Position numbers and translations under genes: made by a program. From the IMG/VR virus record IMGVR_UViG_3300021964_005792, positions 1-35,372 of that record: 35,372 nucleotides of DNA. One strand, given 5' to 3'. This DNA is from a virus. The notes beneath the pieces were generated by a model. That model was not told the origin of the DNA, made no database searches, and worked only from the letters and a program-made list of their open reading frames with translations. Below are positions 1-35,372 of the stretch, one piece after another. Within the stretch, counting starts at the first letter, position 1, and each line of letters begins with the position of its first letter.

Positions 1-759
1 CTATCATCTATAATGAATAAGGCTACAGAGGCAAAGTATCGATTTGGTACGACTGGTACTTTAGATGGCACTCAGACCCACAAACTTGTTCTTGAAGGGC
101 TATTTGGTCCTGTATACAAAGTAACCACTACTAAGGACCTACAAGATAATGACACTCTTGCCCCATTAGAGATTACTATGCTAGTAATGAACTATGGCGA
201 GCAAGTGCGACAAGACTTTGGTAAAAAGACTTACCAAGAAGAGATAGAGTTTATTGTTAAGAATGAAAAGCGTAATAATTTTATACGCAACCTCACACTA
301 GATCAAAACGGTAACACTTTAGTGTTGTATCAACTGGTAGAAAAGCACGGTCGTGTCCTTTATGATTTGATAAGTAATAAGGCTGAGCTGGATCGTAAAG
401 TGTTCTTTGTCTCGGGCGAAGTAGGTGCAAACGATCGCGAGGCTATTCGACGAATTGTTGAAAAGCAGAATAATGCTATTATAGTAGCATCGATGGGTAC
501 GTTTAGTACAGGTATCAACATCAAGAACCTACACAATATTATCTTTGCGTCGCCGTCGAAGTCGCAGATACGTGTTCTGCAAAGTATTGGTAGAGGTCTT
601 CGCAAGGCAGATGATGGCTCTACCACACAGCTATATGACATTGCTGATGATCTTCATTGGAAGGGTCGACAGAACTTTACACTCCTTCATTCAGCTGAAA
701 GAGCAAAGATATATAACAAAGAGCAATTCAAACACAAACTAATAAAGGTAGATCTCTGA
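1..759 (+). CDS. uvsW: UvsW-like RNA-DNA/recombination helicase, C-terminal part (5' truncated by window)
   Basis: The frame is open from base 1, so the start and the Walker A domain lie outside the window. The visible part is the second half of a superfamily 2 helicase: a motif III-like GTTGTLDGT, then a RecA-like domain 2 with ASMGTFSTGIN (motif V) and QSIGRGLRK (motif VI arginine fingers). In T4, UvsW unwinds R-loops and branched recombination intermediates and ends origin-dependent replication. The stop overlaps the next start (TGATG), so the genes are probably translationally coupled. The order uvsW then 55 fits marine T4-like phages. Family assignment is strong; completeness of the N-terminus cannot be judged. 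Confidence 0.9.
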   Translation, partial: LSSIMNKATEAKYRFGTTGTLDGTQTHKLVLEGLFGPVYKVTTTKDLQDNDTLAPLEITMLVMNYGEQVRQDFGKKTYQEEIEFIVKNEKRNNFIRNLTLDQNGNTLVLYQLVEKHGRVLYDLISNKAELDRKVFFVSGEVGANDREAIRRIVEKQNNAIIVASMGTFSTGINIKNLHNIIFASPSKSQIRVLQSIGRGLRKADDGSTTQLYDIADDLHWKGRQNFTLLHSAERAKIYNKEQFKHKLIKVDL

Positions 760-1202
760 TGTCAATGATCCGTCAGTTCAAATTAAATAACGGTGAAGAG
801 ATTATTTGTGAAGTATTAGAGTGGAACAGCGATAATGATCCGACTATTGTTATTAGACATGGGTTTCGTTTAGTAACGGTAGAAGATCCCAAGATTGGTT
901 TTAGATATTTTACGTTTCGTCCGTGGATGACGTACATGGATCAGCCAGATAAAGAAATGATTATTAATGCGGTTAATATAATTGGAGAAAGTACCCCGAC
1001 AGGTAAACTATTAGAAAATTATGACCTAACAGTACAAGCTGCATACGAATCAGCTGCGCAGCCAGAGGAAGAATCGATTAATACAACCGCGGTAAACGAA
1101 GAAGAAGCTTTTGAGTCTCTACGTAAAAAATTTCTTGTTATGGTTCAGGGTGACTCAGAAGAAGACGAGATTGTTACATCCCCCAACAGTAAATTGCACT
1201 AA
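759..1202 (+). CDS. Conserved phage protein of unknown function, possible Sm-like small beta-barrel
   Basis: This 147-residue acidic protein begins with a strand-rich segment (QFKLNNGEEIICEVLEW), whose pattern resembles Sm/Lsm-like small barrels. A low-complexity Glu-rich tail follows. The ATG at 759 overlaps the uvsW stop; a second in-frame ATG lies two codons downstream. It lies between uvsW and gene 55 and is coupled to both neighbours by overlap, so it is probably co-transcribed with replication genes. The Sm-like idea is only a pattern impression. Confidence 0.75.
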   Translation: MSMIRQFKLNNGEEIICEVLEWNSDNDPTIVIRHGFRLVTVEDPKIGFRYFTFRPWMTYMDQPDKEMIINAVNIIGESTPTGKLLENYDLTVQAAYESAAQPEEESINTTAVNEEEAFESLRKKFLVMVQGDSEEDEIVTSPNSKLH

Positions 1203-1831
1203 TGATTAAATACGATTGTGATGCATGGAAAGCATATCCAGAGCACAGGCACTGGTTTAATAAATTGTGGCTCGCTACTATTATGGGCTATAGATGTGGT
1301 CCTTGTGGGGTAGCGCCCGACGTTACCGGTGAATATTGTGTGCGGCCAATCTATAACTTAAGTGGTATGGGTGTAGGAGCGCAGCTGAAAGTGATATCCG
1401 CTGGTGATACTACTCAAGTTCCTCCTGGCTATTTTTGGACTGAGTGGTTTGATGGGGTTCATAAAACAGTCGACTATGTATGGGACGATAACCGTTGGAG
1501 ACCCACAAACTGTTGGATTGGTATTAACAAACCAGAAAATCTTTCTCGTTTTGTTCGTTGGGATAAAACGAATGAGTGTATGCCCGCTCCTTTGTATATG
1601 AATACTCTAAGTGATGTAGAGCATATTAATATTGAATTCATTGGATCTAAGGTTGTTGAGGTTCACCTCAGAGGTTCTACTGATCCAAAAGCAACCGCGT
1701 TTGTTCCTATATGGGAAGACCAAGCAGATGAGATAGAAAAGTTTGAGAGTCTTGGTTATGAATTCATTGATGACTATGATGATGCAGATGGGTTCTTAGA
1801 AATTCCCCGCTTAGGGTTTTGTGTAAAATAA
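1202..1831 (+). CDS. Hypothetical phage protein, Trp/Cys-rich N-terminal half
   Basis: I do not recognise this 209-residue protein. The first 120 residues are rich in Trp, Tyr and Cys, including a YRCGPCG segment, and are followed by an acidic C-terminal half (DDYDDADG). There is no signal peptide or membrane segment. Its ATG overlaps the previous stop (TAATG). It is the last gene before a 134-bp non-coding gap containing a promoter, so it probably ends the uvsW transcription unit. Confidence 0.7.
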   Translation: MIKYDCDAWKAYPEHRHWFNKLWLATIMGYRCGPCGVAPDVTGEYCVRPIYNLSGMGVGAQLKVISAGDTTQVPPGYFWTEWFDGVHKTVDYVWDDNRWRPTNCWIGINKPENLSRFVRWDKTNECMPAPLYMNTLSDVEHINIEFIGSKVVEVHLRGSTDPKATAFVPIWEDQADEIEKFESLGYEFIDDYDDADGFLEIPRLGFCVK

Positions 1832-1908
1832 TTCCAGTATTCACTGCCCCCCATCCACAAAAGGGATTGTACAGGAAAAAAACGTTTCAGTCAACATATT
1901 TTTAGTAG

Positions 1909-1937
1909 TTGATTTTTATTGATTGCTACTATATAAT
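1909..1937 (+). promoter_or_regulatory. Sigma70-type promoter for gene 55
   Basis: A -35 hexamer TTGATT at 1909-1914 and a perfect -10 TATAAT at 1932-1937 are separated by 17 bp. The promoter sits in the 134-bp gap (1832-1965) before gene 55, an AT-rich stretch without an ORF. The host vegetative RNA polymerase should read it, so it is an early-type promoter that would start expression of the late sigma factor. Confidence 0.8.
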
Positions 1938-1965
1938 TCTTTATTATTTTTAACTATAACATATT

Positions 1966-2556
1966 ATGCCCATGAGCGCCAAAGAAAAACCACATTATGT
2001 AAACAATCGTGAGTTCTCCGAAGCTGTTGTTGACTATTGCAGATCAGCACAAGAAGCAAAGAATAACAACACTGATGTACCAATCGTACCGAACTATATT
2101 GCTGAGTGCTTCCTAAAGATTGCAGAGGGTTTGTCTCATAAGGCAAACTTTATCCGATACACATATCGTGAAGAGATGGTAATGGATGCTGTTGAAAATT
2201 GTCTGAAAGCAATAGAGAATTACAATATTGAAACTGCTACCCGTACTGGTTTACCTAACGCGTTTGCATACTTCACTCAGATCTCGTGGTATGCTTTTCT
2301 AAGACGGATTGCTAAAGAAAAGAAACAACAGGATGTTAAGCTCCGCTACATTACACACAATGGATTTGAAGAGTATGTTGAGGTCGAAGACATACAAGAT
2401 GAACAAGCATTGCGTTCGTTTGTTGATCAACTAAAAGACAGAATTGACAAAGTAAAAGAAAAGGATGCAGAGTTCAAAGAATATGCTCTTGAAGAGAAGA
2501 GACGGAAACGGTCAGTATATGTGGACTCTGATTTGAGAGATTTTTTAGAGGATTGA
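1966..2556 (+). CDS. 55: gp55 late-transcription sigma factor
   Basis: This 196-residue protein matches T4 gp55 in length and in its pattern: an N-terminal YVNN element, then IAEGLSHKANFIRYTYREEM, a sigma region 2-like helix with AFAYFTQISWYAFLRRIAKEK, and an acidic C-terminal end DLRDFLED. The last of these corresponds to the short hydrophobic/acidic clamp-binding epitope that couples gp55 to gp45. gp55 redirects host RNA polymerase to TATAAATA-type late promoters. The ATG at 1966 follows the promoter at 1909-1937; a second ATG two codons later is possible. NATAAATA sites at 10581, 11261, 30970 and 33252 are its likely targets. Confidence 0.93.
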   Translation: MPMSAKEKPHYVNNREFSEAVVDYCRSAQEAKNNNTDVPIVPNYIAECFLKIAEGLSHKANFIRYTYREEMVMDAVENCLKAIENYNIETATRTGLPNAFAYFTQISWYAFLRRIAKEKKQQDVKLRYITHNGFEEYVEVEDIQDEQALRSFVDQLKDRIDKVKEKDAEFKEYALEEKRRKRSVYVDSDLRDFLED

Positions 2557-2557
2557 C

Positions 2558-3331
2558 ATGAGAAGCATTTTAATTACTGGTGCGGACGGTATGGTCGGTA
2601 GAAACCTGACAAAATTTTACCATCAGAGAGGAACTGTCGTTACGCCGTTTGAAGGAGATTGTACAAAAGCATCAGAATGGGAAAAGTACTCAAAGTTAAA
2701 GTACCATGCAATCATCCACCTTGCAGCATATCCAGGCGTCCGTACTTCATTTGAGATGCCGGATCGCTACTACTACAACAACACAATGTGTATGGAAAAC
2801 TTCTTGGTGTATGGCGTACACATGACCGACAAGCTGTTATATGCATCTTCATCCAATGCGAAAGAGTGGTGGCTCAATCCATATGCTGGAACAAAGAAGA
2901 TGTGTGAGCTGATGGCGAGACGGTATAAAGCTGTTGGGATGAGATTCCACACTGTTTTCCCAGGCCGCGATGATATGCTGTTTAGGAAACTTGAGCGTGG
3001 TGATGTGACATACGTCAACAAACATCACACAAGGGACTTTATCCATGTCCGCGATTTGTGCGAGGCAATTGATACTATTGTAAAGAACTTTGATAGTGTG
3101 TATAATACCACATTGAAGCCTGGCACTCATTCGCCGGGTGTTGTTGACATTGGTACGGGACACACCACACCAGTTCCCGAAGTGGCAAAAATTATGGGTT
3201 ACACTGGTGAGTATGTAGAAACAGAAGCCAAAGGCGAACGTGAATCAACTCGTGCTGATGTAGAGTATTTGTTAAAGTTAGGTTGGACTCCTAAGAGGAA
3301 TATATTGGATGTTAATTGCCATACTGAATGA
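2558..3331 (+). CDS. NAD-dependent epimerase/dehydratase (extended SDR family)
   Basis: A Rossmann N-terminus carries the SDR glycine motif GADGMVG (residues 8-14), a LAAYPGV strand, and YAGTKK (the YxxxK catalytic pair). The later segment HTRDFIHVRDLCEAI is typical of sugar-nucleotide epimerases. At 257 residues it is shorter than the usual 300-340, apparently lacking part of the substrate-binding domain. The substrate is unknown; a nucleotide sugar is likely. It is inserted between genes 55 and 47, overlaps gene 47 by 23 bp, and starts one base after the gene 55 stop. It may act with the UDP-sugar dehydrogenase-like gene at 17012. Confidence 0.85.
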   Translation: MRSILITGADGMVGRNLTKFYHQRGTVVTPFEGDCTKASEWEKYSKLKYHAIIHLAAYPGVRTSFEMPDRYYYNNTMCMENFLVYGVHMTDKLLYASSSNAKEWWLNPYAGTKKMCELMARRYKAVGMRFHTVFPGRDDMLFRKLERGDVTYVNKHHTRDFIHVRDLCEAIDTIVKNFDSVYNTTLKPGTHSPGVVDIGTGHTTPVPEVAKIMGYTGEYVETEAKGERESTRADVEYLLKLGWTPKRNILDVNCHTE

Positions 3332-4370
3332 TACACATGCTGGTATCCGTAACTCGTCGGATATCTTTCTTGATTACCAAGAAAAGTTTTATGAGGATGT
3401 CTTTTTTCCATATCTACTAAATAATAACATCAAACATATTCTCCATCTCGGAGACTATTACGATAATCGGAAGTTTATCAACTTCAAGGCTTTGCATAGA
3501 AACCGTAAGATGTTTCTAGCTAAGCTACGTGAGTATGGTATCACAATGGATATTATTTGTGGCAACCATGACACGTTTTATAAAAACACAAATGACCTAA
3601 ACAGTTTGAAAGAGCTGCTCGGTCATTATATGAATGAGGTACATATTGTCCACGAGCCGACTGTTGTTGATTATGATGGGCTGCATATGGGGCTTATCCC
3701 TTGGATTGCACCTGATAGCGAGTCTAGCACTCTAAAGTTTCTAGAAAACTGTAAAGCTGATATTATTGGAGGTCACTTTGAACTAAAAGGGTTTGAGGTG
3801 ATGAGAGGTATTGAGCAACACGATGGTATGGATCCGTCTGTACTTGAGCGGTTTGAACTTGTAATATCAGGTCACTACCACACAAAGTCGAATAAAGGTA
3901 ACATCCATTACCTTGGTGCACAGATGGAGTTCTTCTCCAATGATGCGGACGATCCGAAGTACTTTCACGTGCTCGATACAAATACACGAGAACTAACAGC
4001 TGTCCGTAATCCTCATACTATCTTCAAAAAGATCTACTATGATGATAGCAAACAAGACTATCTCCAGTACGATGTTGATGATTGTGAGAACAAGTTTGTC
4101 AAAGTAATCGTAATGAACAAGACAGACTCGTTTATGTTCGATAGGTTTATCGATCGTATCCAGAACCGTCGAGTGCACGAGCTAAAGATTGCAGAGAACT
4201 TCTCCGAGTTTGTTGGTAATGCTGTTGGCGATGAGCAGGTATCGCTAGAGGATACGACGACTCTATTGAACAGTTACATTGATGCAGTCGATACCGATCT
4301 GGACAAAGACCGAATCAAGAATCAGATGGGTGATCTGATGATCGAAGCTCAGACAATGGAAGTTGCATGA
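3309..4370 (+). CDS. 47: gp47 recombination endonuclease subunit (Mre11/SbcD-like)
   Basis: This is a metallophosphoesterase with its motifs in order: NDTHAG (about residue 7), LGDYYDN (about 47), GNHDT (about 86), GGHFE (about 153) and SGHYHT (about 186). These His, Asp and Asn residues bind two metal ions. The protein pairs with gp46 to resect double-strand ends for recombination-dependent replication. The 353-residue length fits the T4 protein. The start overlaps the preceding epimerase; the downstream 74-residue ORF and gp46 are coupled by 4-bp overlaps. Confidence 0.95.
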   Translation: MLIAILNDTHAGIRNSSDIFLDYQEKFYEDVFFPYLLNNNIKHILHLGDYYDNRKFINFKALHRNRKMFLAKLREYGITMDIICGNHDTFYKNTNDLNSLKELLGHYMNEVHIVHEPTVVDYDGLHMGLIPWIAPDSESSTLKFLENCKADIIGGHFELKGFEVMRGIEQHDGMDPSVLERFELVISGHYHTKSNKGNIHYLGAQMEFFSNDADDPKYFHVLDTNTRELTAVRNPHTIFKKIYYDDSKQDYLQYDVDDCENKFVKVIVMNKTDSFMFDRFIDRIQNRRVHELKIAENFSEFVGNAVGDEQVSLEDTTTLLNSYIDAVDTDLDKDRIKNQMGDLMIEAQTMEVA

Positions 4371-4591
4371 AGATTATTCACATCAACAGGAATGTGATCC
4401 AACGTAATGCAAAGCGCGGATTAGAAGAACCTGTATGCAGAGTTGAAGAAAACGGTTGCGTAACATACTGTATGGAGGTTATAATCAACGGTCCGTCTCG
4501 TATGGTATACCGACCGGAGAAGCCACGTCCATGCGGTGCTAAGCTGTGGATAGAAACTGACAGTGAACTTGAACTAATTGGTATTAAATGA
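4367..4591 (+). CDS. Small conserved protein between gp47 and gp46
   Basis: This is a 74-residue protein of mostly beta-strand character, with two Cys in the middle and a PRPCGAK turn. Its ATG overlaps the gp47 stop (ATGA) and its stop overlaps the gp46 start (ATGATT around 4588), so the three genes form one coupled unit. T4-like phages commonly carry small unknown ORFs here. I assign no function. Confidence 0.75.
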   Translation: MKIIHINRNVIQRNAKRGLEEPVCRVEENGCVTYCMEVIINGPSRMVYRPEKPRPCGAKLWIETDSELELIGIK

Positions 4592-6318
4592 TTGTATTCA
4601 AAACTCTCAAGTGGAAGAATTTCTTATCGACAGGAAATAAATTCACAGAGATAGATTTCCAACGTAATCCTACTACACTTGTTGTTGGCCACAATGGTGC
4701 CGGCAAATCGACCATGCTTGACGCTTTGTCGTTTGCATTATTTGGTAAGGCGCATCGGAACATTAGCAAGCCACAACTACTAAACTCTATCAATAACAAG
4801 CAATGTGTCGTTGAAGTTCAGTTTAATGTATCTGGATCTGAGTTTAAGATTGTCAGAGGTATCAAGCCAGGTATCTTTGAGATATGGAAGAATGGTGAGT
4901 TGATTAATCAAGACTCGCATTCTCGCGAGTATCAGAAGATACTTGAGCAGAACATTATTAAACTGAACCATAAGTCGTTCCATCAGATTGTTGTGTTGGG
5001 GTCGTCTTCGTTTATTCCGTTCATGCAATTATCTGCGCAGAATAGACGAGATGTGATTGAGGATCTTCTTGATATCAATATCTTCTCAAAGATGAATGGT
5101 ATCCTTAAAGAGAAGACCAGTGAACTAAAAGAGAACATTAGGCAGCTTAGTTATGAAATCGATATTGCAAAGACCAGAATCGAAGCGCAGGCAAAGTATA
5201 TTAAAGAAGTACAACAGCTTACACAAGCGAACATCGATTCGAAGAACACCGCTATACTATCGAAACAAGATGAGATCCATCAGCGAGTTGATCAGAACGA
5301 GGTTCTATCCGAAAAGATTGAGTACAACCAACAGTACATTGATGACCGAATTGCCAAACTCACGGATAAGCACACGGCGCTTGTTCAATACCAAGCGCAG
5401 TTTAAGCAGCAGATGGCTACCGTCGCCAAGGATGCGAGGTTCTATGAAGAGAATGAGACTTGCCCGACTTGCGACCAAGACATCAGTGAGGGTCTACGCA
5501 GCACAAAACTTTCTCACGCCAAGGCGCGAGCTAAAGAACTCAAAGAGGCTATGGACCGCGCCGTTACAGAGTCGGATGCTGTATCAAAAAATCTTGAGGA
5601 AGCTAACACATCGTTATCAGAACTACGTGGATGGCAGAACACACTATTGTCTAACACTAAAGAAATTAGTAGGCTACAGAGTGAGATTGATAGTCTCAGA
5701 GATGAAATTAGCACCAGCGCAGTTGCCGATCTTAACGCAGCCAAGCAAGAGCTACAGCAATATAACAAACAACGAGATGATCTGACAGAGAAGAAGCTCG
5801 AGCTGAATGAACAGCAGCAGTACAATACTGTTATCAGCGAGATGCTGAAGGATACAGGTATCAAGACAAAGATTATTAAACAGTATCTTCCTGTGATTAA
5901 TCGTTTGGTCAACCAGTACCTACAAGTACTTGACTTCTTTGTTCACTTTGATCTTGACGAGTCGTTTCAAGAGACGATTCGTTCTAGACACCGAGATGGG
6001 TTTTCATATGATTCTTTCTCGGAGGGAGAAAAGCAACGTATCGATCTGGCGTTGCTGTTTACGTGGCGGATGGTTGCAAAGATGAAGAACTCAGTATCAA
6101 CTAATCTATTGATACTAGATGAAACATTTGACTCTTCGCTAGATTATGAAGGAGTTGATAATTTGATGAAAATCATTTATACTCTAGGTGATGACACCAA
6201 TGTGTTTGTTATCTCACACAAAGGTGATATTCTTGACGGTAAGTTTACATCTAAGATTGAGTTTGCCAAAGAGAAGAACTTTAGTCAAATAAAAGGAAAA
6301 GAAAATGCAGTTGTCTAG
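4588..6318 (+). CDS. 46: gp46 recombination endonuclease subunit (Rad50/SbcC-like ATPase)
   Basis: The SMC-type layout is complete in 576 residues: Walker A GHNGAGKST (residues 34-42), two coiled-coil arms around a CPTC zinc hook (about residues 292-295), the signature FSEGEKQR (about 477), and Walker B LLILDET (about 507) followed by the D-loop. It is the ATPase partner of gp47 in end resection. It overlaps gene 45 by 14 bp. The N-terminal YxxFLSTGN-like start is shared with other phage gp46 proteins. Confidence 0.96.
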   Translation: MIVFKTLKWKNFLSTGNKFTEIDFQRNPTTLVVGHNGAGKSTMLDALSFALFGKAHRNISKPQLLNSINNKQCVVEVQFNVSGSEFKIVRGIKPGIFEIWKNGELINQDSHSREYQKILEQNIIKLNHKSFHQIVVLGSSSFIPFMQLSAQNRRDVIEDLLDINIFSKMNGILKEKTSELKENIRQLSYEIDIAKTRIEAQAKYIKEVQQLTQANIDSKNTAILSKQDEIHQRVDQNEVLSEKIEYNQQYIDDRIAKLTDKHTALVQYQAQFKQQMATVAKDARFYEENETCPTCDQDISEGLRSTKLSHAKARAKELKEAMDRAVTESDAVSKNLEEANTSLSELRGWQNTLLSNTKEISRLQSEIDSLRDEISTSAVADLNAAKQELQQYNKQRDDLTEKKLELNEQQQYNTVISEMLKDTGIKTKIIKQYLPVINRLVNQYLQVLDFFVHFDLDESFQETIRSRHRDGFSYDSFSEGEKQRIDLALLFTWRMVAKMKNSVSTNLLILDETFDSSLDYEGVDNLMKIIYTLGDDTNVFVISHKGDILDGKFTSKIEFAKEKNFSQIKGKENAVV

Positions 6319-6985
6319 CTTCACTATGCAAGTTCTGAAGAACTTTGCGACTGTCAACTCTAATATTGTTATCAAGCCTGGTAGCACTATTATGACGATG
6401 TCAGAAGCTAAAAACATTCTCGGGTCTGCTACTGTAGAGGAGACTTTTGAGAAAGAGTTTGGTATCTACGATCTATCAGAGTTTCTCTCTGCTATGGGTC
6501 TTGTAGATAATCCTCATCTTCGTTTCGAAGATAACTTTGTAAAGATTACTGATGCATCTGGTCGTGCTAATATTAAATATTATTATTCGTCACCAGAGAT
6601 GCTAACGTCACCCGCTAAAGGTATTACGATGCCTGAAGCTGATGTTAGTTTTACTCTAGATGAAACCACACTAGGTAACTTGAAGCGCGCGGCTGGTGTA
6701 CTTGGACATAGCGAATTGTCTATTACTCCAGGTAGCGGATGCATCACCCTATCTGTTGTTGCGTCGGATAATGCAACATCTAACGTGTATTCTATTGACG
6801 TTGATGGTGAGTTTAAGTCTGACAACTTCAACTTTATTATGGGTATTAACAATCTACGAATGATCCCAGCTAGCTATCAAGTGGATATTTCGTCGAAGTT
6901 AATTTCCCAATTCACCAGTACCGATGACGGGAAGGACCTGAAGTACTGGGTAGCGTTAGAAAAGTCCTCCACATTTGAATCCTAG
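6305..6985 (+). CDS. 45: gp45 DNA polymerase sliding clamp
   Basis: This 226-residue protein has the gp45 pattern: an N-terminal strand-helix unit (TMQVLKNFATVNSNIVIKPG), FGIYDLSEFLSAMGL, and a second repeat with NFIMGINNLRMIPASYQV. It would form a trimeric clamp that tethers gp43 and activates gp55-dependent late transcription. An AGGAG-like site precedes the next gene directly. The start ATG lies inside the gp46 end, as is common in this operon. Confidence 0.95.
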   Translation: MQLSSFTMQVLKNFATVNSNIVIKPGSTIMTMSEAKNILGSATVEETFEKEFGIYDLSEFLSAMGLVDNPHLRFEDNFVKITDASGRANIKYYYSSPEMLTSPAKGITMPEADVSFTLDETTLGNLKRAAGVLGHSELSITPGSGCITLSVVASDNATSNVYSIDVDGEFKSDNFNFIMGINNLRMIPASYQVDISSKLISQFTSTDDGKDLKYWVALEKSSTFES

Positions 6986-6993
6986 GAGTTATT

Positions 6994-7212
6994 ATGACTG
7001 AACATAAACAAATGTACGATCTAGCTAATCGTATTAGCCGCAGCGCTATTGCTGTAATCGATGCTGTCACGCAACGTGGTGGCTTCAAAGGTGAAGAGCT
7101 AAGTACCATTGGTGGCTTGCGCGACCAGTGTACCCAAGCTGTTCAGCTTGCTGAGACGTTCCAACAACAGTTGGCGGAAGCTCAGGCCGCAGCACCTGCT
7201 GCTAAAAAGTAA
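6994..7212 (+). CDS. Small helical protein between gp45 and gp44
   Basis: This is a 72-residue, predicted all-helical protein ending in an Ala/Gln-rich and Lys tail. The ATG at 6994 has AGGAG about 8 bp upstream. Small ORFs flank gene 45 in T4 (for example rpbA on the other side), but I see no sequence similarity to RpbA. Its placement suggests a role in replication or clamp-coupled transcription, as inference only. Confidence 0.7.
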   Translation: MTEHKQMYDLANRISRSAIAVIDAVTQRGGFKGEELSTIGGLRDQCTQAVQLAETFQQQLAEAQAAAPAAKK

Positions 7213-7241
7213 TTGAACAATAGACCGTTTTGATTTATAAT
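7213..7241 (+). promoter_or_regulatory. Sigma70-type promoter for gene 44
   Basis: TTGAAC (7213-7218) and a perfect TATAAT (7236-7241) are 17 bp apart, in the 54-bp gap before gp44. It gives the clamp-loader, RegA and radical-SAM segment its own early start. Confidence 0.8.
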
Positions 7242-7266
7242 TTATTCTTTGTTATGCGAGGTCTAT

Positions 7267-8202
7267 ATGTCCAACGACTTTCTATGGGTGGAGAAGTATC
7301 GTCCTAAAACAATTGACGATACTATCCTCCCCCAACAACTTAAACAGGTATTTCAATCAATTGTTACATCTGGCGATCTACCTAATATGCTTTTTGCTGG
7401 TACTGCGGGTCTTGGCAAAACTACTGTTGCTCGCGCTCTTTGTGACTCTCTTGATCTTGATTACATCGTTATCAATGGATCAGAAGAAGGGAATATCGAT
7501 ACCCTTAGAGGTAAGATTAAGCAGTTTGCATCATCCGTTTCCCTACAAGGCGGATACAAAGTTGTTATCCTCGATGAGGCTGACTATCTAAACCCACAGT
7601 CTACTCAACCTGCTCTTCGTGGCTTCATCGAAGAGTTTAGCAATAACTGTAGGTTCATCCTTACTTGTAACTTCAAGAATCGTATTATTGAGCCTCTACA
7701 CTCTCGGTGCGGTGTGTATGAGTTCAACACAAGTAAGAAGGATATGGCTGCGCTCGCTGCGCAGTTTATGAAGCGTCTTCAGTTCATTCTAAACAACGAA
7801 GGTGTACAGTATAACGACAAGCTCGTAGCCGAGCTAATCATGAAGCATGCACCTGACTGGCGTCGTATTATTAACGAGTGTCAGCGGTACAGTATTGGCG
7901 GTCAGCTTAATACTGATGCTCTTGTTAACTCTGCCTCTCAGTATACAGAACTGTTTACTCATCTTAAGGCTAAGGACTTTAAGAAGATGAGATTGTGGGT
8001 TGTCAACAACATGGATGTCGACACTGTCTCTATCTTCAGGGGTATCTACGATCGGATGGTTGATCATGTAACACCCGGCTCTATTCCTCAACTTGTATTG
8101 ATTTTAGCCGACTATCAATATAAGGACGCATTTGTTGCTGACCATGAGCTTAACGTAGTAGCATGCATGACGGAGGTTATGGCCAATGTTGAATTTGCGT
8201 GA
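7267..8202 (+). CDS. 44: gp44 clamp loader large subunit (AAA+ ATPase)
   Basis: This 311-residue AAA+ protein opens with FLWVEKYRPK, the typical clamp-loader start. Walker A AGTAGLGKT (about residues 44-52), Walker B VILDEAD (about 99-105) and the SRC motif (about 147-149, arginine finger) follow. It loads gp45 together with gp62. I chose the ATG at 7267 (GAGGT 6-10 bp upstream) over an in-frame TTG at 7249 because family members begin there. The 3' end overlaps a small membrane-protein ORF. Confidence 0.95.
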   Translation: MSNDFLWVEKYRPKTIDDTILPQQLKQVFQSIVTSGDLPNMLFAGTAGLGKTTVARALCDSLDLDYIVINGSEEGNIDTLRGKIKQFASSVSLQGGYKVVILDEADYLNPQSTQPALRGFIEEFSNNCRFILTCNFKNRIIEPLHSRCGVYEFNTSKKDMAALAAQFMKRLQFILNNEGVQYNDKLVAELIMKHAPDWRRIINECQRYSIGGQLNTDALVNSASQYTELFTHLKAKDFKKMRLWVVNNMDVDTVSIFRGIYDRMVDHVTPGSIPQLVLILADYQYKDAFVADHELNVVACMTEVMANVEFA

Positions 8203-8356
8203 GGTGTGGAAGACCTGGCAGTATGCTCTAGGTTCGTTTGAAGACAAGACAACAAAAGACTATGACAACAAGGTCACAGTAATACGTACATTTATTCTAA
8301 TATGGTACCTTGTTACTAATTCGTTTATTGTTGCTGGTGTATTGAGGCATTGGTAA
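8186..8356 (+). CDS. Small single-span membrane protein
   Basis: This 56-residue ORF runs from an ATG inside the gp44 end to a TAA that overlaps the next ATG (TAATG). The N-terminal half is charged (LREVWKTWQYALGSFEDK). The C-terminal half is one hydrophobic helix (TFILIWYLVTNSFIVAGV) ending in RHW. It probably sits in the inner membrane. Function unknown; it interrupts the usual gp44-gp62 adjacency. Confidence 0.7.
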   Translation: MLNLREVWKTWQYALGSFEDKTTKDYDNKVTVIRTFILIWYLVTNSFIVAGVLRHW

Positions 8357-8910
8357 TGTATACAAAAACCATTTGCACATCGAAAACCATTGAAATAATC
8401 TCAAGGCAGTTCTTTGAACACTATACTTTTCCTGTTGAAGGCCAGCCACGAATTGTAAATGTAGGTGACGTTGGTTATACTGCAGACTGTTCGCATATTG
8501 ATTGGGACCTTGCTGAGCTGCAAGATTTGATTGATGTCCCTCTCGATACTCCCAGACTGTTTATTGTCAAGCCAAATAATGTATTACCGGCGCACAAGGA
8601 CTGTGTTGGCAAAACTAAACAAGTAAGAGAGTGGGCGATAAACATTCCTGTATTTGGTTGCAACAGAGGTTACAACGTGTGGTATAATGATCAACAACAC
8701 TTTACATGTGAATATGTGTATCCATCAACATTTGTGTTGACGAGTCCTACACCACCCGCTAGTCATAAGGAAAAACTTGACAGTGTAAAATTATTCAGGA
8801 CCGATCTGTTTCACGCAGTAGACAATACAGATAATATAAACTATCGAGTTGTCCTTTCTGTTAGGTCATCACAAGATAGATCGTGGGGAGAAGTGTATGA
8901 ATCCATTTGA
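8356..8910 (+). CDS. 2-oxoglutarate/Fe(II) oxygenase-like protein
   Basis: This 184-residue protein has the layout of an aspartyl/asparaginyl hydroxylase-like double-stranded beta helix: VLPAHKDC (HxD-like metal ligands, about residues 77-80), WAINIPV, and a distal FHAVDN histidine followed by YRVVLSVR, whose Arg would bind 2-oxoglutarate. The substrate is unknown. The ATG at 8356 overlaps the previous stop; an in-frame TTG at 8350 is less likely. It overlaps the gp62 start by 14 bp. Family call is moderate. Confidence 0.65.
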   Translation: MYTKTICTSKTIEIISRQFFEHYTFPVEGQPRIVNVGDVGYTADCSHIDWDLAELQDLIDVPLDTPRLFIVKPNNVLPAHKDCVGKTKQVREWAINIPVFGCNRGYNVWYNDQQHFTCEYVYPSTFVLTSPTPPASHKEKLDSVKLFRTDLFHAVDNTDNINYRVVLSVRSSQDRSWGEVYESI

Positions 8911-9274
8911 TTATGTCAATAGTATTAACTATACCAAGAAAGACATCATGGTAGATGATGTGGCGGAGAAGGCTTATGTTCCCTTTGTTATCAATCGCTC
9001 TTTGTCTTATTTTCCTGATACTGTGGGCCTGGCTGCCGTAATGAATCGGTACCACCATCTTGACAATAAACTCCAATATCACTTTTTGCTAAATATAGTC
9101 AGGAAACGTCAACGTTTCTCTAAATGGACTAAACCTACAGTCGAAAGTGATGTTGAAGTCGTCAAGCAATACTATGGCTATAGCAATGAGAAAGCCCGCC
9201 AGGCTTTGACCCTTCTATCACCTGAACAGATAACAATATTAAAGCAAAAGGTGAACCGTGGTGGAAGAAAATAA
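8897..9274 (+). CDS. 62: gp62 clamp loader small subunit
   Basis: This 125-residue protein has the marine T4-like gp62 pattern: MNPFDYVNSINYTKKDIM at the start, then KAYVPFVINRSLSYFPDT, HLDNKLQYHFLLN, RKRQRFSKW and YYGYSNEKA. It is the non-ATPase subunit of the clamp loader that joins the gp44 ring. I chose the ATG at 8897 rather than upstream non-ATG codons because the family N-terminus begins there. It is separated from gp44 by two inserted genes, which is unusual. Confidence 0.9.
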   Translation: MNPFDYVNSINYTKKDIMVDDVAEKAYVPFVINRSLSYFPDTVGLAAVMNRYHHLDNKLQYHFLLNIVRKRQRFSKWTKPTVESDVEVVKQYYGYSNEKARQALTLLSPEQITILKQKVNRGGRK

Positions 9275-9299
9275 TACTATACAATGGAGCCCCAGTGAT

Positions 9300-9671
9300 A
9301 TGCTGGAGGTCACCCTTAACGAACCGGACGACTTTCTAAAGGTCCGGGAAACCCTTACACGCATTGGAGTCGCTTCTCGTAAAGAGAAGAAGCTATATCA
9401 ATCATGTCATATTCTTCATAAACAAGGCCGGTACTTTATTGTACATTTCAAAGAACTGTTTATGCTTGATGGCAAGAAATCTAATCTAGAACTCAATGAT
9501 GTCCAAAGACGTAACACTGTTGCTACGTTATTGAGTGACTGGGGTTTGATTTCGTTTGCAAAAGGCTCGACACTAGATTGTGCACCACTTCGTCAAATTA
9601 AAATTATTCCATACCGTGAAAAAAACCAGTGGGAGCTATGTCCGAAATACAACATCGGCGCTAAGGCTTAA
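9300..9671 (+). CDS. regA: RegA translational repressor
   Basis: With the start at ATG 9300 the protein has 123 residues, close to T4 RegA (122), and it aligns from the first residue (MLEVTLNEPDDFLKVRETLTR). LYQSCHILHKQGRYFIVHFKE, LLSDWGLI and the terminal PKYNIG are family hallmarks. RegA binds ribosome-entry sites of early mRNAs and represses their translation. An in-frame GTG at 9258 would add 14 residues not found in the family. GGAG lies about 10 bp upstream of 9300. Confidence 0.93.
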   Translation: MLEVTLNEPDDFLKVRETLTRIGVASRKEKKLYQSCHILHKQGRYFIVHFKELFMLDGKKSNLELNDVQRRNTVATLLSDWGLISFAKGSTLDCAPLRQIKIIPYREKNQWELCPKYNIGAKA

Positions 9672-10317
9672 CAAATCAATTAATCTCGACATTACTAACA
9701 AGTGCACGCTAGCTTGTGAGAGATGTGTTAGATCTGTTTATGATTATGAGGACACCAAGGTACCTGGTGGGGATATGTCTATTGATGATTATCTCAAAGT
9801 ACTCAAGTGGTTTGATAAAATAGAATTTTGTGGTAATATCTCAGATCCAACACTCCATCCCAAACTACCTGAGTTTCTTGCGTTAGCTGATCAACACAAC
9901 AAGCAGTGTATTGTGCATGTTGCTGCATCGCATAGACCAGTTGATTGGTTTATCAATGCATTCCATGCTAATCGAAATGCTATATGGCATTTTGGTATTG
10001 ATGGATTGCCGGCTGACAGTTGCAACTATAGACACAGACAAGACGGAACAAAACTATTTGACCTTATGGTTGCGGGTCGTGACATTGTCAAAAAAGTTGT
10101 TTGGCAATACATTATATTCTCGTATAATGAAAAAGATATTGATACGGCAACGTCGCTAGCGCGTTACTTAGGAATAGAAATCAAGTTCACAAAGTCGTCA
10201 AGGTTTTTTGCTAATGATCCATTGAAGCCAAGTGAAGGAATGTATATTCCTCGCAAAGGGTTCGAACAAGCATTGAGACAGCGGTATGAAAATCAAACCA
10301 AAGTGCCTGCAATCTAA
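9616..10317 (+). CDS. Radical SAM protein, N-terminal/core part
   Basis: The core has a CTLACERC cluster motif (CxxxCxxC) that would bind the 4Fe-4S/SAM centre, preceded by the strand INLDITNK, and a partial TIM-barrel with EFCGNISDPTLHP and WHFGIDG. It stops at 10317, just where a SPASM-like cysteine domain begins in the +1 frame. The start is uncertain: in-frame candidates are GTG 9616 and GTG 9580, both inside regA and without a clear Shine-Dalgarno site. The substrate is unknown. See the next feature and the finding on the split. Confidence 0.75.
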   Translation: MKKTSGSYVRNTTSALRLNKSINLDITNKCTLACERCVRSVYDYEDTKVPGGDMSIDDYLKVLKWFDKIEFCGNISDPTLHPKLPEFLALADQHNKQCIVHVAASHRPVDWFINAFHANRNAIWHFGIDGLPADSCNYRHRQDGTKLFDLMVAGRDIVKKVVWQYIIFSYNEKDIDTATSLARYLGIEIKFTKSSRFFANDPLKPSEGMYIPRKGFEQALRQRYENQTKVPAI

Positions 10318-10585
10318 TACTAGACCGCTTGGCCACTCAGCTGAGGGCTACCTACTTCCGTGTTGCTGGTGCGATAATATTGTGCACAAGGACAAATATA
10401 CTGAGCTGTTATATCAAGAACAACTAAAAATACAAAATAACGACAGAATAGAAAGTATTATAGATTCACGAGAATGGCAGCAGTTTGTTGATGCAATACA
10501 CTCAGATGACCCACCAAACGTATGCAAAACGTTTTGCGGCGAGTTGACTAGTACAAAAGAAACTATTATAATCAAACCTATATAA
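10286..10585 (+). CDS. SPASM-like C-terminal part of the radical SAM protein, in the +1 frame
   Basis: This 99-residue ORF begins inside the end of the core gene (32-bp overlap). It carries KPKCL, then LLPCCWCDN, then CKTFCG, the cysteine set expected of an auxiliary 4Fe-4S domain that normally follows a radical SAM core in one chain. It may be a separately translated subunit from ATG 10286, the product of +1 frameshifting between 10277 and 10317, or the result of a recent indel. Confidence 0.65.
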   Translation: MKIKPKCLQSNTRPLGHSAEGYLLPCCWCDNIVHKDKYTELLYQEQLKIQNNDRIESIIDSREWQQFVDAIHSDDPPNVCKTFCGELTSTKETIIIKPI

Positions 10586-10588
10586 ATA
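10581..10588 (+). promoter_or_regulatory. Late promoter upstream of hsp20
   Basis: A perfect TATAAATA, the T4 late-promoter consensus recognised by gp55-RNA polymerase, lies 64 bp before hsp20. Transcription would start about 6 bp downstream, at the foot of the hairpin at 10593. Confidence 0.75.
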
Positions 10589-10592
10589 ATAC

Positions 10593-10621
10593 ATGGATGC
10601 CACATTTGTGGGTCCATTTTT
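10593..10621 (+). terminator. Terminator-like hairpin before hsp20
   Basis: The stem ATGGA..CCACA pairs with TGTGG..TCCAT across a small internal loop and is followed by five T. It could end the clamp-loader/regA/radical-SAM transcript. It also falls at the very 5' end of any transcript from the late promoter at 10581. Confidence 0.6.
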
Positions 10622-10651
10622 CTACAACCTTGCTTAATTTAGGAGGTCGCT

Positions 10652-11122
10652 ATGACAGCTTATAAATTTCCGCGTTCTGCGTTTATTGGGTTCGATGGTA
10701 TCTTTGACGAATTGGAGCGTCTCGCTTCTTCTGCTCAAACAGATAACTATCCCCCACATAATATAGTAAAACTATCCGACGACAGATACCAAATCGAACT
10801 TGCCGTAGTTGGGTTCAAAGAGAAAGACTTAGAAATCAAAGTGCAAGACGGTATCTTGTATGTCAATGGTTCGAAGACCTATATTGGTTCAGAGCCGACA
10901 TACTTGCATAGAGGTATTTCGGGTCGCTCGTTTAGGCGTTCCTTTAGACTGTCCGAACACGTAGAGGTAAAAGGAGCCGATCTAAGGGATGGGTTGCTCG
11001 TGATTGACTTACAGAGAATCGTCCCAGAAGAAAAGCGTCCACGCGTTATTCAAATCGGAACTAACAAAGTGGAGAACACACATGACACAAGTAAAGAACT
11101 TCTTCTCGAAGGTAATGAGTAA
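10652..11122 (+). CDS. hsp20: Hsp20 small heat-shock protein (IbpA-like)
   Basis: This 156-residue protein has an alpha-crystallin domain: PPHNIVKLSDDRYQIELAVVGFKEKDLEIKV at the front, then LYVNG, a GISGRSFRRSFRL segment and DGLLVIDL near the end. It is a holdase chaperone that keeps unfolded proteins soluble. Hsp20 between regA and gene 43 is common in marine T4-like phages. A strong AGGAGG lies 8 bp before the ATG, and a late promoter lies upstream, suggesting late expression, perhaps for virion assembly. Confidence 0.93.
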   Translation: MTAYKFPRSAFIGFDGIFDELERLASSAQTDNYPPHNIVKLSDDRYQIELAVVGFKEKDLEIKVQDGILYVNGSKTYIGSEPTYLHRGISGRSFRRSFRLSEHVEVKGADLRDGLLVIDLQRIVPEEKRPRVIQIGTNKVENTHDTSKELLLEGNE

Positions 11123-11258
11123 ATTTGAAAACTGGGGCAACGCAGTTGCTCAAGCTCAAGTCGAGCGTTATCTTGCTCAATCTCAAAACATCGTCGAACT
11201 CGAAAGACGCATGAAAGATATTGAGGGTTACAAGACACGTTACGCTCATTATATTTAA
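11082..11258 (+). CDS. DUF3563-like small protein
   Basis: This is a 58-residue ORF from an ATG within the end of hsp20. Its core (VERYLAQSQNIVELERRMKDIE) resembles the short proteobacterial DUF3563 family, whose members share a YLA-x-A/S-x-D/N-hydrophobic-x-x-LE-x-R pattern. The function of that family is unknown. The overlap of 41 bp with hsp20 suggests coupled translation. The family match is from memory of the pattern, not from a search. Confidence 0.6.
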   Translation: MTQVKNFFSKVMSKFENWGNAVAQAQVERYLAQSQNIVELERRMKDIEGYKTRYAHYI

Positions 11259-11260
11259 GA

Positions 11261-11268
11261 GATAAATA
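11261..11268 (+). promoter_or_regulatory. Late promoter-like site before the phasin-like gene
   Basis: GATAAATA differs from TATAAATA only at the first base. As at 10581, a hairpin begins exactly 5 bp after it (11274). Confidence 0.5.
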
Positions 11269-11273
11269 AAGTT

Positions 11274-11295
11274 GCCGGATCTTTTCAAAACCGGC
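11274..11295 (+). terminator. Hairpin, terminator or 5'-end stem-loop
   Basis: GCCGG (11274-11278) pairs with CCGGC (11291-11295) around a 12-base loop, followed by ATTTTA. The T run is short, so termination may be weak. It may instead cap the 5' end of the transcript made from 11261. Confidence 0.5.
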
Positions 11296-11323
11296 ATTTT
11301 ACAAACACACACAGGAGAATAAA

Positions 11324-11539
11324 ATGTTTTCACCAAAATTCTATATTGAGCAGTTCCAACACACCAAGAAGTTGGTTGGCGACCAGATGTTCAAGGACCA
11401 ACCTGAACTCAAGAAGGTTGCTGATCAATGGGTCGATGCTCAAACTCAATTCGCTGAAATGCTTGTCGACAACTCCATCGCCATGATGAAGTACAGTGTT
11501 GACCAGTTCTCGGCTTTTTCGAAAATGGTAACTAAATAA
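11324..11539 (+). CDS. Phasin-like small helical protein
   Basis: This is a 71-residue, fully helical amphipathic protein. Segments such as QWVDAQTQFAEMLVDNSIAMMKYS resemble the C-terminal coiled-coil region of proteobacterial phasins, which coat polyhydroxyalkanoate granules. AGGAG lies 7 bp before the ATG. It is shorter than bacterial phasins (about 110-190 residues). It could bind host storage granules or simply be a helical scaffold or chaperone; the neighbouring Hsp20 favours a chaperone-type context. The annotation is tentative. Confidence 0.6.
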   Translation: MFSPKFYIEQFQHTKKLVGDQMFKDQPELKKVADQWVDAQTQFAEMLVDNSIAMMKYSVDQFSAFSKMVTK

Positions 11540-11550
11540 TGGAGACAACT

Positions 11551-11766
11551 ATGAAGAACCCATTCGAGATTCGTCAAGAAGTTCTAGGCATGGCTAAAGA
11601 TTACATGGACAAACAATGGGAAATGAACTACATGTTTACCCAGCAAATGTTTGACCAAGGTAAGAAAACAGTCGAAGATATGCACACTGCATTGAAACCT
11701 TACAGCATGGAAGCATTGATGGAGAAAGCACAGGAAATGTATCAGTTCGTTTCCAAACGCGACTAA
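11551..11766 (+). CDS. Small conserved T4-like protein near hsp20
   Basis: This is a 71-residue helical protein with an NPFEIRQEVLGMAKDYMDKQ start and a PYSMEALMEKAQEMYQFVSK end. I recall this pattern from unknown small proteins of marine T4-like phages. The ATG at 11551 has GGAG 7 bp upstream; an in-frame ATG at 11539 overlaps the previous stop but would place the GGAG inside the gene. It has the same length as its upstream neighbour and both are helical, so an ancient duplication is possible. Confidence 0.7.
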   Translation: MKNPFEIRQEVLGMAKDYMDKQWEMNYMFTQQMFDQGKKTVEDMHTALKPYSMEALMEKAQEMYQFVSKRD

Positions 11767-11888
11767 TGGAACAAGAAAAAGATGTAGCAGCTGAGCTACC
11801 AAACAATGAAAAAATTCATATCTGGATTCCATTGTTTGGTGCCTTCAATATCTTTTTAATGGCATTCATTGCTGTGTTTATGGCTTAA
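11766..11888 (+). CDS. 40-residue single-span membrane protein
   Basis: The ATG overlaps the preceding TAA (TAATG). An acidic N-terminus of about 18 residues is followed by a hydrophobic helix (WIPLFGAFNIFLMAFIAVF) to the end. It is the last gene of the hsp20 unit, directly followed by a terminator. Function unknown. Confidence 0.65.
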   Translation: MEQEKDVAAELPNNEKIHIWIPLFGAFNIFLMAFIAVFMA

Positions 11889-11890
11889 AT

Positions 11891-11912
11891 AAAAGGGCTT
11901 CGGCCCTTTTTT
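11891..11912 (+). terminator. Intrinsic terminator with UUCG tetraloop
   Basis: The stem AAAAGGGC / GCCCTTTT closes a UUCG loop and is followed by further T residues. This is a classic strong Rho-independent terminator. It ends the hsp20 unit just before the QueC-like pair. Confidence 0.92.
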
Positions 11913-11915
11913 ATT

Positions 11916-12563
11916 ATGATATTAACAGACAACCGATTTACTATTGATTATTTTGAAAAATTGCCTACGGATATAAAACGTATAACTGTAGCCGCGTCTG
12001 GGGGATTAGACTCGTCTTTAATATTATATTGTCTTGCTAAGACGTTGAATGATCGTAGACAATATGATACTACTATCTTTATCCATCACGATATTGTTCT
12101 AAAATATAAACACACTCGTTCACAAAGAATACTAAAACAAGTTCTTCTTTTTATCAGAGAAAAATTTCCTAATGTAAATATAGAAGAACCGTATTATGGA
12201 CATCAACCGACTTTTATTAAAAGCAAAATGATTTATGGGGCATTTAGTCTATTAATTACCCACTTACGAACTCGTTCCCAGCTTACAATAATTGGTTACA
12301 CTAAACAAGACGATGAAACCCATAAAGGGTTGAAAAAATGGCTGCATCGTCTAGTAATAAAAGTACGACCCCAACAATTTCCGTTTAAAGACGTAGATAA
12401 ACATTTTGTCAAAGCACAATATGACCAATTAGGCTTACACGAGTTGTCATTAATGACTGGTACATGTGTGGAAGATGTGTATGGAGGCATGCCTTGCCGG
12501 AAGTGTAAGTGGTGTAAGATCCGCTATGAGGCATTTGGTACTTATGATTATGGTTATGTTTGA
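11916..12563 (+). CDS. QueC-like PP-loop ATPase, copy 1
   Basis: This 215-residue protein has an ATP pyrophosphatase motif SGGLDSS (about residues 28-34). Its C-terminal cysteine set, C-x9-C-x2-C-x2-C followed by KIRYEAFG, is the zinc site of QueC (7-cyano-7-deazaguanine synthase). QueC makes preQ0 from 7-carboxy-7-deazaguanine, ATP and ammonia. FolE, QueD, QueE and a DpdA-like gene in the same window support the pathway. It is unusually AT-rich and overlaps a second QueC-like gene by 8 bp. The two copies may divide the two QueC steps or use different substrates. Confidence 0.75.
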   Translation: MILTDNRFTIDYFEKLPTDIKRITVAASGGLDSSLILYCLAKTLNDRRQYDTTIFIHHDIVLKYKHTRSQRILKQVLLFIREKFPNVNIEEPYYGHQPTFIKSKMIYGAFSLLITHLRTRSQLTIIGYTKQDDETHKGLKKWLHRLVIKVRPQQFPFKDVDKHFVKAQYDQLGLHELSLMTGTCVEDVYGGMPCRKCKWCKIRYEAFGTYDYGYV

Positions 12564-13170
12564 AGAATTAAAATCATATGATTGTGTGACTGTGTTTATT
12601 TCCGGAGGTGTTGATTCTGCAGCACTTCTGTATTTAATTTCGAAAGAAATATCTGATAATAAATTATTGACGCGCGTTGTTCCTGTTCACCTATTAAAAC
12701 AAACAAAATCACAGGCTATAATTAATAGGTATCTAGAAAGCGCGCAAACCGTTCATAAATTTATTACAGAAAGGTTTCCACAGGTAGATATTACACCTCT
12801 TCTAAAGGAACGATGCGGTAAACACGTCACTGTAGATGATGCTCTTTTGTTTTATCAAAAAATAAAACATGAGTACAACACAAATGTAATTTATCGTGGC
12901 ATAACACAATCACCACTCCACACTGACCGTCCTAAATTGCAAGCGGAAAAAGATTATGATAATTCGATAAAACATACTGGTTTGCTTATTCATACTCCTT
13001 TTGCCAATTACACCAAAAGGGATATTGCAAAAATATATGGTGACCACAATTTGTGGAGCTTGTATAATGTTACTTCTAGCTGCGTAATGGATAATGCTCC
13101 TTGCAAACAATGTTGGTGGTGCAAAGAAAGACATTGGGCGTTTAGTTCATATGATTTTGGAATAGAATGA
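12556..13170 (+). CDS. QueC-like PP-loop ATPase, copy 2
   Basis: This 204-residue protein has SGGVDSA near residue 16 and a C-terminal cluster C-x6-C-x2-C-x2-C followed by [12 protein letters not shown]. It is a diverged paralogue of the upstream gene; both end in a YD(Y/F)G sequence. The ATG at 12556 lies inside the first gene; an upstream in-frame GTG would extend it without family support. The stop overlaps the gene 43 start (ATGA). Whether both copies are active preQ0 synthases cannot be told from sequence. Confidence 0.72.
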
Positions 13171-15647
13171 ATTTTTACACATCTGTTAATCGTTATGGTA
13201 ACAACATCCTATACCGTGGGATAGAGAACGGTAAGCGTATCGCCAAGAAGATACCATTCATGCCGACATTGTATGTCGACTCACCAAAACCAACTGGCTG
13301 GACTAACCTAAATGGTAAGAACGTCCTTCCTCGTAACTTTGACTCAATGAGAGACGCGACTGACTTTGTTCGTCAGTTCGAGGGCGTTGATAACTTCAAC
13401 ATCTACGGGTCAACAAACTTCATTACTCAGTTTATCACAGATAAGTTTCCTCACGAGATTAAGTTTGATCGTAGCAAAGTAAACGTAACGACAGTCGATA
13501 TTGAGGTTGCATCAGATGATGGGTTTCCGTTTGTAGAGGAGGCTCGTCATCCTGTTATCTCTATTACTGCTAAGAACAACATCGATAATATGTTCTATGT
13601 ATGGGGGATGGGTGATTATGATGATAGCGAATCAACCAACGTCAAGTACGTCAAGTGCACTGACGAACATGATATCTTCAACAGCTTCCTGAGATTTTGG
13701 AATCACGAGTATACGTGCCCAGATATTGTGACTGGATGGAACACTCGTATGTTTGACTTCCCTTATCTGATTAATCGCGCAAGGAATCTGTTTGGCGATG
13801 ATATGGCTAAACGATTCTCGCCATGGGGTGTTGTAGACCGTAGAACAATTCCTGTTGCTGGACGAGAAGTGCTAGTGTATGAAATCTCTGGTATCCAACA
13901 GCTTGACTATTATGACCTGTTCCGTAAGTTTGGCTACTCATACGGCCAGCAGGAAAGCTACAAGTTGGACCACATTGCTCACGTCGTTCTTGGTGAGAAG
14001 AAGCTGGACTATTCTGAGTATGGTACACTGACTAATTTGTATAAGCAAGACTTCCAGAAGTTCATTGACTATAACATCAAAGACGTAGCGCTAGTAGACC
14101 GTTTTGAGGAGAAGATGGGTCTGATTACTCTGGCAATGACGATGGCTTACAGAGGTGGTGTAAACTATGCTGATACGTTTGGTACCACTTCTATTTGGGA
14201 CTCTATTATCTACAGGATTCTGTACAACAAGCAGATGGCAGTGCCGTGGAACAAAGTAACTGATAAGGTTCCATATCCCGGCGCATATGTCAAAGACCCA
14301 CAGGTAGGTAAGCATGACTGGGTGGTATCTTTTGACCTTAACTCTTTGTACCCCAACATTCTGATTCAGTATAATATGTCACCCGAGACATTAGTCGAAG
14401 GTCGCAGGTCTGAGATTGATGTTGATGTGCTACTAAACACGCAGCCTGAGCTTGAGAGTGACTATACATTGTCAGCAAGTGGAATGAGATTTCGCAAGGA
14501 TATCCCCGGGTTAATTCCTAGTGTGATTCGTCAGTACTACGACGAGCGTAGGACAATTAAGGCTCGCATGCTCGAAGCAAAGCAGGAATACGAAAAGGCT
14601 AAGTCAAGAAAGCTAGAGAACGAAATTGTTACTTTAGAGAATCAGCAGATGGCTATTAAGATTCTAATGAACAGTCTCTATGGTGCTCTGGGTAATGCTT
14701 ACTTCCGGTACTTCGACAACAGAGTTGCAGAAAGTATTACTACATCTGGCCAGCTTGCTATTCGTTGGGCTGAACGTGCTATCAACGGTGAGATGAATAA
14801 GATATTAGCAACAGACGGTGTTGACTATGTTATTGCTATTGACACTGACTCGCTATACGTTGATATGGACAATGTAGTGAAGAAGTTTAATCCAAAAGAC
14901 CCAGTTAAGTTCCTAGACAAAATCTGTAGCGAACACTTTGAGACTGTGCTAGAGAAGGCGTACGCTGGATTAGCTGAGCGAGTAAATGCTATTGAGAATC
15001 GTATGGAGATGAAGCGAGAGGTGATTGCTGATCGTGGTATTTGGATTGCTAAGAAGCGATACATTCTCAATGTACATAATAGTGAGGGTGTTCAGTACAC
15101 TGAGCCAAAGATTAAGATGATGGGTGTTGATGCTGTACGCTCATCTACTCCTCAAGTAATAAGAGATAAGTTCAAAGAAATCTTCAAGGTAATTCTTGAG
15201 ATGACTGAACAAGACGTACAGAAGTTTGTTCGTGAGTTTCGTGAGGAGTTCTCTAAGCTGCCGCCAGAAGATGTATCATATCCTCGTGGTGTGTCTGACC
15301 TGACAAAGTACTCTGATCGTAAGACGATCTACAAGAAGGGTACACCAATCCATGTTCGTGGTGCATTGTTGTATAATAAACAGATTGAACTGCTAAACCT
15401 TGGTAAGAAGTATGAGACGATTAAGGACGGTGAGAAGATGAAGTTTGTTTATCTGAAGACACCTAACCCGATCAAGGAAAACGTGATAGCATATCCTGGT
15501 GTGCTACCAAAAGAGTTTGCCCTACACCAACATATCGATTATAATACGATGTATGAGAAAGCGTTCATCGAACCTCTCAAACCTCTACTTGAGGCAATGG
15601 ACTGGGACGTCGAGCCCAAGGCTACACTAGAAGACTTTTTTGCATAA
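13167..15647 (+). CDS. 43: gp43 DNA polymerase (family B)
   Basis: This 826-residue protein has both domains intact. The 3'-5' exonuclease shows [11 protein letters not shown] (about residue 110, Exo I) and [12 protein letters not shown] (Exo III). The polymerase shows DLNSLYP (about 389, motif A), [12 protein letters not shown] (about 497, motif B) and IDTDSLYVD (about 556, motif C). It replicates the genome with gp45, gp44/62 and gp41. It is a little shorter than T4 gp43 (898), as in marine relatives, and I see no intein or frameshift. Its start overlaps the QueC-like gene. Confidence 0.97.
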
Positions 15648-16603
15648 TGTATTCATTGACTGTGTTTAGTTCGCCGCGCTGGTGGGAAGCGCAGCAACGG
15701 TATGTGTATGACAATAAGACACATCGACGGATTGACTTCGACACTTGGGAAAAGTTTGAGAAGTTTCTATATAAATTATCTGAACGAAAGCTAGAAGGTA
15801 AACAAGATGCCGAACTTATTACACCAGCTGTATTTGTGCCTGGAACGAATCGGTCCAACAAGACTGTTACTGCTTGGGCAGGCTGGGCTGCTGTTGACGT
15901 CGACGACCATGCTTTTGATGGGGAGCTAGAAGATGAGTTACGTAGTAGGTATGGTGATTGGAGTTTTATTTGTTATAGTACTGCTAGCAGCACGGAGTCA
16001 CGTCCAAAGTTCAGGCTTATCTTCCCAATTACTCGACACGTACAACAAGATCAGATTAAACACTTTTGGTACGCTCTCAACTCCGAAGTTGACTCTATCG
16101 GAGATAGACAGACTAAAGATCTCAGCAGAATGTATTACATCCCTGCGACGTATGCTGGCGCTTACAACTTTATTTTTAGCAACAGTGGTGTTCCTCTCGA
16201 TCCTGATTATCTCTGCGCCAAGTGGACGTACGACGAAAGAACTGACTCGGCAAGCTTCCTCGACAGACTACCAGACGCATGGCGAGAGCAAATTATCGAG
16301 TATAGAAAGTCTCAACTAGACAACACAAATATTGTATGGTCAGGTTATCACGACTGTCCGTTCTGGCCAAAGAAGCTGGCGGCAGAGTATCAGACGATCC
16401 AAGGATCTGGTTGGTATCGGAAGATGTATCAGATTATGATTGCTACCGCTGGCCAGGCAATTAAACTTGGTTATCCAATAACTGCAAAGCAAATAGAAGA
16501 TTTGTGCCGCCAGTTTGACAATGACACTGGTAAGTGGTATGAGAACAGACCTCTATTTCGAGAGGCTGACAATGCATTGGAGTATGTTTACAAACATGGC
16601 TAG
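15647..16603 (+). CDS. Archaeo-eukaryotic primase/PrimPol-like protein
   Basis: This 318-residue protein has the pattern of the AEP superfamily: an acidic AAVDVDDH strand (about residues 86-93), then FICYSTASSTESRPKFRLIFP (motif II-like S/H and Arg strand) and KDLSRMYYIP (motif III-like). The C-terminal half contains helical repeats, possibly a PriCT-type domain. It would make primers or act as a primase-polymerase. T4 itself uses the DnaG-like gp61, which I do not see in this window. It is coupled to gene 43 by a 1-bp overlap. Moderate confidence; a replication-initiator-like role is the main alternative. Confidence 0.6.
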   Translation: MYSLTVFSSPRWWEAQQRYVYDNKTHRRIDFDTWEKFEKFLYKLSERKLEGKQDAELITPAVFVPGTNRSNKTVTAWAGWAAVDVDDHAFDGELEDELRSRYGDWSFICYSTASSTESRPKFRLIFPITRHVQQDQIKHFWYALNSEVDSIGDRQTKDLSRMYYIPATYAGAYNFIFSNSGVPLDPDYLCAKWTYDERTDSASFLDRLPDAWREQIIEYRKSQLDNTNIVWSGYHDCPFWPKKLAAEYQTIQGSGWYRKMYQIMIATAGQAIKLGYPITAKQIEDLCRQFDNDTGKWYENRPLFREADNALEYVYKHG

Positions 16604-17015
16604 AATTGGATTTACGGCATCGGCGTTTGATTTGTTGCACGCCGGTCATATTATGATGCTACGTGAGGCAAAGCAACAATGTGATTATCTTATTTGTGCG
16701 CTACAGATTGATCCATCTATTGACAGACCAGAAAAGAATAAACCAGTACAGACTGTTGTGGAGCGTCATACACAGCTCGCTGCTGTTAGGTATGTTGATG
16801 AGATTGTTCCATACGCAACTGAACGAGATCTTGAGGATATACTTCAAGCATATCCAATTGATGTTCGCATTCTCGGAGAAGAATACAAGCACAAGCAATT
16901 CACAGGCAGGGACATTTGCAAGACACGAGAAATTGAAATTTATTTTAATGTGCGCTATCACAGGTTTAGTACCAGTGATCTGAGAAATAGAGTTTACATG
17001 GAGGAAGCTGAATGA
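16596..17015 (+). CDS. Cytidylyltransferase-like protein (TagD/GCT family)
   Basis: This 139-residue protein starts MARIGFTASAFDLLHAGHI, carrying the HxGH nucleotide-binding motif (about residues 17-20). It ends with RFSTSDLRNR, the equivalent of the ISTT-type motif. This size and layout match glycerol-3-phosphate cytidylyltransferases, which make CDP-alcohols for cell-envelope polymers. The ATG at 16596 is supported by the family N-terminus; it overlaps the primase-like gene by 8 bp. It is followed directly by the UDP-sugar dehydrogenase-like gene, suggesting a surface glycan function. Confidence 0.85.
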   Translation: MARIGFTASAFDLLHAGHIMMLREAKQQCDYLICALQIDPSIDRPEKNKPVQTVVERHTQLAAVRYVDEIVPYATERDLEDILQAYPIDVRILGEEYKHKQFTGRDICKTREIEIYFNVRYHRFSTSDLRNRVYMEEAE

Positions 17016-17851
17016 TGCTAGACAAAATGAAGATGCTTATTGTTGGTCATGGGTTTGTCGGTAAGGCTGTTGACTATGGATTTTCTCATCCTAAGGTTCA
17101 CAAGACAATTGTCGATCCTAAGTATCCAGATTCTCCAAAACTAGAAGACCTAAACATTGGTCAGTATGAGCTAATCTTTGTTTGTGTACCAACACCATTT
17201 GGTAAGGATGGTAAAATTGATTCTTCCATTCTTGAAGACGTAATGGTTAAGCTTCGTTCTGGTAACAAGATTTTTGATAATACAATTGCAATTAAGTCCA
17301 CAGTAACACCGGACATTCTTCGTAAGGTGAAGGGCCATGGGGTTGTATACAATCCTGAGTTTCTTACAGAGAAGAGTGCGAACGAACAGTTTATTAATCC
17401 TCAGTTCCATGTGATTGGCGGCGCGTTTACAGATGCCCAGCGACTTGGACGTTACTACAAAAAGTATAGTCTGTGCAATCCCTGTCGGATTCACTATATG
17501 GGTATCGAAGAAGCGAGCTTCGTAAAATATACAATCAACAGCTTCCTTGCATTGAAAGTAACATTCTTCAACCAGCTATACGATGCTGCTGTGCAGAATG
17601 ACATTGACTTCAACCAGGTGATCAATGTTGTTGGTGAAGACAGCCGTGTTGGTCATTCACATACTAAGGTACCTGGGTTTGATGGTAAGCAGGGTTATGG
17701 AGGTGCATGCTTCCCTAAAGATACGTCCGCACTTACCAAGTTTAGTGACAAGTTGAGCTTATTAGAGAAAGCTATTATAATCAACAATCAGTATCGGTCA
17801 CAATACGAAAAAGACGAAAGAGAGATTGAGCAAAATGTCAATTATGGATAA
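17012..17851 (+). CDS. UDP-glucose/GDP-mannose dehydrogenase-like protein, truncated form
   Basis: This 279-residue protein has an NAD-binding GHGFVGKA start, FVCVPTPF, a SFVKYTINSFLALKVTF helix and GYGGACFPKDT carrying the catalytic cysteine. It covers the NAD-binding and central domains but lacks most of the C-terminal nucleotide-sugar domain (typical enzymes have 390-450 residues). It may act on an altered substrate or need a partner. Coupled by ATGA to the cytidylyltransferase. Its role could be in decorating host or virion surface sugars. Confidence 0.85.
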   Translation: MMLDKMKMLIVGHGFVGKAVDYGFSHPKVHKTIVDPKYPDSPKLEDLNIGQYELIFVCVPTPFGKDGKIDSSILEDVMVKLRSGNKIFDNTIAIKSTVTPDILRKVKGHGVVYNPEFLTEKSANEQFINPQFHVIGGAFTDAQRLGRYYKKYSLCNPCRIHYMGIEEASFVKYTINSFLALKVTFFNQLYDAAVQNDIDFNQVINVVGEDSRVGHSHTKVPGFDGKQGYGGACFPKDTSALTKFSDKLSLLEKAIIINNQYRSQYEKDEREIEQNVNYG

Positions 17852-18896
17852 ACTAAAAAAGAACAGCAAGATCGCTGATACAGAGGTCCTTGCTAGTTCT
17901 AAGTTCTTCTCAGAGAAAGAGATGACGCCGACTGATGTACCTATGGTCAACGTCGCGTTGTCTGGCTCTGTCGAAGGAGGTCTTGCACCAGGCTTGACTG
18001 TCCTGGCTGGACCATCAAAGCATTTCAAGACATCGTTTGCACTTCTGATGGCAGCCGCCTATCTGAAGAAGTATCCAGATGCTGTTATGCTTTTCTATGA
18101 CTCTGAGTTTGGCTCCCCACAGTCATACTTCGAGGCGTTTGGTATTGACGTTAGTCGAGTACTACATACTCCTGTGGCAAACGTAGAAGAACTAAAGTTC
18201 GATATGATGTCGCAATTGGAAGAGATTGCTCGTGAAGATAACGTCATTGTTGTTATTGATTCTATTGGTAACCTGGCGTCTAAGAAAGAAGTTGAGGATG
18301 CTCTAAACGAGAAGTCTGTTGCAGATATGTCTCGTGCTAAGGCACTCAAGGGTCTGTTCCGTATGGTAACCCCGTACCTAACTATGAAGAATATTCCTCT
18401 TCTTGCGGTTAACCATACGTACAAAGAGATTGGTCTCTTTCCTAAGGATGTTGTTGGAGGTGGAACAGGTATCTACTATTCTGCTGATAACATCTGGATC
18501 CTTGGTCGTCAACAAGATAAGGTTGGCTCAGAGATCAAAGGATATCATTTTGTAATCAATGTGGAGAAATCACGTTATGTTAAAGAAAAGTCTAGAATTC
18601 CTATCTCGGTTAGTTGGGATGGGGGGGTCGAAAAGTACTCCGGACTCCTCGAAGTCGCCCTCGCCGGCGGCTATGTCGTTAAACCGTCAAACGGATGGTA
18701 CGCCCGAAACGTGGCCGTTCCCGGCGACGAAAACGGAACTGGACCTAAGTACCGCGAAAAAGACACGCTCGCGGAAGAGTTCTGGAAACCAATCTTCGAA
18801 GAAACAGACTTCAAAGAATTCATCAAGAAGCAATTCTCGATCGGGCACCAGACGCAAGTCGACCCAGAAAGTATCGTAAATGAGTCTACTGACTGA
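17835..18896 (+). CDS. uvsX: UvsX recombinase (RecA-like)
   Basis: This 353-residue protein has the UvsX-type Walker A GPSKHFKTS (about residues 59-67), FYDSEFG, Walker B VVIDSIGNL and AVNHTYKE (L2 region). It drives strand invasion in recombination-dependent replication with UvsW and gp46/47. I chose ATG 17835 over a TTG at 17826. From about 18610 to the end, codon usage changes sharply to C- and G-ending codons, unlike the first 770 bases (see findings). The protein sequence remains a plausible UvsX C-terminus. Confidence 0.95.
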   Translation: MSIMDKLKKNSKIADTEVLASSKFFSEKEMTPTDVPMVNVALSGSVEGGLAPGLTVLAGPSKHFKTSFALLMAAAYLKKYPDAVMLFYDSEFGSPQSYFEAFGIDVSRVLHTPVANVEELKFDMMSQLEEIAREDNVIVVIDSIGNLASKKEVEDALNEKSVADMSRAKALKGLFRMVTPYLTMKNIPLLAVNHTYKEIGLFPKDVVGGGTGIYYSADNIWILGRQQDKVGSEIKGYHFVINVEKSRYVKEKSRIPISVSWDGGVEKYSGLLEVALAGGYVVKPSNGWYARNVAVPGDENGTGPKYREKDTLAEEFWKPIFEETDFKEFIKKQFSIGHQTQVDPESIVNESTD

Positions 18897-19188
18897 AGGT
18901 AAAGATTACGATCTAGTCCCTATTCAGGATGATGAGGATGGGTGGGAAGTCCGATTGTTAGAAGGACCCCACCCTGAAACTGTTATCAGATTTGCGAACA
19001 TACAAATGGATGGCAGAGGACGTGATGATGTAGAACTCCGCTACAGTTTTGTGGTGATATCTTCTCCTGATGCTAGTCTAACTCATGAAAACGTTGAGCT
19101 GCAAGAGTATGTTGGTGATGTGTTATACACAATTATCCATTACGGGTTGCAGGATGGATCTTTACTCACAAAAGAGAGAGAACAATGA
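18880..19188 (+). CDS. Conserved small acidic phage protein
   Basis: This is a 102-residue acidic protein with beta-strand-rich sequence (GWEVRLLEGPHPETVIRFANI, LRYSFVVISSP) and an amphipathic C-terminal helix. It overlaps the uvsX end by 17 bp and the next gene by 4 bp. It could be a UvsX accessory by position, but I recognise no family. Confidence 0.7.
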   Translation: MSLLTEGKDYDLVPIQDDEDGWEVRLLEGPHPETVIRFANIQMDGRGRDDVELRYSFVVISSPDASLTHENVELQEYVGDVLYTIIHYGLQDGSLLTKEREQ

Positions 19189-19628
19189 AAATTTTAATTA
19201 TGGGTCTACCAGGTTCTGGTAAGACGTGGCTTGCTGAACGTCTAAAGAAGCATACTGGCTGGGGCTGGTTCAATGCTGATGAAGTTCGTGGAATGGCCAA
19301 CGACTGGGAGTTTGGACCAGAAGCTCGTCTTCGTCAAGCGGCACGGATGAATAACCTTGCACAATTCGAATCCAACAATGGTCGGATTGTAATGTGTGAC
19401 TTTGTTTGTCCGTTGCCTGAGACTCGTGAAATCTTTAATGCTGACTATACGATTTGGGTCAATACAATTAAAGAGGGTCGGTTTGAAGACACAAACAAGA
19501 TGTTTGTTGAACCAACTACTTTTGACCTGTTAATCACAGACCACCTGTCTGATGATGCAATTGAGGAACTAGCGGGTAACCTTAAGGATAAATTCAAATG
19601 GAAACAGTCGACAGAAAACGCCATCTAG
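19185..19628 (+). CDS. CysC-like (adenylylsulfate kinase-type) P-loop kinase
   Basis: This 147-residue protein has Walker A GLPGSGKTW (residues 7-15), then WFNADEVRG and IVMCDFVCPLPETR. These match the APS-kinase family layout (Asp-Glu-Val-Arg and the C/P segment after strand 4). APS kinases make PAPS, but CysC homologues also phosphorylate other nucleotide substrates, such as CDP-diphosphoramidate in Campylobacter capsule synthesis. It is coupled to a DUF2061 membrane protein and a small nucleotidyltransferase, so a three-gene unit is likely. Substrate unresolved. Confidence 0.8.
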   Translation: MKILIMGLPGSGKTWLAERLKKHTGWGWFNADEVRGMANDWEFGPEARLRQAARMNNLAQFESNNGRIVMCDFVCPLPETREIFNADYTIWVNTIKEGRFEDTNKMFVEPTTFDLLITDHLSDDAIEELAGNLKDKFKWKQSTENAI

Positions 19629-19819
19629 CAAAAGCAGTAACGTGGCGCATTATTGCTAGTATAACTACAGCAGCAATTGCATGGACATTTGGACTCCCCC
19701 CTAAAGCGGTCGGCTTTGTATTTGTAGCAGATCTAGTTATTAAATTCTTCTTGTACTATGCACATGAACGTGTATGGTACAAACACATTAAGTTTGGAGT
19801 GAGAAAAAATGACGTTTGA
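19598..19819 (+). CDS. DUF2061 two-span membrane protein
   Basis: This is a 73-residue protein starting KRHLAKAVTWRIIASITTA and ending FFLYYAHERVWYKHIKFG, the two characteristic ends of DUF2061. Two hydrophobic helices suggest an inner-membrane hairpin. From memory, DUF2061 genes occur beside sulfate-assimilation or CysC-type kinase genes in bacteria, in line with the upstream gene. It overlaps the kinase by 31 bp and the next gene by 11 bp. Confidence 0.85.
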   Translation: METVDRKRHLAKAVTWRIIASITTAAIAWTFGLPPKAVGFVFVADLVIKFFLYYAHERVWYKHIKFGVRKNDV

Positions 19820-20213
19820 TTGGGAAAAGCCAACAGTACAGATGTTGGGTAGGTGGCAGCCATGGCATGATGGCCATCAAGAATTGTTTAAGCGTATCCA
19901 TGCCATCACAGGCCAAGTGTTTATTATGGTCCGCACTGTGCCTAAGGACAAAGAAGCAAACGACCGTGTGCCTGGCCAGAATGATAACCCGTTTGACTTT
20001 CCTACTGTTGTTAAGAACATCGAGGAAGGTTTGGCTAAGGATGGATTTACTAATGGCGTTGAATATATTATTCAACAAGTGCCGAACATTGTTGACATTA
20101 GCTATGGTCGCGGTGTAGGATATACGTTTACAGAACATGATCTCGGCCAAGCGGTTCATGATATCTCTGCAACGAAGATCCGCGCTAAGATGCGAGAAGA
20201 AGGAAAACTTTGA
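19809..20213 (+). CDS. Small HxGH nucleotidyltransferase
   Basis: This 134-residue protein has a Rossmann nucleotidyltransferase pattern: QMLGRWQPWHDGHQELF (HxGH) near residues 12-28 and ISATKIRAKM (the ISxTxIR motif) near the end. It could be a cytidylyl- or adenylyltransferase. Next to a CysC-like kinase it may supply an activated nucleotide intermediate. The stop overlaps the TTG start of gene 41 (TTGA). Confidence 0.8.
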   Translation: MTFDWEKPTVQMLGRWQPWHDGHQELFKRIHAITGQVFIMVRTVPKDKEANDRVPGQNDNPFDFPTVVKNIEEGLAKDGFTNGVEYIIQQVPNIVDISYGRGVGYTFTEHDLGQAVHDISATKIRAKMREEGKL

Positions 20214-21577
20214 ACATAAACATCGAACAGACTATTTTACGTAATATACTGACAAATGAGCAGTATATGCGTAAGGTGTTACCATTTGTTAAACCTGATT
20301 ACTTTGAGGGTGTATATCGCCAGCTGTATAAAGAGGTTGGTAAGTTTGTTTCTAAATATAATAAGCTCCCTACATTGGAAGCGTTTAAGATTGAGCTCGA
20401 TCAAGCAAATACATTGAGTGATGAGCAATATCGTCACGCAGTTGAGATCATCCCACATATCTTTGGTAAAGATCCTGTAGACGATAAGTGGTTGTTAGAC
20501 ACTACCGAGAAGTGGTGCCAGGATAGAGCCGTATATAATGCGATTATGGAGTCGATTACTATTATTGATGGTAAGCATCAGACTCTTACGAAGAATGCTC
20601 TACCTGATATTCTACAGAAAGCATTAGCAGTATCATTTGATGCTAACATTGGCCACGACTACGTTGAGAACGTAGAGGAACGATATGAGTTTTACCATGA
20701 GCAGGAAGAAAGAATCCCCTTTGACCTTGAGTACTTCAACAAAATCACCAAAGGCGGGCTTCCTAACAAAACTCTTAATGTTGCTCTTGCTGGCACCGGT
20801 GTTGGTAAGTCTCTATTCATGTGCCATATGGCTGCTAATGCTCTTACACAAGGCCGTAACGTCCTCTACATAACTATGGAGATGGCTGAGGAGCGTATTG
20901 CTGAACGTATCGATGCCAACTTATTGAACGTACCTATTGATCAGCTTGAGCATTTGTCTAAGTCGATGTTGACTACAAAAGTGCAAGATATTGCTGCTAA
21001 GACGAATGGCAAGTTAATTATCAAAGAGTATCCAACAGGTCAGGCAAACACCGGACACTTCCGTGCGTTACTTAATGAGCTTAAACTGAAGAAGTCTTTT
21101 GTACCAGAGATTGTTATGATAGATTACCTAAATATCTGTGCTTCTGCTAGAATGAAGGCAATGGGTGGTGCAATCAATTCTTATACCTATATCAAGGCAA
21201 TTGCTGAGGAGTTACGGGGACTTGCTGTCGAGTTCAACGTACCTTTTGTATCAGCAACCCAGACAACCAGGTCCGGTTATTCCAGTTCGGATCCTGGACT
21301 TGAAGATACGTCAGAGAGTTTTGGTCTCCCTGCTACTGCCGATCTAATGTTTGCGCTTGTATCTAATGAGGATTTAGAGAGCCAGGGTCAGATTATGGTT
21401 AAGCAGCTGAAGAATAGATATAATGATCCAAGTATGTTTAAAAGGTTTGTACTTGGTGTAGATAGATCTAAGATGCGACTGTATGATGTAGAGAATGCAA
21501 CTGCAGAGCTGGTAGACGATGGTCCGCTATTTGATAAGTCGACCAACAACAAATTCAAAGACTTTAAGATGGAATGA
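20210..21577 (+). CDS. 41: gp41 replicative DNA helicase (DnaB-like)
   Basis: This 455-residue protein has ALAGTGVGKS (Walker A, about residues 194-203), TMEMAEERIAERIDA, MIDYLNI (Walker B) and SATQTTRSGYSSSD. The start is the rare TTG at 20210, supported by AAGGA 5-10 bp upstream and by N-terminal similarity to T4 gp41 from the first residues. It unwinds DNA ahead of gp43 at the fork. It is coupled to the preceding gene by TTGA. Confidence 0.95.
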   Translation: MNINIEQTILRNILTNEQYMRKVLPFVKPDYFEGVYRQLYKEVGKFVSKYNKLPTLEAFKIELDQANTLSDEQYRHAVEIIPHIFGKDPVDDKWLLDTTEKWCQDRAVYNAIMESITIIDGKHQTLTKNALPDILQKALAVSFDANIGHDYVENVEERYEFYHEQEERIPFDLEYFNKITKGGLPNKTLNVALAGTGVGKSLFMCHMAANALTQGRNVLYITMEMAEERIAERIDANLLNVPIDQLEHLSKSMLTTKVQDIAAKTNGKLIIKEYPTGQANTGHFRALLNELKLKKSFVPEIVMIDYLNICASARMKAMGGAINSYTYIKAIAEELRGLAVEFNVPFVSATQTTRSGYSSSDPGLEDTSESFGLPATADLMFALVSNEDLESQGQIMVKQLKNRYNDPSMFKRFVLGVDRSKMRLYDVENATAELVDDGPLFDKSTNNKFKDFKME

Positions 21578-21578
21578 T

Positions 21579-22250
21579 ATGAAAGCAAAACTAATTAGTG
21601 TATCAAAACCAACAAGGGAGATGTATAATGAAGGTCTTTCAGATGCGCAGGACCTTATCGCATTCTGCGCCCGAGTATCCAATCCAACCAATCAGTTCAA
21701 CCTCGGCACAGCAGAAAAACTCATCCGATACCTGGCCAAGCACAAGCATTGGTCTCCTTTTGAAATGGTGTCAGCCTGTATTGAAGTCGAAACCACCAGA
21801 GATATCGCACGTCAGCTACTACGACATCGTTCCTTTTCCTTCCAAGAATTTTCCCAACGCTACGCCGACCCAACGAAAGATATGGAATTTGTATATCGGC
21901 AGGCACGTCTTCAAGACGAGACAAATAGACAAAACAGTATAGAGACGGAAGATAGGCAGCTGCAGACCGATTGGCTCCATGCTCAGATGAGAGTTGCGCA
22001 CAACTGTCAGAAAGAGTATAATTGGGCTATCAAGCAAGGTATTGCAAAAGAACAGGCACGAGCATTACTACCAGAAGGTTTGATGATGTCTCGTTTGTAT
22101 GTTAACGGTACCATTCGCTCATGGATTCATTATGTTGAGTTGAGATCGTCCAACGGTACACAAAGAGAACACATGGAAGTTGCTCGCGAGTGCAGCAAGG
22201 CAATTGCAGAGATATTTCCCATGATTAAGGAGTACACACATGATCAATGA
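21579..22250 (+). CDS. thyX: ThyX flavin-dependent thymidylate synthase
   Basis: This 223-residue protein has the defining motif RHRSFSFQEFSQRY (RHRxxSxxEFSxRY) near residues 82-95, and a terminal ELRSSNGTQREHMEVA. It makes dTMP from dUMP using methylene-tetrahydrofolate, FAD and NADPH. The ATG at 21579 follows the gp41 stop by one base. Bases about 21640-21900 are rich in C-ending codons compared with the flanking sequence (see findings). It works with the dUTPase/dCTP deaminase-like and dNMP kinase genes downstream. Confidence 0.96.
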   Translation: MKAKLISVSKPTREMYNEGLSDAQDLIAFCARVSNPTNQFNLGTAEKLIRYLAKHKHWSPFEMVSACIEVETTRDIARQLLRHRSFSFQEFSQRYADPTKDMEFVYRQARLQDETNRQNSIETEDRQLQTDWLHAQMRVAHNCQKEYNWAIKQGIAKEQARALLPEGLMMSRLYVNGTIRSWIHYVELRSSNGTQREHMEVARECSKAIAEIFPMIKEYTHDQ

Positions 22251-22449
22251 GATCTCAACATATTACAAGGATAATGGCGACTATTGCGTTGTATACAAGA
22301 CAGGGCCGCAATCATATGCTATCGACTATTTTACAAGTACCGGTGTAAAGATCACCGAAGAGCACTTCCCTGTAAATAGTCTAAACTATGTGGAAGATGC
22401 GGCAGAGAATTGGACGTTGGGTATAAAGAAACTAGACATAGAGGTATAA
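22240..22449 (+). CDS. Small hypothetical protein between thyX and queD
   Basis: This is a 69-residue protein of mixed strands (DYCVVYKTGPQSYAIDYF) with an acidic tail. It overlaps thyX by 11 bp and abuts queD without a gap, so it belongs to the same transcript. I recognise no family. Confidence 0.7.
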   Translation: MINEISTYYKDNGDYCVVYKTGPQSYAIDYFTSTGVKITEEHFPVNSLNYVEDAAENWTLGIKKLDIEV

Positions 22450-22983
22450 ATGGCGAAATACTATTCGACAAAGACGTATGGAAATGATCGAGGACTTAGC
22501 ACTTGCTTTCGACAGTGGCGTGCGAGCCATTCCCACTGTTCTACTCTTCATGGTTATTCAATTGGTATTAAGCTCATCTTTTCTAGTGAGTCTTTGGATG
22601 ATCGTAACTGGGTAATGGACTTTGGTGGTCTGAAGATGTTCAAGGAATGGTCGGAGTATATGTTCGACCATACACTTGTCGTTGCTAAAGACGATCCATA
22701 TCTCGAAGAGTTCCAACGACTGTCACATCTAGGTAATCTTCCTAGTGGCACTGGTGAGTTTCCTAACGTCAAGCCGCACGAGCGCGGAGCTATATGTGAT
22801 CTGCGGATTGTTGACGCTGTTGGTTGTGAGGGGTTCGCTAAGATGTGTTATGACAAGATGAGCGAGCTATTAGAAGAAATGAAACAGAACAAGCACAGCA
22901 GATATCCTGTTGGTGCAACAGTAAAGTTAGTAAGTGCTGAAGTATTTGAGCATCAAGCTAACTCGGCTATCTACGAAGGCTAA
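22450..22983 (+). CDS. queD: QueD-like 6-carboxy-tetrahydropterin synthase
   Basis: This is a 177-residue T-fold enzyme. The catalytic-type Cys in STCFRQWRASHSHC, the zinc histidines (SHSH, LHGY), WVMDFGGLK, MFDHTL and the terminal EVFEHQANS are QueD/PTPS hallmarks. It converts dihydroneopterin triphosphate (the FolE product) to carboxytetrahydropterin, the second step to preQ0. It is longer than bacterial QueD (about 120), with an insertion around residues 75-110. Pathway partners FolE, QueE and QueC are in the window. Confidence 0.9.
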   Translation: MAKYYSTKTYGNDRGLSTCFRQWRASHSHCSTLHGYSIGIKLIFSSESLDDRNWVMDFGGLKMFKEWSEYMFDHTLVVAKDDPYLEEFQRLSHLGNLPSGTGEFPNVKPHERGAICDLRIVDAVGCEGFAKMCYDKMSELLEEMKQNKHSRYPVGATVKLVSAEVFEHQANSAIYEG

Positions 22984-22984
22984 T

Positions 22985-23152
22985 ATGAAATTACCTGTTA
23001 AGTTTACTGTACCTGTAATTGAGTTTGAAGGTGATCTAGCATTAGAATTTCCTGACGAGCTAATGGCTGAGGCTGGTTGGAAAGTTGGAGATACCCTAGA
23101 ATGGTACGATAATGAAGACGGTTCTTGGACGATAAAGAAAAAAGATGAGTGA
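22985..23152 (+). CDS. AbrB/MazE-like small protein
   Basis: This is a 55-residue protein with the swapped-hairpin pattern LEFPDELMAEAGWKVGDTLEWYDNEDG, as in SpoVT/AbrB-type DNA-binding proteins and antitoxins. Similar single-domain proteins are found in T4-like marine phages. I see no toxin gene beside it. The ATG at 22985 follows the queD stop by one base; it overlaps queE by 8 bp. A regulatory role is possible but unproven. Confidence 0.75.
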   Translation: MKLPVKFTVPVIEFEGDLALEFPDELMAEAGWKVGDTLEWYDNEDGSWTIKKKDE

Positions 23153-24032
23153 TAAAAAATATGCTTACAGCGAGATCTTCTACTCTATGCAGGGGGAAGG
23201 TCACTACACCGGTGAACCTACAGCTTGGTTGAGGTTCTTTCTTTGTAACTTGCAATGTGATGGATTTGGTCAGAAAGATCCAACTAATCCAGATACGTAT
23301 GATCTACCATATCAAAAGATCAAAGTAGAGGACTTTAAACGAATCGAAGACCTTCCTGTATTTGAGAAAGGTTGTGATTCGTCATACTCATGGTCTGCTA
23401 AGTTTAAACATCTTCAGCACAAACATACTGCTAATGAGATTGCAGAAAAGATTCTAGACGTTATTCCCAACCGTAAGTTTGACAACAATATCCATATGTG
23501 CTTTACTGGTGGCGAGCCTATGATGAAGCACGCCCAACAAGCCAGCTGTGCAGTGTTGCAGTACTATGAACAACACGGACAGGATATTCCATCAGTAACA
23601 TATGAAACAAACGGTACGCAAGAACTGACAGACGATTTTCTTGGCTATTGGTCATCGAATATGTCGACGGAGCTGTTCTTTTCTATTAGTCCCAAGTTGT
23701 GGACAGTTGCTGGCGAGAAGCGAGAAAAGGCAATTCAACCACAAGTGGTGTCACAATATTATGATCTATCGCCAGAGGGACAGCTAAAGTTTGTATGTAG
23801 CGGTACTGAGGAAAGCTGGCAAGAGATTGACGATGTAATTAAGTTGTATCGTGCAGAGGGTGTGAAGTATCCTATTTGGATCATGCCTCTTGGTGGTACG
23901 GTTGAGGGTCAGCGAGGAGAAGTAGATGGCCATATTCCAGCTCATGTTATTGCTGACGCCGCCTTGGCACGTGGGTATCGGGTATCTGCTCGTGTACATG
24001 CTTATCTCTGGGCAAACATCATCGGAAAGTAA
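23145..24032 (+). CDS. queE: QueE-like 7-carboxy-7-deazaguanine synthase (radical SAM)
   Basis: This 295-residue protein has EIFYSMQGEGHYTGEPTAWLR at the start and CFTGGEPMM in the middle, as in QueE. The iron-sulfur motif is stretched: Cys34-x3-Cys38, then 38 residues before Cys77 (KGCDSSYSW), instead of the usual close third Cys. It would convert carboxytetrahydropterin to carboxydeazaguanine, the QueC substrate. It is longer than bacterial QueE (about 210-240). I infer that Cys77 is the third cluster ligand because no nearer Cys exists. Confidence 0.88.
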   Translation: MSDKKYAYSEIFYSMQGEGHYTGEPTAWLRFFLCNLQCDGFGQKDPTNPDTYDLPYQKIKVEDFKRIEDLPVFEKGCDSSYSWSAKFKHLQHKHTANEIAEKILDVIPNRKFDNNIHMCFTGGEPMMKHAQQASCAVLQYYEQHGQDIPSVTYETNGTQELTDDFLGYWSSNMSTELFFSISPKLWTVAGEKREKAIQPQVVSQYYDLSPEGQLKFVCSGTEESWQEIDDVIKLYRAEGVKYPIWIMPLGGTVEGQRGEVDGHIPAHVIADAALARGYRVSARVHAYLWANIIGK

Positions 24033-24035
24033 ATA

Positions 24036-24194
24036 ATGAATCATTTTAATGTATCGCTTGCAAAAAGTATTCTGAGAATCACAGCTTGTGGATTCCTAAT
24101 CGACGCAAGTCTGGTTATTGCTGGTGGTCTACTGGTCGCCGCAGAAGCAATGGGAATTCTAGAAGAGTTTGTTGACAAACGAAAAGAAGATTGA
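24036..24194 (+). CDS. 52-residue single-span membrane protein
   Basis: The ATG lies 3 bp after the queE stop. One hydrophobic stretch (ITACGFLIDASLVIAGGLLVAAEAMG) is followed by a charged EEFVDKRKED tail, so a single inner-membrane span is likely. Its stop overlaps the -35 box of the next promoter. Function unknown. Confidence 0.65.
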   Translation: MNHFNVSLAKSILRITACGFLIDASLVIAGGLLVAAEAMGILEEFVDKRKED

Positions 24195-24219
24195 CATTAA
24201 TTACAAAAGCAGTTATAAT
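24191..24219 (+). promoter_or_regulatory. Perfect sigma70 promoter
   Basis: Consensus TTGACA (24191-24196), 17 bp, consensus TATAAT (24214-24219). Both boxes are perfect, so this should be one of the strongest early promoters in the window. The leader to the ATG at 24248 is about 20-25 bases. Confidence 0.88.
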
Positions 24220-24247
24220 TAAGTTGTTTTTGTGATTGAGTTATATT

Positions 24248-24922
24248 ATGAATGCACAAACCGCTGCTGTCTTGATTCGTTCAATGTTAGATGTCAAGGA
24301 TCAGGTCGAACGATCTATGGACCTTGCTCGAGCAATTGGTACAATTATCTTTGAAGTGGATACAACAAAATCTGGGTTTGTATCTAAATCACTGATCGAT
24401 AGAAATGGGTTTCGAGTTGCTGGTGGATGTGAAGATCATTATCATTCCCGACAACAAGCTGCATACAAGATTATTGATGCGAACCCTGAGATCGACCGAA
24501 TCATTGACTTCCTTGGTGAGTTCTCTAAGGTCCACCTCGTCACGTCAGAAGAGAACATTAGGTTGTCGCCAATACAGAACGGGACTAACACTCGTCATCT
24601 TCCGTGGAAAGAGCAATATGAACTTGCTGGTATTGAGCTTGTAGAAGACAAAGGGATGGCTCCTCGCTATTACTATGCTCGCTATTGGACTCCTGATACT
24701 GGATTAATCGGCCAGCGTGGTTTTGATACTATCGAAGAAGCAGCAACCGACACCGGTCTTAGTTATGACGAGCTTCGCAAGCGTTGTAAGTCAAAGGCTA
24801 AGAAGTGGGAGCGTTATGGTGTAGACCCTATCATCAACGAGAAATATATGAGCTGGGTGCGTTTTGGTGGTGAGTATCCGTTTAGGTATGCCCCTGACGT
24901 TTATTCGTATGCTAAGCAATGA
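24248..24922 (+). CDS. Hypothetical early protein, possible DNA-binding C-terminus
   Basis: This is a 224-residue protein read from the perfect sigma70 promoter at 24191. The N-terminal half is helical then strand-rich. Around residues 155-185 the segment FDTIEEAATDTGLSYDELRKRCKS looks like a NUMOD/IENR-type helix-turn-helix, as found in phage endonuclease-associated proteins. I see no nuclease catalytic motif. ATG 24248 is preferred to an in-frame TTG at 24236. Strong early expression suggests a host-takeover role, as inference. Confidence 0.7.
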   Translation: MNAQTAAVLIRSMLDVKDQVERSMDLARAIGTIIFEVDTTKSGFVSKSLIDRNGFRVAGGCEDHYHSRQQAAYKIIDANPEIDRIIDFLGEFSKVHLVTSEENIRLSPIQNGTNTRHLPWKEQYELAGIELVEDKGMAPRYYYARYWTPDTGLIGQRGFDTIEEAATDTGLSYDELRKRCKSKAKKWERYGVDPIINEKYMSWVRFGGEYPFRYAPDVYSYAKQ

Positions 24923-25629
24923 TAGTAGATACTGCTGCAATTAAGAAAAGTCTGTTGGACCTAGTAGAAGGTAAACAACACTTGATTAAAAATAGTATTC
25001 CGACTCTGACAGAGGAAGAATATAAACAAATGCACACAGACTTTCTGGTGCCCACGACAATAAAAATTGACGCAAGCAAGATACAACAACAAATTGAGCC
25101 ATACAGCAAGTACTTCATGCAAATGCTGCATCGTACATTGGATTTGCCTCGATATTCTATTCCTCTAGCTAACTTAGATGGTACACTCAAAGAATATGAT
25201 GATGCAAATATATCATTCCAAAAACTGAATCAGTTGGGTAACGACAAAGTATATATTGATAGTGATTACAACAAACCAACAGAGGTTTTTTACCTTCCCT
25301 TTGCCGAACCGCTGAGGATATTTGAGAATGATCTGTATAGATCACTCCTTCTTTATTGGAAGCCAGGGGGTTTGTTTGTACCTCACATTGACGCGTTATC
25401 CACAATGCCAATAATGATACGGTTGTGGATGGGTACAGAGAGCATGAGACTAAGATATGCAAAGAATAATGTTCTGGTAGATTGCGACTTTGAGCCTGGT
25501 CGTGTGTATATTATAGATACGAGTATTGTTCATGATGCCCACTGCTTCAATGAAGATGGATACCAACTAATTATAGCATTGCATCCAAGAGCATATGATA
25601 TGGTAAACAACATAAAGATAAATAGTTGA
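24919..25629 (+). CDS. 2-oxoglutarate/Fe(II) oxygenase-like protein (second copy of this type)
   Basis: This 236-residue protein has PHIDALS (HxD metal ligands, about residues 155-157), and distal VHDAHCF followed by IIALHPR. LLLYWKPGGLF before the HxD resembles prolyl-hydroxylase-like folds. The substrate is unknown; phage oxygenases can modify DNA bases or proteins. It is coupled to the upstream gene (ATGA). It shares no obvious close similarity with the oxygenase-like gene at 8356. Confidence 0.65.
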   Translation: MIVDTAAIKKSLLDLVEGKQHLIKNSIPTLTEEEYKQMHTDFLVPTTIKIDASKIQQQIEPYSKYFMQMLHRTLDLPRYSIPLANLDGTLKEYDDANISFQKLNQLGNDKVYIDSDYNKPTEVFYLPFAEPLRIFENDLYRSLLLYWKPGGLFVPHIDALSTMPIMIRLWMGTESMRLRYAKNNVLVDCDFEPGRVYIIDTSIVHDAHCFNEDGYQLIIALHPRAYDMVNNIKINS

Positions 25630-25632
25630 TCT

Positions 25633-25902
25633 ATGAGTGACTTCGAACAACGTAAGAAACTTCACGACGAGTTATACAAATCACGCGTCGGGGGATTCAG
25701 ACCGTTTCCCACCGCTCCTGATGGAGCAACATATGATCATAAAGATTTTCAAGTAAGATATGGATTGGTGTACTATGGTTATCCAATGTACATAATTTCC
25801 AAGATGTGGCTAGACAAAGGTGGACCAGTTGACTGTCCACCGGAGTTGTTAGTACAATGGGGTACATATCCAGAACCCCCACCTAAACCTAAGAAGAAGT
25901 AG
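25633..25902 (+). CDS. Small hypothetical protein with Pro/Lys-rich tail
   Basis: This 89-residue protein has an RVGGFRPFPTAPDGATYDHKD segment and ends PPPKPKKK. It starts 3 bp after the preceding stop and ends 8 bp before folE. I recognise no domain. Confidence 0.65.
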   Translation: MSDFEQRKKLHDELYKSRVGGFRPFPTAPDGATYDHKDFQVRYGLVYYGYPMYIISKMWLDKGGPVDCPPELLVQWGTYPEPPPKPKKK

Positions 25903-25910
25903 GAGCAATA

Positions 25911-26594
25911 ATGCAACCAATGGAAAAATGTGACCCAGTGCTTGGCGAACAGGTTCGTCAGCATCTGTTAAGTGTAGGTCTAGAGACCCCTATGGTCTAC
26001 GACCGAGTCAAGGCTGATCAGAAGACTAAGATTAACAATATCGCTAGTCACTTTACAGCCATCATGGAAGAATTGGGATTAGACCTCACCGACGACTCGT
26101 TGTGTGATACACCCAACCGCGTTGCGAAGATGTATGCGCGTGAGATTTTCTTTGGTCTTGACTATGATAACTTTCCGAAGTGTACTCGGATCGAGAACAA
26201 GCTAGGTCAGACAGACAGCTTTGTTCTTGAGCGTAAGATCAACGTTCAGTCGAACTGTGAACATCACTTTGTTGTGATTGATGGTAAGGCGACTGTTGCG
26301 TACATTCCGAAGAAGACTATTCTCGGTTTGTCTAAGCTGAACCGTATCGTTCAGTTCTTTGCTAAGCGTCCGCAAGTGCAAGAACGTCTGACTGAGCAGA
26401 TTGCTGAGACGATCAGCTTTATCACAGACTCGCCCGATGTTGCTGTGTACATCGATGGTGCGCACTACTGTGTTAAGTCTCGTGGTATCCAAGACGTTAC
26501 GTCGACGACGATGACGCTTGCTACTCGTGGCGCGTTCGCTGAGATGAATTCTGAGCTTCGTCGTGAGTTTCTAAACTCTGCACGTATGGCGTAA
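25911..26594 (+). CDS. folE: GTP cyclohydrolase I (FolE)
   Basis: This 227-residue protein has CDTPNRVAKMY, then SNCEHHFVVIDGK (zinc Cys and His), ILGLSKLNRIVQFFAKRPQVQERL and AHYCVKSRGI (second zinc Cys). It makes dihydroneopterin triphosphate from GTP, the first step to preQ0 and also to folate, which ThyX uses. AGGAG lies 6 bp before the ATG. The local codon choice is somewhat richer in C/G than its neighbours. The stop overlaps the next ATG. Confidence 0.96.
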   Translation: MQPMEKCDPVLGEQVRQHLLSVGLETPMVYDRVKADQKTKINNIASHFTAIMEELGLDLTDDSLCDTPNRVAKMYAREIFFGLDYDNFPKCTRIENKLGQTDSFVLERKINVQSNCEHHFVVIDGKATVAYIPKKTILGLSKLNRIVQFFAKRPQVQERLTEQIAETISFITDSPDVAVYIDGAHYCVKSRGIQDVTSTTMTLATRGAFAEMNSELRREFLNSARMA

Positions 26595-26980
26595 TGGCTA
26601 AATGTTATATGATGGAGTTCACCGATAAGGTGACTCAAAAGCGATTCTATAAGTTCGGTGTAACAAAACACATGGACGCCATGAAGAGGTTCACAGACCC
26701 TGTACACGGCAAGGTATACGAAGACTTTGATATTAAGTGTGTTGCAAGTATAATTGGGTCTGATGAATCTGTAATCTTTCTCGAGTCTGCTCTTCTAGAA
26801 ATGTTCCCCAAGAACATATGGCTAGAAGAGTATCTTGGTGATCAAAGAACATGGGATGGTTTCTCAGGTATTACAGAAATCGTTGCGTTGAATGAAGAGC
26901 AGTACAAGAAAGCTGTTCGTGTGTTTTATAATGTGAAAGAGAGAGTGAAGAAATGGAAAGCAAGAGCTTCATCTGGGTGA
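26594..26980 (+). CDS. GIY-YIG-like nuclease-domain protein
   Basis: This 128-residue protein shows CYMMEFTD (strand with Tyr), FYKFGVTKHMDAMKRF (the K-F-G-V-T-K and Arg part), and VIFLESALLEMFP (helix with the metal-binding Glu). This order resembles GIY-YIG/T5orf172 nucleases. It may be a stand-alone nuclease or an inactive relative. It is coupled to folE by TAATG and overlaps the next gene by 28 bp. Moderate confidence. Confidence 0.55.
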   Translation: MAKCYMMEFTDKVTQKRFYKFGVTKHMDAMKRFTDPVHGKVYEDFDIKCVASIIGSDESVIFLESALLEMFPKNIWLEEYLGDQRTWDGFSGITEIVALNEEQYKKAVRVFYNVKERVKKWKARASSG

Positions 26981-27330
26981 CATTTCAGAAAGAGGGTATC
27001 CACAAGTATCCTGCAGCTGCAACAGATCCTAAACTAGCGACTGGTGATTGGCTTGACGTCAGCTTCCTAGGAACGCCACATCGTCATATCTTCCACTTCA
27101 AAGTTGAGATGGAAGTATTCCATGACGATCGCGATGTAGAATTTATCCAAGCAAAACGGATCATTGAGCGTTGGTATAACGACGGGACATTACAGCTCGA
27201 TTACAAATCGTGTGAGATGATGGCTCGTGACCTGTATGACAAATGCATTGCCCAATGGCCTGATAGGGAGTATACTATCGAGGTATCAGAAGACGGCGAG
27301 AACGGCTGTCGTTTATCATGGAGTAAATAA
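26953..27330 (+). CDS. Conserved protein of the deazaguanine gene block
   Basis: This 125-residue protein has WVTFQKEGIHKYPAAA, then TPHRHIFHFKVEMEVFHDDRDVEF and a terminal IEVSEDGENGCRLSW. I recall this pattern from unknown phage proteins. The HRHxFHFKVEM strand with several His is reminiscent of T-fold (QueD/PTPS-like) enzymes, but catalytic residues are not clear. The stop overlaps the dpdA-like start (TAATGG), which links it to DNA modification. Function not assigned. Confidence 0.7.
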   Translation: MESKSFIWVTFQKEGIHKYPAAATDPKLATGDWLDVSFLGTPHRHIFHFKVEMEVFHDDRDVEFIQAKRIIERWYNDGTLQLDYKSCEMMARDLYDKCIAQWPDREYTIEVSEDGENGCRLSWSK

Positions 27331-28214
27331 TGGATCCAAACAAGCGGAATGCATCCCTACCTATCAACTTCTGTCATATCTCTCCGACAGCGTATCTTGA
27401 TAGGTATACAAAGGACAATGGGGCCCACTTGCTGCTAGCTCACCTTGTCGAAGAAGACCCTGCGTATCGTGACTACTATGCTGGTCTAAAAGACAAGAAG
27501 TATAAGATTATGGACAACAGTGCATTCGAGATGTTTAAGCTCGGTTTAGAAATGTACGAGTCGAGCAAGCTGATTGAAATGGGTAACGCATGTAATGCTG
27601 ACTGCATTGTGATGTCAGACTATCCGAAACAACCTGCGCAGAAGACTATCGATGCTGCTATGGAGCTTGCACCGAAGTTCAAGGACGCAGGGTTTGATAC
27701 GTTCTTTGTTCCTCAGAGTGCAGTTGGGGATATGGACGACTATCTTGATTGTATTGAGTGGGCGCTTGGTAACCCCGACATTGACCTAATTGGATTATCT
27801 ATTCTTGGTTGTCCTATTGCATGTGGTGTCAACGAATCTACATTCGAAGATGGTAACCGTAGTGATGCGTATAAGATGCAGCGGTATCTGTCTCGGTTCG
27901 AAGTGTTCCAACGTCTCGCAAAGCGTGGTCTGCTGAATGGTAAGGAAGCTAAAAAGCGATTCCACTGCCTTGGTATGGTTGATGGTCCTAAGGAGATCCA
28001 ACTGTTATGGGAATACCGTTGGTACATCTTTAGTTGGGATTCAAGTGCTGCTGTATGGGCAGGTATCAATGGCATTAGGTTCGATAACTCTCCTACCGGC
28101 CTACGTGAAGGAAAGTTTGAAAAAGAAGTCGACTTCGCGTATAATCAGGATCATGATGGCAAGGATGTTTACTACAACCTTGACTATATGTCCAACCTGA
28201 TTCTCAATCGATAA
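27330..28214 (+). CDS. dpdA: DpdA-like DNA 7-deazaguanine transglycosylase
   Basis: This 294-residue protein is a distant tRNA-guanine transglycosylase relative. IMDNSAFEMF replaces the TGT DSGGFQ element, and VMSDYPKQ, FFVPQSA and IGLSILGCPIACG follow the TIM-barrel order. HCLGMVDGPKE and IFSWDSSAAVWAG give a second candidate catalytic Asp. DpdA proteins exchange guanine in DNA for preQ0 or derivatives. FolE, QueD, QueE and QueC in the same window support this role. I do not see the extra amidation enzyme needed for archaeosine-type bases, so the final base is unknown. Confidence 0.82.
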   Translation: MDPNKRNASLPINFCHISPTAYLDRYTKDNGAHLLLAHLVEEDPAYRDYYAGLKDKKYKIMDNSAFEMFKLGLEMYESSKLIEMGNACNADCIVMSDYPKQPAQKTIDAAMELAPKFKDAGFDTFFVPQSAVGDMDDYLDCIEWALGNPDIDLIGLSILGCPIACGVNESTFEDGNRSDAYKMQRYLSRFEVFQRLAKRGLLNGKEAKKRFHCLGMVDGPKEIQLLWEYRWYIFSWDSSAAVWAGINGIRFDNSPTGLREGKFEKEVDFAYNQDHDGKDVYYNLDYMSNLILNR

Positions 28215-28789
28215 TGAAAAAGTTTATTCTTGCATTTACAGGTCCAAAAGGATCTGGTAAAGATACGATTGCATCACTTGTACAAGGATACTGTGGATCC
28301 GACTACCAACACGTTGAGCAAGCTGCTTTTGCCGATCCTATCAAATATCACATCCAACAGCTATTTGGTCTGAAGGACAACCGTGAGTATGATCAGTTCA
28401 AGCGATCGACACTATCGTTCACAATCAACGGAGAAACACGTACTGCCGATGCTCGTCATGTCGTTCGTGAGATTGGTATGAAGATGCGTGACTATGATAG
28501 TCGTCAGTTTAATGACTATGTATATGATGTATTGAGAAATCCTCGTGCCCAGGTTGTTAACAGTGTATTCTTGATAACCGACTTACGATTTGATAATGAG
28601 TACATGATGTTGAAGGGTCTTGGTGCAAAGATTATCAAGATCAATAGGCCTGGCTATCAGTATGACGGTCATATTACTGAGCGTGGGTTTGATGACCATC
28701 TTGTTGACTATATTATCGATAATAGTGGACAATTAGAAGACTTAGAAGTCCATACATTTAAGATGTTGAAACAATTGGAGGTTATTTAA
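28214..28789 (+). CDS. 1: Deoxynucleoside monophosphate kinase (gp1-like)
   Basis: This 191-residue protein has the P-loop FTGPKGSGKDT (residues 8-18), the ADPIKYHIQQLFGL segment and ITDLRFDNEY, the pattern of phage gp1-type dNMP kinases. It phosphorylates dNMPs for phage DNA synthesis. It is coupled to both neighbours by single-base overlaps (TAATG). T4 gp1 is longer (241). The phage kinase may also need to tolerate modified nucleotides, but here modification by DpdA would happen after replication. Confidence 0.88.
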   Translation: MKKFILAFTGPKGSGKDTIASLVQGYCGSDYQHVEQAAFADPIKYHIQQLFGLKDNREYDQFKRSTLSFTINGETRTADARHVVREIGMKMRDYDSRQFNDYVYDVLRNPRAQVVNSVFLITDLRFDNEYMMLKGLGAKIIKINRPGYQYDGHITERGFDDHLVDYIIDNSGQLEDLEVHTFKMLKQLEVI

Positions 28790-29280
28790 TGAAGCATATT
28801 GCTAGCGATAGGACACAATCATTTCTTTCTGCAGTTGAAGAAGTAGACATCCAGCCGAATGCTGTCGATCTAAGAATTGGTAAAGTATTTACCATCAAGC
28901 CTAAAGTATTTCTGATCGACGAAGAACAGAAGCAACACCGTGGTTCTGTTGAGGTGCAACCTGGACCAGATGGCTATTGGTGGCTAGAGCCAGGCTCGTA
29001 TGAAGTAATTATGCAAAATGAAATCAACGTTGCTGATGGCGAGGCTGGCTGGGTGATTACCAGATCGACGTTGAATCGTAACGGTGTATTCCTGACAAGC
29101 GGATTATATGATTCAGGTTACAATGGTGTAATGGCTGGCGTGATGCATGTTAATGTCGGCCCAATTAAAATCAAACCAGGTACCCGTATTGGCCAATATT
29201 TAAACTTTGAGGCGGAAACGCTTCGCCTTTACAAAGGTGACTATGGTAAAGGCAAAGCGCACGATAAGAAGTACGGTTAG
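28789..29280 (+). CDS. dCTP deaminase/dUTPase family protein
   Basis: This 163-residue protein has the trimeric dUTPase/DCD fold pattern: NAVDLRIGKVF, then WVITRSTLNRNGVFLTSGLYDSGYNGVM (RSTLNRNG substrate loop and GLYDSGYNG) and GTRIGQYL. It would produce dUMP for ThyX, either from dUTP or dCTP. Which of the two is not clear: the DCD catalytic Glu is not obvious, and a dUTPase-type Gly-x-x-Asp-x-x-Tyr is present. Its stop overlaps a convergent minus-strand gene by 4 bp. Confidence 0.85.
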   Translation: MKHIASDRTQSFLSAVEEVDIQPNAVDLRIGKVFTIKPKVFLIDEEQKQHRGSVEVQPGPDGYWWLEPGSYEVIMQNEINVADGEAGWVITRSTLNRNGVFLTSGLYDSGYNGVMAGVMHVNVGPIKIKPGTRIGQYLNFEAETLRLYKGDYGKGKAHDKKYG

Positions 29281-29438
29281 TCTTCTTTTTTCCAGATTGT
29301 CCAAGCGCCGTATGCAATAGCACCGTATGCGGCAAACTTGGCAAATGGGCCTAGGACAATAAATGCAACGCCTGCACCAATGCAGATAATGCCATCCCAG
29401 GACGTTCTTTCTTTTAGTCTGTTAAGTACCCAGCCCAT
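29277..29438 (-). CDS. 53-residue membrane protein
   Basis: Read on the minus strand, the protein begins MGWVLNRLKERTSWDG. It has one or two hydrophobic segments (IICIGAGVAFIVLGPFAKFAAYGAIAYG in outline) and a KKED tail. The ATG overlaps the stop of the DUF1353 gene (TAATG). It is the last gene of the minus-strand late operon and meets the dUTPase-like gene tail to tail. Possibly a spanin- or holin-like helper, but no direct evidence. Confidence 0.65.
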   Translation of the reverse strand: MGWVLNRLKERTSWDGIICIGAGVAFIVLGPFAKFAAYGAIAYGAWTIWKKED

Positions 29439-30031
29439 TATTTCTCTCCTACTTTGCAGTTACGCTTACGGTGACCGTTCCATGCAACAAAGCCACCAAC
29501 ACGAAGTGCAAGATAAGCAGCCCAGTTTAGAACATGGATACCATTCTGCTCAATGTTGATATCACGGAACAATTGATCGGCTTGTTTCTGATTCATTGGC
29601 TCACTGGTATCTTTCTTGTTCTTCTTCAGTAGAACAGTATATTTGTACACGTAGTCGTGAATTAGACCACCAGCAAGTAAGATACCGACAGGTGATAACC
29701 ACGATGCCAAGAACTTGGGTACCGAGGCACCATCAAATTGAAAGCCGGCTGGAATAACATACTGTTGGCCGCCAACTTCAAAATGCCAGTCCTTGGCGAT
29801 CTCCCACTGACGAACTTCCCAGAACCAACACCAAATGGCTTTCCAAAAACCTCTACCATCCGTTGGGATTCGAATTGGTTTCATGTGAGGCATTTCTTTG
29901 TATTTGAATCCGACAATGTCTTCATTTTGATCGACGCCAAACAAGTTGACGATCCAACCAACGATAATCAATACACCAAAAGCAGTTGCCATCCAATAGT
30001 CGACAAGTAGACCTAGAATAGTATCAATCAT
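29438..30031 (-). CDS. DUF1353 protein with N-terminal membrane anchor
   Basis: This 197-residue protein has a hydrophobic N-terminal helix (TAFGVLIIVGWIVNLFG). A DUF1353 core follows: IPAGFQFDGASVPKFL, then LAGGLIHDYVYKY and a terminal basic tail. DUF1353 proteins are frequent in phages and their role is unknown. I chose the ATG at 30031 (GGAAGG about 8 bp upstream) and not an upstream in-frame start in the SNase gene. It overlaps the SNase gene by 4 bp. Confidence 0.85.
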   Translation of the reverse strand: MIDTILGLLVDYWMATAFGVLIIVGWIVNLFGVDQNEDIVGFKYKEMPHMKPIRIPTDGRGFWKAIWCWFWEVRQWEIAKDWHFEVGGQQYVIPAGFQFDGASVPKFLASWLSPVGILLAGGLIHDYVYKYTVLLKKNKKDTSEPMNQKQADQLFRDINIEQNGIHVLNWAAYLALRVGGFVAWNGHRKRNCKVGEK

Positions 30032-30456
30032 AGTTTTACCTTCCCTTCTTTTATTAGACGCTGACGGTTCTTCATATGTTGAGCCTGCACGTCTTCTTTG
30101 CTGCCGCCGAAATAAGGAACACAATGTCCTTCCTCAATCATGATCTCTGTGACAAGACGACCGTCGGGCGCAACAAAGTCACCGAGGATACGTCCAAACT
30201 TTCCTTTCATATCCTCTCCACCTTTACCTACTTGGGTCTTCAGAATAGCCTGTTTACCAAGTAACTCTTTCAATCTTGCCTTTGCAGCAAGACCAAACAC
30301 TTTTTCTGTTTTATCACTTGTACGAGATTCGGGAGTATCAATACCCATGATACGTACACGCTCATCTTTCAACCAAACGCCAAAACCGAGATCGATATCA
30401 ATATCTACTGTATCTCCATCGACGACTCTATTAACCTTACATCTATATTCATACAT
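30028..30456 (-). CDS. Staphylococcal nuclease-like (thermonuclease) protein
   Basis: This 142-residue protein has RVVDGDTVDIDIDLGF (metal-binding Asp), RVRIMGIDTPE (catalytic Arg and Asp/Glu), and an IMIEEGHCVPYFGG end, the SNase layout. It degrades DNA or RNA, perhaps host nucleic acid. There is no signal peptide, so it acts in the cytoplasm unless exported otherwise. Its ATG overlaps the upstream stop on the minus strand by 1 bp. Confidence 0.93.
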   Translation of the reverse strand: MYEYRCKVNRVVDGDTVDIDIDLGFGVWLKDERVRIMGIDTPESRTSDKTEKVFGLAAKARLKELLGKQAILKTQVGKGGEDMKGKFGRILGDFVAPDGRLVTEIMIEEGHCVPYFGGSKEDVQAQHMKNRQRLIKEGKVKL

Positions 30457-30935
30457 TACAGTGCTCCCTTATAAGATACTATTAGTACACCCAACCAAAT
30501 TATTAAAGAAACAGCACTAGCTAACAACGTTATGGCAATTACAAACTCAACAAATGCTTTTCGTCTGCGGAGCTGTTCGTATATCTGTTTTTCCCGTTGT
30601 GCTTTGATAGCTCGACGTGCTTTGATAAACTCTTCGTATGCACCAGGTGGTCCATACCACTGAAACATCTCTCGTATCTGTTTTTCTTGTTCTGCTATTT
30701 TATTGCGAAGAGCTACATGTTCAAGTGCAGCTTTAGTGTCATCTTGAAATGTTAACTTTTTGAAAATAGATGGTTTTGACTTCTGTCCGAGCCACTCTTG
30801 GACATCTGATACGTGGCCGGCCCATTTGGCAAGTTGAGCAAACACGTCTTCTACTTCACGCCCGTGGTTGACAAGGGTCTGCACGCCTTTAAACGCAGCC
30901 GATGCGGCCGCCATGGCTGTAAATGGATCAATCAT
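30456..30935 (-). CDS. Hypothetical helical membrane protein (first gene of minus-strand late operon)
   Basis: This 159-residue protein starts MIDPFTAMAAASAAFKGV, a beginning shared with unknown proteins of marine T4-like phages. A charged coiled-coil-like middle (HVALRNKIAEQEKQIREM) follows. Near the C-terminus there is one strong hydrophobic helix (FVEFVIAITLLASAVSLIIWLGVLIV). A TATAAATA late promoter lies about 35 bp upstream on the minus strand. Membrane or virion-associated role likely; function unknown. Confidence 0.75.
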   Translation of the reverse strand: MIDPFTAMAAASAAFKGVQTLVNHGREVEDVFAQLAKWAGHVSDVQEWLGQKSKPSIFKKLTFQDDTKAALEHVALRNKIAEQEKQIREMFQWYGPPGAYEEFIKARRAIKAQREKQIYEQLRRRKAFVEFVIAITLLASAVSLIIWLGVLIVSYKGAL

Positions 30936-30969
30936 AATCCGTCCCTGTTTTTTATTATTGTTGTCAGGT

Positions 30970-30977
30970 TATTTATA
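30970..30977 (-). promoter_or_regulatory. Late promoter of the minus-strand operon
   Basis: A perfect TATAAATA on the minus strand, about 35 bp before the ATG at 30935. It is the only clear promoter for the four-gene operon 30935-29277, which indicates late expression through gp55. Confidence 0.8.
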
Positions 30978-31004
30978 ATCCTGTACAATTGCAATTGTGT
31001 TCCA

Positions 31005-31012
31005 CATAAATA
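31005..31012 (+). promoter_or_regulatory. Possible late promoter for the lysin gene
   Basis: CATAAATA, one mismatch from the late consensus, lies 7 bp before the ATG at 31019. A start about 6 bp downstream would give an almost leaderless mRNA. Use of the second in-frame ATG at 31028 would leave a leader of about 9 bases. Confidence 0.4.
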
Positions 31013-31018
31013 AAACCC

Positions 31019-31525
31019 ATGCTTCAAATGATTACAACAATTCTCACATCGTTGACTATTGCATCATCAGCTGCTCAAGCACAAGCTCCTGCCTCAATGG
31101 AAGAAAAGGATCACACTGCTGTAGAGTGTCTAGCCCTGAACATTTACTATGAAACAAGTTCCAGCTCGCTGATTGATGCGATGGCTGTGTCTGATGTCGT
31201 TCAAAATCGCGTACTTGACAGCAGGTATCCTGACACTGTATGTGGTGTTGTTAAGCAAGCGCGTAAGACAAAGAGTGGAAAGATTATTCGAAACAAGTGT
31301 CAGTTCAGCTGGTATTGTGATGGCAAGTCGGATAATCCCCGTGACTTGAAGGCATGGGAACAGGCATATCGTTGGGCCCGTGAGTTCTTGTATGCAGGTC
31401 GTTTCCGTGGAATCACAGATGGTGCTACTCACTATCATGCTTATTACGTCAAGCCGAATTGGCGTAAAACAAAGACCTACATAGTAAGAGTAGGCTCACA
31501 TTTATACTATCGATGGGAAAAGTAA
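31019..31525 (+). CDS. SleB/CwlJ-type cell wall hydrolase (secreted lysin)
   Basis: A hydrophobic signal peptide ends at AQA (about residue 22). The Hydrolase_2 core follows: ALNIYYETSSSSLIDAMAVSDVVQNRV, YPDTVCGVV, CQFSWYCDGK and GATHYHAYYVKP. The YYE glutamate is the likely catalytic residue. The enzyme cleaves peptidoglycan glycan strands. Export by the host Sec system would place it in the periplasm and could remove the need for a holin. ATG 31019 or 31028 both keep the signal peptide. It overlaps the next gene by 13 bp. Confidence 0.9.
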   Translation: MLQMITTILTSLTIASSAAQAQAPASMEEKDHTAVECLALNIYYETSSSSLIDAMAVSDVVQNRVLDSRYPDTVCGVVKQARKTKSGKIIRNKCQFSWYCDGKSDNPRDLKAWEQAYRWAREFLYAGRFRGITDGATHYHAYYVKPNWRKTKTYIVRVGSHLYYRWEK

Positions 31526-32175
31526 AAACATTTATTGATCATGACTTTGGTAAATTAGAGCGGATCACTAACGAAGATGGTTCAAGAGTATACCAAACAC
31601 CAACAGGTCAAAAGTATCCTAGCGTCACTACAATCACGAGTCAATATAAGATGGCTCAGATTATGGAGTGGCGTCGACGGGTAGGTGAACAGACTGCAAA
31701 CGCAATCTCATCGAAGGCATCATCTCGTGGTACTCGTATTCACACTCTTTGTGAGTACTACTTGAAAGAGAACAAGACTGATGCAAGAGCTGATGATAAT
31801 GATATGTTTACATCAATGATTCCGTATCTTGATGAGATCGATAACATAAGAGCTCTAGAGACGCCACTATATTCTGACCACCTCCAGGTTGCTGGTACAG
31901 TCGACTGTGTTGCTGAGTTCAGAGGTCGTCTGTCAATTATTGACTTCAAGACGTCTCGTCGGTGGAAGTCAGCTGATGACATTCATGATTACTTCATGCA
32001 GACGGCTTGCTATGCTGTAGCGTTTGAAGAAAGAACAAAACTTCCTGTTACTCAACTTGTTATTATTATGGGTGTTGATGACAATGATCCCCAACTGTTC
32101 ATTGAACATCGAGACAAATGGATTGGTGGTTTTATACAGTTGAGAGAGAAGTACAGAGCTAGTAAAGGGATCTAG
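31513..32175 (+). CDS. PD-(D/E)XK exonuclease (RecB/Cas4-like fold)
   Basis: This 220-residue protein has the nuclease core GTRIHTLCEYYL (helix with His/Glu), VAGTVDCVAEFRGRLSIIDFKTS (Asp and Asp-x-Lys catalytic pair) and YFMQTACYAVAF (QxxxY). Similar exonucleases are typical of marine T4-like phages. Substrate and partner are unknown; a role in DNA processing or host DNA breakdown is likely. It shares a 13-bp overlap with the lysin gene. Confidence 0.88.
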   Translation: MGKVKTFIDHDFGKLERITNEDGSRVYQTPTGQKYPSVTTITSQYKMAQIMEWRRRVGEQTANAISSKASSRGTRIHTLCEYYLKENKTDARADDNDMFTSMIPYLDEIDNIRALETPLYSDHLQVAGTVDCVAEFRGRLSIIDFKTSRRWKSADDIHDYFMQTACYAVAFEERTKLPVTQLVIIMGVDDNDPQLFIEHRDKWIGGFIQLREKYRASKGI

Positions 32176-32176
32176 T

Positions 32177-32290
32177 ATGTACGAGTTTGTTCTTACTAAG
32201 CAGATATATTTCGTTGTGGGATTTGGATTTGGAGTATTATTTGCCTGGTTATTTGTAGGATTGATCAAGTTGTTGAGGAAAGTATTTTAA
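32177..32290 (+). CDS. 37-residue single-span membrane protein
   Basis: The ORF starts 1 bp after the exonuclease stop. It has a hydrophobic helix (IYFVVGFGFGVLFAWLFVGL) followed by the basic tail LIKLLRKVF. Function unknown. The Pho-box-like array begins just downstream. Confidence 0.6.
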   Translation: MYEFVLTKQIYFVVGFGFGVLFAWLFVGLIKLLRKVF

Positions 32291-32302
32291 TTTTAAAATA
32301 AG

Positions 32303-32358
32303 TTTAATAAAAACTTAATAAAAAATTCTTCAAACTTTAATATTTCTCACTCTAGATA
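32303..32358 (+). promoter_or_regulatory. Pho-box-like repeat array and -10 box before pstS
   Basis: TTTAATA (32303), CTTAATA (32314) and TTTAATA (32336) are spaced by 11 and 22 bp; the 11-bp position between (32325) is degenerate. This is the period of PhoB-binding half-sites. A -10-like TAGATA lies at 32353, about 10 bp after the array, where PhoB-dependent promoters place it. There is no normal -35. The half-sites are more AT-rich than CTGTCAT, so the protein that binds is inferred from context. Confidence 0.6.
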
Positions 32359-32392
32359 TTGATGAGCATAAGCTCTATTTTAAGGAGAAAGA

Positions 32393-33256
32393 ATGAAACC
32401 AATCATCGCGGCTCTTGCAGCTACAATCACACTCACAGCACAAGCTGCTATTACTGGCGCTGGTGCAACATTCCCAGCTCCCGTTTACTTTAAATGGGCA
32501 GAGCAATATAAACAAGAGACTGGTATTGAAGTTAATTACCAGGCAATCGGATCTTCGGGTGGTATCAAACAGATCGGTCGTAAGACTGTTGACTTTGGTG
32601 CATCTGATGTTGCACGTTCAGAAGCAGACCTCAAGAAAGATGGTCAAGTACAATTCCCCACAGTGATGGGTGGTGTCGTAGTTGTAGTCAATCTGCCAGG
32701 TGTAGAGAAAAACCAAATTAATCTCACAACAGATCAAGTTGCTCGATTGTTTTCTGGTTCGGTAAAGAACTGGAAAGAGATCGATGCAAGTCTACCTGAC
32801 ATGCCTGTCACGGTTGCGCACCGTTCAGACGGTTCTGGCACAACTTCTATCTTCACTAACTATCTTGCTAGCAACTCAAAAGAGTTTAAGTTGAAGCCAG
32901 GTAAAGCAGTGAAGTGGGAAGGTAATACAATGGGTGGTAAAGGCAACGCCGGTGTGGCTGCTATGGTTACACAAATTAAAGGAGCAGTCGGCTATGTGGA
33001 ATATGCTTTTGCTAAGCAAAATGATCTTACGACAACTACGCTTAACGGTGTAGCACCAAGTGCCGATACGTTCAAGTCTGGTGACTGGGCTATCACAGCA
33101 CAGACATTCATTATCGTCTATCCTAACGGCGAGAATACAAAAGCTGTTTACAAGTTCTTTGAATGGGCTTATAATAATGATCAAATTGCAGAGGAACTTG
33201 ATTATGTTCCGTTGTCTGACAAGACAAAGAACGAGTCAAGAAAACTTTGGCAATAA
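32393..33256 (+). CDS. pstS: PstS-like periplasmic phosphate-binding protein
   Basis: This 287-residue protein has a Sec signal peptide ending near QAA (residue 19). The phosphate-binding loops are AGATFPAPVYFKW, YQAIGSSGGIKQI, FGASDVARS and HRSDGSGTTSIF. It would feed the host PstCAB transporter under phosphate starvation; marine T4-like phages often carry pstS. It is shorter than bacterial PstS (about 320-350). AAGGAG lies 8 bp before the ATG. Its stop overlaps the AATAAATA site before the tmRNA. Confidence 0.95.
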   Translation: MKPIIAALAATITLTAQAAITGAGATFPAPVYFKWAEQYKQETGIEVNYQAIGSSGGIKQIGRKTVDFGASDVARSEADLKKDGQVQFPTVMGGVVVVVNLPGVEKNQINLTTDQVARLFSGSVKNWKEIDASLPDMPVTVAHRSDGSGTTSIFTNYLASNSKEFKLKPGKAVKWEGNTMGGKGNAGVAAMVTQIKGAVGYVEYAFAKQNDLTTTTLNGVAPSADTFKSGDWAITAQTFIIVYPNGENTKAVYKFFEWAYNNDQIAEELDYVPLSDKTKNESRKLWQ

Positions 33257-33259
33257 ATA
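33252..33259 (+). promoter_or_regulatory. Late promoter-like site before the tmRNA gene
   Basis: AATAAATA has one mismatch from TATAAATA and overlaps the pstS stop. The predicted start about 6 bp downstream falls at 33265, within the first helix of the tmRNA acceptor piece. The tmRNA may therefore be a late transcript, in addition to read-through from pstS. Confidence 0.45.
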
Positions 33260-33262
33260 GTA

Positions 33263-33404
33263 TTGGATCTGACGAGCAGTAATGTTTCGTCTTCACCGGA
33301 TGCCTAGAGCGAGCAAACCCAGCTATCTGATCCAAAATTTATTGCTGTATGAAGCAATGAGAAAGGTGTTCTGGACGGCGGTTCGATTCCGCCCACCTCC
33401 ACCA
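33263..33404 (+). ncRNA. ssrA: Permuted tmRNA, acceptor piece (3' half of standard tmRNA)
   Basis: The 3' end is a tRNA-like half: T arm GGCGG-TTCGATT-CCGCC (33377-33393), acceptor strand CACCTCC (33394-33400), then encoded ACCA (33401-33404). Upstream, TTGGATC (33263-33269) pairs with GATCCAA (33329-33335), enclosing a GACGA/TCGTC hairpin (33271-33291). ATTGCT/AGCAAT forms another hairpin (33341-33357). The acceptor strand pairs with the 5' end of the coding piece at 33474-33480, and the third pair is G-U, the alanine identity signal. The 5' end is an estimate. Confidence 0.9.
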
Positions 33405-33480
33405 TAAGCATATAGTCTACTGGCGAATGAGATAACAATGCTCATAGTAAGATCCAAACTATATGTTTATGATGGGGGTG
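33394..33480 (+). other. Pre-tmRNA joining helix and intervening segment
   Basis: Bases 33394-33416 pair with 33458-33480 over 23 positions, with only three G-U pairs and no mismatch. The helix comprises the 7-bp acceptor stem plus 16 bp of the removed segment. The 41-base loop (33417-33457) has a small ATGAG/CTCAT hairpin. Host RNases would cut here (RNase P at 33473/33474 and 3' processing after the CCA) to release the two mature ends. Confidence 0.9.
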
Positions 33481-33701
33481 TACAGGTTTCGACAGGGCAA
33501 TGAGTAACAGAGTGGACAGCACGGTAATGTGAAAACCGTAGGGTTGGGACTACCCGGCCGAAGAAGCAAAAAACTATAAATGCCAATGATGAGGTATTTG
33601 CTCTAGCCGCTTAAGGCTAGGTGGGGATTCGCAGGTGTTCCTTATTACCCAAACACCTGCAACCTTCTCCGGGCGGGTCAGCCTCGGAAATAACACTTTC
33701 C
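33474..33701 (+). ncRNA. ssrA: Permuted tmRNA, coding piece (tag ANDEVFALAA)
   Basis: It begins GGGGGTG (33474-33480) followed by a D-arm analogue with TTTCGACAGGG, as at the 5' end of standard tmRNAs. A pseudoknot-like stretch follows (ACGGT/ACCGT, 33520-33540 region). The AAAAAACTATAAAT lead-in precedes resume codon GCC at 33582. The tag frame 33582-33614 reads ANDEVFALAA and TAA. Hairpins follow: CTAGCC/GGCTAG around the stop, GCAGGTGT/ACACCTGC (33631-33660) and TCCGGGC/GCC-T-CGGA (33668-33688). The 3' end is uncertain (about 33690-33715). Confidence 0.92.
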
Positions 33702-33718
33702 ATCTAGTTGACGTCAAG

Positions 33719-33752
33719 TCGAATATACAAGACACTGAACGGAACAACTGAG
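33719..33752 (+). repeat. Leader repeat, copy 1 (before the SWIM gene)
   Basis: This 34-bp segment ends 7 bp before the ATG at 33760. It matches 34090-34123 at 27 of 34 positions, with six of seven differences being transitions. It may be a shared 5'-leader or translation-control element. Confidence 0.6.
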
Positions 33753-33759
33753 GAAGCGT

Positions 33760-34101
33760 ATGGAAGCACTACAAGAAACTACGGTGTGGGACTACCCTAA
33801 CCACACATATCTACTTGATGGTAGCAAGTTGGTGGCATACCTCCGCCAGGGGGAATCTGAACCAACTTACTTCAAAAATGGCATTTCTGGATTTGATCGC
33901 CGGGGACGAACATTCGTGAAAGCGGATATTAGTTTATTTCCCCGGGCAGGAAAGTCTCAAGATTTGGTTGAAGTTCCGGGCAGTAATGGTAAAAAGTACC
34001 AAGTTAATCTTGCTACCGGGCGGTGTTCCTGCCCCGGATTTAATTTCCGCGGAGATTGTAAGCACATTAAATTGGCTGTTGACCTGAAATCGAATACATA
34101 A
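33760..34101 (+). CDS. SWIM-type zinc finger protein
   Basis: This 113-residue protein has a SWIM motif near its C-terminus, CSCPGFNFRGDCKH (CxC then CxH), which binds zinc and contacts DNA or protein. The N-terminal 75 residues have no known domain. SWIM domains occur in recombination and transposase-associated proteins. AGGAAG lies upstream of the ATG. It is the first gene after the tmRNA, preceded by leader repeat copy 1. Confidence 0.85.
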   Translation: MEALQETTVWDYPNHTYLLDGSKLVAYLRQGESEPTYFKNGISGFDRRGRTFVKADISLFPRAGKSQDLVEVPGSNGKKYQVNLATGRCSCPGFNFRGDCKHIKLAVDLKSNT

Positions 34102-34123
34102 GATACTGGACGCAACAGTTGAG
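34090..34123 (+). repeat. Leader repeat, copy 2 (before the next gene)
   Basis: Second copy of the 34-bp element, overlapping the SWIM gene's last codons and ending 14 bp before the ATG at 34138, with an AAAAGGAG site just after it. In both copies the element directly precedes a ribosome-binding site. Confidence 0.6.
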
Positions 34124-34137
34124 AAAAGGAGTTCGAG

Positions 34138-34464
34138 ATGTCCAAGCTAATTATCTTCACTCAGTATTGCGAAAACTACGGTTCGGCCGAAGAGCCGTAC
34201 TGGAAGCTGAAGGGCGGCTCTGAGTACGTGGTCGAGAGCCTGGACTTCGACGCCGACTACGAGTGGGCGGAAGCTCGGGTTGATCAGATCTTGAACAACG
34301 TTCGTGATCAGGTGGAAGTTGCCAACGACTTCTGTGAAGAGTTTATTGTAGGTTGGTCTATCCACTCGGATGATTACTTGACTGACTTCGAGCGCGCCCA
34401 GCTCGAGTATGATGGTAAGATCGAGTTTCCTACGAAGGTTTTGGAGGTGAATGTAAATGCGTGA
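34138..34464 (+). CDS. Conserved acidic phage protein, unknown function
   Basis: This 108-residue acidic protein starts MSKLIIFTQYCENYGSAEEPYWKLKGG; this QYCENYG-type opening is found in unknown phage proteins. The rest is helical and rich in Asp and Glu. AAGGAG lies about 8 bp before the ATG. Its codons end in C or G far more often than most genes in the window, suggesting a different origin or strong codon optimisation. Confidence 0.75.
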   Translation: MSKLIIFTQYCENYGSAEEPYWKLKGGSEYVVESLDFDADYEWAEARVDQILNNVRDQVEVANDFCEEFIVGWSIHSDDYLTDFERAQLEYDGKIEFPTKVLEVNVNA

Positions 34465-34618
34465 TCAAACAATTCAATTGCTGACGATGATCGACGAAGG
34501 CTTGATCTCTGCGGAAACTGTCGCAAAGATGTGCTTGAAGTATATGAGCGAATATGATGTAGCGGACATGATGCGTTGCAACGACATCATCGTCGATGAC
34601 GTTGAGGAGGAGATATGA
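34457..34618 (+). CDS. 53-residue acidic helical protein
   Basis: The ATG lies within the end of the upstream gene (8-bp overlap). GGAGG at 34443-34447 is placed 10 bp upstream. The sequence is helical (IQLLTMIDEGLISAETVAKM) with a DDVEEEI end. Unknown function; base composition matches the upstream gene, so they probably moved together. Confidence 0.65.
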   Translation: MRDQTIQLLTMIDEGLISAETVAKMCLKYMSEYDVADMMRCNDIIVDDVEEEI

Positions 34619-34619
34619 G

Positions 34620-34766
34620 ATGGTCCGTGTGATTGTCACAGACGAATTCCACACAGTGTGGGATCGTGAATGCGATAGTACAGAAGAAGTGCTACAAATT
34701 GTACAACATTGGTTGGATTCCCAAGACGTCACCCCGGCGTACGAAATATCCATCCAAATCTGTTGA
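34620..34766 (+). CDS. 48-residue hypothetical protein
   Basis: The ATG follows the previous stop by one base and has GAGGAGGAG 8-14 bp upstream. The protein (MVRVIVTDEFHTVWD, then STEEVLQIVQHWLDSQ) has a strand-helix-strand pattern. Another frame is open across the same bases, so the reading frame is chosen from the ribosome-binding site and coupling. Confidence 0.55.
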   Translation: MVRVIVTDEFHTVWDRECDSTEEVLQIVQHWLDSQDVTPAYEISIQIC

Positions 34767-34820
34767 CTGTTGGTTTGAAATCGAAGATAATGAAGGTTCT
34801 TTAATCGAAAGGAAGATGAT

Positions 34821-35372
34821 ATGTCTCATGAAGTAGAAACTATGGCTTATGCTGGCGAAGTACCTTGGCACGGTTTGGGCGAGTCGGTCTCCAATGACCT
34901 GACCCCTGCTCAGATGATGAAGAAGGCTGGCTGTGATTGGACCGTTGAGAAACAGGATATGTTTATCGCTGCGGGTCAAAAGGTCACTGGCAAGAAAGCT
35001 CTTGTTCGCTCGTCCGACAATTCGATTCTTGATGTCGTTGGTGATGACTGGAACCCCATTCAGAACGAACAAGCGTTTGAGTTCTTCTCTGAGTTTGTCC
35101 TCGCTGGCGATATGGAGTTGCATACTGCTGGTTCTCTGAAAGAGGGTCGCAATGTGTGGTGCCTTGCCAAAGTAAAGGAGTCGTTCTCGATTCTTGGGGA
35201 TGACCAGATTGACAGTTATCTGTTGTTCAGCAACCCTCACCAGTATGGTCGTGCGATTGACATTCGGTTCACGCCGATCCGTGTTGTGTGCAATAACACT
35301 CTGACTCTGTCTCTTGGCGCCCATTCCAAGAATGGTGTCAAACTTGGTCACCGCTCTGCATTTAACCCTGAG
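34821..35372 (+). CDS. DUF932 phage/plasmid-like protein (3' truncated by window)
   Basis: 184 codons are open to the end of the window. The N-terminus PWHGLGESVSNDLTPAQMMKKAGCDWTVEK, followed by VVGDDWNPIQNEQAFEFF and RAIDIRFTPIRVVCNNTL, is the DUF932/TIGR03299 pattern found in phages and plasmids. Biochemical role unknown. GGAAG lies 7-11 bp before the ATG. The full family is about 300-350 residues, so roughly half is visible. Codons are richer in C/G than in the replication block. Confidence 0.9.
   Translation, partial: MSHEVETMAYAGEVPWHGLGESVSNDLTPAQMMKKAGCDWTVEKQDMFIAAGQKVTGKKALVRSSDNSILDVVGDDWNPIQNEQAFEFFSEFVLAGDMELHTAGSLKEGRNVWCLAKVKESFSILGDDQIDSYLLFSNPHQYGRAIDIRFTPIRVVCNNTLTLSLGAHSKNGVKLGHRSAFNPE

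Follow-up and report, generated by a model that had tools for sequence, protein, structure and literature searches.

Known radical SAM enzymes of the SPASM and twitch types are single chains. The twitch-type enzymes BtrN, MoaA and SkfB have a CX3CX2C core and one auxiliary-cluster site, and the SPASM enzymes SuiB, PqqE and anSME carry a full SPASM domain with seven cysteines and two clusters. The twitch layout in SPASM/twitch enzymes consists of C-X(9-15)-G-X4-C and, behind a helix, two more cysteines (PMC6231123), and the role of the SPASM/twitch auxiliary cluster is still debated (PMC9012708). For TrnC/TrnD of thuricin CD, radical SAM activity has been described to depend on a complex between the products of two separate genes (PMC12093266). 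Many radical SAM genes are found in T4-like marine phages (PMC5332604; PMC7029224) and such genes are also carried by Campylobacter phages (PMC2853527). The protein gp083 of the Campylobacter phage CP220 was found to be single-chain. In a Baltic Sea survey, 261 viral 'ahbD' genes were reported and only three contigs contained both PF04055 and PF13186 (PMC9301287). No description of a split SPASM or twitch enzyme was found in open-access papers.

The DNA analysed here is the 35,372-base virus record IMGVR_UViG_3300021964_005792, hereafter called the window, in which the core and the auxiliary domain are not encoded as a single polypeptide. The gene for the radical SAM core subunit is located on the plus strand (9616–10317 bp) and was attributed to phrog_21308 (radical SAM, 4.2e-11), with the CX3CX2C motif at codons 9703–9726. 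Its product, which ends at the stop at 10317, is 233 aa long if translation starts at GTG 9616 and 245 aa long if it starts at GTG 9580. As the initial annotation had pointed out, only GTG starts are available, and no in-frame ATG was found upstream of the motif. The gene for the stand-alone SPASM/twitch subunit (10286–10585 bp, plus strand) begins with ATG 10286 and encodes 99 aa; it was recognized by its cysteine layout and homology. Its ORF is in the +1 frame relative to the core ORF and is open from 10277, and both frames are open together for approximately 40 bp ahead of the core stop. The overlap of the two genes (10286–10317 bp, plus strand) is 32 bp long. Coordinates and homology are thus in agreement with the core and the SPASM-like part in two frames that had been annotated initially, and homology identifies both frames as real coding sequence, the core having the CX3CX2C motif and the small ORF six cysteines.

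The gene order of the window is T4-like: the clamp-loader genes come first, then regA, the core/small pair, an Hsp20 gene, a tandem of QueC-like genes and the gene for DNA polymerase. The latter and the larger clamp-loader subunit were identified from their sequence. The gene encoding the RegA-type translational repressor (9258–9671 bp, plus strand; phrog_242, 1.3e-59) extends with its 3′ end into the beginning of the core gene. A search of phage records for DNA close to the window region gave no match. Note that two short proteins (11324–11539 and 11539–11766 bp) are phasin-like by eye and have no meaningful Pfam or PHROG match.

We assume, with a probability of about 0.82, that this locus encodes a two-subunit twitch-type (short SPASM) radical SAM enzyme whose small subunit is produced from its own start codon. 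The product of the first gene would be a partial TIM-barrel core that holds the SAM-binding [4Fe-4S] cluster, and the second gene would give from its own ATG a twitch domain of ~99 aa that binds one auxiliary [4Fe-4S] cluster. The twitch subunit would dock on the core, standing in for the C-terminal domain of the single-chain relatives. SAM would be cleaved by the core to yield the 5′-deoxyadenosyl radical, and the cluster of the small subunit would take up the electron from the substrate or bind the substrate. Such an enzyme would resemble TrnC/TrnD in requiring two gene products that form a complex; however, both TrnC and TrnD are active radical SAM enzymes, whereas only one protein of the window pair has a radical SAM core.

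The three cysteine residues of CX3CX2C (C30, C34 and C37 in the window core) are conserved without exception among the cores (72 of 72). The small protein of the window contains six cysteine residues arranged as C7-X13-G21-X4-C26, C27, C29 and, after a helix at positions 62–71, C80-X3-C84, which corresponds to the twitch motif (C-X9-15-G-X4-C and two further cysteines after the helix). Five cysteines, including C7, C26, C80 and C84, are invariant in all 72 small proteins. The seven-cysteine motif of full SPASM domains was not found, given six cysteines in the window protein and five invariant ones in the family. The Pfam SPASM profile matched 24 of 36 small-protein homologues (best value 3.5e-7). 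Neither Pfam nor PHROGs gave a meaningful match for the window small protein by itself, and when PDB sequences were searched with the small-protein profile, only chance matches and a weak match with BtrN (E 7.2) were obtained.

Modeling of the window small protein alone led to a pLDDT of 81.5, and a Foldseek search against PDB with this model gave no match. A natural fusion of the two parts (L035:2844-3803) was also modelled, with the cores and small proteins serving as the alignment, and a pLDDT of 83.3 was obtained. Structural matches of the fusion model included SuiB (Z 19.2), SkfB (17.4), PqqE (17.2), MoaA (17.2) and BtrN (16.3) as well as BlsE and anSME, and they span residues ~1–308, which is nearly the full length. 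PFL-activase, which has no SPASM/twitch-type domain, aligned to residues 12–189 only. The partial (beta/alpha)6 barrel was seen in this natural fusion model, the only one in which it was looked for. The fusion model matches the twitch-type enzymes BtrN, MoaA and SkfB at Z 16–17, with SuiB as the best whole-length match. Unlike these single chains, the phages encode the twitch domain in a gene of its own, upstream or downstream of the core. It should be mentioned that the L035 locus contains three single-chain fused versions (L035:2844-5981) and shares some of its neighbours with terminase-bearing phage loci.

To evaluate the family, viral contigs were scanned with a profile anchored on the small protein, and 80 of 168 relatives were retained. 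Together with the pelagiphage Mosig and loci from genome contigs, they gave 79 non-redundant core/small pairs, 56 with the core first and 23 with the small gene first. The only small ORF without a core partner was located at a contig end. No second core was detected upstream in several of the reversed loci (e.g., L026, L054, L055, L059, L063 and L084). Frame offsets were mixed (+1 in 32 pairs and +2 in 18), and an overlap was absent in some pairs and up to tens of bases long in others. In L018, the nearest relative, 2 nt separate the core stop from the ATG of the small gene; in the close relatives L005–L007 and L009, in Mosig and in others, the core precedes a small ORF of its own frame that has the motif PxC...G-X4-CCWCD...CxxxC. 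A QueC-like ATPase gene is located between the core and the small gene in L087, and a gene of a 536-aa B12-binding radical SAM protein takes this place in L010 (identical to L041). In L022, one ORF (L022:3498-4580) combines the small twitch protein with a glycosyltransferase domain of the phrog_1962 type, which indicates that the small gene is an independent unit; a similar long ORF was found in L048.

A second scan, anchored on the core, gave at least 599 stretches and at least 518 relatives. Among the best 80 of these, 44 had the core first, 2 had the small gene first, 22 were fused, 3 were at contig ends and one was a distant single-chain paralogue with its own cysteine domain; no core clearly lacking a twitch domain was found in this set, and the co-occurrence of core and twitch domain is thus near-obligate. 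The split state accounts for 46 of the 68 assignable cores and the fused state for 22, and the offsets were again mixed (26 of +1 and 18 of +2). In the core tree, the reversed order needs two changes and the fused forms are scattered among the split ones, so that the split is old and fusion or fission was repeated. Core and small-protein distances were correlated (r = 0.74 for pairs with the core first and 0.78 for the reversed ones), exceeding all 2000 permutations in both orders. This correlation is expected for partner proteins, but simple linkage predicts the same.

The initial annotation had offered a programmed +1 frameshift, two separately made subunits or a recent indel as explanations of the locus. 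A frameshift giving a single chain from both frames would fit the ~40 bp of shared open frame ahead of the core stop and the existence of natural single-chain fusions. At the level of the family, however, neither offset nor order nor overlap is conserved: 23 pairs are reversed, +1 and +2 offsets are mixed and some pairs do not overlap. In L087 and L010/L041, joining by frameshift is excluded because other genes lie between the core and the small gene. In addition, no RNA structure above chance that could stimulate frameshifting was found around the window overlap (z = 0.59), and the start codon of the small gene is conserved, with an ATG 3–12 codons ahead of the first cysteine in 79% of the small ORFs vs. 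23% for random core codons. A programmed frameshift is thus very improbable, although low-level frameshifting may take place in the window phage. An indel or assembly error that recently broke a single-chain gene was considered still less probable. Single-chain relatives do exist and are interspersed with split ones on the tree, but the split state spans the whole tree and the two genes are likewise present in distant relatives. Moreover, two other IMG/VR contigs match the window over 5489 bp with 0 mismatches (L001) and over 5051 bp with 25 mismatches, none of them in 9580–10585 bp (L002). An assembly error is therefore unlikely.

Separately made subunits are supported by the many homologues with core and small protein as separate genes. 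According to the initial annotation, many two-gene homologues and a clear ribosome-binding site of the second gene would together speak against a protein split by a frame change; the former were found, whereas no clear Shine–Dalgarno site was detected for the window small gene. Shine–Dalgarno-like sites precede 31% of the small ORFs vs. 13% in the background. Promoter-like sites around the small gene were at chance level, and translation of the window small gene is likely coupled to that of the core. Two separate proteins could also function without forming one enzyme, the small Fe-S protein being an electron carrier or a maturation factor for the core. The separate genes, the reversible order and the occasional genes in between are consistent with this, but in natural fusions the domain has exactly the position known from SPASM/twitch enzymes, and no core without the domain was found among the best 80 of at least 518 relatives, so that we regard this explanation as unlikely.

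The arrangement of core and twitch domain as two genes has been conserved across many aquatic phages. Genes 00084/00085 of the cultured Pelagibacter phage Mosig form the same core/small pair with a +1 offset and an 8-bp overlap, although at another genome position. They were annotated as two genes, namely 'putative molybdenum cofactor biosynthesis enzyme' and 'hypothetical protein'. Since the small gene was annotated as hypothetical, the description of radical SAM systems in phages is probably incomplete, and the split may account for the puzzling 'ahbD' annotations from the Baltic Sea. A natural enzyme with the auxiliary-cluster domain as a separate protein would allow this domain to be omitted, titrated or swapped while the core is left uncut.

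Among 50,697 phage records, a detectable small protein was found in Mosig only. When genome contigs of 84,980 species, each represented by one genome, were scanned, at least 7 loci were obtained, 5 of them with clear pairs, and these numbers are a lower bound as the search pattern was narrow. In two loci (L096 and L098), the pair is located on long contigs of Hyphomicrobiales MAGs, and in L096 it adjoins guaA and an SbmA/BacA transporter gene. A search with one phage terminase family gave no match in either of these genomes.

Glycosyltransferase-like proteins, DegT aminotransferases and nitroreductase-like proteins are among the recurrent neighbours of the pair. In L012/L090, the core is fused to a QueC-like PP-loop ATPase, and such an ATPase is encoded near the pair in L021, L026, L056, L061 and L097. 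QueC-like genes recur without being general: at a loose cut-off they were found in 7 of 20 chosen records, in some cases at a distance from the pair, and they are absent from many other records. The recurrent links to QueC-like ATPases and glycosyltransferases suggest that a small molecule or a glycan is tailored; a step on a small molecule or on a sugar, a nucleotide or a peptide is plausible, and any of the last three could perhaps be the substrate, with the QueC-like ATPase or glycosyltransferases taking part in its tailoring. Tandem arrays such as that of L061 and, in L010, the B12-binding radical SAM gene located inside the pair also hint at a modular toolkit of aquatic phages, in which mobile, separately expressed and perhaps exchangeable twitch subunits would serve different cores and act alongside QueC-like ATPases and glycosyltransferases in a tailoring pathway not yet described, but we put this forward only tentatively. 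The array itself (L061:3-4527) consists of four cores and three small genes in tandem with a QueC-like gene inside.

In the window, two QueC-like PP-loop ATPase genes are located on the plus strand 1.3–2.6 kb downstream of the pair, at 11916–12563 bp (PF06508, 1.5e-5) and 12466–13170 bp (PF06508, 1.2e-9), and the first is a possible pathway partner of the pair. The ORF of the second was listed with the start GTG 12466, and its true start is more likely near ATG 12556. The two listed genes form an overlapping tandem just upstream of the DNA polymerase gene, and a similar tandem was found in L021/L023.

Follow-up and report, generated by a model that had tools for sequence, protein, structure and literature searches.

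A phage-encoded permuted tmRNA, probably two-piece, in a T4-like phage

Does a T4-like phage carry a working tmRNA gene whose two ends are swapped, and from where would such a gene have come? The question is raised by the 35,372-base IMG/VR virus record IMGVR_UViG_3300021964_005792 (positions 1-35,372), the whole of which was analysed and is called the window below. From the letters of the DNA, the initial annotation placed a tRNA-like 3' end before a tmRNA 5' end; it proposed running ARAGORN and Infernal with permuted models, and named covariance models that match only a fragment as evidence against the gene. The swapped order and its coordinates were confirmed by the sequence, ARAGORN and two Rfam models (Table 1). 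ARAGORN called a permuted tmRNA at 33312-33705 with the tag ANDEVFALAA, its sole gene in the window. The model RF04321 (tmRNA_permuted) matched 33343-33614 with 134.1 bits (gathering 47, E 2.5e-26, model positions 1-213 of 213), and RF01850 (beta_tmRNA) matched 33291-33680 with 130.1 bits (gathering 84, E 1.2e-39, model positions 1-331 of 331), both thus being matched end to end. The beta model was the best type model for the window within the tmRNA clan. RF04321 rose above its cut-off in one of 14 control genomes. The fold of 33377-33500 had a z-score of -4.4, and none of 200 shuffles equalled it.

Table 1. Coordinates of the permuted tmRNA gene and its upstream neighbours in the window.
Feature	Position	Strand	Basis
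PD-(D/E)XK exonuclease (phrog_298), upstream neighbour also in many relatives	31513..32175	+	profile match, synteny
PstS-like phosphate-binding protein, between exonuclease and tmRNA	32393..33256	+	phrog_5385, PF12849
Late-promoter-like AATAAATA, overlapping stop codon of PstS-like gene	33252..33259	+	ATAAATA at 33253, script
Acceptor (tRNA-like 3') piece with 5' protrusion	33291..33404	+	RF01850 from 33291; ARAGORN start 33312
Helix P2, 5' strand, pairs with 33493-33499	33367..33373	+	RF01850 alignment
T arm, stem GGCGG/CCGCC, loop TTCGATT	33377..33393	+	RF04321/RF01850 alignments
Acceptor 3' strand CACCTCC (33394-33400) and encoded ACCA (33401-33404)	33394..33404	+	sequence, Rfam alignments
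Intervening sequence, 69 nt, hairpin stacking on acceptor stem; excision expected	33405..33473	+	pairing 33394-33416/33458-33480
Coding (mRNA-like) piece, 5' end GGGGGTG (33474-33480) to tag stop	33474..33614	+	RF04321
TTTCGACAGGG	33487-33497	+	read from sequence
Tag ANDEVFALAA (33582-33611), resume codon GCC at 33582, stop 33612-33614	33582..33614	+	ARAGORN, script
Coding piece 3' part, hairpin 33631-33639/33652-33660	33615..33705	+	ARAGORN end 33705, inverted repeat, RF01850 to 33680

In the window the acceptor piece is encoded upstream of the coding piece. The tRNA-like domain has a G3-U70 pair (GGGGGTG/CACCTCC, U70 being the T at 33398) and a CCA end within ACCA. A G3-U70 pair sets alanine identity. 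The tag frame closes with a hydrophobic degron and a stop codon. Together these features indicate that the window carries a phage-encoded, permuted tmRNA of a T4-like phage, probably in two pieces.

The carrier had been taken for a T4-like phage, and the gene content agrees: the window encodes a T4-type DNA polymerase (phrog_262), a gp55-like late sigma factor (1966-2556), a sliding clamp, a clamp loader and UvsX, together with a DnaB-like helicase, SbcC, an endolysin, a PD-(D/E)XK exonuclease and a PstS-like protein. The closest named phage by DNA polymerase, among the matches listed, was Phage C48C1 (Kyanoviridae listing), with 56.1% identity; the cyanophages ranked after it reached at most 49%. 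A permuted tmRNA was looked for in Phage C48C1 and not found.

The initial annotation described a 23-bp helix with three G-U pairs between the two ends. The helix exists, with 33394-33416 pairing with 33458-33480 in 22 of 23 positions, but it has two G-U pairs and one C-A mismatch. The acceptor stem was extended by at least 8 pairs into the intervening sequence in 92 of the 112 distinct viral genes listed (68 of 1120 mononucleotide shuffles) and in 20 of 22 distinct bacterial genes (33 of 220 shuffles); these counts leave out L019, L039, L041, L061 and L300, the first four of which look implausible. Since it is seen in most viral and bacterial permuted genes, a stem-extending hairpin is a common trait of such precursors. 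The idea that phages have the long helix as a device of their own was considered and ruled out, as the bacterial genes have the same helix and 20 of the 112 viral genes, among the matches listed, do without it. The median intervening sequence was 72 nt in the viral genes listed and 32.5 nt in the bacterial ones.

Permuted tmRNAs in phages have been described before, and the view that phage tmRNAs are one-piece is outdated. According to PMC9004378 (2022), the T4-like Methylophilales phage Melnitz has a two-piece tmRNA, for which early expression was proposed; 402 phages gave 133 unique tmRNA structures, 53 of which ARAGORN suggested to be two-piece (50 of these marine or aquatic); and a permuted tmRNA was present in 17 of 47 Melnitz-like contigs. 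The tree in that paper has cyanobacterial, gammaproteobacterial (including former Betaproteobacteria) and alphaproteobacterial tmRNA lineages, each shared with their phages. Because the gammaproteobacterial lineage there includes phages, a beta-like phage tmRNA may already sit in that tree. PMC11915505 describes RF04321 and gives a list of 79 unique tmRNA sequences from phages. The suggestion of an unreported viral type is thus superseded by PMC9004378, and the GenBank records of Bhz51, Marzo and Mosig, which ARAGORN reads as permuted, also annotate a tmRNA.

Like Melnitz and the Pelagibacter phage Mosig (MT647606), the phage of the window is T4-like and has the permuted order. The Mosig locus runs endolysin, exonuclease, one gene, SsrA, gp33, thyX. 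Its PD-(D/E)XK exonuclease is 37% identical to that of the window and lies near SsrA in both, whereas no match was found between the two endolysins, both upstream. Between exonuclease and tmRNA stands PstS in the window and a hypothetical gene in Mosig, and the tmRNA is followed by a SWIM-domain gene in the window but by gp33 and thyX in Mosig. The ssrA type also differs, being alphaproteobacterial in Mosig (RF01849) and, according to PMC9004378, in Melnitz, but beta-like in the window; the Mosig tag is GEDNFALAA. Bacterial members of beta_tmRNA (RF01850, some Betaproteobacteria) and RF04321 resemble the window gene in the full-length match, the AND..(F/Y)ALAA-type tag and the intervening hairpin; the window gene differs from the beta_tmRNA members by a lower score, a longer intervening sequence and a separate tree position.

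A search for the same order in other phages, as the initial annotation had advised, found it in viral contigs and in named phages of Stenotrophomonas, Xanthomonas, Alcaligenes, Pelagibacter and Synechococcus. In viral contigs, two scans with exact patterns yielded at least 120 loci and at least 119 further loci, with at least 51 permuted calls by ARAGORN in the first and at least 95 in the second. Four of the first 51 (L019, L039, L041 and L061) look implausible and do not enter the tree, the clusters or the helix counts. At least 144 loci, the window and Mosig included, fell into at least 89 clusters at 95% identity (L122 and L123 left out). The tmRNA type of the viral relatives is not uniform, and some are not beta-like: when seven other viral contigs were run against Rfam, five passed the beta threshold, one (L141) was of alpha type and one (L119) matched the general model only. 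The Synechococcus phage S-CAM1 (Kyanoviridae listing) has a permuted tmRNA like the window, but of cyanobacterial type (cyano_tmRNA, RF01851). The Cellulophaga phage Calle_1 gave a one-piece match with an odd tag.

The Stenotrophomonas and Xanthomonas phages Marzo, Bhz51, DLP6, QDWS359, Rb1 and X1 are, like the window, permuted by ARAGORN and match RF04321. Marzo, Bhz51 and DLP6 have sizes of 159-168 kb, and in Marzo and Bhz51 the tmRNA gene stands among tRNA genes. Five of the six phages and one IMG/VR contig form a tree group of their own (99/99), unlike the window. Permuted tmRNAs occur in the cultured Stenotrophomonas and Xanthomonas phages L122, L123, L294, L296, L297 and L301, the hosts of which presumably have a one-piece tmRNA. 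The tmRNA is unannotated in L123, L294 and L297; in QDWS359 (L296) its place is covered by a hypothetical protein annotated on the opposite strand.

The neighbourhood of the gene is often, not always, conserved. Among the matches listed, 74 clusters had a flank long enough to judge, and in 39 of them, the window included, the exonuclease lay upstream on the tmRNA strand at a distance of at most 1.8 kb. The other 35 are without it; they include L105, which is the nearest distinct relative, as well as L192 and L144, both among the four rows closest to the window in the tree. Downstream of the tmRNA and within 5 kb, gp33 was found in 23 of 41 clusters and an endolysin in 21 of 41, again among the matches listed; in the window the endolysin lies upstream instead, and the 1.7 kb that follow the tmRNA showed neither gp33 nor thyX. 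Exonuclease and tmRNA distances were correlated (Spearman 0.52, n = 53 among the matches listed, none of 2000 permutations as high). The tmRNA of L080 differs from that of the window by 10% and its exonuclease by 59%; because the one is close and the other far, the tmRNA gene is also passed between phages. Among the open-licence literature matches listed, we found no account of a large T4-type lineage with an exonuclease-tmRNA locus. The window gene is real, yet of an already described kind, and what is new is modest: the size of the phage lineage and the often conserved locus. With at least 89 clusters, and the same exonuclease next to the gene in roughly half of those that have enough flank, the scans add to the evidence for a wide spread of permuted tmRNA in phages, which argues for a real trans-translation role during infection by these phages, a role that becomes testable in the cultured phages that carry such genes.

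In 95 permuted viral genes of the tag-based scan, 15 combinations of acceptor halves were listed (for example CACCTCC/GGGGGTG, CTGGTCC/GGGCCAG and CGCCTCC/GGGGGCG); as the parser demanded at least 6 of 7 pairs, they show the variety of matched halves more than the pairing itself. Among the matches listed, 93 of the 95 genes retained G3-U70, and 93 had ACCA. The two G3-U70 exceptions, L143 and L236, are probably misparsed, another parse having read their 5' end as GGGCCAG. The final acceptor parse covered 181 of 182 permuted ARAGORN calls, L061 being the one that failed. A plain MAFFT alignment, which does not depend on the acceptor parser, shows CC replaced by GG in the acceptor strand between the window and L144 and GG replaced by CC in the distant partner, which we read as a compensatory change between related phages. 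Where the scan pattern fixed the acceptor and not the tag, the tag ended in AA in 43 of 44 distinct genes and in LAA, MAA or IAA in 42 of 44, counts among the matches listed that include the implausible L019, L039 and L041. ANDEVFALAA had at least 17 different codings among the viral loci listed, and the L080 tag differs from that of the window at 9 of 30 bases and at 1 of 10 residues; by this comparison of codings, the tag is kept at the protein level. In L183 and L215 ARAGORN gave longer tags, AKTINANDEVFALAA, by translating the conserved lead-in that precedes the usual resume codon; a misplaced resume codon is the more likely cause.

We consider it probable that the gene is a complete, working permuted tmRNA of a T4-like phage, its two RNAs rescuing ribosomes with host SmpB and a protease, and that it has a history of phage descent and exchange. 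The gene would be transcribed as one precursor. RNase P would cut before G33474 and the 3' end would be trimmed to the ACCA ending at 33404, so that the intervening hairpin would be lost and two RNAs held together by the acceptor stem and P2. Alanyl-tRNA synthetase would charge the acceptor piece, and SmpB, assumed to come from the host, would bring the two-piece tmRNA to ribosomes that have stalled on mRNAs cut short or lacking a stop codon. ANDEVFALAA would then be added, and a ClpXP-type protease, likewise assumed to be the host's, would degrade the product; the outcome during infection would be extra rescue capacity. These steps, from processing through charging and delivery to tagging and breakdown of the product, are inferred because the parts of trans-translation are present except SmpB. 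No SmpB match (PF01668) was found in 13 of 13 phage records, eight of them of 156-177 kb, so host SmpB would be needed; some of these virus records may be fragments, and the missing match is therefore no proof of absence. The same search found SmpB in 10 of 14 control genomes.

The same conserved tag would also suit a tool of takeover, by which the phage would use its tmRNA to mark host proteins for breakdown and reuse of their amino acids, as was proposed for Melnitz in PMC9004378. Such a use could coexist with ribosome rescue, and the LAA-type ends of nearly all phage tags listed are in its favour. It is nevertheless unlikely in our judgement, as none of the 13 phage records held a phage SmpB that could redirect the tmRNA. 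Moreover, we know of no means for a tmRNA to select host proteins.

The origin of the gene was approached through bacterial genes of the same order. An exact-pattern scan of bacterial genome contigs with the resume region and the tag A-N-D-E-V-(F/Y) gave no matches. A wider pattern gave 20 loci, 18 of them permuted by ARAGORN, and 16 of the 18 were titled as Alcaligenaceae genera or Dechloromonas. With Infernal and stricter filters, 7 of 200 genomes from the order of a Dechloromonas genome passed the beta_tmRNA cut-off. Of 23 other loci from the Dechloromonas-order search, 21 were one-piece with a tag ending in ALAA, L285 was an implausible call and L283 gave none. A permuted tmRNA with the tag ANDESYAMAA and a long branch was also seen in L245, a MAG titled Chloroflexi (PBMB01000002.1), which is perhaps a phage contig or the result of misbinning.

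That the window gene is a betaproteobacterial host ssrA captured recently and carried with little function would fit beta_tmRNA as its best type model and the existence of beta-type permuted genes in bacteria. The comparisons made here render it distinctly improbable. The beta model gave 161-301 bits in the seven bacteria and 130 in the window. The nearest of 18 bacterial permuted genes compared (L257) matched 59% of the window's 394 positions (78% of those aligned), as against 89% (91% of those aligned) for the phage contig L105, a gap that is due in part to the shorter bacterial intervening sequence. The exonuclease neighbour is common to other phages. In a tree of 114 rows and 187 columns (L019, L039, L041, L061 and L300 left out, Marzo merged with its near copy Bhz51), the window grouped with L192, L144, L080 and L074, all viral, with support 98/94, and a clade with 100/99 was formed by six permuted rows from bacteria, of which five bear Alcaligenaceae titles. 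A single clade of the window and eight bacterial permuted rows was rejected (p-AU 0.0247, a post hoc test with the unstable rows L245 and L270 left out), which speaks against recent shared ancestry with the betaproteobacterial permuted genes. The viral grouping and the post hoc rejection together point to a phage as the recent source. The AU test did not reject the separation of all phage rows from all bacterial rows, in both directions (p 0.34 and 0.173), nor the union of all ten bacterial permuted rows in a single clade (p 0.289). An old host origin is compatible with the outcome of these other AU tests. Of the two origins first offered, capture from a host with such genes or an unreported viral type, neither fits well: the tree, the exonuclease locus and the AU test favour an established phage lineage. 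We thus prefer a gene that would descend within phages and pass between them, rather than one recently arrived from a sampled bacterium.

Permuted genes are scattered in the bacteria searched (7 of 200) yet common in the phage scans, which raises the question of the direction of transfer. T4-like phages could long have served as a reservoir of permuted tmRNA of the beta type, and the patchily distributed genes of Betaproteobacteria could be phage-derived, having replaced a one-piece gene; we regard this as a doubtful, though conceivable, extension.

A decoy role, in which the phage RNA competes for SmpB or for charging and so blocks host trans-translation, has been reported for the tag-less DS6A tmRNA, and PMC11915505 cites a phage tmRNA that inhibits the endogenous tmRNA in E. 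coli. For the window gene we hold it to be very improbable, as its tag and stop codon are intact and the tag is conserved at the protein level, neither of which a decoy would require. An artefact has next to no probability, nothing having been found in its favour: host contamination is ruled out by L156, a second IMG/VR contig that is 100% identical over the 394 nt and the neighbours but may be the same virus population, and by L105, whose identity to the window across PstS and the tmRNA is 80.5% (1377 aligned positions), and the full-length model scores rule out a chance look-alike or a fragment.

As to expression, the late promoters of T4-like phages have the consensus TATAAATA / NATAAATA, which the AATAAATA of Table 1 resembles, and the window has the gp55-like late sigma factor to go with it; expression late in infection would weakly fit this element. 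ATAAATA was present within 300 nt upstream of the T arm in 34 of the 124 distinct viral loci listed, the background being 0.077 per 300 nt without correction for local A+T content, and L105 is without it at the corresponding place. Sigma-70-type promoters near the tmRNA were not in excess (4, as against 3.7 in shuffles), and terminators near it were no more frequent than in shuffles.

Three further features of the window were observed. Pairing is possible between the stretch at 33263-33286 and 33434-33457 of the intervening sequence, or between its part 33263-33272 and 33326-33335, which would allow a switch or an alternative precursor fold; L105 is nearly identical in this leader, and L192, L080 and L144 align poorly there. 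At 23145-24032 and 25911-26594 lie QueE-like radical SAM and GTP cyclohydrolase genes, a possible sign that the phage DNA carries 7-deazaguanine modifications. A leader of the form TTGAC..TCGAATAYAYAAGAYACTGRACG is present in two copies (33708-33760 and 34079-34138), as against 0.01 matches expected, each a short way ahead of a small gene, of which the first encodes a SWIM zinc finger; the copies are perhaps a phage promoter or a regulatory leader.
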